Origin: Rhizophlyctis rosea
Lineage: Eukaryota > Chytridiomycota > Chytridiomycetes > Rhizophlyctidales > Rhizophlyctidaceae
Direction: 5' to 3'
Assembly: GCA_027596075.1 (NCBI GenBank)
Contig: JADGJC010000032.1
Location: 124,001 to 188,000, forward strand
Length of the DNA: 64,000 nt
The position numbers and the translations under genes were made by a program. This document shows, in pieces, positions 1 through 64,000 of this stretch. A model generated the notes under the pieces. The model was not told the origin of the DNA, ran no database searches, and saw only the letters and a list, made by a program, of their open reading frames with translations. Each line of letters starts with the position of its first letter. Position 1 is the stretch's first letter.

Positions 1-29
1 ACCCAAAGGGCAAACCCCGCTCCCAAACC

Positions 30-2830
30 CTAATCAACCTTAAAACTCCTACTCAACCTCCTCCTCGTCCACATCGTCAATCCCACCGCAAAACCCGTAA
101 AGATCGCCCCAAGCACCACCTGCATAGCCTGATACCCCTTACCAGCAGCCTTAAACACCCTCATCCTCACAACTCCCCAATCACTCTCCACAAACGTCGC
201 CCGATTAGGATCCCCAACTTCAAATCGCTTCGTTCCATAATTCATTTGCAACCCCGTTCCATACGCCCAATGAACTCGCGTGAAAGACTTTGCGCAGTTT
301 CCTACGCGGGTGGTATCGTTGACTGGTTGTAGGTTTATACATGCTAACCCGGCCTATAATGAGAATACGTCGGATGGCGGTCAACGTCAGTCATAGCCAT
401 CATCAGAATGAACTCCAAACGCCGAAGATCTTACTGCGCAATCAGCATCTCTCATACACGACCCCGTGCTATTTGTTGCTGTCATTTTGGTCAACACTCG
501 ACCAATAAATGAAGGTACTACGGGCAATTGCCCTTTGGGATAGTTATCGAAAAGGAAGATGCTCGGATATAATGATGTCGTTGATATTCCTGAACCTGAT
601 CAATCAAAAAGACATGTGAGGGGCCTAACACCACAGAATTTTGATGCACCACACGATACTTACGCTCTCCGAACTGCTGCGCGTAATTACAGGAGTTATT
701 CCGCGTGATACAATCCATCAACTCAGACACCTATCGAAACAAAGTACTATGATCAGCCAATGGTCAACCTTTGCGCCAACTTACACGTCCTCATACCAAA
801 GTGCAGTTGCCAGCCACGGATGGCGGAACGGTAGAGTTTCCGCTCGCGCTGATATATAGTGCGCGAGCCGTCGCATTTACCAATGCACATAGGATGGTCG
901 TATGATTTCCATTCCACAGATAGCCGTCATCATATTCACTATGGTAATATCTACAAGAGAGCAAAAAGACTGTCAACACATGATCAACGCATCGGGATGG
1001 AAAACATACTTGTTGGAGAAGACGTCTTGATAATCCGCGAATACAACGGCGGGGATATCCTTCTGTTGTAAGAAGGCCATGGCGCTAGATGGCGGTAATC
1101 GTCTGTTTGTGCCCGTCGAATTATCAGAAGCCGGCGATATTGTTACATTTCCCACCGTCCCCGCAAACGAATTCATCAGCGCCGTCGTTCTACTATTCAC
1201 CGAATCTACATGCATGTAAATAGACGCTCGTGCATTCGTCACATCCCCCGCCCCGATCGCAGCCACAGAGTCGAACTCTACAATGGATTCGATACGATCA
1301 AAGTTGATTCGTCTAAAATCCAGGTCGGCAAAACACGGCTCTGCACATGCCGGTTGTCCCGCAACACCGCAGGCATCCGTTTTTGTTGTAGACTTGCATT
1401 CAAATGGAGCGGTGAGGTCCTGGACGAAGCGTTGCGAGCCTGCAAATCCATAGCTCTCGGCATTGAACATCGTGAAGACAATGTGTTTGCTCAAATTGCC
1501 CATAGGAATTGGACTCTTTTGTTTGTAAACAATCAGGTACGTAGCCACTCCTTATAAAGTGAATTAACGGACATACCTTACTGAGAGCATCGGCTACACC
1601 CAGAGCTGCCACCATGCCACTGGCAGCAGAACTTGCGCCAAATGCATAGTCGTGGATGAATGCGGAGCTAGATAGCTTGGCAGTGACCAAAAGGATCGGC
1701 TTTCCGTCATCTCGCTGCATGTTTTCTGAGAAGGTTGACCAATATGATAAGCCCCCGACAGGTTTGCACCAGCCTGCATTTCGGTTGAGTGAGTCCGGTT
1801 TTCATGTGGTATTCATCTGGATTCCACCAACCTCGTCGCAAACATGTGTCAGCATTGACCGCTGCCCACATGAATCCATCAAATTGCGCTGCATAAAGCG
1901 GATAGCCAGTGTATGAACTATTCGCATTGACCTCTGCCGCCTAAGCATGTCGTTGGTTTCCGATGATCATTGTGGATGACGTGCGTACTCACCTCCAAAA
2001 GTGTGCCCATGGACTGTATACTCTGGGCGTCAACAGGTGCTAAGGAGTATATTGGAAAATCAAAATTTTGGAAGTTCAAGCCATTCCCCTGTATGAACAG
2101 CATTCAAATGTCAGTATGAAGCTGCAACACGTATCCATATCAACTGTGGACACAAACAGATGGATTCCAAATATGCCATGAATCTTGACTCGAATTTCCA
2201 TAAAGTCCATACTTGCAGTTTGGACATGGAAGATCAGGCGACCACGTCGTGGGCATCAAAGGTCCCGCCAGTTTCAGTAGGATGATGGCGGACATCTTCT
2301 TCGACAACTTGAGAGTATCCACCGTCTGTCTAGAGAACTGTACATATCAGTGTCGGCTCTGGCGTATGCTTTCAATATTCCAAGAACACACGGGTTGAAC
2401 ATGGTGTACGGTAAGACAACCGTATATTGCCCGCCAGGAGCGTGATTGACAAAGTCCGACAAGTCCTGGGAAGTCGGAATGAAATATATGATCCCACTCG
2501 TCAGCCCAGCTGTATTCGAGGTATTAGTTTCAAAAAAAGGTCAGTTACCTTTGCCTTCCGATAGCTTATCTGTTCAGCGAGCAGTCTTTACGGTGGGAAC
2601 TTGCCTTGACACCCGACCGTCTCCTGAGCAGTCGCTAGACGCACGCAAGCTCCTGTCTGAACTCCTTGGTACATGACCTCTTGAAGGTACATGCTTTGCG
2701 TAGTACTTTGGGCCAATACCCGCGACACTACTAGAAGGAGCGGTCTTTTCAGTCCCGCTTCCAGGTGAAAGAGACCGTACTATTTCATACCGAAAAGCAG
2801 CCATAGCGCCTTCAAAAACAGCGAGGGCAT
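30..2830 (-). CDS. NCSTN: Nicastrin-like gamma-secretase subunit (multi-exon)
   Basis: Nicastrin is the large type I membrane glycoprotein of gamma-secretase, with a lumenal substrate-gating ectodomain and one C-terminal membrane segment. The start at 2830 opens a signal peptide (MPSLFLKALWLLF, spliced to VSRVLAQ). A CVRLATAQETVGCQ block follows, then TSGIIYFIPTSQDL. The central exon (about 973-1548) has the family's FNAESYGFAGSQRF region (equivalent of the DYIGS segment), a stretch like LPPSSLQRFL...GVVLADH, and a HNKY-like FSNKYVFHP. The last exon (30-251) has ESDWGVVRMRVF, then a hydrophobic helix and a short basic tail ending at the TAG at 30-32. A likely GC-AG intron lies at 2570-2604. 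Many NxS/T sites fit a glycosylated ectodomain. The gamma-secretase complex is usually reported missing from Dikarya, so its partners (presenilin, Aph-1, Pen-2) would be expected elsewhere in this genome. Family is fairly sure; internal exon borders are approximate. Confidence 0.85.
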
Positions 2831-3322
2831 ATTGTCACGTCTGAGCGGTGAAGTGGTGGGCATCCAAAAAAATGTAGCACGAGTGAAAGCTATAAATGAT
2901 GGCACATTTGCACAAATTTAGATCGTGAGAATGGTGGGAAAGTGAGAGCAAGAGTGAGCTCAGGACTTGTGCGCGGCAGGGGGGAGCTGTGGCGGCGGCA
3001 ACCATGTGGGGCGCAGCTCAGATTCGCACGGGTCCAAAATCCGGCATCATCTTGCAGTTTGGTGAATAAAAGCGAATAAATGCTGTTCATTATACCATTC
3101 CATAAGGATTATAGTTCACTAAACACAGATAAGTCAGGCAGTCACCATATAGTGGTGCACAGCATCTATTCAGAGCTTGTGCACCCGCAAGTTTGAACTT
3201 ATTCCTGGAAAAATAGAACTAAAATAATGGCGCTGCTGTAAAGCAAAAAGATAGAAATAGGTATAATCTCGCCAAATTTATTATACATGATTTACATGAA
3301 CATTAATTGCTTGGAGGTCCAT
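2831..3322. other. Intergenic between nicastrin and F-box genes
   Basis: The 5' side of nicastrin meets the 3' end of the F-box gene here. I see no convincing coding exon; presumably it holds the nicastrin promoter and the F-box gene 3' UTR. Confidence 0.5.
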
Positions 3323-5654
3323 CTACCTGCTCCTCATTCTGATCAGGTATTCGAACAACCTATCTGACCTCCCATCGATGACCACCTTCACCGCCCTCTC
3401 TCCCGGCAATCCCTCCAGAATTGCGCTAGCCTCCCCAACCCAATCAACTTCCCGCCCGCTATCTGCCGACGTGTCCGAAGTGCCGCCCGAGGGGGAAGAA
3501 TGTGGGTGACTGCTTCCGGACCCGTTGTTACTGGCTGGTGAATCTGAAGCGGTGGACGTGGTGTACTGAATTGGCGCAACCGTAGTTGGAGAGCTGCTGG
3601 CGCCACGTGCAGTTGTCGTCAACCCTGTAGGGGAATTGGACCTGGTGACGATTACGAGTTTGGATGGTGATACGGTGGGTGGCGATGACGAGAGAGGATG
3701 CGTAACCGGTGCACTATTACTACTGCTACCACCATTATCCCCATCAGAGTGTTCTACGGCACTAGAGCTGGTGCCATGGTAGCTCCAACCCTCCCCAGTT
3801 GCATAGTCGGCCAGGTCAGGGTCCGTCCCAGATGGAAGAGGGGGATCGGAACGTCGATTTCGTCCCTGTAGTAGCTTGACTTTGTAGAGCGTTTCTGTAC
3901 AAATGGCAATGGTGTGGAGCTGCTTGCAGTCGTAACCCAGTTGACGTACAACCGTGCCCGTGTAATGGTCTAAGAATAAACCCAGACATTGCAAATGCCG
4001 AAGTTGTGGTATGGCGCCGCAGACCAATTCGGACCAATACGAAGAATCGATCCAAAATCTGTATAAGGATGAAGAAACAATCAGTACATGTCAAAGCAAA
4101 ATATGCCATTAGGATTTGGAAGATATGCTCAATACTCACTTCCTGACATTGCGGAACCGCAGCAGCAATGCGGTATCCAACTCCCATGTCTTGCTTTCTC
4201 GTGCACCAGCAATGCCCAGTCCTCGAAGTTGGTCTTTATGAGGGAAGGAGTGCAAAAGCTGAACGATTAAGCTCTGATCGTCCGTGGGCGGACTTCTCAA
4301 AGACAAGTACAGCTCGGTCAAATTGGCAAACATGCTGAGATCACCTCGCACGCGCCACACATTGGCAAGGTGGAACAAGTCAAGATGACGCACGGCCGCG
4401 GCTATGTGGGTGAGGTCGACGTCGGACACTGGGGACAGGGCACCGTTGAGTTGCAACCACCGTAGGTTTGCATTGGCAGAGGATAGGCGGTTGATTGGAT
4501 CAAGAAGAGCTACTGGGTCCGTCATGTTATCACCAATGGCCCAAGTTCGCCATCGCATCTTGAGGTGCGTTAACAAGGTGGTAAATTGGGACAGATAGTC
4601 TAATGCCCCAGGACCCCAATCCGCAGAGTAATGGCGGACGACGACGATACGGATGCCCGGTAGGTGACGCGCAAGCCGGGCCAGGTGTGTTCCGTCAGGA
4701 GGACCGATGCGTATCTCGTAGATTTTGGATGGATCTGGGAGAGCCGCGTAGACTTGTTGTATGCATGTAGGGAAATCCGCAAGGTTTGGTGGTGTAGGAG
4801 GAGGGTGGTGTGGTTGCTGACTTATCGATGCCTGGGTTTGGGATGCTGACGAAGAGATGGCGGATACTTCGTTGAAGGCTGTGGCGATGGGACTGGCGAG
4901 TTCATCGTACGTAGAAAGGTACAAAGTTAATCCATCGTCACTCGCAGTGGATGGGTTGAAGATGTTCGAATCTTGTGTGGATGTTGATGCTGGGGTGTCG
5001 TGAATATACACGAGGTCTTGAGGTAACCGATGTAAAGTCCAATTGCGAATCTTGCTCACGCGCTCTGGATAACGCAGGAAGATTTCGCCTACCAAACCGC
5101 CCCACGGGTAATGCCTCCAGATGGGGAGTTCCAGGCAGGCCACTCGCCATATTCGACACACTGCTCCCACAATGAGAACAAATGGTCGACGAGTTACAAT
5201 GCAGAGATTGAGAACGTCCTCGTTGACTTGAAGGTAGCGGAAGATGAAAGCAAGAATTTCGGTCGGGAGGGCGGATACCGGAGATGGTGAACCAACTGTT
5301 GGATGAGAAGGCGCATATGAGAATGTCTTTAATCATGCGTGGCTTTGCCCCCACCCATCCAAACTTCCGCGGTATTAGCAATAAATTGTTTAGATCGGCA
5401 AGCGGTACCAACCTGAATGCATGTTGACTTCTCGATGCGGTAGCTACTGGAGCTATCACTTTTCAATATGATGCGCAGATCAAATTTCGCGGCGATGTGA
5501 TATACGGCGCCAGTGGCGAAGAGCGTGTCACGGAACTTTCTCACTTTTCTCGCGACTAGCGGAGATCACCGAAGAAGAGATGCCGCTACGACCTGACCCA
5601 CCAGGATGGCAGTCGTTGAGAATGGACCAATACCGACCAGACAGAGCCCGCGAC
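3323..5654 (-). CDS. F-box protein, 5' end uncertain
   Basis: The clear part starts near 5306 on the minus strand with an F-box: LPTEILAFIFRYLQ, then a variable stretch, then VCRIWRVACLELPIWRHY. F-box proteins bind Skp1 and select substrates for SCF ubiquitin ligases. Beyond it the protein has leucine-rich, weakly repeated segments (LRWLQLNGAL, LTELYLSLRS, LRHLQCLGLFLDHY) that fit an LRR-like substrate domain, then a Ser/Thr-rich low-complexity tail, stop at 3323. A phase-matched intron joins LLLRFRNVRK to FWIDSSYW near 4056-4130. The start is not solved: candidate upstream exons (5534-5654 or 5330-5544) lack an in-frame ATG, so a further exon is likely. Substrate unknown. Confidence 0.7.
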
Positions 5655-7147
5655 CTGCATACCGAACAGTCAAGTTAAAATGTCAGCATCTTCTCCCAAG
5701 CAATCTCGCGTCGTTCGCCCCAAACAGGCCATTAGCATAACCGCATTCATACTGTTCATCTAAAGACCTACCAACACAGCTGCTTCCCCACACACTCCAC
5801 ACTGGTGCTGCGCACCAAAACCCAAAGCTTACGTCAGGAACAACCCTTATCGAAGACTCCCAAAAGCCCGTCACCCTCCCGTCCTTTTGTCACGGCAGGA
5901 GGGCACTCAAAACCGAAGCGCCAAAGAAACTAAAAACCCAGACTCATCCAATGACAAAACCCATCGCAACCAAAAACGAAAAATATATGTATATTGGCCC
6001 CGAATCATCAAAGGAAATCATGACCCACACTTGTTCCAAAAACTCACCCACCTCACAAAGAACCGGCACCGAGAAATAGCCCTACCGACTCCTTTTCGCC
6101 TTTTGGTTTTGAAGCCAGCCGTTGACGGGCCGGCAGTTGATTTAGTACCGTCTGGCACAACTTCGGTCATCCTGGAATTTATAAGATGCCCGAAGCCCGT
6201 TTGGACCCAGTGGTTCCAAGACAACCAAAAGTTTTCTGTTCTCCTTGACCGTGGAGCATCCTAAACGACCCTAGTAACCGGATTCCCACGGGTCCATTCA
6301 TTGAATGACCCACGGGCGCGAACAATGCCAACAGACATGATGGGCGAAGCTGAAGCAACCCTGATCGGCCAAAGGGGTTGCACAAAAGCACCGCGGAGGT
6401 GAGTCATCTGCTCCGACCTGGATGTGTTTGGCTTGTCAACCAAGTTGTTGGAATCAGTGCCAAATGCTCCAACGTTCCCGGTCACCGCCATCCTCCAATG
6501 TCCTGTGGTAAGTTGGCCGAATGCTGGGAAGCCAAAGAGTTTACCATGGCGCATGAGGTCATCCTCCGAGGATCATAGCATCCTAAACTCAACCTCTCGG
6601 GGATCCTGAGTAAAATCCGAAATTGTAGAGCCAAATAGGGGTTTTTACTTGGGACATGGCTAATAGGCTATGTACTAGGTCCCTGAGAGTCCCATTCGGC
6701 ATGCCGGAGCGGGATGTGGTAGGGCGGGGCGCCTAGGCTCTTGTCTCAATTTCCAGTAGGCTTTGAAACGGACAGAAGCCCTACCCAAAGTCAATCCACG
6801 AAGTTGTTTGACAACGGCAGACGTTCCATATTGCTTGCTCTCCAACAAAATCCCTCAGACTGGCTAAAAGAACCGCATCCGTAGGAGGGGATGATCCTAT
6901 CAACCAAAAAACGGCATCATGTCGTAAGGAGAAGAGGTCAGCCAGCTGCTATCAGTCATTTTTCAACAACTCTAATTCTACTCAAAGAAAGCAATGACAA
7001 AAGAAGGAGAAACTTCCATGCCGAAAAAAACACCTATGTGATATATGAAAAACAGGGGGAATCCCAGAAACCAAAGCCCCCTCCCAGCTAAAATTTGAAC
7101 GTATAACTACACTATCCAATCCCGCCAGTACCTCCGACAAGGCCCCT
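5655..7147. other. Long intergenic stretch, no gene recognised
   Basis: Several short overlapping ORFs occur on both strands around 5.9-6.6 kb, but none starts with ATG in a coherent exon chain or resembles a family I know. The region lies between the 3' end of VPS1 and the 5' end of the F-box gene, so it should include that gene's missing first exon and promoter. Decayed mobile DNA is possible but not supported. Confidence 0.4.
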
Positions 7148-10012
7148 TCATACGGCGGCAATGATCTCGTCCGCCTTTTGCAATGCCTCAATCATCTTCT
7201 TGCACTCCCGTCGTCGCTGCACCGTGAAATCACTCTCCTTCAAGGCGTCATCAAATACTTCCTTCTTGTACAACTCGGCGAGAAGCTCACGCTGCAGCTC
7301 CTCTTTGGTATGTTGGACCAAGTTGAGCATGACGGCCTTGGGAACTAGGTCGGCCGTTGTGCGCTTCACAATGTTGAAGTATGAGAGGAGGAGAAGTTCT
7401 GAAAATTGCTCAAGTTAGCCCAGCTTGCTCACAGACGCCGGACCTTTCCGCACGAATCGAAAGGACACTCACTGATCACTTCAGTCTCCATGTATTCCCG
7501 TTCCGAGAGGTTGCCGGACGCCTTCAACACCGGAGGGGGCTGGGAACAACCCAGATATTGAAATCAGATGCTCAGTCTAGACTCAATAATATCACTAAGT
7601 CCCCAACGTTTCACTTACGTTCTCCAAAACTCCGGGCTTCTTCTTCTTGTTGAAGAAGCTGCCAAAGAATCCATCACCGGCTTGCTGTTGAGCAATAAGG
7701 TCGGCATTCGGGTCGCGTTGGGGTAATGCGGGGCTCGCTGCGCCAGCACGAGGGTTCTTGGGGTCAACAACGGGAGGTTGCGGTGGCGGGGCCTTGGCGG
7801 CGTTGACACGCTCATTCACGATTGCCATAGCCTTGTGACCAGTAAGGAAGTCAGGGTGACCGGTATTGATGTAGCATGCCTCGGCCCTATAGTCAACAGG
7901 TTCGTCATGTGGTCGACAGGTGATAAACAAATCAGAGAACTTACGAGATCAGATCGGTCACAAGCTTGTTGGTGGGAACTAGACACTTCTTGAAGAAGCT
8001 GATCACCACCCCGTAGAACCGCTCTTTCAAAGCGGGGAACCGCTTGAAAACCTGGCGCGCACAATATCAGCAAAAGATTGCCACACATCATTGCGTACAA
8101 AGTGGGCCCACTACCGACCTGCTTTTGCAGCAACTTGTTCAAGATCCGAACAAGCTCATCATACACCATAGCCGCGCACTTTATACTGGGGTCTTCCAGC
8201 CGTCGGATTTGTTGCTTAACCAGCACCTCAAATGCGGCGGTACCAACGAACAATGCAGGGGAGGAGCCCTAATGATCAAACTCGTCAGCCTTATGCTTTC
8301 AGCCACTCCAGCAACAAAGTCCGGACTTACGGAGGAGTTGTACAAAATAGTGCGGATATCGACGTCCTTGATTTGATCGAAGGGATCCATAGCACGGATC
8401 GCCTGCCCATAGATTTCATGGAAAACAAAGGAGATACGGGCACCACCGCTCAACTCATCGCTCGAGATTTCATTGGAAGTACCATCAATGATGGTGCGGT
8501 ATTCATTTGTGAATTCCGTAATGATGTTGAGAATGAGGTTGGACTGCATACATAGGTCAATTTATGCATATGTCTTGAACAAGATCTCCAAAAGACTGAC
8601 CTGATTTGAGCCGTCCTCGGTAATGGGATCACCGAGCTGCATCAATTCAGCGGTGTATTTGGCCAACCCGGCTTGGATCTTCGCCTTGATTTCAGGCAAA
8701 GTGTTGCGGATGTGGTGCATCAAGATCTGCGATATGGATTGTTAAGTCATTCGTACGAACGCCGACCTATGCTATTCGAATGCAAACACACCATGTTCAA
8801 TTTGCGTGCCAGGAAGGGTGTACCACAGTATTGCGCCTTGCTCTTGTACGCAGCATGGTTTTCGAAGAAATTCCTCTCAGCCTCCAAGGCAACAGAAATC
8901 TTCTTCTTGGTTTCGATATCGCGTTGCCCACGGTTGACAACCGGTACATAGCCTGTCGGCTACGGAGTAAGAGTAGCTCTGCAGATCGTGGACGAACATA
9001 GTGCATACCTAACCGCAAAGGAATCACTCGGCCCGCAAGAATGTCAACAACATCCGTCCCTTGGTCCATCAAATCGACCTTAGTAAGGACACCAATCGTC
9101 CGTACACCCTCCGGATCAACTTCTCTCGCCATCTTCAACCCATCCGAGTTGGCCAAATCCGTGTTCGCAGCGGTAACGGCCAAGATGATGGCATTGTTCT
9201 TCGAAATGAACTTCAAAATCATATCCCTAATCTGCTTCTCGATATCCTTGGGTTGATCTCCAACCGGCACTTTTGTTAGCCCGGGCAAGTCAACCAAGGT
9301 GAGCGTCAGCACGTTGGGGGAGAAGATCCGAAGGTTGATGGGTTGAGGAGAGACACCAGCGTTACGCCCGACTTTGGCTTCCGTTTCGCGATCAATTTCG
9401 GCGCGAATTTCGTTGAAGTCGAAGAACTTCTTCCCCGGCAAATGTAGGAACTCTCCCCATTCTTCTCCTTCCGCAGTTTCAGATTGGGCGTCATCACCTT
9501 CTGCCTTGACAGGTTTGGGCGACTCCGAACCGGGTGCGGGTTGGTTCTCGGGCTGAGCACCAGCTACCCCACCAGCTTTTCCGCTAGCGCTCGGCCGGTT
9601 GATGAGTTGCAGGACGAGTGGGCGACGTGTAACGATACCCGTTCCTAGCGTAGGGTATCAGCTTCCTGCCCGGCGATTCCATCAATTGGTAACCATAGTC
9701 GACTTTACCTCTGGGAAGGAAGTCTCTTCCCACAACGTTTTCCAACACTGAACTCTTTCCACTACTTTGACTTCCAATCACGGCAATCTAGCGGATATAG
9801 TCAGGGCGTCATATCATGCAGTGTCCCAGGGTCTTCCAGTTCTTACTTGGGGCAAATCGATGGGGTTTGCAACACCAACGGCCGTGAAAGCGTCCTGCAG
9901 TTTATTTACTGGGCAAACATTAGCAAATCTATGCACAAACGCATTTCAACCTGACAGAATCCCAAGGAATTAGATTTGTACCTGTTTTGATAAGATTGCT
10001 ATCCATCGCCAT
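7148..10012 (-). CDS. VPS1: Vps1-type dynamin GTPase
   Basis: Vps1 is a dynamin superfamily GTPase that assembles on membranes for vacuolar/Golgi-endosome traffic, endocytosis and peroxisome fission. The start ([10 protein letters not shown]) is joined in phase to [13 protein letters not shown]. Then come the P-loop [16 protein letters not shown], the [13 protein letters not shown] switch, [16 protein letters not shown] (G3) and [11 protein letters not shown] (G4), followed by middle-domain blocks such as [43 protein letters not shown] Pro-rich insert ([16 protein letters not shown]) and a KKKKPG stretch precede a GED ending [15 protein letters not shown]. There is no PH or C-terminal Pro-rich domain, as expected for Vps1, and the GED end is closer to Vps1 than to Dnm1. 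There are about a dozen exons; all motifs are intact. Confidence 0.97.
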
Positions 10013-10756
10013 TTTTGATGTGGTCGGCGAGGGTTAAGTCTACAAGCGTGGGAAAGAAGAATAGAGCGATAAGCTTCACTGATAAATCGAGTCGCTGACG
10101 ACCCGCAGTCCATACTCACCGAGGGTAATATGCTAGTAGCTGCGTGTACCGCTATGGGGTATCAAGCACACGTCAAAGGCAAATGGGTGCGTGGGAAAGA
10201 GTTGATAGATGTGAAGATTGCGTGGCGATGTGTGGTTGGAGAAGGTTCTTGGTGACGCTGGCCGCTCGGGCCGGGGGAAGTTTGGCACCTTTCCCGAATG
10301 TGCAATGTTGTGTCAGAATGAGGGGGCTTTGGTATGAGGTGGCGCAGTAATAAGCATAGGCTTTCCGCACCAATCTTGACGCGTCGTTTCGAACCCTAAC
10401 ATTTCCTTTTCTCCCCTTATTTTTATCGAAGGCTTTTTTCTTGTTTTCCTAAACCCATTACAATGGTCGAACCGGCAAAACCATGGACATTTGTATCAAT
10501 AAAATACAGGCAACACGGTACTATGCATTGTTTTCACGCTCTTCGAGAGTTGCTTTTTGGAATGGCGTATGGCTATTGAGAACTTTTCAAATCGCACCGG
10601 GTCAAAGGCCCACAGGCTAATTCATCATTGCAAACGATCCGGCATCCTCACTGTAATTCTTGAAATTCACAATTCTCGTGTGTGGTATATGTAATTTTCT
10701 ACCCCTTTGCAATTCTACAGGTAGATATTCTAAATCCTTCCCCAGCCGCACACCCC
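10013..10756. other. Intergenic upstream of VPS1
   Basis: This is the VPS1 promoter side plus the 3' flank of the zinc-finger gene. Only short unsupported ORFs occur. Nothing specific was recognised. Confidence 0.5.
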
Positions 10757-12645
10757 TCACCCAAACCCTCCCCGTCCTCCACCCATCCCGTCATATCCCG
10801 AATCCCAGTACTGCTGTTGGTACTGCTGTTGCTGTTGCTGCTGTTGTTGATGTTGATGTTGATGCTGATGCTGCTGATGTTGTTGTGGTTGCGGTGGTGG
10901 GCCCAATCCTTGCGGCAGCGCCATCCCACCTATCTGGTGCCCTCCCATACCTCCAACTCCCGAAGAAAAGGATGTGTTTGTGTAACTGTTCAGGCTTACC
11001 GAGCCCATGCCGACGTTAGGTAATGGCAGATGTAATGGTGACGCCGAAGGAAATGGTGGTACGCTGTGTCCTTGATATTGGATTTGACTGGGCTGGATTT
11101 GTGAGTGATAGGTGTTTGCTTGTGGTAGGACGTACGACTGAGGGAGTTGGGTAATGGGCATTGGGTGATGTGCGCTGGAAGGTTGCGGTAATGATATTGG
11201 TGCTGGTGGTGGAGGTAAGGAGTGCTGCAAAGTGGTGCCCGACGGTTGAGAGGATGCAGATATACTGGAGGTGCTGGAAGGAGGAAGCGTGTAGGGACTT
11301 GTGGGAGTGTGAGGCGATGATGTTGTTGAAGCGGATTGCGATGTGGGTGACGTCAAGTTCTGCATCGGATTGAATGCGCCCGTGGAAGCGATTGAGTGAG
11401 CCGCAGCCGCGGCTGGTGGTTGCTTCTTTGACTTCTTCGATTTTGACGGCAATGCTGCTTCTGCTGTTTGTTGAACAAGTGGAAGCAAGCCGGTTGCTGT
11501 ACATCCATGCTGTATGGATTTTGATGATAGATGTCGACGGAGCGCATCCGCGCGGGCAAAGCATTTGCCTATCGATCAAGCATCACTATCAGCTCCCAAG
11601 TCCTCTGTTCCATTCCAAGCTCGAAGACTCACCACATCTGGAACAGCGGTGGGGTTTGCCCGCGTTATGCAATGATCGCTCGTGGCGTCGAAGATCATGA
11701 TTACGCCGAAACTTTGAATCTAAGGAACCTGATCAGTCTTACAGACTTGATATCTCAAGATGATGCCCATTCACTTACCACACGATGTGCAGTTGTAAAC
11801 ACGTTCCGCATGACACCGCTTATGACTTTTCAATGCGTGCGGCTTTGGAAATGTCTTGTCGCCTATCCAGAAGTCATTGAAGAGTTGTTGATTTCTCGAT
11901 TTCATCACATGCACCAGCATCTCAAAAGAGTATTGTTTTGAAACTTACATCCCGGATAATCACATTCATATGCTCCTTTCCCACCGTGATCCTCTCCTGT
12001 ATCACTGAATGACGGCTCCGATGCCATGGCCTTATCACTTGTCGATGCCGTCGCATGCCCTTGTTCAGCAACTGAATTCCCACCCACATTACTTGGTCCG
12101 CCCAATGCCAGGCTGCTATGATGCGCGATGTGATGGGGTAGCACCGAATGTTGCTGTAATGATGGAAACAAGACGTTGCTGTGCTGCTGTTGCTGTGCAG
12201 AGTCACTTGCCATGTGCGGCGACAACGCTCCGTGCTGCAAGCGAGGATAGCTGGAACCAACATTGATATTCCCCGAATTCAGCTGAGACTGTGCCTGCAC
12301 AGGTTGTGACGAGGATTGCTGGTCGAACATGCCCGCAGATCGAAATGCATATGGCAGATCCAGAGATGATACACGTTGATGCATTCCAGACTCTTTTCGA
12401 AATCCAAGCGCGTCCACGGATGAGTTGTTGTTCGCAGCCGCGGCGGTCTCGACGGATTTTGGAAGGGGAAGTGCGAAGTTGGGGAATGGAAGCGGCTGCG
12501 GAGGTTGTTGGGATTGAGGAAGAGTGAATGGAGGTGCCGCCTGCTGTGTGGGATATGAATATTGCGCATTGTACTGATATTGGACAGGGTAGGTGACGGT
12601 GGTTGCAGTTGTTGATGCTCCATCTTGATGACCGGACGAGAGCAT
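10757..12645 (-). CDS. Gln-rich C2H2 zinc-finger transcription factor, Crz1-like
   Basis: The protein starts at 12645 (MLSSGHQDG) with about 235 residues rich in Gln, Ser and Pro. Three zinc fingers follow, spread over small exons that join in phase: YECDYPGCDKTFPKPHALKSH, then YNCTSCDSKFRRNHDLRRH, then HRCSRCGKCFARADALRRH. The third finger ends with a long spacer and Cys (SSKSIQHGC). That arrangement, with FARADALRRH, is like the DNA-binding region of fungal Crz1 (calcineurin-responsive) factors. The tail holds KSKKSKKQPP, a possible nuclear signal, long Ser/Pro stretches and polyQ/His-Gln runs. By family, Crz1-like factors move to the nucleus after calcineurin dephosphorylation. I see no clear PxIxIT site, so the Crz1 assignment is tentative; a C2H2 DNA-binding role is firm. 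Confidence 0.8.
10801..10895 (+). repeat. CTG/TTG microsatellite coding for polyQ/His-Gln
   Basis: An imperfect trinucleotide tract of ctg, ttg and atg units lies inside the last exon of the minus-strand zinc-finger gene. Read on the coding strand it gives runs of Gln broken by His, then QQYQQQYW. Such tracts are prone to length change. Confidence 0.8.
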
Positions 12646-13257
12646 CGTCGACGGATATGTGCGGCGAACGAATACAGGTAGGCAGTGGGCTGTTGCGAAG
12701 GGGCGAAGAGAGAGTATGGGTATACGCGTTTTTGTTTACAAACAAATGTGCTATAGGGGAATCCAGGCGGTGCCCAACGAAGTGTGCGTCAGCATTTCGC
12801 TAGATCTCTTTCAGAAAGTTGTGAGTAGGCTTCTGGATACCTCGCCGGCCGGCACCGTTATTAAGTTATTTCGCAATGCCGTGATTACCGCATCGCCACA
12901 GTAAGATGGGCCTGGCAAATTACAACAGGAGAGCTCCGAAGCTGTGCCATGTGAAGGTTTCAGAAGGTGGTGGCGAATGACAAACCATCCAAAGCCTCCC
13001 GCGGGATATTGAAATATTAGAGATGGGAAAGAAGAAAACCATCTGCAATAAAGATGACCACATTCTCTAAGGCCGGAAAAGTCAAGAATTTACGCGCTGC
13101 GCAAAAATCCCGCCGGGCATCACAGTGCATATTGGCCCCGTCATCTTTCCCCAGCACCCGCATTCAGGCATCCCCCTTGTTGAGATCCCGACAAGCAAGC
13201 GTCAGCGTGAACCCAATATCAACAATCAAAAAACGCCGCTCTATTCTTTATCGCTCG
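12646..13257. other. Intergenic upstream of the zinc-finger gene
   Basis: The likely promoter of the Crz1-like gene lies here. I see no coding exon or known element. Confidence 0.45.
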
Positions 13258-13629
13258 TCATCTTGCAGTGAGATTGCTGTGAAAGTCGTTGACACGAAAT
13301 TTCGTTGTCCAACCGCGGTACGACATGATGTGCATCATGTGTAACCAACTCTTTTGAAGCTCCAATAGCATTTCGGAGGACATCTTGCCATGCCCACCAG
13401 AAAGGGTGATATGGGTACATCTCAGCCACATCAGCACCATCTCCTCCAATCCGGCCAAGGTGCCAGACTGTTTGGAAACCAGATCGGCCTGGACTATGTG
13501 GAACACCTCCGATTCCGACAACCAAACCTTCCATTTCTCTTGTGCATGTCTCTCCGGCTCAAATGGCACAGTCACTAGAAAATCTGCTTGCTGGGCAACC
13601 CTTCCCACAATCGACATCCACGGGTCCAT
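13258..13629 (-). CDS. Hypothetical protein, possibly a remnant
   Basis: A single-exon reading frame begins with ATG at 13629 (MDPWMSIVGRVAQQADF) and gives about 123 residues with mixed composition (KVWLSESEVFHIVQADLV, LEEMVLMWLRCTHITL). It looks more protein-like than the frames around it. Just upstream (about 13690-13830, minus strand) another frame reads FISDPFAHNRKLGKPALARF and then meets a GTAAG donor, but the phases do not join to this ORF. It may therefore be a decayed multi-exon gene. No family recognised. Confidence 0.3.
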   Translation of the reverse strand: MDPWMSIVGRVAQQADFLVTVPFEPERHAQEKWKVWLSESEVFHIVQADLVSKQSGTLAGLEEMVLMWLRCTHITLSGGHGKMSSEMLLELQKSWLHMMHIMSYRGWTTKFRVNDFHSNLTAR

Positions 13630-14313
13630 GGACAATGGCGAAGGACTGTCATGATATGTGCGCAACGTGTAGTAATCTTACAGAACGAACAATCAGAGCG
13701 CTCGACCGGAGAGGATGATGCCCAAGTTGACAAGATGTTCGATGAAATCCTCTCAAACCTCGCCAGAGCTGGCTTCCCGAGTTTCCTGTTGTGTGCAAAC
13801 GGGTCAGAGATGAACCTATTTCGAGTTTTCTACCGATGCTGCAGGGTTGACATCTCGACACTTTGCAAATGATGAAAAAGAGCGGTTCCAGAACATCGTG
13901 TGGGATAAGTTTCCAGGAATTGCCAATGGCGTAGTCAATAGTAGGCGTTACTTTGCACGCAACACTGGTTTTCGGTGTGTTCCCACTGGTCATTCAGCTC
14001 CTGCCGCAGCCCACTGAGGTGCTGACGTTGCAGACATTGCATGAATTCCGACTAACAATGATGACTGAGACACAGACCAAGAGCTGAACAAGGCAAGAAC
14101 AGCCAATCCAAAGGGCCTTCATTGGAAGTTACCCACCGCCAGAGTCTCTGCAATCATCGTCGAAAACAAGATCTGCGGTGCTCAACTACAAATGACAACA
14201 CACAAGAGCTGAACGGGCAAGAGAATTTGAAAGAACATCAAGAAACGGAGATGCAAAGAATATATTGAAAATGTGGGGAAAAAAACAAGATATCCCACTG
14301 CTCGCTGGATGAG
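13630..14313. other. Intergenic, with possible degraded exon
   Basis: Apart from the out-of-phase coding-like stretch near 13690-13830 (minus strand), I see no gene. The rest is unannotated flank of the tRNA. Confidence 0.4.
14279..14285 (-). terminator. RNA polymerase III terminator of tRNA-iMet
   Basis: A run of seven T on the minus strand (aaaaaaa on the + strand) lies 28 bases downstream of the tRNA 3' end. T runs of four or more end Pol III transcription. Confidence 0.7.
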
Positions 14314-14385
14314 TAGCACCACCTGGTTTCGATCCAGGGACCTCGGGGTTATGAGCCCCGCGCGCTTCCCCTGCGCTATGGTGCT
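14314..14385 (-). tRNA. tRNA-iMet-CAU: Initiator tRNA-Met (CAU)
   Basis: The 72-base sequence folds as a complete cloverleaf: acceptor AGCACCA with TGGTGCT, D arm GCGC/GCGC, anticodon stem CGGGG/CCCCG with loop CTCATAA (anticodon CAT), T stem CCTGG/CCAGG with loop ATCGAAA. Features special to eukaryotic initiator tRNA are present: the A1:U72 first pair, A at positions 54 and 60 in the T loop, and a run of G:C pairs ending the anticodon stem. There is no intron and no encoded CCA, as expected. It delivers methionine to the start codon with eIF2. Confidence 0.97.
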
Positions 14386-14948
14386 TGATGAAAACACGTT
14401 TTTAAAAGAGCATCAATATCATTCAGCGCTGCTGTCCAATATTGGCTAGAAAAAATTCAAAAAATCAAATCTTGGGATGGTGCGTTTCTACATCACCCAC
14501 AAAAGGAGCAGGAAACAATGCAGCGCTGCATTGCGTGCGTAAACGAATTGTCCGTAACCGCTTATTGATGGAACACTCCAAAGGTTGGTTGAACTCGATC
14601 TCCTCACTGACCGGACAATCGCAATTGATCCATTCACGTGCTTTGGAGCAAACATATGCACATTTCCTGAACCAGCAGCAACACGCATCAATCCCATTCC
14701 AGCTTCCCAACAGAGCCAGCAGCCAATCCCTCTCTCACTCAAAACACGCAAAAACCCCTTATCAAGTAGTAGACAATGTATTCACAAAAAGAGAAAAATA
14801 TGTGGCTCGTCATCCACATCTCCACCCTCCAACCCCCCACCATCCGACAAAATTCCACCCGCCATCCAACATTCGCAAAACTCTTCCAAAATCGCAAAAA
14901 CAATCATTTTCCATACGATTCAGACACGCTCATCCACCCAAACTCCCT
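14386..14948. other. Intergenic between tRNA and PBP1 3' end
   Basis: A long + strand ORF crosses this stretch into PBP1 but looks like a shadow. No exon recognised; it probably includes the PBP1 3' UTR. Confidence 0.5.
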
Positions 14949-17900
14949 TCATTTGCCCTGTTCCCCACCCGCAGCGGCAGGTTGAGGAGGCGGCGCTTGC
15001 GGGTTCTCGGGGGGTGGCATTTCTGTTTATCAAACATCAGAAAAACAATCTATCATCAGAAAATGCGAAATAGACCGCCCACTCCCGCAAGCAAAGGATG
15101 ACTCCAACTCACCAATCCCCATCTGCTCCGGCGCCGCACCCGGCCACGGCGGTCCGGGGATCATCATAGGGGGCTGCTGGAACTGCATCATTTGGTTCAT
15201 GTCCGGAGTGTATTGCAGCATTGGACCTCCTGTTGGTGACATATTCGATGAAATCAGGATCTGACCAAATCGGAATGCTGTGCGCTTCGAGCACCTTCTA
15301 CAAAAACCAAAAAAGGACAAACTCACCAGCTAATCCAGGCGAATACATCGGCGGCGGACTCATGAAAGGCGGACCCGAAACGCGACCTGCAAACGCAAAA
15401 TTTCCACAACACAAGTTTCGTCAATCACTCATCCCCGTCTGTGCATAAACCACTACCAACTCAACACCCAGTCCACAACCCCCAAAAACCCCACCCTCAC
15501 CATTCTCATCCCCCGGGAACCCCCCACCCTGCGGCATCTGTCCTTTGGGGTATATTCTCACCCCTCCAGCAGCACCAGCTGGCCCACCCGCGCCGGGCGG
15601 CGGTGCCATCATCTGCTGCGGGTGCGGGTGATACATGTGCGCTCCGGGAGGGACGGGACTCGGGAAGCCGGGTGCGTACTGGATGGTTTGGAAAAAGGGT
15701 GAGGTTATCAGACTTGGCCCTTTTTCCAAAAATTTGATGAACGAGATGGAAATGAATGTACTCACGATTAAGTGACCCGGCACTCCAGCGCCAGGCGGCA
15801 TTGACATGGCCGGCATTCCATGTGGAACGAAAGGAGGGCGACCCATGACGGGCTAAATCAAGGTGGTTTCGTCAGCAAGAAATTGATACAAGCGACCTAC
15901 ACACCCAATCAAAACCAACATGCTCAAAACTGCCCAATTTCGAGACAAATTACTCACCCGGTACATCATCGGATACGGCGCATACGCATATTGCTGAGGA
16001 TCAATTCCTTGCGGGTACATGTTCTCTTCGCCAAATTGATTGACTGTCGCCGCGGAAAAGAAACGACAAAGACCGAAAATCAGTGATCACAAATGTGAAC
16101 CGTCTCCATCAACCACCCTCAAAGATTCCATTGACAACTCCAATCATCTCCACCCGCCATAGCTAAATAAATCCAAAACGGAATCCCCCAAAAAACATAC
16201 CTGCATTCTTATTCTGATAATTCTTATTATACGGCGGTTTGTTTTGGAAGTTTTGCGGCTTGTTCTGTCGGTTTTTGTGATACGGAGACTGTAAAAACAA
16301 ATAGTTCAGAATAATTCCCACGAACAATGAACGCCAACAGTCAATCCGCGGAATCCCGAGAATCAGATCAACATCGCCTTGCATCACCCCAGAAAACCCA
16401 CCTTATCCCCATACTGAGGACTCTTCATCCCAGACAAATTACCACTCGACGCCTGCTGTATACAAACCCACGTCAGCAAAAAACCTCATCCCTCACACCG
16501 CCACGCAGCACCCAACTCCAAACCCCTTCAAAAAACGCATAAAAAACTCACAGGACTCCCAGGCACAGCCGGCGTAAAGGAACTCGGCTTAAACTCCGCC
16601 GCATCCAAATTAAACTTGAACGCCGCCCCACTCTTCGTAGTATTCGTCGTGCTAGCCTCCGACACAACCGAAGCGGCATCCTCCCCTCCCTTATCCTTCG
16701 CTTCCTTATCCTCCTTCGCGGCCTTCTCCTTAGCCTCTTTCTCCTTCTCCTTCTCCTTCGTCTCAGAAGACGTCTTGGCCTTCTTCTCCTCCTCCTTCCT
16801 TTCCGCAGGCTTGGGCGTCGCGGGACGCGAGGAAGAAGCCGCAGATGCAGGAGCTTCCTTCTTCTCACCCGTCGGCGTCTTCGGCTCCGGAGTCTTGGCA
16901 CCCTTAGCCTTCTCCTTCTCCTTCGCCTTCTCCGCACTCCCATTCGCCTTCTCAACCGGCTTGGGCTCCTCCGACGTGGGCGACGTCGCGTTCTCGCCAT
17001 TCTTTTTTAAGATTTCTTGCAAATCCGTGGGCATGGGCGTTTTGAGCTGCAAGTTGTCATCTCTCGAGTCAGAAATACGCATTTTCTCAAATATGCCACG
17101 TCCCGTTTGCCGCACCTTGAACTGCGCACTAAAGGTCTTGAACTCATTGATGATTCCATCCTTCTCCTTCTTCATCAACGCCTGCTTCCGCTGCAACAAA
17201 TTCTTTTTCTCGCCACGCGCAAAATCGCTAAACAACCGTGCGACTTCTTCCGGTGACGGAGCGCCTTCGCCCTCTTTGGGTTGTGGAGGTGGGAAGGAGC
17301 CATGCGGCTGTTTCTGATGATACAAAGTACGGATCAGCCACATTCTGCAATGGCCTCATTTCGAAAGATGTTTTCAGAAGGAAACACTGCAATTCCAAAC
17401 CTTTTCCAAAAGCTTCGCCAAAACTGCAGCGTTCGGTTTTGGAACTTGAGGCAGGTTCCGATACTCCTTAGGATCAATACTCCTCACAGGCTTGTTATCC
17501 TTGAACAACTGCTCCTTCAGTTCCTTGGCCACCTTCTTGTCTTCCGCCAGCTTCCCCATGATCGTGCCGCTTTCGGTGGGTTTCGGCTTTTCGGCTGACT
17601 TCTCCTGCGACGGCTTCGCAGCAGGCTCGCTAGGAGGTTGAGGCGAGTTTTGAGTTGAGACAGACTGAGCCGCTGTGCTGGGAGGGGGCTGGTTGCGAGT
17701 GGGTTGAATTGAGGCGGTGCGGCGAACGGCCGGTGGAACGTATTTGCCCGGTTGGCGGATGACAGAAGAATACCTGATTTTCAAAACTGTAAGCAATGCG
17801 CCCGCACAACGAACCATCCTTTTTATTCTTGCCTACCTGTCCTCTTCGTCCATTGCTCCAGTATCCACAGCCAATCCTCTCTCTTCTGCGATATGCACAT

Positions 17901-19270
17901 TGTTTACCGGGCCCTGAATATGAAATCATCAGATTTCCCGCATCTCATAAGAACCTGCGCTGCTCCATAAAAATCGACATCTAACCCTCTCAATCTCCGC
18001 AGCAATTCTCATGGCCTCAAGCTCACGCTTCCGGTATTCCGGATCGGTCCTATCCAGTTGTGTCGTATAGAAGTTTTCATCGAAATCAGTGCTAACGCCG
18101 AAAAGTTTCTCGTTCGCCTCGAACTGATCCCATTTGCCTATATGACCAATCTCGTCCTCCAGCCCAAGCAACGCGTCATCGCCCGACGGCGTCCACCTCT
18201 GAAGTTCGCGAGCCTGGATGGGACCAGTCTGGCCGCTGATAGCCGTATCAGTTTGGAAGCCTAATGAGACCAAAATGTGTTTGTAAATTTGTAAACAAAT
18301 GGCAATGGGGGATTTAAGGCGCTTCGGCTTACCCGCCCGATCATGAGGCTTGTCAGCAGACGTCATGTCTAGACCCTTGCCAGAAACCGCGCAAAGATCT
18401 TTGAACTGAATGATGACTCGCTTTTCCGTCTTCCCCACCTCCTTCCCATTGATGCGCTTTCTAGCCATCCGCAACACAACATGAAGATCGCTCTCCACAT
18501 CAGACGCGGAATAGATCCCTTCCCAGCTGACACCGTCCTTCTGGACAATTTCGACTCTCATTCCCTGATGAAACAAAATCGTAAGACAGTATGCTATCGA
18601 TCTTTTCATAAATCAAATACGAACCACAAGATTGGTGAGAACAAAGAGCATACGGTTGTGCTGCTGGTTTCCGGCATCATCTCTGAGAGGTGCTCGGGCC
18701 TCCTTTGGCTCAGGGCGGGCAGAATGCTGAGGTCCGCCTGCCGGGGTATTTCCCCAAGCTTGCTTTTTAGGATGGTTTCTACACGAAGAATTGTCAGATT
18801 GAAATCGCATTCTTTGATTTGTCACCACTCTTTGGGACATCCGCAACTTTGGCCATAAAGATGTCGGTGATTTCCATTTTTAGGGGGAGGAGCCCCACCC
18901 AGCGATTCCAAATTCCATTTCCCACGCGCCCCACCCAATCACATCTACGTGAAACGGCTAATGATCCATCCCGTACATCACTTCGACCAGGGCTCTTCTG
19001 CAGACGCGTAAGCGGCTGGTGTAATAAAAGCACTCACCGGTACTGAGAGTGATGGCCACCAGCACCGTTCTGCTGATAATGGCCACCAGAGCCTCCTCCA
19101 GAACCGTAGTCCTTGCCCCGCGGTCCATGCCCGCCGCCGCCGCCTCCACTGATAGAGCTGGATCCGCGCGACCTCCCGCCCCCGCCCCCACCTCCTCCTC
19201 CCGGACCACCCCCTCCACCGCCACCCGCTGCGCTTCCAGTTAGCCCTCCAACGTTGCCCTTCCTGTTCAT
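14949..19270 (-). CDS. PBP1: Pbp1/ataxin-2 family protein
   Basis: Ataxin-2/Pbp1 proteins bind poly(A)-binding protein and RNA, shape stress granules and influence polyadenylation and TORC1 signalling. The start (MNRKGNVGGLTG) opens a Gly-rich N-terminus. The Lsm/SM-ATX domain follows (HNRMLFVLTNLV, GMRVEIVQKDGVSWEGIYSA, RVIIQFKDL), then the LsmAD domain (KWDQFEANEKLFGVSTDFDE, LDRTDPEYRKRELEAM). Next come a YVPPAVRR segment and a Lys/Glu/Ala/Ser-rich region. A PAM2-like motif (FNLDAAEFKPSSFTP, minus strand near 16570-16610) is the expected docking site for the PABP MLLE domain. The C-terminus is Pro/Met/Gly/Gln-rich with many small exons and ends at the TGA at 14949-14951. All family parts are in order. 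Three PABP-derived genes lie at 46.6-54.4 kb. Confidence 0.93.
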
Positions 19271-20601
19271 TGTGAGCTTCTCTCTGTTCCTTACTGACGC
19301 AAGGAGATAGAGTGTTTGTGCATCTGTTTAGATTTGCGTGGGATATATGTTGAGCGGTAAGCTGAATTGCCTAGCCCGACCAGTGTTGTGAGACGTACGA
19401 ACCAGATAACTGTCACCGCAGAGCTGGATTATTTTGAGAGTAAGAACCAATTTTTTTCACAAATAACAGCCTGGAAAAACACCCTACCTTATAACCCAGA
19501 AAACCTTGTTGAGGACTCGTTAGAGGTTACTCAGCAAAGTTAAATCCGGATTCGGTGGTCTCGGCAAAACGTGTTCTGATGGTATGCAGTGACGTGTCAG
19601 CTTCGCGCAAGTGTGATTTCGAGCCGCCGTTGAAAAATCGCGGAAACCCAAAAAAAATCCCTCTGCATTTAAAAGCGTGTGAAAGTCCACCTACCCCAAC
19701 GCAGCCAAGTGTCCCTCGCACAAGGGGTTTGTTCCACACCAACTTGTTGCCTGCTGTATGGACAGCGTACGTGGTAACGAGCAGCGAGTGGACGATGTTG
19801 TATATAGCAAACAGTGAGGGTGGGAATCCCCAACACTTTTTTTTCAACAAACAAGATGATTAGACCAAGAAGGTCTCGTGGGAAAATGGTGTTGGGTAGT
19901 GGGGCAGGCACAAACTCTTGCAAGTTGCTCGCCTGGTGAGTGTGTCCCTCCGTCTCCCATCACACTGACCCAACACACCACAGCGAGTGTCAGAGTGTCA
20001 CACGCAATTCATCTCAGTGGTCTCGGCCCCGATCAGTATTCCCATCACGACAGGCCGACTCCACCGGGCCGGATTGGCTCACGAGGCCTGCTCAGCCATA
20101 TCCATTTATGGAAATTCTACTGATTATGTAAGTGATTGATGAAATTGCGCGGGTCCATACTGGCTAAATACCCCCGCCATCATCATGATTGCAAATTGCA
20201 TTGCTCCAATATGTGCATATATTGCTAACATCGATGTGCCGCAAACAATCATCACCAGTACTCAACGCGCCAATATCAGATACATGCTACGCTTGGCACC
20301 AAGCGCAGAGACGCTCTTATTACATAGGGTGTCGCGCAATGTATTGACAACCACCATTATTGAATGCTGAATGTGTTTCCAGTGATCAATGGCGAACCAA
20401 CGTACTGTATATCGTCATCGATTGCAGTTTCAGAGTTTCTTCAACCACATGCAAAGCTTGCGACCATTATAAGTCAGAAGTGTGCCAGTCTTGAAATGGT
20501 CGACCTTTTGCTCAGTGGATAGCATTCTATTGCGTTGGGTAATTGGGACAGTAAGCGCTGTTTTTGTCGTTTATATGATAAACCGAAGCATGATCCCGCA
20601 G
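19271..20601. other. Intergenic upstream of PBP1
   Basis: This is the PBP1 promoter side and the 3' flank of the F-box/LRR gene. Only short random ORFs occur; no family or RNA gene recognised. Confidence 0.5.
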
Positions 20602-22002
20602 TCAACTAACGAAACTCGCACCCGATACATCCTCCCCTTCAGCCCATTCAACAATATTGTCACCATAATCCAAAACAAGCTTCACTTCTACCCTATCAAT
20701 TTCCAACTTCCTCCCAATCTCCCACGCATCATCATCAAATGTATCATACAACCCAGGCCGCAAATGATGATCACTAGTCACCCCTGCCCGGACATGCTTC
20801 AATGTAGACCTATGCAACCTCAGCCCCCCCATGATTTCTGAAAATGTGCTTTCGTTCCCCTCCAATCCCATCCAACCATACGTCCAAAACAGCAAGTACT
20901 GCAATTGGTTGACAGGGAGGGCAAGCAAACATAGGGATGCATCATGTACACTAAACTCCTCCGAGTGCGTCCCGAGCGTGAGACGGATAAGGTTACTGAA
21001 ACGAGCAAGAGCCGCTGACCAATATGGAACACTGTCCGCCTCGGCGTCGCTTTGTGCAGTCATGATGTGGAGTGCAGTCAGGTTTTGGCAGTTTGTAGTC
21101 GGGAGGGTATTCAGCACATCCAGTAGGTAGTACGTGTGCAGACTCAAAGAGGTCAGACTTGTTTGCGTCAAAGTTGCCAACGAGAGCTTATCGAGGTTGT
21201 TGCTGATTTTGAGGTGCTGCAGGTTCGGGAATGTCCATGCGACATCTGTTGGCGTGAATGTTGCTGTAATGGTAAGCGATTGGACGGATCTCAGAATAAG
21301 ATTGGCGGGTAGCAGTGTGGTTTGAGGTATTTCGCCTTTGGCCGTGAAATCTAGATCTAAGGATTTGAGAGGTGCATTCTGCAGCAAACGTAGGAAGTCC
21401 AGGATGGTGCGAGAGATGATGAGGGGCACAGGAGTGGAAAGCCTCAAGGTTTGCAATGGTAGGTGTTCCCTAGCTCGTGCTGCTGCGAGAAACGCTTCTG
21501 CAAGACAATCTAAAAGTCCCTGAAACTCCTCACCGAATCTGCTGCGGTGAGTACGAAGAGTCAGGTGTTGCAGACTCTTCATGTTTAACGACCGAAAAAC
21601 TTTCTGGAATGGAAAGATATCCAGAAGCAGGTAGTGGGAAACACTGATGGTCCGTACGGATGCTACTCTCAGGGGATCACAGAGGAAGATATCATAGCCA
21701 AGTGGTGTAGAAGCTTTGGAAGTAGATGCGTATGAGCGAACATCGAGACAATTCCCTTGACGTAGGCGGAACGCTATGATGCGGAACAGTTTGCAGACCT
21801 GGGCCAGGAGGAGCTCATAAGGGGTAGGGCGGAGGTTTTGTGCATTATGTTGTTCGTTGGTTGCGGGTCCGTTCCACAAGCAAATTTGTACCGGGCCAGT
21901 TGGGGGTATATACTCGAAGATGTCGGTGAGAATATGTTCCGGCATTTCCGTGATGCGGGGAGGTGTGCGGGGACTTTGTGGGAGGGTGGTGCGTACCAGC
22001 AT
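20602..22002 (-). CDS. F-box/LRR-type protein, single exon
   Basis: An uninterrupted frame of about 466 codons from ATG at 22002 (MLVRTTLPQSPR). Near residues 15-30 it reads MPEHILTDIFEYIPP, and after an insert LLLAQVCKLFRIIAFRLRQ, a typical split F-box. The rest contains regularly spaced leucine-rich segments (LQHLTLRTHRSRF, LKSLDLDFTAKG, LQHLKISNNLDKLS, LTSLSLHTYYLLD, LIRLTLGTHSEEF), matching an LRR-like solenoid. It probably acts as a substrate receptor of an SCF ubiquitin ligase; the substrate is unknown. It shares a divergent upstream region with NEO1 and is architecturally similar to the F-box gene at 3.3-5.6 kb, although that one has introns. Confidence 0.75.
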   Translation of the reverse strand: MLVRTTLPQSPRTPPRITEMPEHILTDIFEYIPPTGPVQICLWNGPATNEQHNAQNLRPTPYELLLAQVCKLFRIIAFRLRQGNCLDVRSYASTSKASTPLGYDIFLCDPLRVASVRTISVSHYLLLDIFPFQKVFRSLNMKSLQHLTLRTHRSRFGEEFQGLLDCLAEAFLAAARAREHLPLQTLRLSTPVPLIISRTILDFLRLLQNAPLKSLDLDFTAKGEIPQTTLLPANLILRSVQSLTITATFTPTDVAWTFPNLQHLKISNNLDKLSLATLTQTSLTSLSLHTYYLLDVLNTLPTTNCQNLTALHIMTAQSDAEADSVPYWSAALARFSNLIRLTLGTHSEEFSVHDASLCLLALPVNQLQYLLFWTYGWMGLEGNESTFSEIMGGLRLHRSTLKHVRAGVTSDHHLRPGLYDTFDDDAWEIGRKLEIDRVEVKLVLDYGDNIVEWAEGEDVSGASFVS

Positions 22003-22464
22003 GGAGTAAATTTTGCATAGCACTGCAAGAACGTGTATCTTAAAGACCGCTTTCTCTTTGCAGTGCTCGCTATATATAATTCAAAGCGGGAGGGGAGACC
22101 GCGAGGAGCGTGCTTGACTGTCAGAAATGCAGCCGACTCATCAGGTCACTTGGCGGACAGTTAGGCTGCCTGCCTTCGGTGGCCTGTTCTACCACTCCTC
22201 CTTATCCGGACACATAATCAAAGCTTTATTTTATTTACCTATTGAAAACAGGATGATAGTACCAACCGTTTACCATGTCACACCACTATTTCATTTCCGT
22301 AGATGAGTTTCAGAATATCAAAAGTTGTCAACAGATCAACGCGTCTTACCGTATTTGAGGGAATCCGCCAGGGCCACCCTGTGCGACCAACCACGTCAGC
22401 TCTTTCTCCCCTCCTTTGACCGCCTCAAAAACCAGCTTCTTCACTCCTCATCTCCCCCTCCCCA
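22003..22464. promoter_or_regulatory. Divergent promoter region, F-box/LRR and NEO1
   Basis: This interval separates two genes transcribed away from each other. A TATATATA run lies on the F-box side; no motif was recognised on the NEO1 side. Confidence 0.45.
22071..22079 (-). promoter_or_regulatory. Possible TATA box of the F-box/LRR gene
   Basis: The sequence tatatataa lies about 70 bases upstream of the chosen ATG at 22002, a fitting distance. Evidence is only the motif and its position. Confidence 0.4.
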
Positions 22465-25400
22465 ATGCTGTCGCCGAGGCGTCAGGCTGCCAACCGTGTG
22501 CAAATCGTGCTTCAAACCTTCGGCACGTCGGAAAGAATGCAAGTACGTAAACAGCGGCAGTCGGACGCCTCGGAGGATAATGCATTGTTGTTGGATAATG
22601 CCGATGCTTCTTCTTCGACTGAAGTGAGTTCTCGTATTGAAAATTGCTGCACCAATATGGCTATGGGAAGGAATTTTTGCTGACTTGTTATGCACACGCT
22701 CTAGTCCCTGCCGAACTACACTTCCGACGTTCGCACACCACAGCCTCCACCCAAACGAACCTTATGGCAACGACTCACAAATCCAAATGCACCTTCAAAT
22801 AAACCTCGAAACATTAGCCTCAGCAGTATGTGTCATCAAATGCACCTCCAATGGTATGGACAGGATCTCAAATCCATTGGAACTCCAGCCAGGACCTCTT
22901 CGGGCGATTACCCGCCCAATGTGGTCAGAAATCAAAAGTACAACGTTATTACCTTCCTTCCCATAGTATTATACGAACAGGTATATGTCGCAATTTTGCG
23001 CTGCTGTATGTTTTGATAACCTAACATTCATCACATCAGTTCAAATTCTTCTTCAACCTGTACTTCCTCTTGGTAGCACTATCACAATTCATACCTGCAC
23101 TGAAAATAGGTACCATCGAATGTTGATCAGCGTGATGATAGTAGAGATTGACAGCACACGCCAGGATACCTCTTCACGTACTTCGCGCCTCTGTGCTTCG
23201 TTCTCACGGTGACCATCGGAAAAGAAGCATATGATGATCTGAAGCGGTATAGGCGGGATCAGGTATGTATCGCATCCCATCAATCGGTGGTGTATGCAAG
23301 AGAAGTTGACCCGCGTCGATCGTCACCAGGAAGCCAACTCGCAAATATATGAACGACTATGGAGACATGGGTGGGAGAACATACCGAGCTCCGATATACG
23401 CGTCGGGGATAAGATTCGGATCCGTCGTAATCAAAGGGTAGGCCTTTCTCACATAATGACGCGACGGATCATCATGTTGATTGTATAAACATTTAGGTAC
23501 CCGCTGACTGTGTACTCCTTCGAACGACCGAGTCCACTGGTGCCTGTTTCATCCGTACCGATCAACTTGATGGCGAGACTGATTGGAAGCTAAGGTTGGT
23601 TTTGAGAGTGATCGAGTCATTACAGTGTCGCGCCAAATTTTGATGTTTGATCTCCTCAGGATAGCCGTACCCGCAACTCAAAAGCATGGATCGGATGAGG
23701 ACCTGGTGGATTTGAAGGGGCAGGTGTATGGTAATTGTTTCTTCTTTGAGCTACTTTGTTCCACGTGGCTGACGTTTTGATACAGCCGAGAAGCCCCATA
23801 AAGATCTTTATAGTTTTGTGGGAAATCTGACGATCAACTCTTCATCGGTATGTCTGCTAGAACCGACGCGTTCGCGACAACGAGTAAAGATTGAACATGC
23901 TCGAATCATCAGGGAGAGCAAGTGGAACCTCTCGCCGTCGAGAACATGCTCTGGTCCAACACCGTCGTCGCCTCCGGAGACGCCGTTGGGTTTGTGGTAT
24001 ACACAGGGCGAGAAACGCGCGCGGTGATGAACACTAACTTCCCAAAAACAAAAGTGGGGCTGTTGGATGTGGAGATTAATGCGCTGTCGAAGGTTGGAGC
24101 TTATCGTTTTTTGTTACTTGCTATGTGGGCTGACGCATGAATGAGCAGATCCTCGCAGTAGTGACATTGGCATTATCCATTACAATGGTCGCTCTCAGCG
24201 GTTTCCGTGGCCTGTGGTACATTTACATGTTCAGGTTCTTGATCCTGTTTTCCTCCATCATTCCCATCAGGTAACCCTTTCCATACGATCGCACATTACG
24301 CTTCCAAGATGCTGATAAATCTCATACCATAGTTTGCGTGTAAATCTGGACATGGGCAAGACCGTGTACTCCATGCAGATCATGAGGGATGAGAATATTC
24401 CGGACACAATCGTGCGAACGAGTACTATTCCAGAGGAGCTGGGGCGGATCGAGTATTTGTTGTCGGATAAGACTGGGACGTTGACGAAAAACGGTATCTT
24501 AAGTTGTCGAACGCTTGTATGGAAATGTTATCTCATAAAGTCAAATGGCAGATATGGTGCTGAAAAGGTTGCATATGGGTACGATGGCATATGGGGTGGA
24601 GTCCATGGATGATATTCGGGAACATGTGTCGCATGCTTTTGGGACTCGTAATGGTATCTTGCGTTTGGTTTGTGTACCGGTGCCACGTTTTATTGATAGA
24701 TTTCCGCAGGGCATGAGGGCACGTTCCGAATGAAGCGGACTCGTGACATATCTGCGCGCATCCGCGACATCGTCTTGGCTCTCGCTTTGTGTCACAACGT
24801 ATGTTCTGGGTTGGCCTATCTCCGCGAACATGCATGTGATTGAGCACTTCCATGCAGGTCACCCCAGTCATAGGCGAAGACGAAACAATCTCCTACCAAG
24901 CCTCATCCCCAGACGAAGTCGCCATCGTCAAATGGACCGAATCCATCGGCATAACCCTATACGCACGCGACATCAAATCCATCCGCCTCCGCACGACCGA
25001 CGGACGGTTCCTCGATTTCGAAATCCTCGAGACGTTCCCGTTCACGTCGGAAACGAAGCGGATGGGCATCATTGTGCGGGACACGACGAATGGGGAGGTG
25101 GTGTTTTACGAGAAGGGTGCGGACACGGTCATGGCGCGAATTGTGACGTATAATGATTGGTTGGAGGAGGAGTGTGGGAATATGGCGAGGGAGGGGTTGA
25201 GGACTTTGGTTATTGGGAGGAAGAGGTTGAGTGAGGAGGCTTGGAGGGAGTTTCAAAGGAGGTGAGGGGTTTGACACGCGCCGAGACGGGGTGAAGTGGG
25301 AACTGATATGTGTTTGTCAGATATGCTGCTGCCAAGATTAGTGTGAATGATCGAAACGAGGCGATGAGGCAGACTGTTGAAGATATTTTGGAGAAGGAGT

Positions 25401-27310
25401 TGGAGTTGTTGGGGGTTACGGGGGTTGAGGATAGGTTGCAGGTGTGTAGCTTTTGTCAGGCGGTGCCGATTCAATTTGGACGCTTAGCGGCTTTTCCAGG
25501 ATGATGTGAAGAACACGTTGGAGGTACTGCGGAATGCTGGAATCAAGATATGGATGTTAACGGGTATGTGCTTGTTGATTATCGAGAGGCTGATCGCACT
25601 GCGCCATGCTCACATTGCAAAATGTCAGGGGATAAGATCGAGACGGCGACTTGCATTGCTGTATCTTCGAAGTTGTTCGCTCGGAATCAGCATATTCATA
25701 CGATGGCAAAGGGTGAGTACTCACTATATTGCTTCGGAGTTTGACAATGATAGTATATATGAAGTACTCATTCTTTGCATCTGATTTGGCGACAGTGACT
25801 GATCCAGGCAACGTCCTTGATGAACTGGACGTTTTGCAAACGAAGACCGACGCCGCCTTGGTGATTGACGGCGATTCCTTACAGGTCCGTTTCCATTCTG
25901 CGTATCCATACATCAACCTCACTTTACCGATCCCTCATCACACCCACACAGACCTGCCTCGACCACCACCGAACAGAATTCATCTCCGTCGCCGTCCGTC
26001 TCTCCGCCGTTGTGTGCTGCCGCTGCTCGCCAACGCAGAAAGCCGAAATCACCCAACTGATCAAGCACCATACGGGGCGGCGGACGTGTGCGATTGGGGA
26101 CGGGGGCAACGACGTGTCGATGATCCAGGCGGCGCATGTTGGGGTGGGGATTGTTGGGAAGGAAGGGAAGCAGGCGAGTTTGGCGGCGGATTTTTCGGTG
26201 ACGCAGTTTTGTCATTTGACGAGGCTTTTGTTGTGGCATGGGAGGAATAGTTGTGAGTAGTGGTGTTTTTTTCGTGGTGTTGGGGGTTTTGGACGGCGTG
26301 TGGGTGTGATTGAAGGGGTGGGGTTCTTTGGGTTACATCATCGTTCATTGACGGGGTACCGGCTGTTTCACAGATAAACGGTCCGCAAAGCTTAGCCAGT
26401 TTGTGATTCATCGAGGGTTGATCATTTCCGTCATGCAAGGGGTGTTTTCTGCGATATTCTATTTTGCGCCGATTGCTTTGTACCAGGGCATGTTGCTTGT
26501 TGGGTAAGGCCAGTTGTTCCCAGCAAATTGCATGACGAGACCACATTTACTGATTATTACGCAGATACGCGACCGTTTTCACAATGGCACCTGTATTCTC
26601 CCTCGTGCTAGACAAAGACGTCAGCGAGGACATAGCAATGATGTATCCTGAACTTTACAAAGAGCTTCGCAAGGTATGCTCATCACATTCCCCCCACAAT
26701 CCAATCCCAAAACCCACCATCCCCCCCACACCAGGGCCGCTCCCTCTCCTACAAAACCTTCTTCACCTGGCTTTGCATATCCATATACCAAGGCGGGGCG
26801 ATCATGATGCTGGCGATCTGGCTGTTCGAAAACGAGTTTGTGAATATTGTTTCGATTAGTTTTACGGCGTTGATTTTCAATGAGCTTTTGATGGTTGCAT
26901 TGGAGATTTATACTTGGTGGGTTTTGTGTTTTTTTTTTTTTTTGGCGATTGGGGGGAGGTTTTATTGACGAGGAATGGTTGTGGTGGGGTTCTTTTTTCT
27001 CCAGGCATCGGTATATGATATATTCCCAGATTGTGACGATAGCGTTGTATATTTCTTCGATGTGGGTTTTGAAGACGGACTTTGGTGAGTGTCCTGACGG
27101 TTTGGGGCCGTGTGCATCGTGTGTGTCAAGGCTTGATATCGAAACTTACACGCTTTCATTGGTACCTCACCAGATCTGTCATTCATCCTTACGGCAACGT
27201 TTGTATGGAAAACGGCGGTAATTACGGCAGTGAGCAGTATGCCGTTGTATATTTGGAAGTTCTTGAAGTGGCGATTGAACCCTCCGAGTTATACGAAGTT
27301 GGAGGGATGA
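22465..27310 (+). CDS. NEO1: Neo1/ATP9-type P4-ATPase, phospholipid flippase
   Basis: P4-ATPases move aminophospholipids to the cytosolic leaflet; Neo1 works in Golgi and endosomes. The start at 22465 ([14 protein letters not shown]) joins in phase to [15 protein letters not shown]. Then come [20 protein letters not shown] and [20 protein letters not shown] (TM1-2), [11 protein letters not shown] (the P4 version of the TGES loop), the phosphorylation site DKTGTLTKN at 24466-24486, nucleotide-binding blocks [15 protein letters not shown] and [26 protein letters not shown], and the hinge [20 protein letters not shown]. The C-terminal membrane half ([38 protein letters not shown]) ends [12 protein letters not shown]. 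Motifs match the Neo1/ATP9A branch, which needs no Cdc50 partner. About 20 small exons; none is broken. Confidence 0.96.
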
Positions 27311-27493
27311 ATATATGTGGATATTTGGCTGGTACATAATGAGAACTACGTATGGATTCCCTTGATGCTTGACGGAGGAGATATGGCGGCGCACGGTCAT
27401 GATACTTTTCGCCAACAGGACGTCATATTAAAAAAATTTTCGGCCATATATCAAACAGCAAGCATCAGCTGCAGCGGCGAATTGCGAAAATAT

Positions 27494-28201
27494 TTAGTAC
27501 TTTCGTATTCTTGATGATCTTCTAACTTCTGCTTGTTGCACCACCTTACTTCTACGCGGTCTTCTGAGCTTTAAGGAGACATCATCCTGGCCATCATCAA
27601 TCTCAGGATTGCTTTCTATCTCCTTCTTTACACTACCATCCTTGAGAGCCTCGGAATCGCTTCCTGCCTCCTCCTTGACACCATCAGTGTTTTCTGAAGG
27701 ACTCACTCGCTTCCGTTTTCCAGTAACCTTCTCCCCCGCATACTTCTCCTTATGCTCCTTCATCATCTGGACATAAACCTCATCCTCCCTAACAACCTTC
27801 AGCACCTCCCCAAAAATCCTCGCCGCCTCCGCCTTCTCCTCATCCTCCACGTCAACCCTCGGCAACTCCACTTTCTGCCCCCCCTCCCCAACAACATACT
27901 TCCTCCCCCCCTTATGATTTGCATACCGTCTCGCGCGCGTAACACCCATCTGTATGAACTTCCTCGCCATATCCATACCAACAAAATCGCGTTGGGATCT
28001 GTAGAGTTGGAATTTTGCGAAGAGGGCGGTGGAGGAGGAGGTAGCTATTTGGGGGGTACGGAAACGCCAGAGGGGGAGGAGTTCGGACTTGTAGGGTTCT
28101 ACCATTAGGACGCCTTGTTCGCCTTTGCCGGTGCGGTAGAGGTGCGGGTGTGTGCGGAGGTTTACGGTTTTGTAAGGGAGGGTGTAGTCGAATGTTGTCA
28201 T
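27494..28201 (-). CDS. DUF4385 domain protein
   Basis: A single exon of 235 residues with ATG at 28201. The N-terminal part is the DUF4385 signature: FDYTLPYK, YRTGKGEQGVLMVEPYKSEL, LPLWRFRTPQIA, DFVGMDMARKFIQMG and TRARRYANHKGGRKY. The remainder is acidic and Lys-rich with a KRKR patch, ending in basic SSRIRKY, which suggests a nuclear location. The domain occurs in bacteria, phages and scattered eukaryotes; its biochemical function is not known to me. It lies tail to tail with NEO1 and is divergent from the glutaredoxin gene. Composition switches from C-rich to G-rich on the + strand within the exon, near 27990. Confidence 0.85.
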   Translation of the reverse strand: MTTFDYTLPYKTVNLRTHPHLYRTGKGEQGVLMVEPYKSELLPLWRFRTPQIATSSSTALFAKFQLYRSQRDFVGMDMARKFIQMGVTRARRYANHKGGRKYVVGEGGQKVELPRVDVEDEEKAEAARIFGEVLKVVREDEVYVQMMKEHKEKYAGEKVTGKRKRVSPSENTDGVKEEAGSDSEALKDGSVKKEIESNPEIDDGQDDVSLKLRRPRRSKVVQQAEVRRSSRIRKY

Positions 28202-29670
28202 GGTGGTGTGGGGTGGGTGGTGGGGGGTTTGTGTGGGGTATATTGGGGTGATGAATCGCGGTGGGTGGAAGTGAAGTCTGGTGAGTTTGAGGAGTGCAAT
28301 TGTGGATGCTTTTTGTTTTGATGGATGCAGGTAGGTGATTTTTAAGATGTGGGTTTGTCAATGAAGATGTGCAAGAGAGTGGTACAATTTTGTCCGACAA
28401 AGCGTTTCTGAAGTGAGCGCCAGATAACAACTCAAGGGCAACAATCAAACTGAGATGCCGATTATAGTGAGTGAGGAACTGGTGAGATGGTGGAGCGTTT
28501 TCTTCTCCAGATGGTTTTCAAAATTAACAATCTGGCAAACGTCGAAGGATGCTGAAAAAGGGTTGCTCCTGTATGGTGTCAAGAATCATGACGTTGGTGG
28601 CACATTCGGTGGCGTTGCAAAAACCCCCATCTAACTCAAAAAGGAAGTATTGACGAAAATGAACAGTCTTCCCTGCTTCACAGGTTGGCCAACTCGAACT
28701 TCCCTACACATGTTCGCAATTATGCAATTTATGTGACAATAGTAAATCAGATTGGCCTGTCCGTGAAGAGTTCATATATCAAGAAATGGGTGACATGACA
28801 CGTTCCGTGATGCAAAAAATTGCCTCTTTGAATTTTTGATGTATAAGAGATAGGTAAATATGTTGTTGCACAATTCATTACACCGATTCACATCAGCGGG
28901 ATAACCGGTCACCCCTCAAGCCCTTCAAACGTCTTTGCATTCGGAGGCTACAACGGGTAGATTCATATCGAGAGCATTTGGGACTCACGATCGCAATTTG
29001 AAAGCTCCAGCCGGGGGATAATTCAGGGACTGGAATCATGACAGGATGTATTGAGCGCAGGAATGGCTGCGCGCGCCCCTGCAGCACTCAAATGGTGGTC
29101 TCCATGCGACGCGACCAGCATCAACTCTCAGGCACTCCATCAAAACGTTGACTTCTCTCGGCAGAGGTTTGAAGGACCCTAAACATGGCGGAGCAGACGC
29201 GTTCTCAAGATCTATCACGTGACATCGTGTCGTCATGTTTCGGGACAATTTCCAATCTCATTTCTCCGCCTGATAGTCTGCCTACTCTTGCTTTGACTAT
29301 AATTTGCTTTGTACCCTCGATCTTGCTATCTGACAGGTAAAGTCAAGGTGAGTAATAATAGCCAACGGCTGGTGACTGGGGCTCCTTTTTCTAGTATGGT
29401 TCTATCTAGGTTCTTCTAGTGCAGATTTACGAACGTACTCCCAGAGAATGATTACTCACTCACACCTCCCTTTCCGATCACTCATATACCGGCCACACAC
29501 TATCCTCAGTTCCCACACGTTCAAACGTTTCACCACATTGCACCCAAAACCCTACTCCACAACGTTCGACCAAGGTTAGTATCTCTAGTCATTCACAACT
29601 GGCAATTGATTGTCAACAACCGTCGCTTAAAAGTATCCCCAAAGCCTTCAACTAAACCTCACAGTCTCTT
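28202..29670. other. Long divergent intergenic region
   Basis: The stretch separates DUF4385 (-) and glutaredoxin (+) and should hold both promoters. I see no credible coding exon, tRNA or repeat. Confidence 0.45.
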
Positions 29671-30167
29671 ATGTCATTCCTCCTCCGCTACTTCTCAGGC
29701 TCTTCATCAACCATGACCGGCACAAAGGAACTCGTCGAGAACGCTATTCGTGATAACAAGGTTGTGGTAAGCACCTTGCTGTCAAAGGGAGATTTGGGTC
29801 GCCGCAAGATATTCACCCCCCTTTCAACTCCATCCACAGGTCTTCTCCAAAACCTACTGCCCATACTGCACACGCGCCAAACGCCTACTAGACTCCCTCA
29901 ACGTCAAATACGCTCTCTTCGAGCTCGACACCCGGGACGACGGTAGCGAAATTCAGGGTTATCTGCAGAGCAAGACGGGACAGAGGACTGTGCCTAACAT
30001 TTTCATTAAGCAACAACATGTTGGTGAGTAGTTCGAGGATGTTGGGTGTGCGTTCGATGACCAGTGCCAGACATATCAACTCTAACACGCGAATTGATTT
30101 CACAGGTGGATGTGACGATCTCCACGCCAAGCAAGCGGATGGGTCGTTGGCTAAGTTGTTGGCCTAA
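29671..30167 (+). CDS. GRX: Dithiol glutaredoxin
   Basis: Three exons join in phase: MSFLLRYFSGSSSTMTGTKE...DNKVV, then VFSKTYCPYCTRAKRLLDS...QRTVPNIFIKQQHVG, then GCDDLHAKQADGSLAKLLA and a TAA at 30165-30167. The CPYC active site, the cis-Pro TVPNIFI segment and the GGCDDL glutathione-binding turn are all present, so it should reduce disulfides and glutathionylated proteins using glutathione. The first ATG (29671) adds a hydrophobic/Ser N-terminus that could be a weak organelle presequence; starting at the internal ATG (29713) would give a cytosolic form of usual length. Two isoforms are possible. Confidence 0.95.
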
Positions 30168-30544
30168 AGAAGAAGGTGCATTAGAACATTTGGGATGAGT
30201 GGATAAACAGCTCATTCTTAGTTATATGTATATTTGTGAATATTTGGATCATTGTTGATATGACGTTCGCGTAGCAAATGGTTTGTGGTAGAGGATGTAA
30301 GACCTGCTGGGAAGCAACACCCCGTATGTATACACAAGTGGACCATGGCACATGTATCCGCACATATGATCTCATGCGGGCCACTATTCAGAGGAAGAGC
30401 CGAAACTGTCATATTCCTATCTGTTTGCTAAACACTTGCATCTACACTATGCCAGATTCTATCTGTCTACTTTGCAGAAACATCATATCTACACTGAGCT
30501 ATAATCACATATATCCCGCCTGCAAATATCTACCCGACCCCTTG
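30168..30544. other. Convergent intergenic, 3' ends of two genes
   Basis: Glutaredoxin (+) and the AlkB-like gene (-) converge here. No other feature seen. Confidence 0.5.
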
Positions 30545-33500
30545 CTACTTTCCCACATCCTTAAACCTACAACAAGGATGACACCACTCCACCTCCCTAT
30601 CAGTCTGCACCCCTATATCCCTCACCCCCTCCCCCGGCGAATCAACAAACATCCCCTCCTCCACATCAGACCACGACTTCAAAGAAGCAGACGAAGACCG
30701 CGAACAACAAGACGAAGAAATCGACGAGGCCCCCCTTTCCACTTCCCTTCTAGTCCGTCGAGGCTTTTTCGCAACCCCCTCACGAATCACCCTCGCCGTA
30801 ACACCAAACCTCAACCCCTCCGGCGTGACGGCGTGTTCGAAGTTTCGTTGGAGGATTTTGTCGTGCTGTGGTGAAAAAAGTGTTTTACAAAGAATTCACT
30901 ACGACAGTCCACAAATAGGAACCCCGTTCTTCCATTCGCAATGCACCAAACCACCCTCAAAACAAAAGAAAAAACAAAAACTCACCATAATAACAACATC
31001 CCCATGCCTCAACAAAAGCTTCAAAACAACCCTCGCCTGAACCTTCCCCCGCCCTTTCTTTCCCGCCCCATCGTCTTCGTCATCAATTTCCATCCCATCC
31101 TCATCTTCACTCCCCATACGTCGCCTCCCCTTCCTTCCACCCTTCCCCGCCTTACCCCTAAACCTCATCACACAATCACTCCCCAAACTCCACCCAACAA
31201 TCGGCCCACACACTTCGTTCTCGCCGTCGTCGTGGAAATTCATTTTCTGGCCAGCCATGTAACCAATACTCAGCACCTCGTTGAGTTCCACGTCAGCAAA
31301 GAGAGTTTGAAGTGCGCGGTGGGCGTCTTGGATGGGTTGAGGTGACATGTTGAGAGCGTTTCCTGCTTGGTCTACCGCGTATCTGTTTATCGACAGAAGT
31401 TATTGAGCTCGCAATGTAAGGCGCAAGATCCCTCAGGAAACCCGCTCACCAACATTAAAATCCCCTCCTTACCGATATGCAGCTCCAGCATTATACGAAA
31501 AATTCTTCGTCAAAAATCCTTTCACTAAAACCGCCAATAACAATTAGTCACACATCACTCACGCAAAAAGCCCAAACGAAAACTCACAAACATGATTCCT
31601 CATCTCCCTCCTCTGCAACGGCACCCTCCCATCCTGAAACGCAACAAAAAGCCCATCCGACAACTTCCTCACATTCCCATTAATCCCACAAATAATATGC
31701 TCGACCTCCCCTCCTCCCGGCATAGAATACACCACCCGCTCGCAGCCCGCCCATTCCGAGTGAGTGACTTTATCGGGATGTGCTATGATACCCGCGGAGG
31801 TGTTCATGTGGAGGAGGCCTTTGTGGTCTTTCCAGGTGGGGTCGGGGCGGATGGATGGGGTGCTGAGGAGGGTTGCGAAGGGGATGAGGAGTTTTGTGTA
31901 GAGTTTTGTTGCCTGGGGGTTGTTCGCGTGAGCTTTTTTGGGTGGAGGTGGGAAGTGATTGTGTGGCGCTCCGTGTAGGAACGTACCTTGCAGTTCGGAC
32001 ATTCCCACTTGAACCAATCCTTCCGACACGCGATCCTCCCGCAGTGCTGACACCAAATAGGACTGGTGGACAGATACTCTTTATCTGGTGGGAGGGACTG
32101 CGGGATGATCGAATGTGGGGGCATCCTGCAAAGGCGGCAGAACGAACTAGGTCAACAGAGTTGTAGGCAGCGGGTTTGGAAGAACAGTCTGCCCCAAACA
32201 CTTACATCGCATCCAACCCTTCCGCCAAAAACGTAGGCTTCAAAAAATCCTCATGATACTCCAAACCCGGGGCCGCCTCTACATACTGCTCCGGCACAAC
32301 AGGCGCACACATCGTCACAACATACTGAAGCGGACATTCACTAACCCGCACCATCCAAAACCTCTCACAAGACGGGTTCAAGCACATCCATGTCGTATAC
32401 ACATGCGGTGATTCCGTGTGGCATTGTGTACACTCCCGCGAAGAGATTTCCGGCTTCTTGTGCAATTTGCGATCATTCAGGAACCATGGGGATGTGTCGT
32501 TTGTGTCTAAATATTGGAATCGGAATTTCCAGCGTAGGAAGAAGGGGCGGCGGCCGTTTGGTGCGCGAGTTTCTGAGGTGAAGTCTGGCTCTGCCCAGTA
32601 GTGGGTGATGATATACCTATTGGGAAGTTTTTCAATACACCTCGATTACAACGCTGCTGCCATTTCCGTAGACCAACCATCCCAAAACGCAATACCGATG
32701 CGGAACCGCAAAATCCGCCAATGAGTAGCTTGATCCAAGAATGGCCACAATGGGCTTCCGCAAAGTACACGTATTGATCATGGCCGCAATGGATCGATCA
32801 TCCTTATTTTGAGATTTGCGCAAGACGCTTGCAGTTTTGGCTATTGAAGAATAAGATGATGAGGAGCGTTTGTGGGGTGACGATTTTGAGGTTTGGTTTG
32901 CTGCGCATTCGGCTTTCCCGCCAGCGTGAGTGACGATAACTCTGTCGGCCCACTTGTCTCGCGGTGCGGCGAAGCCTTTTGTGATGTTCCAATTGTGTTA
33001 CGGTGGGTTTGCAAATCTTGGCGGAAATGTTGACATACCGTCTATCAGCTGCCCGTACACTATCTTGTCCTTGCAGTATGTGCCCGCTGTTGCACAGTTG
33101 GTGATTAATTCCAGACAGGATGGCAGCTCGATGGCTTGCCTTGATATGATTTGAAGTATGGGCATCCTATTATTTGAGAGGGTGATGAAAGTGCTTATCC
33201 GTGAGCCAAAGCGTGTAAGTTTGAAACGCAAAATCGCGCAGAACACGTACCCTCACACAACTCCTGCCGCGTTTGAGCCCAGACGGAAGGAACTTCTGCG
33301 GACAGTCCCACGCTTTAGACGGATGGATCAATGACATTCCATGGTATCTACCTGTTAGCTCTCTCTTTTCCATCGTGGGTGAGCATTCACTGCGTATATG
33401 TGTTGATTCCCTCAGCGAATCCAACTGCTTCAGGAGCGAGTCGGGGTCCGCGCTGGTAGGTTCCTTAATCATAGAAGGCGAGGCATTAAGTCGTCGGGAC

Positions 33501-33568
33501 TTTCCGACGCGTTCGCGAACGTCCTTCGGAACTGGTTTGGAGTTGAGCACGTGGGATCGCGGAGACAT
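30545..33568 (-). CDS. AlkB-like 2OG-Fe(II) dioxygenase with zinc-binding N-terminal region
   Basis: Order of recognisable parts: Ser-rich N-terminus; PIELPSCLELITNC, VYGQLIDGFAAPRDKW and RVIVTHAGGK; PHRYCVLGWYIITHYWAEPDF (a phase-matched junction); a Cys cluster CTQCHTESPHVYTTWMCLNP plus SCERFW; a second cluster WCQHCGRIACRKDWFKWECPNCK; and the dioxygenase core. The core has the iron ligand motif HxD (NFHDDGE), then after a basic insert RHGDVVIM, the second ligand in NFEHAVTPEG and the RxxxxxR 2-oxoglutarate clasp (RFGVTAR). Family members remove alkyl groups from nucleic acids or proteins with Fe(II) and 2-oxoglutarate; the target here is unknown. The ATG chosen (33568) is the first in frame; an upstream exon is possible. 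One N-terminal intron border is ambiguous. Divergent from LSM5. Confidence 0.75.
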
Positions 33569-33845
33569 TCGCAGCTCGCTGCAGTCGATGGTGCTGGTGG
33601 GAGAGGAAAAGGGTGCAAAGGGGGTTGGAGGGACGGAAACTCTTTTGGGGGAATGGGCATCCGGATGATCGGACAGAATGAGGCGGTCGGCTTGATGCTG
33701 CGGCAAATGTGGCTGGAAGTCCTGCCTGAATCTCGACTTGCCTCTGGCTTGCCTCCAACTTCACTTCACGCTTGAGCGCTCCTCAAAGCCAACTTTCCCA
33801 CCCATCACAACACCTAAACCCCTCCTCAGTCACACAAAACACACA

Positions 33846-34464
33846 ATGGCAGCACCAATCTCGCAACTCATGCCTCTCGGTACAGTCCACCCACAAACTC
33901 ACTCAACCCCGAAACCCCCACCCAACAAACTGATCTCCCCACCCCCACAGAACTGGTCGACAAATGCATTGGTTCCCGCGTCTGGGTCGTCATGAAGTCC
34001 GAGAAGGAGTTTACCGGTACACTGCTGGGTTTCGACGACTACGTTAGTGAGTATGCTCTATCACAAAAAAGGTTTGGTTACTCGAGTGATGAGTTCTGAG
34101 TGGTTCTTTTTCCAGATATGGTTCTTGACGACGTGACAGAATAGTACGTACGCACATGTCCCGAATAAGACCCTGCAGAAAGTCTTGCTGTTCTTGCTCA
34201 CCACCGTTCAATCTGAAACAGCGAGACCACCGCAAACGGAAGAAGAGTGACAAAACTCCCTCAAGTACTGCTCAACGGAAGCAACGTCTGCATGGTAAGT
34301 GGAATCCCACGCGACGATAAACGCTTTTGCCCAGAAGACTGACAAGCGTTTGATCATTCGCAGCTCGTGCCAGGTGGAGAGTAAGTCATACGTCTCACAA
34401 ATATGACCCCATTTGGCGGCTTTCGCTGACAACTTTCCGCTTTGCCAGAGGTCCATCATCGTAA
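33846..34464 (+). CDS. LSM5: LSm5, U6 snRNA and mRNA-decay Sm-like protein
   Basis: Six exons join in phase to a protein of about 87 residues: [87 protein letters not shown]. The Sm1 motif with GFDDYVNMVLDD and the Sm2 motif NGSNVCMLVPGG are typical of LSm5. It is a ring subunit of LSm2-8 (U6 snRNP, nucleus) and LSm1-7 (cytoplasmic decapping). Length equals the family norm. The stop is TAA at 34462-34464. Confidence 0.95.
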
Positions 34465-34780
34465 ACTGTTACTGTCCAAATCGCCCCGCATCGATTTTCA
34501 TCCTATTCGCACTTTGTGAAATGACACCTTCCATAACCCCAAAGGTCGTCGGGCTACCAGACTGCGAGCACGTCAGCGGTCGACCTGTCTGTATCGCGAT
34601 TGCTGCTTCATCTCTCAGACTTTGTACATACACACCAATAACCGCCGTCATCAAAGAAAACCATTGTCATAGTCTTTCGAAATCCGATTCAGACACCTTC
34701 ATTTAAGGTTACTTACAAAATGGAACTCAGGGATGGATAGTTCGACAATCTTGCACTAAGTCATCACATCGAGCTAAATT
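34465..34780. other. Convergent intergenic, LSM5 and acyl-CoA dehydrogenase
   Basis: Two 3' ends face each other. No other feature recognised. Confidence 0.5.
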
Positions 34781-36579
34781 CTATGCATAGTTAGGTTTGA
34801 GCAATTTGGCGATGGTCTGAAGCTGGATGTTGGATGTGCCTTCGTAGATGGCACCAATCTTGCAGTCGCGGTAGAACTTCTCAATGGGGAATTCTGTGAC
34901 GCAAGATTCAGATGCCGCGTGCCACAGTGCCCAATGGGCTTCCAAATTCGCTCACCTCTCGTGAAACCAACCCCACCAACCCATTCCACAGCCTTGCTCG
35001 CCGCCCGCTCCGCAACTTGCGACGCATAGAGCTTAGCCATAGCGGCCTCCATCACAAAGTCCTTCCCCTCTTCCTGAAGCCTTGCCGCGTTGTACGTAAG
35101 CAGACGCGCAGCCTCGATCTCTGTAGCCATTTGCGCGACTTGGAATTGCATGCCCTAGCCCACATGTCAGATCCAACTTCCCTTCTGAGCACGAAACGCT
35201 AACAGTCGCCCTTGCCTCACCTGGAAGTCAGCAATAGCTTGTCCAAACTGCTTCCTCTGATACATATACGGCAGCGCCTCATCAAACACACCCCTCGCCA
35301 ACCCAATCATCTGCGCAGCAATGCCAATGCGACCTTCATTCAGTGCCTCAATTGCGTACTTGTAGCCTTTGCCAACTTCGCCAAGGACGTTCTCCTCTGG
35401 GACTTCTACGTCGTCGAAGCTCAGCGCGCAAGTCGATGAGGCCCGAATGCCCAGCTGCAATGTTGAAGAGTAAATAAACAATCGACGTCATCAAGAATAT
35501 CGTGATATGGACCTTGATCTCCTTCTTGGCAATCTTCACTCCCATATCCTTCTCGACGATGAAGCAAGTGATGCCCCTGTGGCCCTTGGATGGGTCCACA
35601 TTGGCGAAGACTAGGAAAATGTCGGCTTCATAGGAATTGGTGATCCACATCTTGCTGCCGTTTAGAATGTATTTGTTCCCTTGCTTGTCCGCCTTGGTCT
35701 TCAGTGCAAACGCGTCGGAGCCGGATCCAGCTTCTGAGAGAGCGAAACATCCAACCTAGGGAATTGAAAGAGGCTCAGATGGGAATTTTGATGATGCTAG
35801 ATCAAATGGGTGTGCGTACCGTATCAGCTGCCAATCTTGTGAGATACTTCTTCCTTTGCGCGTTGGTGCCGTGTTTGCGGAACAACGTGTTGACCAGAGT
35901 ATTCTGGACATCACAGACAACACTGACGGAAGGGTCCACTTTGGCAAGCTCTGTCATGCCATGAGGTGAGTTCATAGATCGCGTTTTGTCATTTGCGACA
36001 CGAGGGTATCACCTTCCACTACAATGATCGCAGCTGTAAAGCTGGTGTCCGCGCCGCCATAGTCCGATGGGGTTTCTATTCCCATGAGCTGCGTTCCGAC
36101 GTGCATTCTAGTCTCCATGTCCATATAGATGACGCGTCACGTCGCTCACCCCTTGCTCAAATAAACCATTCAGGATGTTCTTGTCCAGTAGCTCCTTCTC
36201 ATCCATATCGCGAACATGCGGCTTCAAAGATTCATTGGCCCACTTCGCGACTGGAGAGTGACGTTTCAATGCTTGAATTAGTTCTGGATACACTCGTCAG
36301 CACTCACCAGACTCCCGCAACATCGACTCTTCTTCTGACAGAGAGTTCAGGGATGGGAAAAAGGAAGCAGAATCCCGAACGATGGATGATTGCGAAAAAG
36401 GCCTATGAGATCATTAGCACATATAATCGCCTTGCAAGCTTCACCACCATATATTTAGGCGATACCCGTCAAAAAATGAACTTCACCGGAAAGCGTTTCA
36501 TTATTTACCTGGACCACAGTGAGGGAAGGACCCTTGGCCGGAACGCGGTTCTGCTCAACATGCGCAAAGCGGAAGACAT
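34781..36579 (-). CDS. ACADSB: Short/branched-chain acyl-CoA dehydrogenase, mitochondrial
   Basis: The start at 36579 gives a classic mitochondrial presequence rich in Arg, Ser and Leu ([20 protein letters not shown]), spliced in phase to [11 protein letters not shown] and [14 protein letters not shown]. The mature enzyme follows [82 protein letters not shown], and a C-terminal [20 protein letters not shown] with the catalytic-base region [10 protein letters not shown]. It oxidises 2-methylbutyryl- and related acyl-CoAs with FAD, passing electrons to ETF in isoleucine and short-chain catabolism. About nine exons. Divergent from the glucosidase I gene. Confidence 0.93.
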
Positions 36580-36974
36580 TGTGCTATTCGCGTGTATGTG
36601 ACTAGGCTGTGGAATTCGGGTATGTGTGAAGCGGATTTAGATGTGATGATGAACTTGCGAGCGTGGGAAGATTGCAGATGACGGATAAAAGCAGGGTGCA
36701 AGAACGAGAACACGCGACTCTTCATGCTTGGGAGCCTCATTGGCATGTGATATAGCTCGAGATATCTTACCCCACTTTGCTATCGGTAGCTAAGCCGGGT
36801 GGGTTGGGCCACCAATCGATGGGTAAATTTTGGACACTTCCCTTCCTGCAGATTTCAACACCCAACGATCGTGACTGGCACTTAAGATTACGGAGGGCAT
36901 ACCAGCGCTGCACAACCAGCTTCAGCTGGCACGACCTCAACGTAACTCCTCACTGACAGCAGTAACCATCCCTC
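36580..36974. promoter_or_regulatory. Divergent promoter region, ACADSB and glucosidase I
   Basis: The genes on both sides are transcribed outward. No specific motif recognised. Confidence 0.4.
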
Positions 36975-39900
36975 ATGCGTATGCACGTTGTCGCCGCTGG
37001 GGCAATCCTACTTGCCCCGGTTGCGCTCGGCGCTCCCGACTTAGATGTCGCCTCAGTTGCTACCATCCGCGCTCACAATTCTTCACTTTTCTGGGGCACC
37101 TACCGACCCAACCTCTACTTTGGTACCCGAACGCGTACTCCCGAGTCTCTTTTGACCGGTTTGATGTGGTTTGGAGTTGGGGACTTGCAGAGCGGCGCAT
37201 GGCAAAGTAGGTCTTCCACCCATTACCTTTGCAAGCCCCGACAGTCTTTAACTGTGCGCGAACAATGGATCACCAGAAATTCGACACACTTGTGAACAAG
37301 GAGACGAGCTGTCAGGATATGCTTGGCAGAAACATGATGGGCGGACGTTTGGGACGCAGGAGATCAAGGATAATTTGAATAACATCACGATTAAAACGGA
37401 GTTCCTAAAACGCAGTGGCGGTGATCATGGTATGCAACACATGTCAGCTCCAGAGTGCACAGCATTCAAATACTCACCGGTCTGCAGGCGGGGATTGGGT
37501 TGTTCGGATAACCGGGACTCCCTTCGCGGATCACAGTAAGGAATGCTGCAGCAGATCATGAAAGTCACATAGCTGACCCGCCAGCGTAACAGCATCGGAT
37601 GTGTCAATGCTATTCTACACTGGCCTAGACGGCAACGGTCAATTCGCTGAGGGAGAGACTGATGATGAGATTGACCTATCGGATCACCGATACCGCAAAA
37701 GGGACCCCGCAGTTTGGAATAAGGATGGATCGGTAATTTTCCGTGGCGCATCTAAGGATTTGGGCGACTTTGCATTTGTCGTCGTTGATGGTTAGTGTGT
37801 GACCATTGTGCGCTCTGTGATAAGAAATGCTGAGAATGATACCAGGCCCTGATAACAAACCACCACCGACTGGTCCTTACCCGCCTACATATGAGTTGCC
37901 AAAAGTCGATCACACTCGCCTGGCTAAGTGGGCTCTCCCAAAAGGGCGCGTATGGCAGATCAAGGGTGAGAATCACAATAGCCATCATCCATTGAGGGTG
38001 AGAATGTCCTAACATCGTTCACACCTCTAGATGCTCTGCTTCCGAACATGGTTGATGCACCCGGTGGCGCGAGACAGCTGGTTCAACTGTACAAAGATCC
38101 GATGCCCAGCGCTGCGGAGCTTCTTCTGGCACATAATCAACTAGAAGGAAATGATCCGAACGTCTACATTGTTCAGAAGACGCTGCGAGCGCCCTTCCAG
38201 GTAAATGGATTGCAAAATCGCTGTTTCTCCATTCGATGTTCACAGAATGTGTCCAGTTCGATATCGTGTTTTTATCTCAATCCGCCAGAGATCACGACGC
38301 GGAGATCAGTTTCGATGATGGTAGGATCATTCTTATTCCTCATGATGCATGTGGCTGTTGCTGACGTGCGCATTCTTGTGCAGCCAAAGAATTGTCGGGT
38401 CCCAGTTTGACTAATCTTTTGAAATCCGCTTCAAAAAATTACGATGACCGCTTTGAGAAGCAGTTCAATCTGGCGTCAAAGGGTTATAATAAGGATGAAA
38501 TCGCATTTGCTCAGTCGCTGCTGGGAAATATGGTTGGTGGCCTTGGGTACGTAGGAATTGTCAGATTGGAACCCTAGTCATATGTGGCTGATCGTCTAAA
38601 TCATTTCCAGATACTTCCACGGCACACAGATCGTTGACCGCGCTCTTGAAGGACATGAGGAAGATTCCGTGGAGGATTTCCCTGAAACTGAAGAAGAGGA
38701 TGAGGAAGAAGATGATTATTTTGGAGGCGGATCTCGCTCTGGTGGGAGTGGCAAGCCGCAGCCAAAGCCGCAGCAGGAAGGGCCGTTTAGTTTGTTCACG
38801 GCGGTACCTAGTCGGCCGTTCTTCCCTAGAGGGTTCTTATGGTGAGCTTGATGGCGGGGAGATGATAATATGGATGGAAAATTGAAACAGGAAGGTTGCA
38901 GGGATGAAGGTTTCCATCAATTGCTGGTTGGGGCTTGGGATAACGATTTGAGGTGAGAAGATGTTGTGACGAAGATGCTTGAGTCATGACTTGAGTGCTA
39001 ACACCTCGCAGTTTGGATATTCTTTCTCATTGGGCGTCACTGATCGATGAGAAGGGTTGGGTTGCTCGTGAACAGATTTTGGGTGATGAGGCAAGAAGCA
39101 AGGTGTGTTCGTGGTGGGACATAGGTTGACACCGGGCTGGGTACTGATCCCCTTGGATTCCTAGGTGCCGCAAGAGTTCCAAACGCAATACCCGCACTTT
39201 GCGAACCCGCCCACCCTGATATTGGCAGTGAGCAAGTATATCGAGCGCCTGCGAGCTGCTAGAGAGCATCCTGAGGTTACCATTGATGGTGAGTGGGACA
39301 AATTGATCACTATGCGTCTGTCTGCGTGTTTCTGACATTTCGCCCCACAGAAACCAACACCATCGCATCCACATCCGACCTCAACATCCTCACCCGCGGC
39401 CACCTCATAGACCAAACCCTCGCCACATCCTACCTCGACAACGTCTACGAAAAGTTCAAAACCCAATACTCCTTCTTCCGCCGCACACAGTGGGGTAACA
39501 TCGAAGATTACGGTCGCAACCCGAAGGGCGGGGAAGGATACCGCTGGAGAGGAAGGACGAATCAACATACGCTTACGAGTGGTCTGGATGATTATCCGCG
39601 TGCTTCGCCGCCGCATGAGGGGGAGTTGCATGTTGATTTGATTTCTTGGGTTGCGTTTTATGCGCGGACGCTGAGAGCTGTTGCGGAGGAGATTGGGAGG
39701 GAGGGGGATGTGAAGAGGTTTTTGGAGGATGAGGGGAATTTGTTGCGTAGTTTGGATGAATTGCATTGGAACGAAAAATCGCAATCCTACTGCGACGTAT
39801 CTGTTGACGATAATGGTACTGTTTCCCCCACCTCCGCTCCCCTCCACGTTCTCCCACCTACTCACCACCCTCCTTCTTCCAGGCGACTCCTACCACCTAG

Positions 39901-40521
39901 TCCACAAAGGCTACATCTCCCTCTTCCCCTTCCTCCTCGGCCTCCTCCCACCGGACCACCCGCACCTCGGCGCTATCCTCGACATGTTGAGAGACGAAAA
40001 ACACCTCTGGACACCGTACGGGTTAGCGAGTTTGAGCAAGAGTGATGAGTTTTATGGGACGAGTGAGAATTATTGGAGGGGCCCGGTGTGGATTAATGTT
40101 AATTATTTGGCTTTGGGGAGTTTGTATAAGGTAGGGGTTTTTGGTTTTTGGATTTGGTGATTTTTATGGTGATGCGTAGGGGAGGATGGGTATTGGTGGT
40201 GTGCTAATGAAATGGAATTCTTCTGCAGAATTACATGAATAAGCCTGGGCCGCAGCAAGCTAAGGCGCAGAAGATTTATAAGGAGTTGAGGGAGAATATC
40301 ATCTCGAATGTTTACAAGGTAAGGAGATTGCGGGAGTCTGTTTACACTGTCAATTGTCCTACTGGCGCTGATCACTGTGTGATTTGCTGATTCAATAGGA
40401 ATACAAACGGACGGGATATGTTTGGGAACAGTATTCGTCTGTAGATGGAGAGGGGAAACGGTCGCATCCGTTTACGGGGTGGACGGCGTTAGTTACGTTG
40501 ATTATGGCGGAGCAGTATTAG
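36975..40521 (+). CDS. CWH41: ER mannosyl-oligosaccharide glucosidase I (GH63)
   Basis: Glucosidase I removes the outermost alpha-1,2-glucose from Glc3Man9GlcNAc2 in the ER, the first N-glycan trimming step. The start ([19 protein letters not shown]) is a cleavable signal peptide rather than the type II anchor common in animals. Then come [17 protein letters not shown] and [15 protein letters not shown], an N-terminal beta domain ([14 protein letters not shown]), an acidic loop, and the catalytic (alpha/alpha)6 barrel: [17 protein letters not shown] (acid residues), [87 protein letters not shown], ending MAEQY. All family blocks are present. About 17 exons. Several long exons show the C-to-G skew switch (near 39550 and 40015). 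Confidence 0.95.
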
Positions 40522-40907
40522 ATTTTTGGACGAGATAGGCTGTGTAGTGCTAGATCGTACGTAGGCTAAGACGATTTTGTAGTGTTTCGAGTTTGTGTTA
40601 ACACGAACGCGGAGAAGGAAGTTGGGACTTGCTTGAGGACTGAAATTGTTGCGGACTTTGTGTGAGATTGTGGGAACCCAAATGCGCAGCAATAGAAGTC
40701 TTTCGGATATGTTCGACCGGATGAAGCATCTCAAGCCCCGGCAATCACTATCGTTGATGAGCGCTATATATCTTAGCCTCCGCAGCAGATTCTCGCGGCC
40801 AATATGTGTCAGGGCAATGGTTGAATTCAATCAAACCCCCCTCTTCCTATTTTTAGGTCTCACATTCACACTCCCCCCATCCCGCTCCCTAGACCATCAT
40901 CCAAATC
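40522..40907. other. Intergenic between glucosidase I and the next + gene
   Basis: Glucosidase I 3' UTR and promoter of the following unknown gene. Nothing else recognised. Confidence 0.45.
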
Positions 40908-41528
40908 ATGTCCCAAACAATGGACCACACAACCGAAAGACTCTTCCGCCTCGCTCTCAATCCCCGCAACACCAACCACCAAAACCACCTCTTAACCGCC
41001 TACACCTCCCTCCTCCACGACCTCTTCCCCAAATCTGAAAACTACGTCATCGGACCCCAACCCTTTCCCACCGTCGCCAATCCACCTTGCAACTCCACCC
41101 CCTACCTCCTAGTAACAAAACTCATCTCCCAACCCCTCCACGACTCCACCGACTGGCAAGACACCCTCCTCCCAATCTTCCTCCTCCACGCGCACCCACC
41201 CTCCCACTTCCACTCCTCCCTCCACCGCGAATCCGCCGACGCTCAAATGCGCACACTCTTCCGATCAGATATGGTACAAGAAGCCGCGGGGCGGACGGGT
41301 GGGTTCGAGGGTGTTTGTTGCATGGGTGGGAAGGTGTGTTTTTATAGTTTTGATGCTGGGACGAGGGTTTTGGTGCCGGTTGAGGTTGGGGAGAGGGGGT
41401 TTGGGCAGGTGAGGGAGTGTCCGCCGCGCGGGTGGTGGGAGTGGGATTTGTTGGAGGGGGAGGGGTGGGAGAAGTTTTGGGGGGTTGTGGAGGGGGTTAA
41501 GAGGGAGGTTGGGGTTTTGTATGGGTGA
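40908..41528 (+). CDS. Hypothetical protein, 206 residues, single exon
   Basis: An uninterrupted frame from ATG 40908 (MSQTMDHTTERLFRLAL) with a believable protein composition: TAYTSLLHDLFPKSENYVIG, PYLLVTKLISQPLHD, FEGVCCMGGKVCFYSFDAG, VEGVKREVGVLYG. I do not recognise the family; no signal peptide or membrane helix. The base composition is extreme: 41041-41100 has 30 C and 6 G, while 41461-41520 has 34 G and no C, with the change near 41275. That bias shapes residue choice (Pro/His/Leu early, Gly/Val/Trp late), so part of the apparent coding character could be compositional. Confidence 0.5.
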   Translation: MSQTMDHTTERLFRLALNPRNTNHQNHLLTAYTSLLHDLFPKSENYVIGPQPFPTVANPPCNSTPYLLVTKLISQPLHDSTDWQDTLLPIFLLHAHPPSHFHSSLHRESADAQMRTLFRSDMVQEAAGRTGGFEGVCCMGGKVCFYSFDAGTRVLVPVEVGERGFGQVRECPPRGWWEWDLLEGEGWEKFWGVVEGVKREVGVLYG

Positions 41529-42018
41529 ATGGGACCGGGAGGGGGGGTTTTATGTAATGTGGAGGAAGTGGGATGTTAAAGTAAATAGAGTATAAAGTGA
41601 GTCTCAGTAACCACGAAATCTAGTTTGTGGAAGACAGCAGTCTCGTTCCGATTAACAGGCACGTCCACCTTGTTTTTGTTATGTCCTGACTGTGATTTTG
41701 GAGAAAAAGATGCTGCCATGGTTGCGTGCTACACTGGGCGGGCTGATTGGGTTGCTCATGGGAATCTTCACCTCTTTGAAACCTTTTCTGGGACTTTGCC
41801 GTCACATTACGAGATTATAGGCCTATCGCGCCAACTTTCTCAAGTTCCATTCCAAATCACCACAGATGAAGATGTTGGACATGTAGCTTGTTGCAATGTA
41901 TACGTGTATGTACAAGATATGCTCCTTTGTTGCTAGCAATTCATAGTATTGAACAAATACCATAGCAAAAGGCACCCCAGAGTTGCATGTTGTCGTATGT
42001 TATTCCGCCTTTCATGAA
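41529..42018. other. Convergent intergenic
   Basis: Two genes end here from either side. A short + ORF at 41625-41936 has no family resemblance and is treated as chance. Confidence 0.45.
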
Positions 42019-42834
42019 TCAAGTCCGAACGTTATACTCCACACCTTTCCGCGTCTTCTTCGCATGCTCCTCCTTGTCCCTGCGCTCCTCCATCCTCTGC
42101 ATCTCCCGCCAATACTCCCTGTCCATGTATCGGCTATTCTCCATGATCGCCCTGACGATCCCGACGAAACCAAGGCCAATCTTGACCAGCACAATCACCC
42201 ACATGATGTTGATGATCGTGCATTTAGGGTATGGGTTGTAGTACGGGTTCGTTGATGGGATCTCCGCCGTCAGCTCATGACGATTTGCAACTCGGGGGCG
42301 TGATTTCGACGAAGCGCTCACCAGCGAGGCTGTGGCGCCACGCACGGTGAGTCCGTCTGCGAAGTAGGTTTTGGATGCCCACACCTCTTCCAGATTTTCG
42401 CAATAGGCGAGGACACGAAAGTCTGTGAAGAGTGGGAGGTCGAAGAGTTGGAGGGATTCGCCAACGACTGCCCATTTGATGGGTTGGGCTGATTGGACTG
42501 TGATGTGATGGTTGAAGCAGTCAGCACCGATGCGGACCACAGTCGAGACGCGATGACCTTCAATGTGGATGTCGGTCAGGGATACGCTTTTCGTAGGCGG
42601 GACGAGATAATGACAGAGTAGAAGGGCAACCGTGAAAATGACGTAAAGGAAGTGCCCTGAGATTTCGATCCATCTTTCGTCGTCGAGCACCATGAATGGT
42701 ACGAAGATCATGACGATGGGGATGGGAAGGTACCAGCAGATCAAGAATCGAGGACCGGTGTAGACGAAGTACACCAGTTGTACGATGCCCAAAATGGCAA
42801 AGAACCATCTGAGTATTGGGCTAAGTAAGCTCAT
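42019..42834 (-). CDS. Hypothetical multi-pass membrane protein
   Basis: A single exon of 271 residues from ATG 42834. Hydrophobic segments: LRWFFAILGIVQLVYFVY, ICWYLPIPIVMIFVPFMV and HFLYVIFTVALLLCHYLV near the N-terminus. A soluble middle follows (about residues 85-200), then IINIMWVIVLVKIGLGFVGI. The tail is strongly charged and helical (REYWREMQRMEERRDKEEHA), possibly cytosolic and coiled. No signature recognised. It is divergent from the P2X gene. Length and codon use look real. Confidence 0.68.
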   Translation of the reverse strand: MSLLSPILRWFFAILGIVQLVYFVYTGPRFLICWYLPIPIVMIFVPFMVLDDERWIEISGHFLYVIFTVALLLCHYLVPPTKSVSLTDIHIEGHRVSTVVRIGADCFNHHITVQSAQPIKWAVVGESLQLFDLPLFTDFRVLAYCENLEEVWASKTYFADGLTVRGATASLVSASSKSRPRVANRHELTAEIPSTNPYYNPYPKCTIINIMWVIVLVKIGLGFVGIVRAIMENSRYMDREYWREMQRMEERRDKEEHAKKTRKGVEYNVRT

Positions 42835-43289
42835 TGCTGGAGAGTGCTTTTCGTGGGACGTGGGAAAGGGTTGTTTGAGTTGTGAGTTGCCTTTTTTCTG
42901 TCCGGAGATTTTGGCCTGGGGGAGATGAGCTTGGTAAGTTATGTCGGACGATCAGCCCGTTGTGCCTGCTAAACGTGGAGCTGAGTCCGTTGGCTTAACT
43001 GCGCATTCGGCGAAGGTGCTAGCAAGTTTTGCTGATCTTCGAAATGAGTTTGCAGATGAGGGGAAGGAGAGAGTGGGGAGAATGGGTCGCGGGAGCGTTC
43101 TGTTAAGCACATCACGTGATAAGCCACAGTCCATCAATCACCTTACTGATCACAGGGTCCAAGGGTCCATCCCTCATTCACATCCGACCGAAAATTTATC
43201 TACCCAATAGTGCCATTTTTTGACCATCTGAAAAGTAGGAAATTCACAACCATTACAGTCTTCGCTCATCCATACACTACCGGCCACCA
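42835..43289. promoter_or_regulatory. Divergent promoter region, membrane protein and P2X
   Basis: A small ORF begins at ATG 42941 (MSDDQPVVPAKRGAES, 89 codons to TAG 43210) on the P2X strand. It could be an upstream ORF or a 5' exon, but nothing ties it to P2X, which has its own good start at 43290. Confidence 0.35.
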
Positions 43290-44970
43290 ATGTTCGAAAA
43301 ATTTGACCTGGACGAAGTTCTTAGGTACCCACCGCACCGATCTCTTTGATCCGCGAACCTTCACCTTCTTACCTTTGCGCATCGTTTGCCTTCCACTACA
43401 CACCAGCTACCAAACATACAAAATCGTCCGGGTAAAAGATCGCTATCTAGGCTTGCTGTACTATGCCTTCACGATAGGAATCGCGGCGTATATCATATTC
43501 GAGATTGTATCGAAGCAATTGTATCTGCTTGCAGGACCGCCCGTTGCAGGTTGAATTTCATTTTTCCTGCGTCAAGACCATCAGGGAACAACTGAATACT
43601 AATAGCGGCCGCATCAAAGGATCTATTCGCGTCAGTCTCCAGCCTCCGGCCAATTATACTTCACTACCGACCCCGTCGTACTGCGAAGGCTCGATACCAT
43701 GTCTGTATTGGAGCGACCAGCAGATTGTTTTTCCGGAGATTGAGGAAGGTGCGTCTATCTTCTAAGATATTCTCGGTGATAGGTATTTCAACAATCATTT
43801 TAGGAGGAGTTTTTCTGACATCTCGAGTGACCCTCGGCACAACATCCCCCGTCCCAGCCGGCTGTGACACCTATCTAACCGCGACCAGCCCAGCCTGCAG
43901 CATGGTCTTGAGTACTCTCACGAGCAAAACACTGTACTACATAGCACATCTTGAGAAGTTCACAGTAAGCAGCCCAAGACCCAGCCGTGCTGTATACTCC
44001 CAATTCTTCAAGTCCTTAAAAGCCCTCTCGCCCAGCTGATGATAGAACACTCCGTCCGCTCGGATGTCGGTCGAACCGTTGCCCACAACTCCCGCATGCT
44101 TGGCGAGCTTGTATATTCCAACAGTGACACTGTGCTGAAGAGCTTTGATCAAGCGTACAGAATCAGTAACAACGCCAGCAGGATTCCGGGGGATGTAGTT
44201 ACTGTACAGCAGATGCTGGATGCTTCGTTGGTTGATTTGGACGGTGAGCAGTCATAGAACTTCAACCAATTGTGTGTCGTTGAGGCAAGATTCACTGTCC
44301 GCATCGTCGCGCGCAGCAAAGTCTGAAGCGATAGCAGTCAACACTGGCGAAACAATAAGGTCCGCAGGGATTGTCATCACAGTAGTGATAGGTATGCATC
44401 GCTGTGTGTGGCAAATGCCAAGTTTGCAATATCCTCACTTTGCACACTGATTCACCTCCAAAACAGACTACAAAAACCGCGCAACAGAATACAGTGAGCT
44501 AACATACAAGTATCGTCCTTCAAAAGTCGCCAACCAAGAATTCAAAGCCCTACAAAACATGATGCTCCCCAACGGAACAAACCTCAACATAAACCGCCAC
44601 GGCGTCAGAATCGTGTTCGTCCAAACCGGTAAATACCCCCAATCTCCCCCTTATCCCGACCCCACTAACCCTCCCACCAAAAACAGGCTCAATAGGAACC
44701 TTCGACTTCCTAACCCTCCTCAAAAACCTCGTCGCAGCATTCGCACTCCTCTCCGTCGCCCGCCTCGTGGTCGAAAAAGCCATGCTGTGGATCCTGCCCA
44801 TGCGGCATGTATACAAGAACTACAAGTTTGAAAGTACGGACGATTTTAGTGATATTCGGGACGGGATTGTGGAGAGTCCGGTTGTGAAGGTTAAGACGCC
44901 GGATTTGGTGAAGGGGAATAAGGTTGATGTGGTGAATTTGGCGGGTGGGGAGGGGAAGGAGGATGTTTGA
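43290..44970 (+). CDS. P2X family ATP-gated cation channel
   Basis: P2X receptors are trimeric channels, each subunit with two membrane helices and a large ectodomain. ATG 43290 gives MFEKFDLDEVL, spliced in phase to SYQTYKIVRVKDRYLG, matching the conserved juxtamembrane YxTxK/R...R.G segment. TM1 is LLYYAFTIGIAAYIIFEIVS. An IKGSIRV stretch stands where the ATP-binding VTKVKG lies. The ectodomain (YCEGSIPCLYW, GCDTYLTATSPACSM, MIEHSVRSDVG) has fewer Cys than vertebrate P2X. The signature end is intact: INRHGVRIVFVQTGSIGTFD, LLKNLVAAFALLSVA (TM2) and MLWILPMRHVYKNYKF with the YxxxK motif (YKNYK). P2X genes are known in chytrids and Blastocladiomycota but not Dikarya. In other protists the family works in contractile vacuoles; the role here is unknown. 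Introns after TM1 are approximate. Confidence 0.88.
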
Positions 44971-45177
44971 AGGGAAAGGGATGATGAAGAGACGCTTGGT
45001 TTTGTTGGGTGGTGTTTTTATGGTAAGGGTATATGGGTCCCTCTTGTGACGATTATGTTTGGAACTTGACGAGAACTTTTGAAGCTGCTTTTGTGTTTTG
45101 TGTTTTATATCATTTCATGTATACATTGAAATATTCACTAATGTATGTAGTGCATGACCCCAGCTGACACGAACACC

Positions 45178-46326
45178 CTAACCATGTGACTTCCTGTCGA
45201 CATAAGATGGATGAATGAGAAGAAGCACTGTGGAGAAAAATGTGGACGTGAGCGTACCTTTCATTTGAATGGGCTTCACCAGCTGTAATCTCAACCCTTC
45301 GGACAAAGCTTCGGCTGTTGAGGGTGTTATAAGGTTGATGTTAGCCACCACCTTTCCCTGGACGAACTCAATATGCTCAACATACCTGTTGCTCACTTTC
45401 TTTTGGGGAAACTTGACGGGCTTGAACCTGAAACTAGGTTGACTGAATAATGAAGTGAATAGTGCAAAATGAAGTATACATAAAAGCGAAGGCAATGTGC
45501 GAAGCAACGACTCCTTGGAAAGTATCCAATCCAGCATAATCACCCGGACGTCTAAAAGCCCACCCTTTCGGCATGAACCCCAGCGAACTTCCTACCGCAG
45601 CCTTATCCTGGTAGTAGAGTCCTTGACCAAAAAGGTCTAGAGGTGTGTCACAAGCAACTGTCCGAATCTTCGTGTCTTCCCAGCCGTTGTCACGCACGCT
45701 ACCTGACTTACCCAAACTGGCAGATGGTTGACGGAAGAGCATCACATCCTATCGCCAGTCATATGTTCCTTGGGACCTTGAGTCTTGGAGTTGCGAAGCT
45801 GGGAACTCAGTGACCGGATCACGTTCGCTCAACCAACTGGATTATGTGGGTGTAGCTATAGTAACTTGTTACTTTATCTGGCAAGTTTCACCAAGAGTAT
45901 CAACTATCCCACTAGTACCTTCCGGCAAGGAGTCGAACGTCTCTTTCTTGCTTCCATCTTGATGCAGTCAATACGACATATGATTGTATAACTGGAGCAA
46001 TTTTCAGCACAGCTGTCCTTCCTTGCACCCGTCGTAGCTGAAGGACTTACCACTCGCCAGCTTGAAAACGGCGTGACTTGCACTAGGGCTTCTACGAGTG
46101 TAAAGTGCACGCGAGCCTCGCAATCGAAGTCGATTTTTAATCTGATTGAGCGGGCGAGAAGCATAAACGGCCCAATGATGAGATGTTGGTGGGGGGCCAT
46201 GTGTTGCGGTAGAGGTGTAGGGAGAATTTGCAAACTGACAGCCTGAGAAGACAGAAGGGTTGACCAAAAAACGGGGGGGAGGGAGGGTCCTTGTGTGGAT
46301 GCTTCACTGATCTTCTGCTGAGTCAT
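45178..46326 (-). CDS. Hypothetical multi-exon protein
   Basis: The ATG at 46326 begins MTQQKISEASTQGPSLPPVF, continuing to LLARSIRLKIDFDCEARVHF and TLVEALVQ before a GTAAGT donor. Later minus-strand frames read KIAPVIQSYVVLTASRWKQE; CDTPLDLFGQGLYYQDKAAV with GSSLGFMPKGWAFRRPGDY; and YVEHIEFVQGKVVANINLIT with PSTAEALSEGLRLQLVKPIQ. All look like genuine exons, but phases do not all join with the splice sites I can see, so the model is incomplete and could be two genes. No family recognised. Confidence 0.42.
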
Positions 46327-46600
46327 GGCTGACGATAATCTGATGACAAATCATGATGTGTTGTGACTCAAGCGCGTCAACCTGTCAATCAGCGTGCCGA
46401 TCATCGCAGTCCATCATTCAGGGCAGCGTTCACAGTCCCAACACTCCCTCCTCACCTACTTCAGGCATACTAGCCATTGTGTTTCGCCATCTCCAACCTC
46501 GATATCCTGTCTCACTAGTCACCCGCCGAACAGCACATAAGTCAGTCCTTGAGAAACGCCAGCAGTACCATCAAGTTGACGCGTGTCAGTTACCGGCAAT

Positions 46601-48095
46601 ATGGATACGGGAGGAAGCTCTAAGTCGTACAGTGTTCCATACACCAGACTCTACGTGAAGAATCTCGGCGACCAGACTACTGTTGAGACTCTTCGGACCT
46701 TGTTCGAGCCCTTCGGGGCAGTGACCTCCATCGACCTCCTAACCGACAGCGCGGGTACATCACGTGGGTTTGGCTTTGTCAACTACGGCGACCACGAATC
46801 TGCCAAGCGCGCCGTCGACGAGCTACACGGCAAGGACATCAACGGCAAGGAGCTCTACGTCTCTCGTGCCCAGAAGAAGGCCGAGCGTGAGGAGGAATTG
46901 AGGAGGCAAGACGAGAAGAATAAGGAGAAGGACGTTGAGCCAGCCGCAAGCGGCACGGAGCGTGAAGGTGAGTCTCTACCTCACAATGAGCCGAAGAATG
47001 AGGACGATATTGTCAACGACACTTTTGTAAGTTTGACGTGATTTTCCCCCACGTTCATGCAAAGGCCGAATGGGATGACATTGCGCTCATTTGTTTCTGC
47101 TGGCTTTTCATTAACACGGCTTGAACTGTTGAAATTTTAGGAACAACTGATCTCGACCGACGACCAAACTCCATCTGCGAGCGTCCACTCCTCCTCTGCA
47201 CCCGCATACTACTCGCTGGCCATTCATCATGCAGACAAAAACGAAGAAGAGGAAGACCTCTCCGATGACATTGAGATCATGCCTTTCAGCATTTTTCAAA
47301 AACACGAGTGTCGGCGGTGACTATCTTGAACTTACGTCAGGTCAACTGCAGAAATATTCGAAGGTATGGTGCAAATCAAACATATACCGTCCATGCATCA
47401 TGAAGATGGGCAGACACTGAACTGCTTCCCAATCCATCACAGACTTTCCAAGAACTTGCAAACAACGACGTCTTGTCGCTCAAACCCGACGAATTCAAAG
47501 CAGTCTTGGCGGCTCAGGGACTGGTGTTAACCACCGTATGTGTTTCCGGCGTACAAGTATGAACTTGCGAACACGAGTTGTAACAATTGACCATTGTCTC
47601 GCAGGACGAGGAGCTCGAGGAAGCTTTTGAGACTCTTGCTTGTGATACTATTGACTTGGAACAGGTAACAACGCACTGAACGTCCACAACCCTCTTTGTC
47701 CTTTGAAACTTACGTCTTCCCTGGTGTGCTCCAGTTTGTCGACTACATGAAATCCCAACAAGAAGACCACGCGGTTACGTCAGCCAAAGGCAAGAATACC
47801 ATCTCGCCGCAAGAGGACGATAAGGTATGTCGACATATTATGCATTGTTGTCTACTCAGACTTATAACATCGACCCTGTATCAGCCCGTCATGCTACCGT
47901 ATCACTTATACCCTTACGACGTCGTCAACGCCGTCAAGTCTTTCCTCGAGGTTGAGGAGGAGTATGATGAGGTGTGTGAAAGGTCTTCTAAACACAGAAC
48001 ATGAAGATGCATACTAAGGGGCAAAAACACAGTCGCTTTGCGGATCCGTCTGTTGGGGCGCCGGTGGGGAGGTGGCCGGATTCGTGCCCGTGTAG
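46601..48095 (+). CDS. PABP RRM3-like protein with EF-hand-like C-terminus
   Basis: ATG 46601 (MDTGGSSKSYSVPYTRLYVK) opens one RRM: RNP2 LYVKNL, RNP1 SRGFGFVNY, then DELHGKDINGKELYVSRAQK and [11 protein letters not shown], the characteristic end of PABP RRM3. The first intron (47027-47140) keeps phase into EQLISTDDQTPSA, an acidic linker, then ELANNDVLSLKPDEFKAVLA, AQGLVLTT, DEELEEAFETLACD, TIDLEQFVDYMKSQ. That resembles a pair of EF-hands with shortened, probably non-calcium-binding loops. Later exons read PVMLPYHLYPYDVVNAVKSF and end at the TAG at 48093-48095. One junction (near 47309-47340) needs a 31-33 base intron; if that is not spliced the protein would stop at 47318-47320 (TGA), before the EF-hand part. 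First of three PABP-like genes on this strand. Confidence 0.68.
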
Positions 48096-48766
48096 CTATT
48101 TTGGAGTGCGCAGGTTGTTAGAGATTCATACCCAAGTAATGTGAGATGGGATCACGCAGCCCGTATGAGAAACGTATGATGGGGCAACGGCTCTCCCCGA
48201 TGCATGGTATGCGCCTTGATGTGGTTGTTGAATATCTCACAGTCATTGCTAACGGCGCGTTCCATGTTTAGACATCGGTGGTATTTAGAGTAGCAGGTCG
48301 ACCGTAATGGACTGTAAAAATTCTTGCAAAAATATATGATGTGTCGATTTGTAATGAGGCTGGAGTGGAGTTCGTGCAATGTCCTCTCATCACACACGAG
48401 CATGATGGGGTTCATAGTTTTTCAATGTTGTGGACATGGACGCAAATGAAAATGATGTAGAAGAATGGTTTACTTGTTTTGCTGATCGCGACTGTCAACC
48501 TGCACTGGCCCCAAATTCTTCTCTTCCTCCTCTCCTGAAATTCCCTGCCAGCATCCAAACACTTCTTTTTACCTCCCACGCTCACACAGCACAACTGCAA
48601 CTTATAGAGCTGTCATCCGCTTTCCTCAACACTATACTCTTCAAACACACACGCACCACCCTGCTTCTCCTAACAGCCCACCGTAAGTGATCGTCATGCA
48701 TCGCAGTTACCCCCCGCCAGGGCCCTCCCCCCCACAAGACACGAAACGAAAAATGATTTCACACAG
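48096..48766. other. Intergenic; likely 5' UTR intron of the next gene
   Basis: A GTAAGT near 48673 and a CACAG directly before the ATG at 48767 suggest an intron in the 5' UTR of the second PABP-like gene. Otherwise nothing recognised. Confidence 0.45.
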
Positions 48767-49475
48767 ATGGCAGAACATACACACGACCCATCCACCACAG
48801 ACCCCTCCTCCCACCGCTTTACCAAATTCTACGTAAAAAATCTCGACGCTTCCACAACAGACGACTCCTTCCGTGTCCTCTTTGAACCCTTCGGAACCAT
48901 TATGGGCCTTTCTTTACTCAAAAACAAAACCGAGGATGACAAGTCCCGCGGGTTCGGTGACCTATGCAGACCACGAGCACGCCAAACGCGCCATTCGCGA
49001 GCTCCACGGCAAGGAAATCAACGGCAAAGAGCTTCACGTCGCGCGTTTTCGGAAGCACGCGGAGCGTGATGAGGAGGCGAGGAGGCAGAAGGCGAAGATT
49101 AGGCAGGAGAGGGAGGATAGAATGAACATGTACCAGGGTGTCAACCTCTACGTCAAGAACTTGGATGATGCTATTGATGATGAGCAATTGCGGGAAGAGT
49201 TTTCCGGTTGTGGGAATGTTACTTCTGCCAAAGTCATGAAGAATAAGAAAACTGTATGTGATTGGGAACGAGCCCGTATCCACCATGGAAATCAAAAAAC
49301 TTCTTCTGATGATTCACAGGGAGCACCAAAAGGCTTTGGTTTCGTCTGCTTCTCTTCTCCTGACGAGGCCACCAAGGCCATCTTTGAGATGAACGGGCGT
49401 GGGATTGGTGGGAGTTGTTGTCCAATTCATGTTGCTCTCGCCAAGCCAAAGGAAAGTAGGGTCACGGAAGGATAG
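48767..49475 (+). pseudogene. PABP RRM3-RRM4-like gene with frameshift
   Basis: ATG 48767 (MAEHTHDPSTTDPSSHRF) runs into an RRM with RNP2 FYVKNL and the first half of RNP1 (DKSRGFG). At about 48955-48960 the frame is lost: compared with the paralogue at 52.9 kb (ttcggttttgtgaac), five bases are missing (ttcggtgacc). The shifted frame continues perfectly: [54 protein letters not shown], a GTATGT intron after KNKKT, then [20 protein letters not shown] and the stop at 49473-49475. The intron position in RRM4 is identical to that of the gene at 52-54 kb. It could be a young pseudogene, an assembly error, or a shortened protein using ATG 48935. Confidence 0.7.
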
Positions 49476-49806
49476 GACCTTGTAAATGTACTTCCTAGCG
49501 TGCATTGGAACAATTGGCTTGCACCGTGATTTCTTTTCGTTGCAGCGGCATTGAACCACCCGATTCATCTGCGAGGACACCCCGCCGACCACTGGTCTCA
49601 CCCTACATGACAGTTCGAAATCTCCACCACAGTGGGGAGTCCGTTGCGGACAAGGTGCACCGAGTGAGAAGCCTCACTGCGTGCACGTCGCCGTTGCGGT
49701 CAGTGCTTGAATTTACTGCCAAGGCGGCGGAGGACGGGAATGAGACTGAGAGCAGCTTCGAAAGAAGTTGCAATGGATGCATCCTGGCCTGTTGCGTCGG
49801 TGAATT

Positions 49807-49907
49807 CATTGACGCCCATTGTTGCCGGGGATGGTTGGGTTGCGGAGCAAGGTTCGTCATTGACGCCCATTGTTGCCGTGATGGTTGGGTTGCGGAGCAA
49901 GGTTCGT
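49807..49907 (+). repeat. Two-copy tandem repeat of about 50 bases
   Basis: Copy 1 (49807-49857) and copy 2 (49858-49907) both run from cattgacgcccattgttgcc to gcggagcaaggttcgt and differ by a short indel/substitution (ggggatgg against gtgatgg). The array is bounded on both sides by gaattcatt, so the unit may be longer than the exact match. Confidence 0.85.
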
Positions 49908-51399
49908 CATGAATTCATTTGCGTCTGACATTGTTTCAATTGTTCAAAACATTTGCCCGAGAGTTTGAGTGAATTGACCAAATAGGCAGAGTGATGACGG
50001 GGTGAATCAGGAAGTTAGAAGACCGATAATAGGTTGGTTTAGAAGACTGTATGTGAAGACATGTATATAAGGCAGTGTAATCAAGACCGAGATAGATGAG
50101 ACCCAAAGTATACATTTGCGAATTGAACAACCCCCATATTGTGACTCCAAATGGTGAAAGTTATTCGACAGCCCCTCATTGAGCAAGATGCAGTCGAACA
50201 TGGACACAAAGTTATCAGCCAATGCCATCCCCGTAACGTTTCTCGACTAAAACATCCTTAATACTATTATTCATAAAAGACACTTGGCATAGGCAATTCA
50301 GTGCCACATTAGAAGATCCCAACTATCTTCATCGTTGCGGCAAGAGTTGTCTCAATGCACGCTAGTGTCCGGTGAGGATGTGGGTTGGGGTGGGATTATA
50401 GCGTATCTATGCTTGGACGAGGATCAGTCAATTGGTTCTGAATCAGGGATGTAAAATGATCTCTGCACATACCTTTCCTTTCTACGAATCCGCAGTTGCG
50501 TGTGTGAGGATGTGGATTACGTGTTGTATATGGAATGTCTAAAACTGCGTGGTGATTAGGAACAGCTCCGTGAGCGATGACGATTTGTTGGATATCTTAC
50601 CTCTTCTTGCGACACAATGTGACGAAAATTACATTGAATTGATGTGATTGTCGAGCATGTCTTCACGGCTGCTGCAGATGAATCAATATCAATCACAATT
50701 GAAACCGATGCAGCTGCTGTATACCTGGTCCAATTTTAACACGTCACGTCACTTCTGAGAGCCCAGTGTCCGCGAAGACCGATGTTGAAATGAACGTGAG
50801 TAACATGGGGATATGCCGAACGCAGAAATGCAACGCGACAGGCAGCGGGCTGTTTTCTTGGAACCTTCAAACCCACACCAAAGCTATCTCCGACCGTCTG
50901 GAACACTGCATTGTCAGGTGACAAAGCCCAGCGAACACCCTTTCACTTGCAGAGGGTCCCAGCACTAAAAAAGTGTGGGTGCGTGCCGCGGATCGGGATG
51001 GGTTGTATATCTTTCCCTCAGCGCCGTTACGTGCCACGTTTACCTTGGGGGTTGTAGGAACTCGTGATGATAGGATCATTAGAGCTCAACCGACAGAGGC
51101 CGCCAACTTGTTAGCGTACTTGTGCCTTGATTTGCGCTACTGGGAACTCTGTGGGGACCAGACCACATCGCTCAACCAGCTGCCATCGGAAAAGCAAGAA
51201 AATATTTCGTCAGTTGGCATGTTCGTTATGGCAGATAGGGCAAGTAATTCAGTAACACATACGTTTGAAATTCACCCAACGTCGAGTCCGAAATAAAACG
51301 AGACAACCGAGCCAGCAAGAGAATTTGGTAGCCTAGGTGAATATTAGCACGTGTTCGCAACAATACGCACTGCGGAAGTACCCACCGTCAGTGCCCTGG

Positions 51400-51651
51400 C
51401 AATCAACAAGCTGGCAAAGTAGTATGCGGGAGGTGGGAACGGAGAAATGGTGTAGAGTGGGAAGCGGAAGCGGAGAAGAGAACGAGGAAAACTGCCAGCA
51501 AAGGAGAGGTAAGTGGATGTCAAGCGAGAGGATCAATTGCGCAAACGAAGATAAAACGTACTACGGAGGAATGGTGCAGAGCCGAGAGTGGAAGGGAAGA
51601 CCAGGAGAACGTGGAGGGCTGCCAAGAAATCAAACGAAAGTGAGTGTCAAG
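51400..51651 (+). repeat. Diverged tandem duplication, unit about 120 bases
   Basis: Shared landmarks recur in the same order: aatggtg.agag at 51446 and 51570, gga.ga...aacg.gg, ctgcca.ca/gctgccaag, and gtcaag at 51529 and 51646. Translations of the minus strand also align over the two units (SLDIHLPLLCWQ against KLDTHFRLISWQ). The copies differ at many sites, so the duplication is old. Confidence 0.55.
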
Positions 51652-52121
51652 TTTGAGTATAAGTTGACGGTGGTGAATATAGCACATACCCTGCGCCCAC
51701 GAGAAACTTGCGGGAACACGCACAAGAGGCTGTCAATAGCGTCTGGAATGTCTTTTGGAAATTGAAGAAGAAAATGTTGAACCGCAGGCCCTGTTCAGAG
51801 CGAACTCCGCTTTTTCGCGTCGATCTATTGAGCTATTGAGCGACGGCTGACCAATTTGTTGTATTCCTTATCAATGAGTCATCACTCAACACACGTGATC
51901 CCGCAGCAGGTCTGGAACTGTGCGGCAGACCCTAAAGACCCTCGAGTGGATACACAAAACCCGCTTCCACTCCTTCCCACCCTCCCGCAATCTTGATCAA
52001 CAAAAAGTCGTGTTGTTCCTTCCCACAGCAACATTGGCTTGTAACTGCGTACTAGTACTGTCCGCTCTATTGGCCGTAAATTGTCTCGAGCATTCGAAGT
52101 GGAGTCATCGCGGACACCAAC

Positions 52122-54370
52122 ATGGACCCAGACTGTATACCGGCTCCTTTGCATCAATATCAGAAGACGACTGGTAAGAAAAAGTAGACTGCTGGGAGGT
52201 GAATGATTCAATCAACTTTGCTCATTGGCTCAACAGGATCATCGCCTGAGCATTCATCCGCTGCAGTCACACCCACTTTGCACTACACCACACAAGCGTC
52301 CGCCTTGTCTCAGGAAGTAGGACCTCAATTGGATGTGAACGCGCCTGAGTTTGTACCATCAACGCCGGACGGAAGTGATTACAAAGACGACGCACCAAAC
52401 GAGCCGTCCCTCCGCAAGTCTGGCCATAGCAACATCTTCATCAAGAACTTGGACCCCGCCATTGACAACAAGGCTCTTCACGACACCTTTTCTGCTTTCG
52501 GTAACATCGTGTCCTGCAAGGTCGCCACCGAGAATGACATCTCGAAGGGCTATGGGTTCGTCCGCTATGAGACTGCTGAGGCTGCTGAGGAGGCTATCAA
52601 GCACGTCAATGGAGTGTTGTTGAACGACCGTAAAGTGTGAGTTGTATTTTATGGAATTCGTGGAAGTGCTACATGCATGATATCACGGTGGGAAAGCATC
52701 ATTGACGGCCTTAACCATCAACATCTACGTCGGTCTCCACTTCCCCACGCATGGACGTTCGATACCCACTACCCTTTCCGTGAAAAATCTTGTCGAGTCC
52801 ATGACCGACGACGGCCTCCGCGCCCTTTTCGAGCCCTACGGCGAGGTCACTTCGGCCGTTGTCAGCAAGGACGAGGACGGCAAGTCCCGCGGATTCGGTT
52901 TTGTGAACTATGCCGACCACGAAGCTGCCACCAAGGCTGTCGATGAGCTCCACGGCAAGGACATGAGCGGGAAGGCGCTTTACGTTGCTCGTAATCGCTC
53001 GAAGATTGAGCGTGAGGAGGAGTTGAGGAGGCAGTATGAGAAGATCAGGGAGGAGAAGTTGAACAAGGACCATGGTGTCAACCTCTACGTCAAGAACCTG
53101 GATGATGCTATTGATGACGAGAAGTTGAGGCAAGAGTTCTCCGTTCACGGTACTATCACCTCCGCGAAGGTCATGAAGGATGAGAAGACTGTATGTATAT
53201 GTGGGAAAAGTTTGCGTGTGGTATGGAAACAAAGGCTGACATATTCGTTTCACAGGAAACCTCCAAGGGCTTCGGCTTCGTCTGCTTCTCTTCTCCTGAG
53301 GAAGCCACCAACGCCGTCACCGAGATGAACGGTCGCATGCTCGGTAGCAAGAACATCAGTGTCGCCCTCGCTAAATCCAATGTGGTGGATTCCAGTGGTG
53401 AACAGTCAAGGTCTGGATCTGGAAAAGGGAAGCTTCCGTGAGTATATCCCGCAGCATGCGTTCTGCTATTCGACATGCATTGTGATTCTTCCGGTGCAAC
53501 CTCATTGACATGTGATTTATTTGTTTGCTTTCATGCAGCGAAATCAACGCGTCGGTTGCAAAAGATCAGGAAAAACAAGATGCTATCGTCAGTCTCGAAC
53601 TCACTGTTGACATTGCTGCAAACGATGACAACTCTGTCTGCACCCTCAGCACCGAAACGATGGAGCAATTGAAGTTATTTAACGGGTAAGTCCATAAAGT
53701 TGTGGTGGCTGCGCTGTTCTGTGATGTGATTTTGTATATGAAATCGGAATGTTTGAAATCTGAATCGCGGATCAAGAAGAGATGACGAACGCTTTCTCAC
53801 ACGTCTTTTCCGCAGCCAATTTGTCACAGTGAGGACGACTGAGGGGCGCGAGTCGATCTTGATTGTTCTGTCTGAGTCTGAACTTCCGGCTGGAGAGGAG
53901 TTTCCGCCTGGTTGCATCCGGATCAACAGGGTCGCCTGCTCGAACCTAAGCATCGGAGCGGGGGATGTCGTCTCCGTCCACGCATGTACCGACATCAAGT
54001 ACGGCAAACGCATCCACGTTCTTCCCATCGACGACGCCGTCAAAGGCCGCGCCGAAAACCTCTTCGACATCTACTTGAACCCGTACTTTTCGGCGATTTA
54101 CAGGCCGGTGAAGAGGGGGGATCTGTTCATCGTGCGGGGTCCTTTGAGGGCGGTGCAGTTCAAGGTGGTGGAGTGTGATCCGGCACCGTATTGTATTGTA
54201 AGTTGTTTGTGTCACTTGCGGGATTTGTTGCTTCAGCTTTGATGTGGTAGAATGCTAATGTTGCGACATAATAGGTGACGCAGAATACTATCATTTATTG
54301 TGAGGTCGATGCGCTTTTGGATCCTACGCTACATCTTTACGCCGACGGTCTCACCGATCGACTCGCCTAA
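52122..54370 (+). CDS. PAM2-like + PABP RRM2-3-4 + Cdc48/p97 N-domain chimera
   Basis: ATG 52122 ([18 protein letters not shown]) is spliced to [16 protein letters not shown]2-like [11 protein letters not shown] (52326-52364) follows. RRM2: [31 protein letters not shown]3: [42 protein letters not shown]4: [20 protein letters not shown], intron after [27 protein letters not shown]1 and the MLLE domain are missing. After GKGKLP a phase-2 intron (acceptor 53538) leads to the Cdc48 N-domain: [112 protein letters not shown], ending TDRLA and TAA 54368-54370. No D1/D2 ATPase follows. The exon starting at 53539 has no ATG of its own, which supports true fusion. The intron between RRM2 and RRM3 has no AG at the expected site; a canonical choice (donor at 52631, acceptor before 52697) adds about ten residues. 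Confidence 0.8.
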
Positions 54371-54380
54371 TGGTGCTCTG

Positions 54381-55942
54381 ATGAACAATGGTGAGTATGG
54401 GCTTTGATTGGGTTCCCGCCTTGAGCGAAGAATCCGCTGCCAAATTTAACTAACATTGGCGGTGACTCGCGATTGAATTACAGATGGACAAGACAACGAG
54501 ACGTGGACACCAAGCGGTCAACGGGGTCCGCCGAAGACGGAGATTACACCACCCGAGTTTGCGGAATCCCCGCCCATCCCACCGCCAACATCGTCTTCCG
54601 CTTCTTCTCCGTCCACGAAACAACATGGCCAAAAAATCTCGTCGACAGGAGATCCACTCGATGTGCCTACGTCACCGACCAAAACTGAAGAACCACCGAC
54701 ACCGTCTCGTCCCAGCAGAAGGCCATCTAATGTGGCGTCGGCTCCTTCATCTTCATCTACGCCCAAGTCTGCGCCGAAGATTGAGATACCAGACGTCCGT
54801 GTTCCCGGATGTCCACCAATTGAAGTCAAAGTTCGAGATCCGGCCGGGCGACCTGTTCTGGGAAGCGCAAACAATTCCTTCCACTTCAACCTCCCGTACG
54901 GCACGCACCTTCAATTGGTTTCACTGGTCCAACCTACAGCCCTGTACTATTCCGCTCATGCGCTGTACTACATCACTCACGGCAAGAAGGATTGGGCGCT
55001 TGTTGTATACTATGATGGGTTCAAGGGCAAGGCTTCGGAGGAGGCCATCCCCCTGGTGGCATCGGATGGATTGAAGCTCAAATTGTTCACTGGGGAAGAT
55101 GTTGACGACGATGCATACGCATCGGGTCGGTCTAAACCGCTTTGCAGTTGGGATCCTAACGAAGCTGAGGCTCACACAGTGGTGCGCGCAAGTCTGGACA
55201 ATAAGTTGGCATTTGCGACCCGCAAATGCGTCGTGGTGGAGGATGCAGGGAAGGCCGGGTATCGTTCGTCCTTTGCCGCCCATGTATACGGATCCAAAGT
55301 TGGGGAAGAAGGCTTTCAAGCTTTGTCGTCGGAAAACCAATCCATGAATTCACCAACCGTCTCCTCAATCCTCATCGCTCCCTCCAAATCCGCCGCCCCC
55401 ACAACCCGCAAGTCCGAAGTGTCAGCTGAAAGGGCTGCAGCGGTCTTGAAGAAGTCTTTGGAGGGGGAGAACCCCTTTGAGTCGCTGGAAGGTGCGAACG
55501 GCTTGGGAATGGTGGACGGCAGCGAGAAGAGGAATAGCGGCAGCAGTGAGGATGGCGGACGGACGGTGGAGGGTCCGCCGGGAACGGCTGCACCGAATTG
55601 GAACCACCACCACGTTCCGGTCAAAGTTGGTGGTGAATTCGATCGCCAAGGCGGTGGAGGATGTGAGTGGGGCGGGGAGTAGCTCGAATGGTGCTGGGTC
55701 TGAAAGGTCTCCTACTGGGCCATTGAATGCGATTGGTGGGTTTCCGGCGCAAGGGGAATCGGCGACTGCGATTGGTGGAATTGTTGGAGTGGGTGACGTT
55801 GGTGCTTTTGTGGATGAGGTATGTTCCCACTTGGTTGCATTTGAAAAGCTTTTGTGATTGATCAGATTATTGGCAGGAGGCTCTTCCGGGCGTCCCAACG
55901 TGGAATACGGAAACCGGCGAGTTGGAGAGCTTTGCGCCGTGA
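54381..55942 (+). CDS. Protein of unknown fold, closely downstream of the chimera
   Basis: The only reasonable in-frame start is ATG 54381, giving MNN and then an intron, or else the coding region continues from the previous gene. Exon 2 reads DGQDNETWTPSGQRGPPKTE, a Pro/Ser-rich linker, PKIEIPDVRVPGCPPIEVKV, then a compact domain: NNSFHFNLPYGTHLQLVSLV, ALYYSAHALYYITHGKKDWA, LVVYYDGFKGKASEE, LKLKLFTGEDVDDDAY, LDNKLAFATRKCVVVEDAG. A Ser/Gly-rich tail continues (IAKAVEDVSGAGSS, GVGDVGAFVDE), and after an intron (55819-55876) it ends EALPGVPTWNTETGELESFA, P and TGA. One intron near 55.56-55.62 kb is inferred from a frame change. Family not recognised. Its start lies 10 bases after the chimera stop. 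Confidence 0.6.
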
Positions 55943-56176
55943 TCGTATTGTTTGTCTGACGGTTTGGCTCATGGTGTGTCGGGGAAAGTAAGACTGTAGA
56001 TAGCAATGCATAGGACTAGCAAAGACCTGCACAATACATACAAATGATTGCACTGGAATAATTGCTGTTCATCATGATGGCGCTATGTGATGTGTATGAG
56101 AAGAGTTGAGACATGGGACTTCAGTTCGTGGTGGTGTGGGGAATTCGTCTTTCAGAGACCTCGTTCTTGATGGAGA

Positions 56177-56273
56177 GACTTTTGCCCCAAATGAAAACCA
56201 TGTATTGCGATAGAGGAAGTGTACCTCCATGCTTTCCATCATTCAATTTTCATGGGGCAACCGGACCACACTA
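56177..56273 (+). repeat. 97-base repeat, copy 1
   Basis: Begins gacttttgccccaaatg and ends ggggcaaccggaccacacta. TTGCCCC (56182-56188) and GGGGCAA (56254-56260) are perfect inverted partners that could close a stem around the variable middle. Confidence 0.8.
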
Positions 56274-56545
56274 CGTGTCTCCTTCAACGAAAGTGTTGGT
56301 TAATTCTTTCGTCTTAATAGTGATCCATCAGTCGATGGATCAGTACGTGCATCATGTTCGCCATCATTCTTCTTGCTGTAAGGAAAATGGACCTCCAAAA
56401 TCAACAGCAAGTCGTATAGGAAGGGATTGAGTTTGGAAAATTTATGGCCGAAACTCAATCAATAAATGGAGAAAAAAAAAAGAAGAAGAAATATGGAAGG
56501 GGCGAAATGTTCCCAAATCGTACAACAACGAGTGCATGGTGGGCA

Positions 56546-56642
56546 GACTTTTGCCCCACATAAGACTTTCAGTTTCCGATAGGGGATATGTGAATCTATG
56601 TATTGAGTGTGTAAGCATTTGCTGGGTAACCGGACCGCATTA
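56546..56642 (+). repeat. 97-base repeat, copy 2
   Basis: Begins gacttttgccccacat and ends gggtaaccggaccgcatta. The middle shares cgatagggga with the gcgatagagga of copy 1 at the same offset. Confidence 0.78.
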
Positions 56643-57115
56643 AGTGCGCTGTGCGATTCAAGAACGGTGTAGGAGTTGAGGGTAATGGAGTGCTTATCAA
56701 ACATCAGGCGATGGATCAGTGATTGGATGGGGGCCACAAATGGGACACCGCGTGTCTCGTCATGTCAGCGGAAGGACTGGATTCAACAGAAGGAACAGTT
56801 CAACACTCAAGTCACCCACCCCACACAGACCAAACATCAAACACCCACTTCCTCTCCCCTCACCAATACCGGTACGACGCTTTTGAAGCCACTTGCACCA
56901 ACACCTTTATACCCCATCACTACTCGCACTCGCTAGTGTATACTGAGGAACGCATAGGTTCCCACTTTTGCATTGTACTGGGTTGCATAACACTCCACCG
57001 GCCAACCTCCTCACCTCTCAATCGTGTTCTCTTACCGCCCGCCTCGTATCTATCACCCGTGTTAAAACACTCAACACAAACCAAGACTTTACTTCTTTAC
57101 GACCAACTTGCAGAT

Positions 57116-58143
57116 ATGAGTTTCTTCGGGCTCAAGGGGGTGAGTAAAGGTCCACAAAGTGGAGGCGGTGCGGGTGGGGTTGGGAATGCGTGGAGAGGGT
57201 TCGGCGCGTAGGGGTGAGAGAGGACAATTCAGGGGTTTGGCATACCGAATCACTGTCGTTCTCCACTTATGGAAGCCTGCAGAAGACTTGGGCTCCGTGC
57301 CAGAAAGTGAGAACCAATAGCATAATCACTTTCTGGACGAATTCATGGTCGACAAGGTTGAGTTCAATTGCTTGTATGCTTGCTGACAATATACCCCATC
57401 CACAGCACAAAACCTTCAAACCAAAACGCAACATCCCCGAAGGCACCTCCCAATACGCCCTCAAAAAATATGCCGAATCAACCCTCGGCAGCGGAAACCT
57501 CCGTCTAGCCGTCCAACTCCCCGAAGGCGAAGACCTAAATGAATGGCTCGCCGTCAACACCGTCGACTTCTTCAACCAAATCAACATGCTCTACGGCACC
57601 ATCACCGAATTCTGCACCCCGCAAGAATGCCCCGTCATGTCCGCCGGCCCAAAATACGAATACCACTGGTGCGACGGCGTCCAATTCAAAAAACCCGTCA
57701 AGGTCTCCGCACCCGAATACGTCGACTACCTCATGACATGGGTCCAATCCCAACTAGACGACGAAGCCCTCTTCCCTTCCAAAATCGGCGTCCCCTTCCC
57801 CAAATCTTTCCCCTCGGTCGTCAAAACAATCTTCAAGCGGCTCTTCCGCGTGTACGCTCACATCTACCACGCGCACTTTCCGCGCATTGTGAGTTTGGGA
57901 GAGGAGGCGCACTTGAACACGAGTTTTAAGCATTTTGTGTTTTTTGTGATGGAGTTTGGGTTGATTGAGAAGAAGGAGCTTGTGCCGTTGGAGGAGTTGA
58001 TTAGGACTTTGACGAATGAGGCAAGGAATGCGAATGGGGGTGTGGGTGGTGGCCCGGGGGATGTGGGGAGGGCTGTGGCGGCTAGTCAGGCTGCGGCGGC
58101 GGTTGGGGCCGGTGCTAGTGCGGGGAGTGGGTTGGCGCAGTGA
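57116..58143 (+). CDS. MOB1: Mob1 kinase coactivator
   Basis: Mob1 binds and activates NDR/LATS-type kinases (Dbf2 in yeast) in mitotic exit, cytokinesis and Hippo-like signalling. Exon 1 is only MSFFGLKG (57116-57139) and joins, in phase across an intron of about 260 bases, to HKTFKPKRNIPEGTSQYALK. The Mob fold is complete: LRLAVQLPEGEDLNEWLAVN, TVDFFNQINMLYGTITEFC, the zinc ligands in CTPQECPVMSAG and YAHIYHAHF, YEYHWCDGVQFKKPVKVSAP, YVDYLMTWVQSQLDDEALFP, LNTSFKHFVFFVMEFGLIEK. An Ala/Gly-rich tail of about 50 residues extends past the usual end and coincides with the G-rich half of the exon. It is flanked on both sides by clusters of the 97-base repeat. Confidence 0.97.
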
Positions 58144-58636
58144 GGGGTGGGAGTGTGTTTCAAGTGCCCAGTTGGGAGTGATCATTTGCGGTGAGAAGTA
58201 TTGGAAGAGGCAGATACCCGGGAGTATTTTGTTCTGGCATAATGTTTTCCATTTGGTGGGGTGGTTGTTTGACTTTAGACTTGAGTACGTAAGTTAATCA
58301 AAATGCGTGAGCGAGGGTGGTATCGGTTTGAGGTGGAGGGGTCGTTTTTGCACATGTAATGTAATCAAACATGCATCATTTTGCTTCATCAATTCTGCTC
58401 AATGGTTTTCGGCGACTGCGAACTTGAATCACTTGAGAGGGCAAAGAATTTGGAGGTTTGCAGTCAGCAACTGAATTGTATTCGGAGTTTTCTTCGTCGT
58501 AAGTGTATTCTTATTGCACAACGCCAGCCATCCTTACACCACACATTGGGGTTTCGAAATACATGGAGAATGTTCTAGACCTTCTACACTGGCCTGTACG
58601 AACGCAAACCCCATCTATAGCGCGACGTCTGAAACA

Positions 58637-58733
58637 AACTTTTGCCCCAAATGAAAACACCATATTCTGACAGCGCACTCGGAACTCCATAGATCTATCA
58701 TTTCAAAATGTTTCGGGAAACCGGACCACACTA
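58637..58733 (+). repeat. 97-base repeat, copy 3
   Basis: Begins aacttttgccccaaatgaaa, ends gggaaaccggaccacacta. Same length as copies 1 and 2. Confidence 0.8.
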
Positions 58734-58834
58734 GGTGCATGGCAGCCATGAACATCAGTTTGTTTACTCATACATGCCAAGGCCCTTACTCGAAAATCAG
58801 AAGACTTTTTCAAATGCAGACGTGACCCTTCAAA

Positions 58835-58931
58835 GACTTTTGCCCCCGGCAAGTCGTAAGGTGACCGGCAAAGCACACAAACCTTTATATTTCTGCTGAT
58901 CTGGTTTTATTGAGGGAACCGGACCACAAAA
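58835..58931 (+). repeat. 97-base repeat, copy 4
   Basis: Begins gacttttgcccccggcaag, ends gagggaaccggaccacaaaa. The middle is diverged; length is kept. Confidence 0.75.
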
Positions 58932-59065
58932 TAGTATAGACCGAATGCGTTCAAGAAGCCTCAACTTGAAGGTGCAGGGCATCGATTTGTTTACTTCAAA
59001 ATTCCAGACCAATACTGATCAATGAGGGTACCTCAAACGCAGAATACCCATTCACATCTGGGAAG

Positions 59066-59162
59066 AACTTTCGCCCCAAGCAATACTTCTGACCACGGGT
59101 AAAAATACATGAAACTTTACAGTTCGGATGATTTGGTTTTACGGGGGGAAACCGGACCACCC
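59066..59162 (+). repeat. 97-base repeat, copy 5
   Basis: Begins aactttcgccccaagcaa, ends ggggggaaaccggaccaccc. The middle shares tttatatttctgctgat-like sequence with copy 4 (tttacagttcggatgattt). Confidence 0.72.
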
Positions 59163-59260
59163 ATACTACGACAGCGTCAAATACTCGACTGAAGGTGTAG
59201 GGCAGGTGATTGTTCGCTTTGAAGAGACTGTGTGTTGATTCGTGCATTGCAAGCTAGGGA

Positions 59261-59357
59261 CACTTTTGCCCCCAACAAAAACCATACAGCGATGTAGAGG
59301 ATGAGGGGTTCTACATCTATACTGATTTAGTTGTTGAAGGGAAACCGGACCACAATA
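59261..59357 (+). repeat. 97-base repeat, copy 6
   Basis: Begins cacttttgcccccaacaaa, ends agggaaaccggaccacaata. The middle has agcgatgtagaggatg, close to copy 1. Confidence 0.78.
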
Positions 59358-59829
59358 GTCCGTGTGCAAGGTGGAAGTGCATAGAAGAGGCCTTGCTTTT
59401 TGAGATCGTGGATAACCGCCATTGTCTCACCGCCGTTGTCTCAAGTCAGAGTTTTTTTTTTCCACCTTTTTGTGCCATTGTGTAAAATGGTTTTAAGCAG
59501 CTTACACAGACGTTTTGCCCGCAACCGCGAAAAGAATGACGTTGTATTGCCGAGAGTGAGGGATGCGTCATGCGCAGTGCCTGCTACATTTTTTGACTGT
59601 GTAAGGCGAACCATATTAGGCGGGACATCATTAGGGGGTTATGTTGAGATGCTTCATTCGAAGCGCTGGGCTGTACAAGATGATTTGGAACAATCCGAAT
59701 GTGACCATTCCTCGAACTCCCGGAATCCCCACAGTACCATTTTTCATAGATACCAAAACTTAAAAACATAGCGAAAACAACAAAGCATGTCCAACGTTTA
59801 GAGAATGTAGTCCCTCCAAAAGCATTTTT

Positions 59830-60891
59830 TCAAACATTCTTAGCACCAAACATCGGCGCAACAGTTGGAATATAAGCTCTAAACCTCTCACTAGCCCTGG
59901 AAATCTGTACCACGTCCCTATCACCTCCTCCTCCCTCCATCTCCACATCAACAATATCTAAATCCCTTTCCGTAACATGATCAGTCACCTCGGTGATGCT
60001 ACTCTCAGCAGGAAGTGGCAAGCGCATGATATCCCGTATCATGCTCTCCGTCAGGCCCATCCCACCCACATCACCGACAACATTGCTCTCCTCCTCCACC
60101 ACCTCCGGCGACGGGTTAATCGAAATTCCCAACTCCCGCATAACTTCTTCCAATACTATTGCGGCGTCTTGTGTTGCGGGGTTGGTTGTGGGATCTTTCG
60201 AGTTTACGAGTGTTGTGGATGAGGAGTCAGGGTTGTTTTCATGCTCAGTGGACCGAGCTAAGCGGCGTTTAATGAAACGATCTTGGATGTCTACCAGGAG
60301 GGCGGAGGTTGTGAGGTGGGTGTTGAAGAGGGTTGTTAGGTGGTCTTCGGTTGGTGGGGGGCGGGTTGGGAGGGGTGGGAGGGGTGGTGGGGTGAGGGGT
60401 TGAGCTGATGGGATGGTGGTTAAGGGCGGGTTGGTGGGGATGTTGTTGTCGTCATCGTCATTGTCGGAAGTGACTTCCAGTTCCAGATCCGTTCGAAAAG
60501 GATGAAGTGATTCACCATTTAGATCCACGTCTCCTTTTCCTGGCGTGTCTCCCTCCTGCTCCCCCTCTGCATCCCCTTCCTCCCACCCAAACTCATCAAC
60601 GTCCTCCTCACTCTCATCACTCTCATCATCCATGAATTGCGCTCGTCGCGCTCCACGAGGTCCATCTGAACGATGACGAGATGCTGTTGTTTTGATATGC
60701 TTCTGCTTCTCGAGGACTTTCTGTTTCCTTGCATCAGTTGCTTGTGCGAGTCCTTCTTTTACTCGTTGAGTGACGGTTGCGAGGAGGGTTGCGTAAGGGT
60801 CATAGGAGGATGGGGTGTGGGTTTGAGTGTTGGGAGAGGCGTCAGGGTAAGTCTGTGGGGTGGTCGACGGAGGTTGGGGTGGAGAGGTCAT
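59830..60891 (-). CDS. Hypothetical acidic, mostly disordered protein
   Basis: A single exon of about 353 residues from ATG 60891 (MTSPPQPPSTTPQTY). After a Pro/Thr-rich start comes a basic helical stretch (QRVKEGLAQATDARKQKVLE), then long acidic runs (DDESDESEEDVDEFGWEEGD), a Pro-rich segment, and a C-terminal part that looks structured: LTTLFNTHLTTSALLVDIQD, RFIKRRLARS, AAIVLEEVMRELGISI, GLTESMIRDIMRLPLPA, RFRAYIPTVAPMFGA. No known domain recognised. The mix of basic helix and acidic tracts suggests a nuclear protein, an inference only. Stop is TGA at 59830-59832. Divergent from the gene starting at 61458. Confidence 0.62.
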   Translation of the reverse strand: MTSPPQPPSTTPQTYPDASPNTQTHTPSSYDPYATLLATVTQRVKEGLAQATDARKQKVLEKQKHIKTTASRHRSDGPRGARRAQFMDDESDESEEDVDEFGWEEGDAEGEQEGDTPGKGDVDLNGESLHPFRTDLELEVTSDNDDDDNNIPTNPPLTTIPSAQPLTPPPLPPLPTRPPPTEDHLTTLFNTHLTTSALLVDIQDRFIKRRLARSTEHENNPDSSSTTLVNSKDPTTNPATQDAAIVLEEVMRELGISINPSPEVVEEESNVVGDVGGMGLTESMIRDIMRLPLPAESSITEVTDHVTERDLDIVDVEMEGGGGDRDVVQISRASERFRAYIPTVAPMFGAKNV

Positions 60892-61457
60892 TTTTGAACG
60901 CGGTGAAGTCAAGGCGTGGGTGAACTCAGGTGGCCTAAGAATTTTAGTAAGTTGTTAGCGTCATTCTTGTCTCACGGTTGCACCAAAGTACTTTCGAAGA
61001 GTTACCGTCAAAAATCACAATATCAACTCCTCGAAATGGAGTCAAATTTAATATTTTTTTGAGTACGTTCGGTTGAGACACAAAAAATCCGAGCCAAGTG
61101 AGTTTGGGTCTATCAAGTGAACTCTTTAGCAAAGGAAAACAAAAACAAAGATGGAAAAGTTCCGCCCAGTCCTTTAAGGCAGGGTCCATGTGGATCTGCT
61201 GACTATCAGACTGATGATCACACTGATTAGCTAATTTTCATATGACTGTGCCCCAGCCACTTCATCGCAGCTCCAGGGTTCAGGTGTGAAGACCGTGCAG
61301 CTGCGATTTCTCCCTCCACTTCTCCACAGGATTGCTTCGATACTGTGAGCAAACATTTTCAATTCAGCCCGCCTCAGGACGAAGGAGCAATTGGTACCAA
61401 GGGCAGATCGCAAACCTCACAGCGGAGAGGGATATTGGATCTACCCCTACCGCAACC
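60892..61457. promoter_or_regulatory. Divergent promoter region
   Basis: Both flanking genes are transcribed outward. No specific motif recognised. Confidence 0.4.
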
Positions 61458-64000
61458 ATGTCAGATCCACCACCACCCGCTGGTCCAGACCGGCGCGCAT
61501 CTGTGGACAACGGAGGAAAGCAGCCAATCCTAGGATTTGGCACCAACGTTCACCACCACCTACACGAGCTAGTGCGCGCCCTTGTGTCTCATGGCCGTCC
61601 ACAAGACTCAACAAAGAAGAAAACGAAGGCGGGCAGATTTTGGGATTTATTGCGGGCTCATGTGGTGGGTATCAGTTGAATTTGACCTCGGTTGTTTCTC
61701 TAGCCAAACAACGATACATTAGCTGACCGCTTACTCACACTCCAGCACCGCGGCTTCTTCCACTCCCTCCTAAACCAACGCACAACCGCCTCCTCAGACT
61801 TCATCTCCCTAGTAGACACAATGTGGACCCTAGTCCACAAATACTCCCCAAAACGCTTCGCATCATCCTCCTCCCTAACCGGCGTCCAACGCGCAGTATC
61901 TCCTTCCCGACTCTACACAACATACACAAAAGGAGTCTCATCCGACGCGACGAGTGCACAGGATTACGATTCGACGACGGAGTTCGTGATGGCGGGGTGG
62001 GCGAAGATTCGGGCGGCGCAGCATGCGGTGGAGAGGCAGAAGGGGGGTAGGGCGATTGATTTTGGGGCTGCGGGGGGTGGAGGTGGTGGGGGGATGGGAG
62101 GGGGGAGGGGGGTTGGTCCCGGTGGGATGGCGGTTTCGCCTACGCCGGGGGAGTTTAGTTCTATGTATGATGAGGGTGGGGGTGGTGGGTCTATGGGTGG
62201 AGGAGGTGGGTATGAGGAAGGAGCGGAAGGCTTGCCGCAGGAAGGGAAGGACGCAACGTCCACGACTTTGGGTGGACGAGCTGGATTGGGCTTAGAAGGA
62301 TTGAGTCTGGACACGGTCCCAAATTTGAATGTTACAAACATGTTGGGGAAGATTGCAAAAGGGTTGCATGAGCAGCCTGTAGGTAAGTCTGTTTGAGACT
62401 GGAATGAAGTCATTGGCATTCAGAACCAACGTCGACTCCCATTTTGCAACAAACAGACGAAGCAGACTTCTACACCGTCCAAGTACATTTCAATCGCGGT
62501 TGGAAACTACTTCTCCTAGGTTTGAATCAAGCCGAGTCCTTTGCCCGGTACATGGCCATGGTCGCGCTCCGTCGAGCCATTCCCGTCATCAATGACACAT
62601 TGTTGGATTCTATCACGCGTGCAGTACGTAGGAGTTAATCTGCAGGTTCATCACTAGACTTCTTTGATTGACTCAACTTCCCACCCAGAACCTGTTCAGA
62701 GTCTTGATCAATCTTACGGTATCAGATGAGCGAAGCGAGAATAGGTTGAAAGCGGTATACTTGCTGGGGCAGTTGGGATTCTATTTGGGCACTGTGAGAG
62801 AACATGATCATTTGCTGATGATGGTAAGCACCGAGGCAGATTCAGTATCAGTTTGCAAAGGGCAAAGAAGATTTTCCTAATTGTTGCGTCCCTTATCAGG
62901 CGTTCAAAACACTTTCCCAAAAACTGCTCGAAATCCAATATGCAGAGAAGAAGAAGATCGTGAGTAGCGTTTTTCATATCCTTGTTCTCCCGTCTATCTC
63001 CTCTCTCCCAACCAAACTCTCCCCCACCAAGATCTCATCACCCCACACCCACGCCCTAAAACTCCACCTCTTCCACGCAATCGGCAAATACACCCGCTTC
63101 ATTCACAAACGATCTCGTTTCATTGAAGACCTGGTTGTCTACATGATCCACGAGGAGTTCGAGATGGTGAAAGAGAAAGAGAAGGAGCGCGGAAAGAAGG
63201 AGAAGAGGGGACGAAAGGACAAGGAAGCTGCTGCGGCGGCGGTGGAGGTTGTGAGTGGGGAGGCGATGCATGTCGTGCAGGTTTTGTTGGGGGTTTTGAA
63301 TAATGAGGTTTGTATTTGATTGTTCGTTGGATTGGACTCTAGAAACGAATCACTATCATTTTATGTTGATGGGTCTTTTGTTTGATTGTTTTGCAGATGA
63401 AACGCACGGACATGAACCAAAAGTACATCGGGGCGATATTCAAAGGCTATGTGCATCCTCTGATGAGGTCGACTAGTCAGAGTTTGCAGATGATGGCTGT
63501 GCAGTTTATCAGGTATAGCGCGTGACACGTTCGTCAAAATGATACAATCTCTGCAATTTGATGACATACCATCATCTTCTTTTGAAGCAATTGGCTGCCA
63601 ATCATGACGGAAGATGCCACAGTGCTAGGCATTGAGACCCTGCAGGCGGGGCTCAAGGAAACGAAAAGGTTGAATGCACCTGGATTTGATATGAAACAAT
63701 GGAAAAAGGAAATGGCAGAACTGGAAAGGGTAAGGAGCCTGCACTTTTCCGTGCTCCCAATCAGAGCTAACCACTCAATGCCCCTCATCAAATCCAGAAA
63801 AAACTTCAATCCACAATAAAACTCTCCCTCCGCTCCGCCCTCCTCCGCCAACTCCTTAGCGTCCCCGGCACATTCTCCCGCCTCACACCCGTCCCCGACC
63901 ACCCGGGCTTCTTCATAGAAGTAAACTCCAGCATGATGCACACAAAAGGCATCGTCGTAAACCTCCCCGTCCACCCAAAATCCAGCGTCCGCCTAACCCG
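61458..64000 (+). CDS. Large helical-repeat-like protein, 3' end outside the window
   Basis: ATG 61458 (MSDPPPPAGPDRRASVDNGG) follows cgcaacc, a fair start context. Exons: KKKTKAGRFWDLLRAHV; HRGFFHSLLNQRTTASSDFI with TMWTLVHKYSPKRFASSSSL; a Gly-rich insert lying in the G-rich half of its exon; LNVTNMLGKIAKGLHEQPV; DEADFYTVQVHFNRGWKLLL with AESFARYMAMVALRRAIPVI; NLFRVLINLTVSDERSENRL; AFKTLSQKLLEIQYAEKKKI; KLHLFHAIGKYTRFIHKRSR; a Lys/Glu run; MKRTDMNQKYIGAIFKGYVH; NWLPIMTEDATVLGIETLQA; then LSVPGTFSRLTPVPDHPGFF running off the end. The alternating amphipathic helices suggest an ARM/HEAT-type solenoid. I do not recognise the family. Confidence 0.6.

Follow-up and report, generated by a model that had tools for sequence, protein, structure and literature searches.

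The locus and its reading frame

The window analyzed here, a stretch of 64,000 nucleotides, lies within contig C246 of the 44.1-Mb assembly of Rhizophlyctis rosea, and positions given without a contig refer to it. Seven exons on the forward strand (52122-52173, 52237-52629, 52697-53190, 53256-53437, 53539-53685, 53816-54197, and 54275-54370), separated by GT-AG introns, form an open frame of 581 amino acids. From its 5' end, the model encodes a part bearing a PAM2-like motif, then three RRMs, and then the N domain of Cdc48. In Pfam, RRM_1 matched three stretches (208 bits), while CDC48_N (43.5 bits, cut-off 35.1) and CDC48_2 (27.8 bits, cut-off 22.4) both scored above their cut-offs, and thus all three families expected from the original prediction were found. 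There are three RRMs, not the four of poly(A)-binding protein (PABP), and they align to RRM2, RRM3, and RRM4 of the PABP encoded on C196 in the same genome.

A deposited R. rosea protein of 1016 amino acids, P0001, is the same as the 581-aa model over residues 1-558 and contains the same join between RRMs and Cdc48 N domain. The record is named 'PP2A regulatory subunit B', a label also found on many PABP records among the matches listed. The original prediction was that RRM2-4 of a PABP are joined in frame to a Cdc48 N domain through a plausible intron, and both the open 581-aa frame and P0001 bear this out. The join is not due to chance, since P0001 has it and the junction intron matches, in place and phase, intron 1 of the intact C212 gene for Cdc48. 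It had also been proposed that the protein stops after the N domain. This is true of the 581-aa model, in which a TAA ends at 54370, but not of P0001, in which splicing from the donor at 54300 to the acceptor at 54483 carries the frame past residue 558 and beyond the N domain.

The 14 Pfam families listed for the 581-aa model include no AAA family, nor do those listed for P0001, as expected from the claim that the D1 and D2 ATPase is missing. The MLLE domain was absent from the model and from the P0001 list as well; a search of the genome itself gave two MLLE matches, on C196 and C400. An AlphaFold2 model based on a 12-row alignment (mean pLDDT 39.4, pTM 0.27) was too poor for use.

Five source loci

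Using genome-wide DNA searches and local alignment, we located the sources of five segments, S1 to S5. The features of the locus are as follows.

51803-51899, forward strand: 5' flank fragment, 76% DNA identity over 99 columns to C609:78865-78962 (reverse)
52109-52394, forward strand: S1, matching C621:65387-65082 at 78% DNA identity, with a 13-nt leader, exon 1, intron 1 (kept), and the start of exon 2
52401-53375, forward strand: S2, matching the PABP gene at C196:43348-42337 at 84% DNA identity, with RRM2, RRM3, and RRM4 and two parental introns, one without its acceptor
52630-52696, forward strand: intron 2 of the deposited model, with a weak donor (GTAAAG) and the acceptor GGGAAAG
53411-54309, forward strand: S3, matching Cdc48 on C212 at 97, 83, and 79% DNA identity in three blocks, with three parental introns kept
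53438-53538, forward strand: junction intron, phase 2, with the site and phase of intron 1 of the intact Cdc48 on C212
54310-54600, forward strand: stretch with a TAA at 54368-54370, an ATG at 54382, and intron 7 (54300-54483 as deposited, or 54391-54483)
54601-55243, forward strand: S4, common to the tail of the Kelch protein P0121, C617:78721-78079, 78% DNA identity
55421-55794, forward strand: S5, common to the tail of P0195, C613:185127-185523, 79% DNA identity

The five segments correspond to five unlinked loci of the same genome, all in sense orientation and end to end on C246. Fragments of at least five unlinked genes have been copied here at the DNA level, with their introns, and set end to end. 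The two-part fusion originally described is therefore correct in its PABP-Cdc48 join but incomplete, as at least five loci contributed and the 5' end comes from a third gene (C621). S3 extends from Cdc48 exon 1 minus its start codon (SGSGKGKLP) through the end of the N domain. DNA identity to the source loci was 76-84%, except in one 34-bp block at 97%. The same searches found no match for 54310-54600 or for 55244-55420. On C609, a tandem array with a unit of ~120 bp lies ~600 bp from the stretch that matches the 5' flank of the fusion, as judged by eye.

One frame can be traced through S1-S4, or only as far as S3 if translation ends with the TAA at 54370. In S5, there is a 1-nt insertion near 55632, where the deposited model omits 25 nt; we consider this omission too short for a credible intron. 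The BLAST alignment of S4 contained a compensated pair of 1-nt gaps. Only two of 7986 scored candidates, P0121 and P0001, carry S4, so this segment could have been copied in either direction. S1 and S5 may likewise have been copied either way. For the PABP part, we compared C196 with P0049, another R. rosea PABP record, which probably comes from another assembly, there being no such locus in the present one. All 20 of 20 sites that distinguish the two, and at which the mosaic matches one or the other, side with C196, which places the copying after the split of the C196 and P0049 lineages.

Silent divergence (pS) was 0.35-0.72 in the first part of S3, then fell abruptly to 0.11-0.26 in Nc, and in S4 it rose from 0.07 to 0.72. 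Patchy gene conversion or copying in several steps would give such abrupt shifts along 53600-55243.

Introns and the Cdc48 joint

Of the six introns in the pieces from C621, PABP, and Cdc48, five (introns 1, 3, 4, 5, and 6 of the mosaic) have their splice sites at parental positions, and the sixth lacks the acceptor. As the parental introns were kept, the copying was at the DNA level, and copying from mRNA is excluded for these pieces. A retrocopy-derived chimera was rejected on the same grounds, because parental introns were not lost (five at parental sites, the sixth without an acceptor).

At the joint, exon 1 of C212 Cdc48 encodes a 10-residue stretch, followed by intron 1 and EINPSD. In the mosaic, SGSGKGKLP ends the RRM4 exon and is followed by an intron at the Cdc48 place and phase, then by EINAS. 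The Cdc48 start codon is ATG in C212 and AGG in the mosaic, and the alignment starts at the G. Either the codon mutated, or the breakpoint of the copied fragment lies inside it. With the Cdc48 start codon absent, translation of the full N-domain part has to begin upstream. We saw no ATG that would lead in frame into the exon at 53539, in line with the earlier observation that this exon has no start codon of its own. A separate start for an N-domain gene was thus rejected, both because no in-frame ATG into this exon was seen by eye and because the start in C212 sits in exon 1.

The weak point of the model is intron 2, between RRM2 and RRM3. Its ancestral acceptor ACAG is now ACAT, and the intron of the deposited model has the lowest pyrimidine content of the introns compared. 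If it is left unspliced, the frame stops after 151 aa. Among 97 GT-AG pairs that we tried, 22 preserve the frame; when the inherited donor (GTGAGT at 52637) is paired with an acceptor at 52865, the product is 527 aa in frame, with RRM3 cut. The 581-aa model depends on the weak intron 2 sites.

Conservation of the frame and of the sequence

We found no stop in 814 aligned codons, a set that excludes the unassigned stretches, gapped codons, and S5 past its frameshift. Neutral simulations gave a mean of 8.7 stops, and none of 5000 runs was stop-free (0 of 2000 in a separate simulation); with 40% fewer changes, 18 of 5000 runs had no stop. For S1-S3 alone, 27 of 5000 neutral runs were stop-free, or 149 of 5000 with 40% fewer changes, and the argument from the frame is accordingly moderate for this part. 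It is also helped by the choice of splice sites. Indels were multiples of three in 10 of 11 cases in exons and in 3 of 11 in introns (Fisher p = 0.0075), counts that rest on one MAFFT setting, as the BLAST alignment splits some gaps differently. Identity to the parent was 0.71-1.00 in exons and 0.43-0.71 in introns.

The amino acid sequence gave a different picture from the frame. Of the five blocks aligned in S1-S3, four had a ratio of replacement to silent changes of 3.3-4.3 and one, RRM2, had 1.7, compared with a neutral 2.8-3.1, if all replacements and half of the silent changes are assigned to the mosaic branch. S1, RRM3-4, and the N domain took up replacements at close to the neutral rate, and RRM2, S4, and S5 at a lower rate; in one S4 block, there were 16 silent and 2 replacement changes. 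Pairwise dN/dS (NG86) for the N domain was 0.51, where 0.5 is our rough neutral expectation against a constrained parent.

We then asked where the replacements fell relative to invariant sites in outgroups that we chose among the matches listed (16 proteins on the PABP side and 15 Cdc48 proteins), nearly all from chytrids and other early-diverging fungi. In RRM2-4, 17 of 44 replacements were at invariant sites (21.6 expected at random), and in the N domain, 29 of 67 were at sites invariant in the 15 other Cdc48s (32.8 expected at random). The parents had none in either comparison. The frame has been kept, yet the sequence has not been held as it has in PABP or Cdc48.

Sequence features of the protein parts

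The RNP1 and RNP2 motifs look intact in RRM2 and in RRM4 (14 residues in each). In RRM3, the aromatic tyrosine of RNP2 is lost (IYVKNL to LSVKNL).

The N-domain part is 64% identical to the C212 Cdc48 protein and matches N-domain chains of p97 at E ~1e-50. Compared with its own Cdc48, 51 of 87 aligned residues are the same up to KYG (approximately Nn) and 56 of 73 after it (approximately Nc). The original prediction of a full Cdc48 N domain is upheld in that CDC48_N and CDC48_2 both match, but the domain has diverged in both halves. The closeness of Nc to its parent need not reflect selection on the protein, because its silent divergence is also low; gene conversion or patchy age would explain it equally well. 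By hand count on the alignment, R25, R53, and D55 of p97, which we take to be at or near the inter-subdomain cleft, are changed to E, N, and Q, respectively. The SHP II pocket residues of p97 named in PMC9814400 are R113, H115, E167, and H183; by the same hand count, the mosaic keeps R113, H115, and E167 and has Y in place of H183. The p97 loop 141-EAYRP-145, as named in PMC5389986, reads AIYRP in the mosaic.

S1 contains a 12-residue PAM2-like motif that scored 13.5 bits with Pfam PAM2 (E 0.059), below the cut-off of 20. The PAM2 consensus that binds MLLE is quoted in PMC4466420 as xxLNxxAxEFxP, and the motif of the mosaic agrees with it at five of six fixed positions, with Asp for Asn.

Neighboring copies and other mosaics

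Two further PABP-like copies lie upstream of the mosaic.

46601-47039, forward strand: gene A, with one PABP RRM3-like domain
48767-49475, forward strand: copy B, with PABP RRM3-RRM4, a match of ~590 bp and a frameshift at RNP1 of RRM3

In the gene A region, which reaches to 47960, DNA downstream of gene A (47476-47545 and 47725-47769) is similar to C95:9534-9822. Beyond the mosaic, copy B, and gene A, shorter queries (E <= 0.001) gave flank matches to other contigs of 190 bp, 238 bp, and two of 40-44 bp. The 190-bp match, at 57509-57698 in a gene that is presumably MOB1-like, is a 92% partial copy at C223:3437-3627. The 238-bp match, at the MOB1-like gene, is 68% identical to C45. Partial gene copies thus occur elsewhere too, but at none of these places are several sources combined in the manner of the fusion, with the possible exception of gene A.

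A second mosaic was found at C161:33010-34524. It contains a Cdc48 exon-2 fragment (88%) and a D1 fragment (92%), followed by a 0.8-kb insert (86% to C25), which from its sequence we take to be UDP-glucose dehydrogenase-like (UGDH-like), and then Cdc48 again (93%). The joint from D1 to the UGDH-like insert is open in one frame, and the joint from exon 2 to D1 is out of frame. A short Cdc48 exon-2 fragment, 76% identical, is also present at C3:93364-93485.

We searched for signs of transposon capture around the mosaic. Between 50600 and 56600, no terminal inverted repeats of the Pack-MULE kind (minimum 16 nt) enclose the mosaic from end to end; the region contains three inverted pairs of 18-21 nt that are 76-83% complementary. 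The Helitron family PF14214 had no match in the genome, and the control genomes also gave none. As a control, positions 1-40000 of the window gave 13 matches at E <= 1e-6, the longest of 169 bp, but this query missed its own locus and its sensitivity is doubtful. The shorter genome queries, unlike this control, did recover their own locus.

Search for the same architecture

Two protein searches were made, each of which scored only the ~8000 candidates with most words in common. With the 581-aa query, P0001 came first at 1254 bits and the next match had 556 bits; none of the other 119 proteins listed (best 120 of 7984 matches) has CDC48_N or CDC48_2. With residues 374-1016 as the query, P0001 was the only one of all 78 matches that joins a Cdc48 N domain with RRMs or with the tail. 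The earlier statement that this PABP-p97N combination had not been described thus held in both sets of matches (the best 120 of 7984 and all 78 of the second query). A fusion conserved in chytrids was rejected, since the architecture was seen only in P0001 among the matches listed. No PABP-RRM/Cdc48-N fusion and no R. rosea mosaic gene was found in the titles and abstracts of the open-access literature, which does not prove their absence.

Origin of the gene and alternative readings

That the gene originated as a mosaic is close to certain. We further consider it somewhat probable that the mosaic is a young gene, specific to its lineage, with its frame preserved and a putative protein product; that the product is stable and has a role on mRNPs is much less certain. 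Ectopic DNA copying may have placed the fragments here, either during the templated repair of a break or by way of a mobile element that captured them. A transcript would be made and spliced through Cdc48's own first intron, giving an mRNP-binding protein. Through its PAM2-like motif, the product could bind the MLLE domain of the intact PABP (C196) and so be placed on mRNPs. As RRM1 and MLLE are missing, the product may compete weakly with PABP or serve as its decoy, and the N domain would merely be carried along or, at best, offer part of a cofactor site.

The main alternative is a decaying chimeric pseudogene, in which the pasted fragments, perhaps once expressed, are now drifting and make no protein with a role. 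This would account for the replacements, which are close to neutral over most of the RRM and N-domain parts and almost randomly placed relative to invariant sites (17 of 44 and 29 of 67), for the lost acceptor of intron 2, for the frameshift near 55632, and for the frameshift in the adjoining copy B. It does not readily explain 814 codons without a stop and indels mostly in frame, and the S4 block with 16 silent and 2 replacement changes is hard to obtain without selection on both copies. We regard this reading as possible but doubtful. The locus could also be two adjacent genes misjoined in annotation, one with PAM2, RRMs, and N domain that ends at the TAA at 54370 and a second that starts at the ATG at 54382 and includes S4-S5. 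In favor of this, GTGAGT at 54391 seems a better donor than GTGAGG at 54300, which the deposited model uses, but a gap of only 11 nt between stop and start is unusual for eukaryotic genes. Two genes are rather unlikely, although they would be compatible with the other readings and would leave the joint between RRMs and N domain unaffected.

The original prediction was of an adaptor whose working N domain would recruit p97 cofactors to mRNA or compete for them there. The family match of the N domain holds, three of the four SHP II pocket residues named in PMC9814400 are kept, and Nc is better kept than Nn. Against this, H183 of that pocket is Y, R25, R53, and D55 have become E, N, and Q, the EAYRP loop (PMC5389986) reads AIYRP, and change in the N domain is close to neutral, with replacements at invariant sites about as frequent as expected at random; the low silent divergence of Nc moreover offers another reason for its conservation. 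The data give the adaptor no direct support, and we consider it very unlikely. An artefact of assembly or annotation that joined reads of different genes is scarcely credible. Long joints in draft assemblies are a general risk and nothing specific pointed to one here, and the segments, bar the 34-bp block, differ from their parents by 16-22% in DNA and by indels, so they are not misplaced parental sequence.

The young mosaic gene may be one outcome of something more general. A process in R. rosea could paste intron-bearing gene fragments in sense and now and then make multi-domain frames, some of which are kept. The five-source gene and the C161 mosaic would then be two products of this process, and the combination of PAM2, RRM2-4, and Cdc48 N domain, perhaps with the tail of the Kelch protein, would be one that was kept. 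We rate this as unlikely, because one joint of the C161 mosaic is out of frame and the 40-kb control was weak.

Comparison with known systems

Chimeric genes rank among the main sources of new domain combinations, and the well-known ones are mostly old, are fusions of two genes, or derive from retrocopies or plant transposons. Here, PABP RRMs and a Cdc48 N domain form a combination that is absent elsewhere among the matches listed. Relatives of all five pieces are present in the same genome, introns have been retained, and some of the joints are resolved to a few bases; the origin, splicing, and early selection of a new gene are therefore directly testable.

Compared with Pab1/PABPC, in its own copy on C196, the mosaic has the same RRM2-4 and two intron positions at 84% DNA identity, but lacks RRM1 and MLLE, and its RRM2-RRM3 linker and RRM3 RNP2 are changed. 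From Cdc48/p97, in its own copy on C212, it has the N domain with three intron positions, but neither the start codon nor the D1 or D2 ATPase. With PAM2 proteins of mRNPs, such as Paip1 and Ustilago Upa1, it shares a PAM2-like motif, which is below the Pfam cut-off, while the remaining protein is unlike them. In chimeric genes made by Pack-MULEs and Helitrons, several gene fragments are joined in one unit, introns included. The mosaic resembles the Pack-MULE chimeras in its joined, intron-bearing fragments and differs from them in having no enclosing terminal inverted repeats; for Helitron chimeras, the genome gave no Helitron match, as was also the case for the controls.
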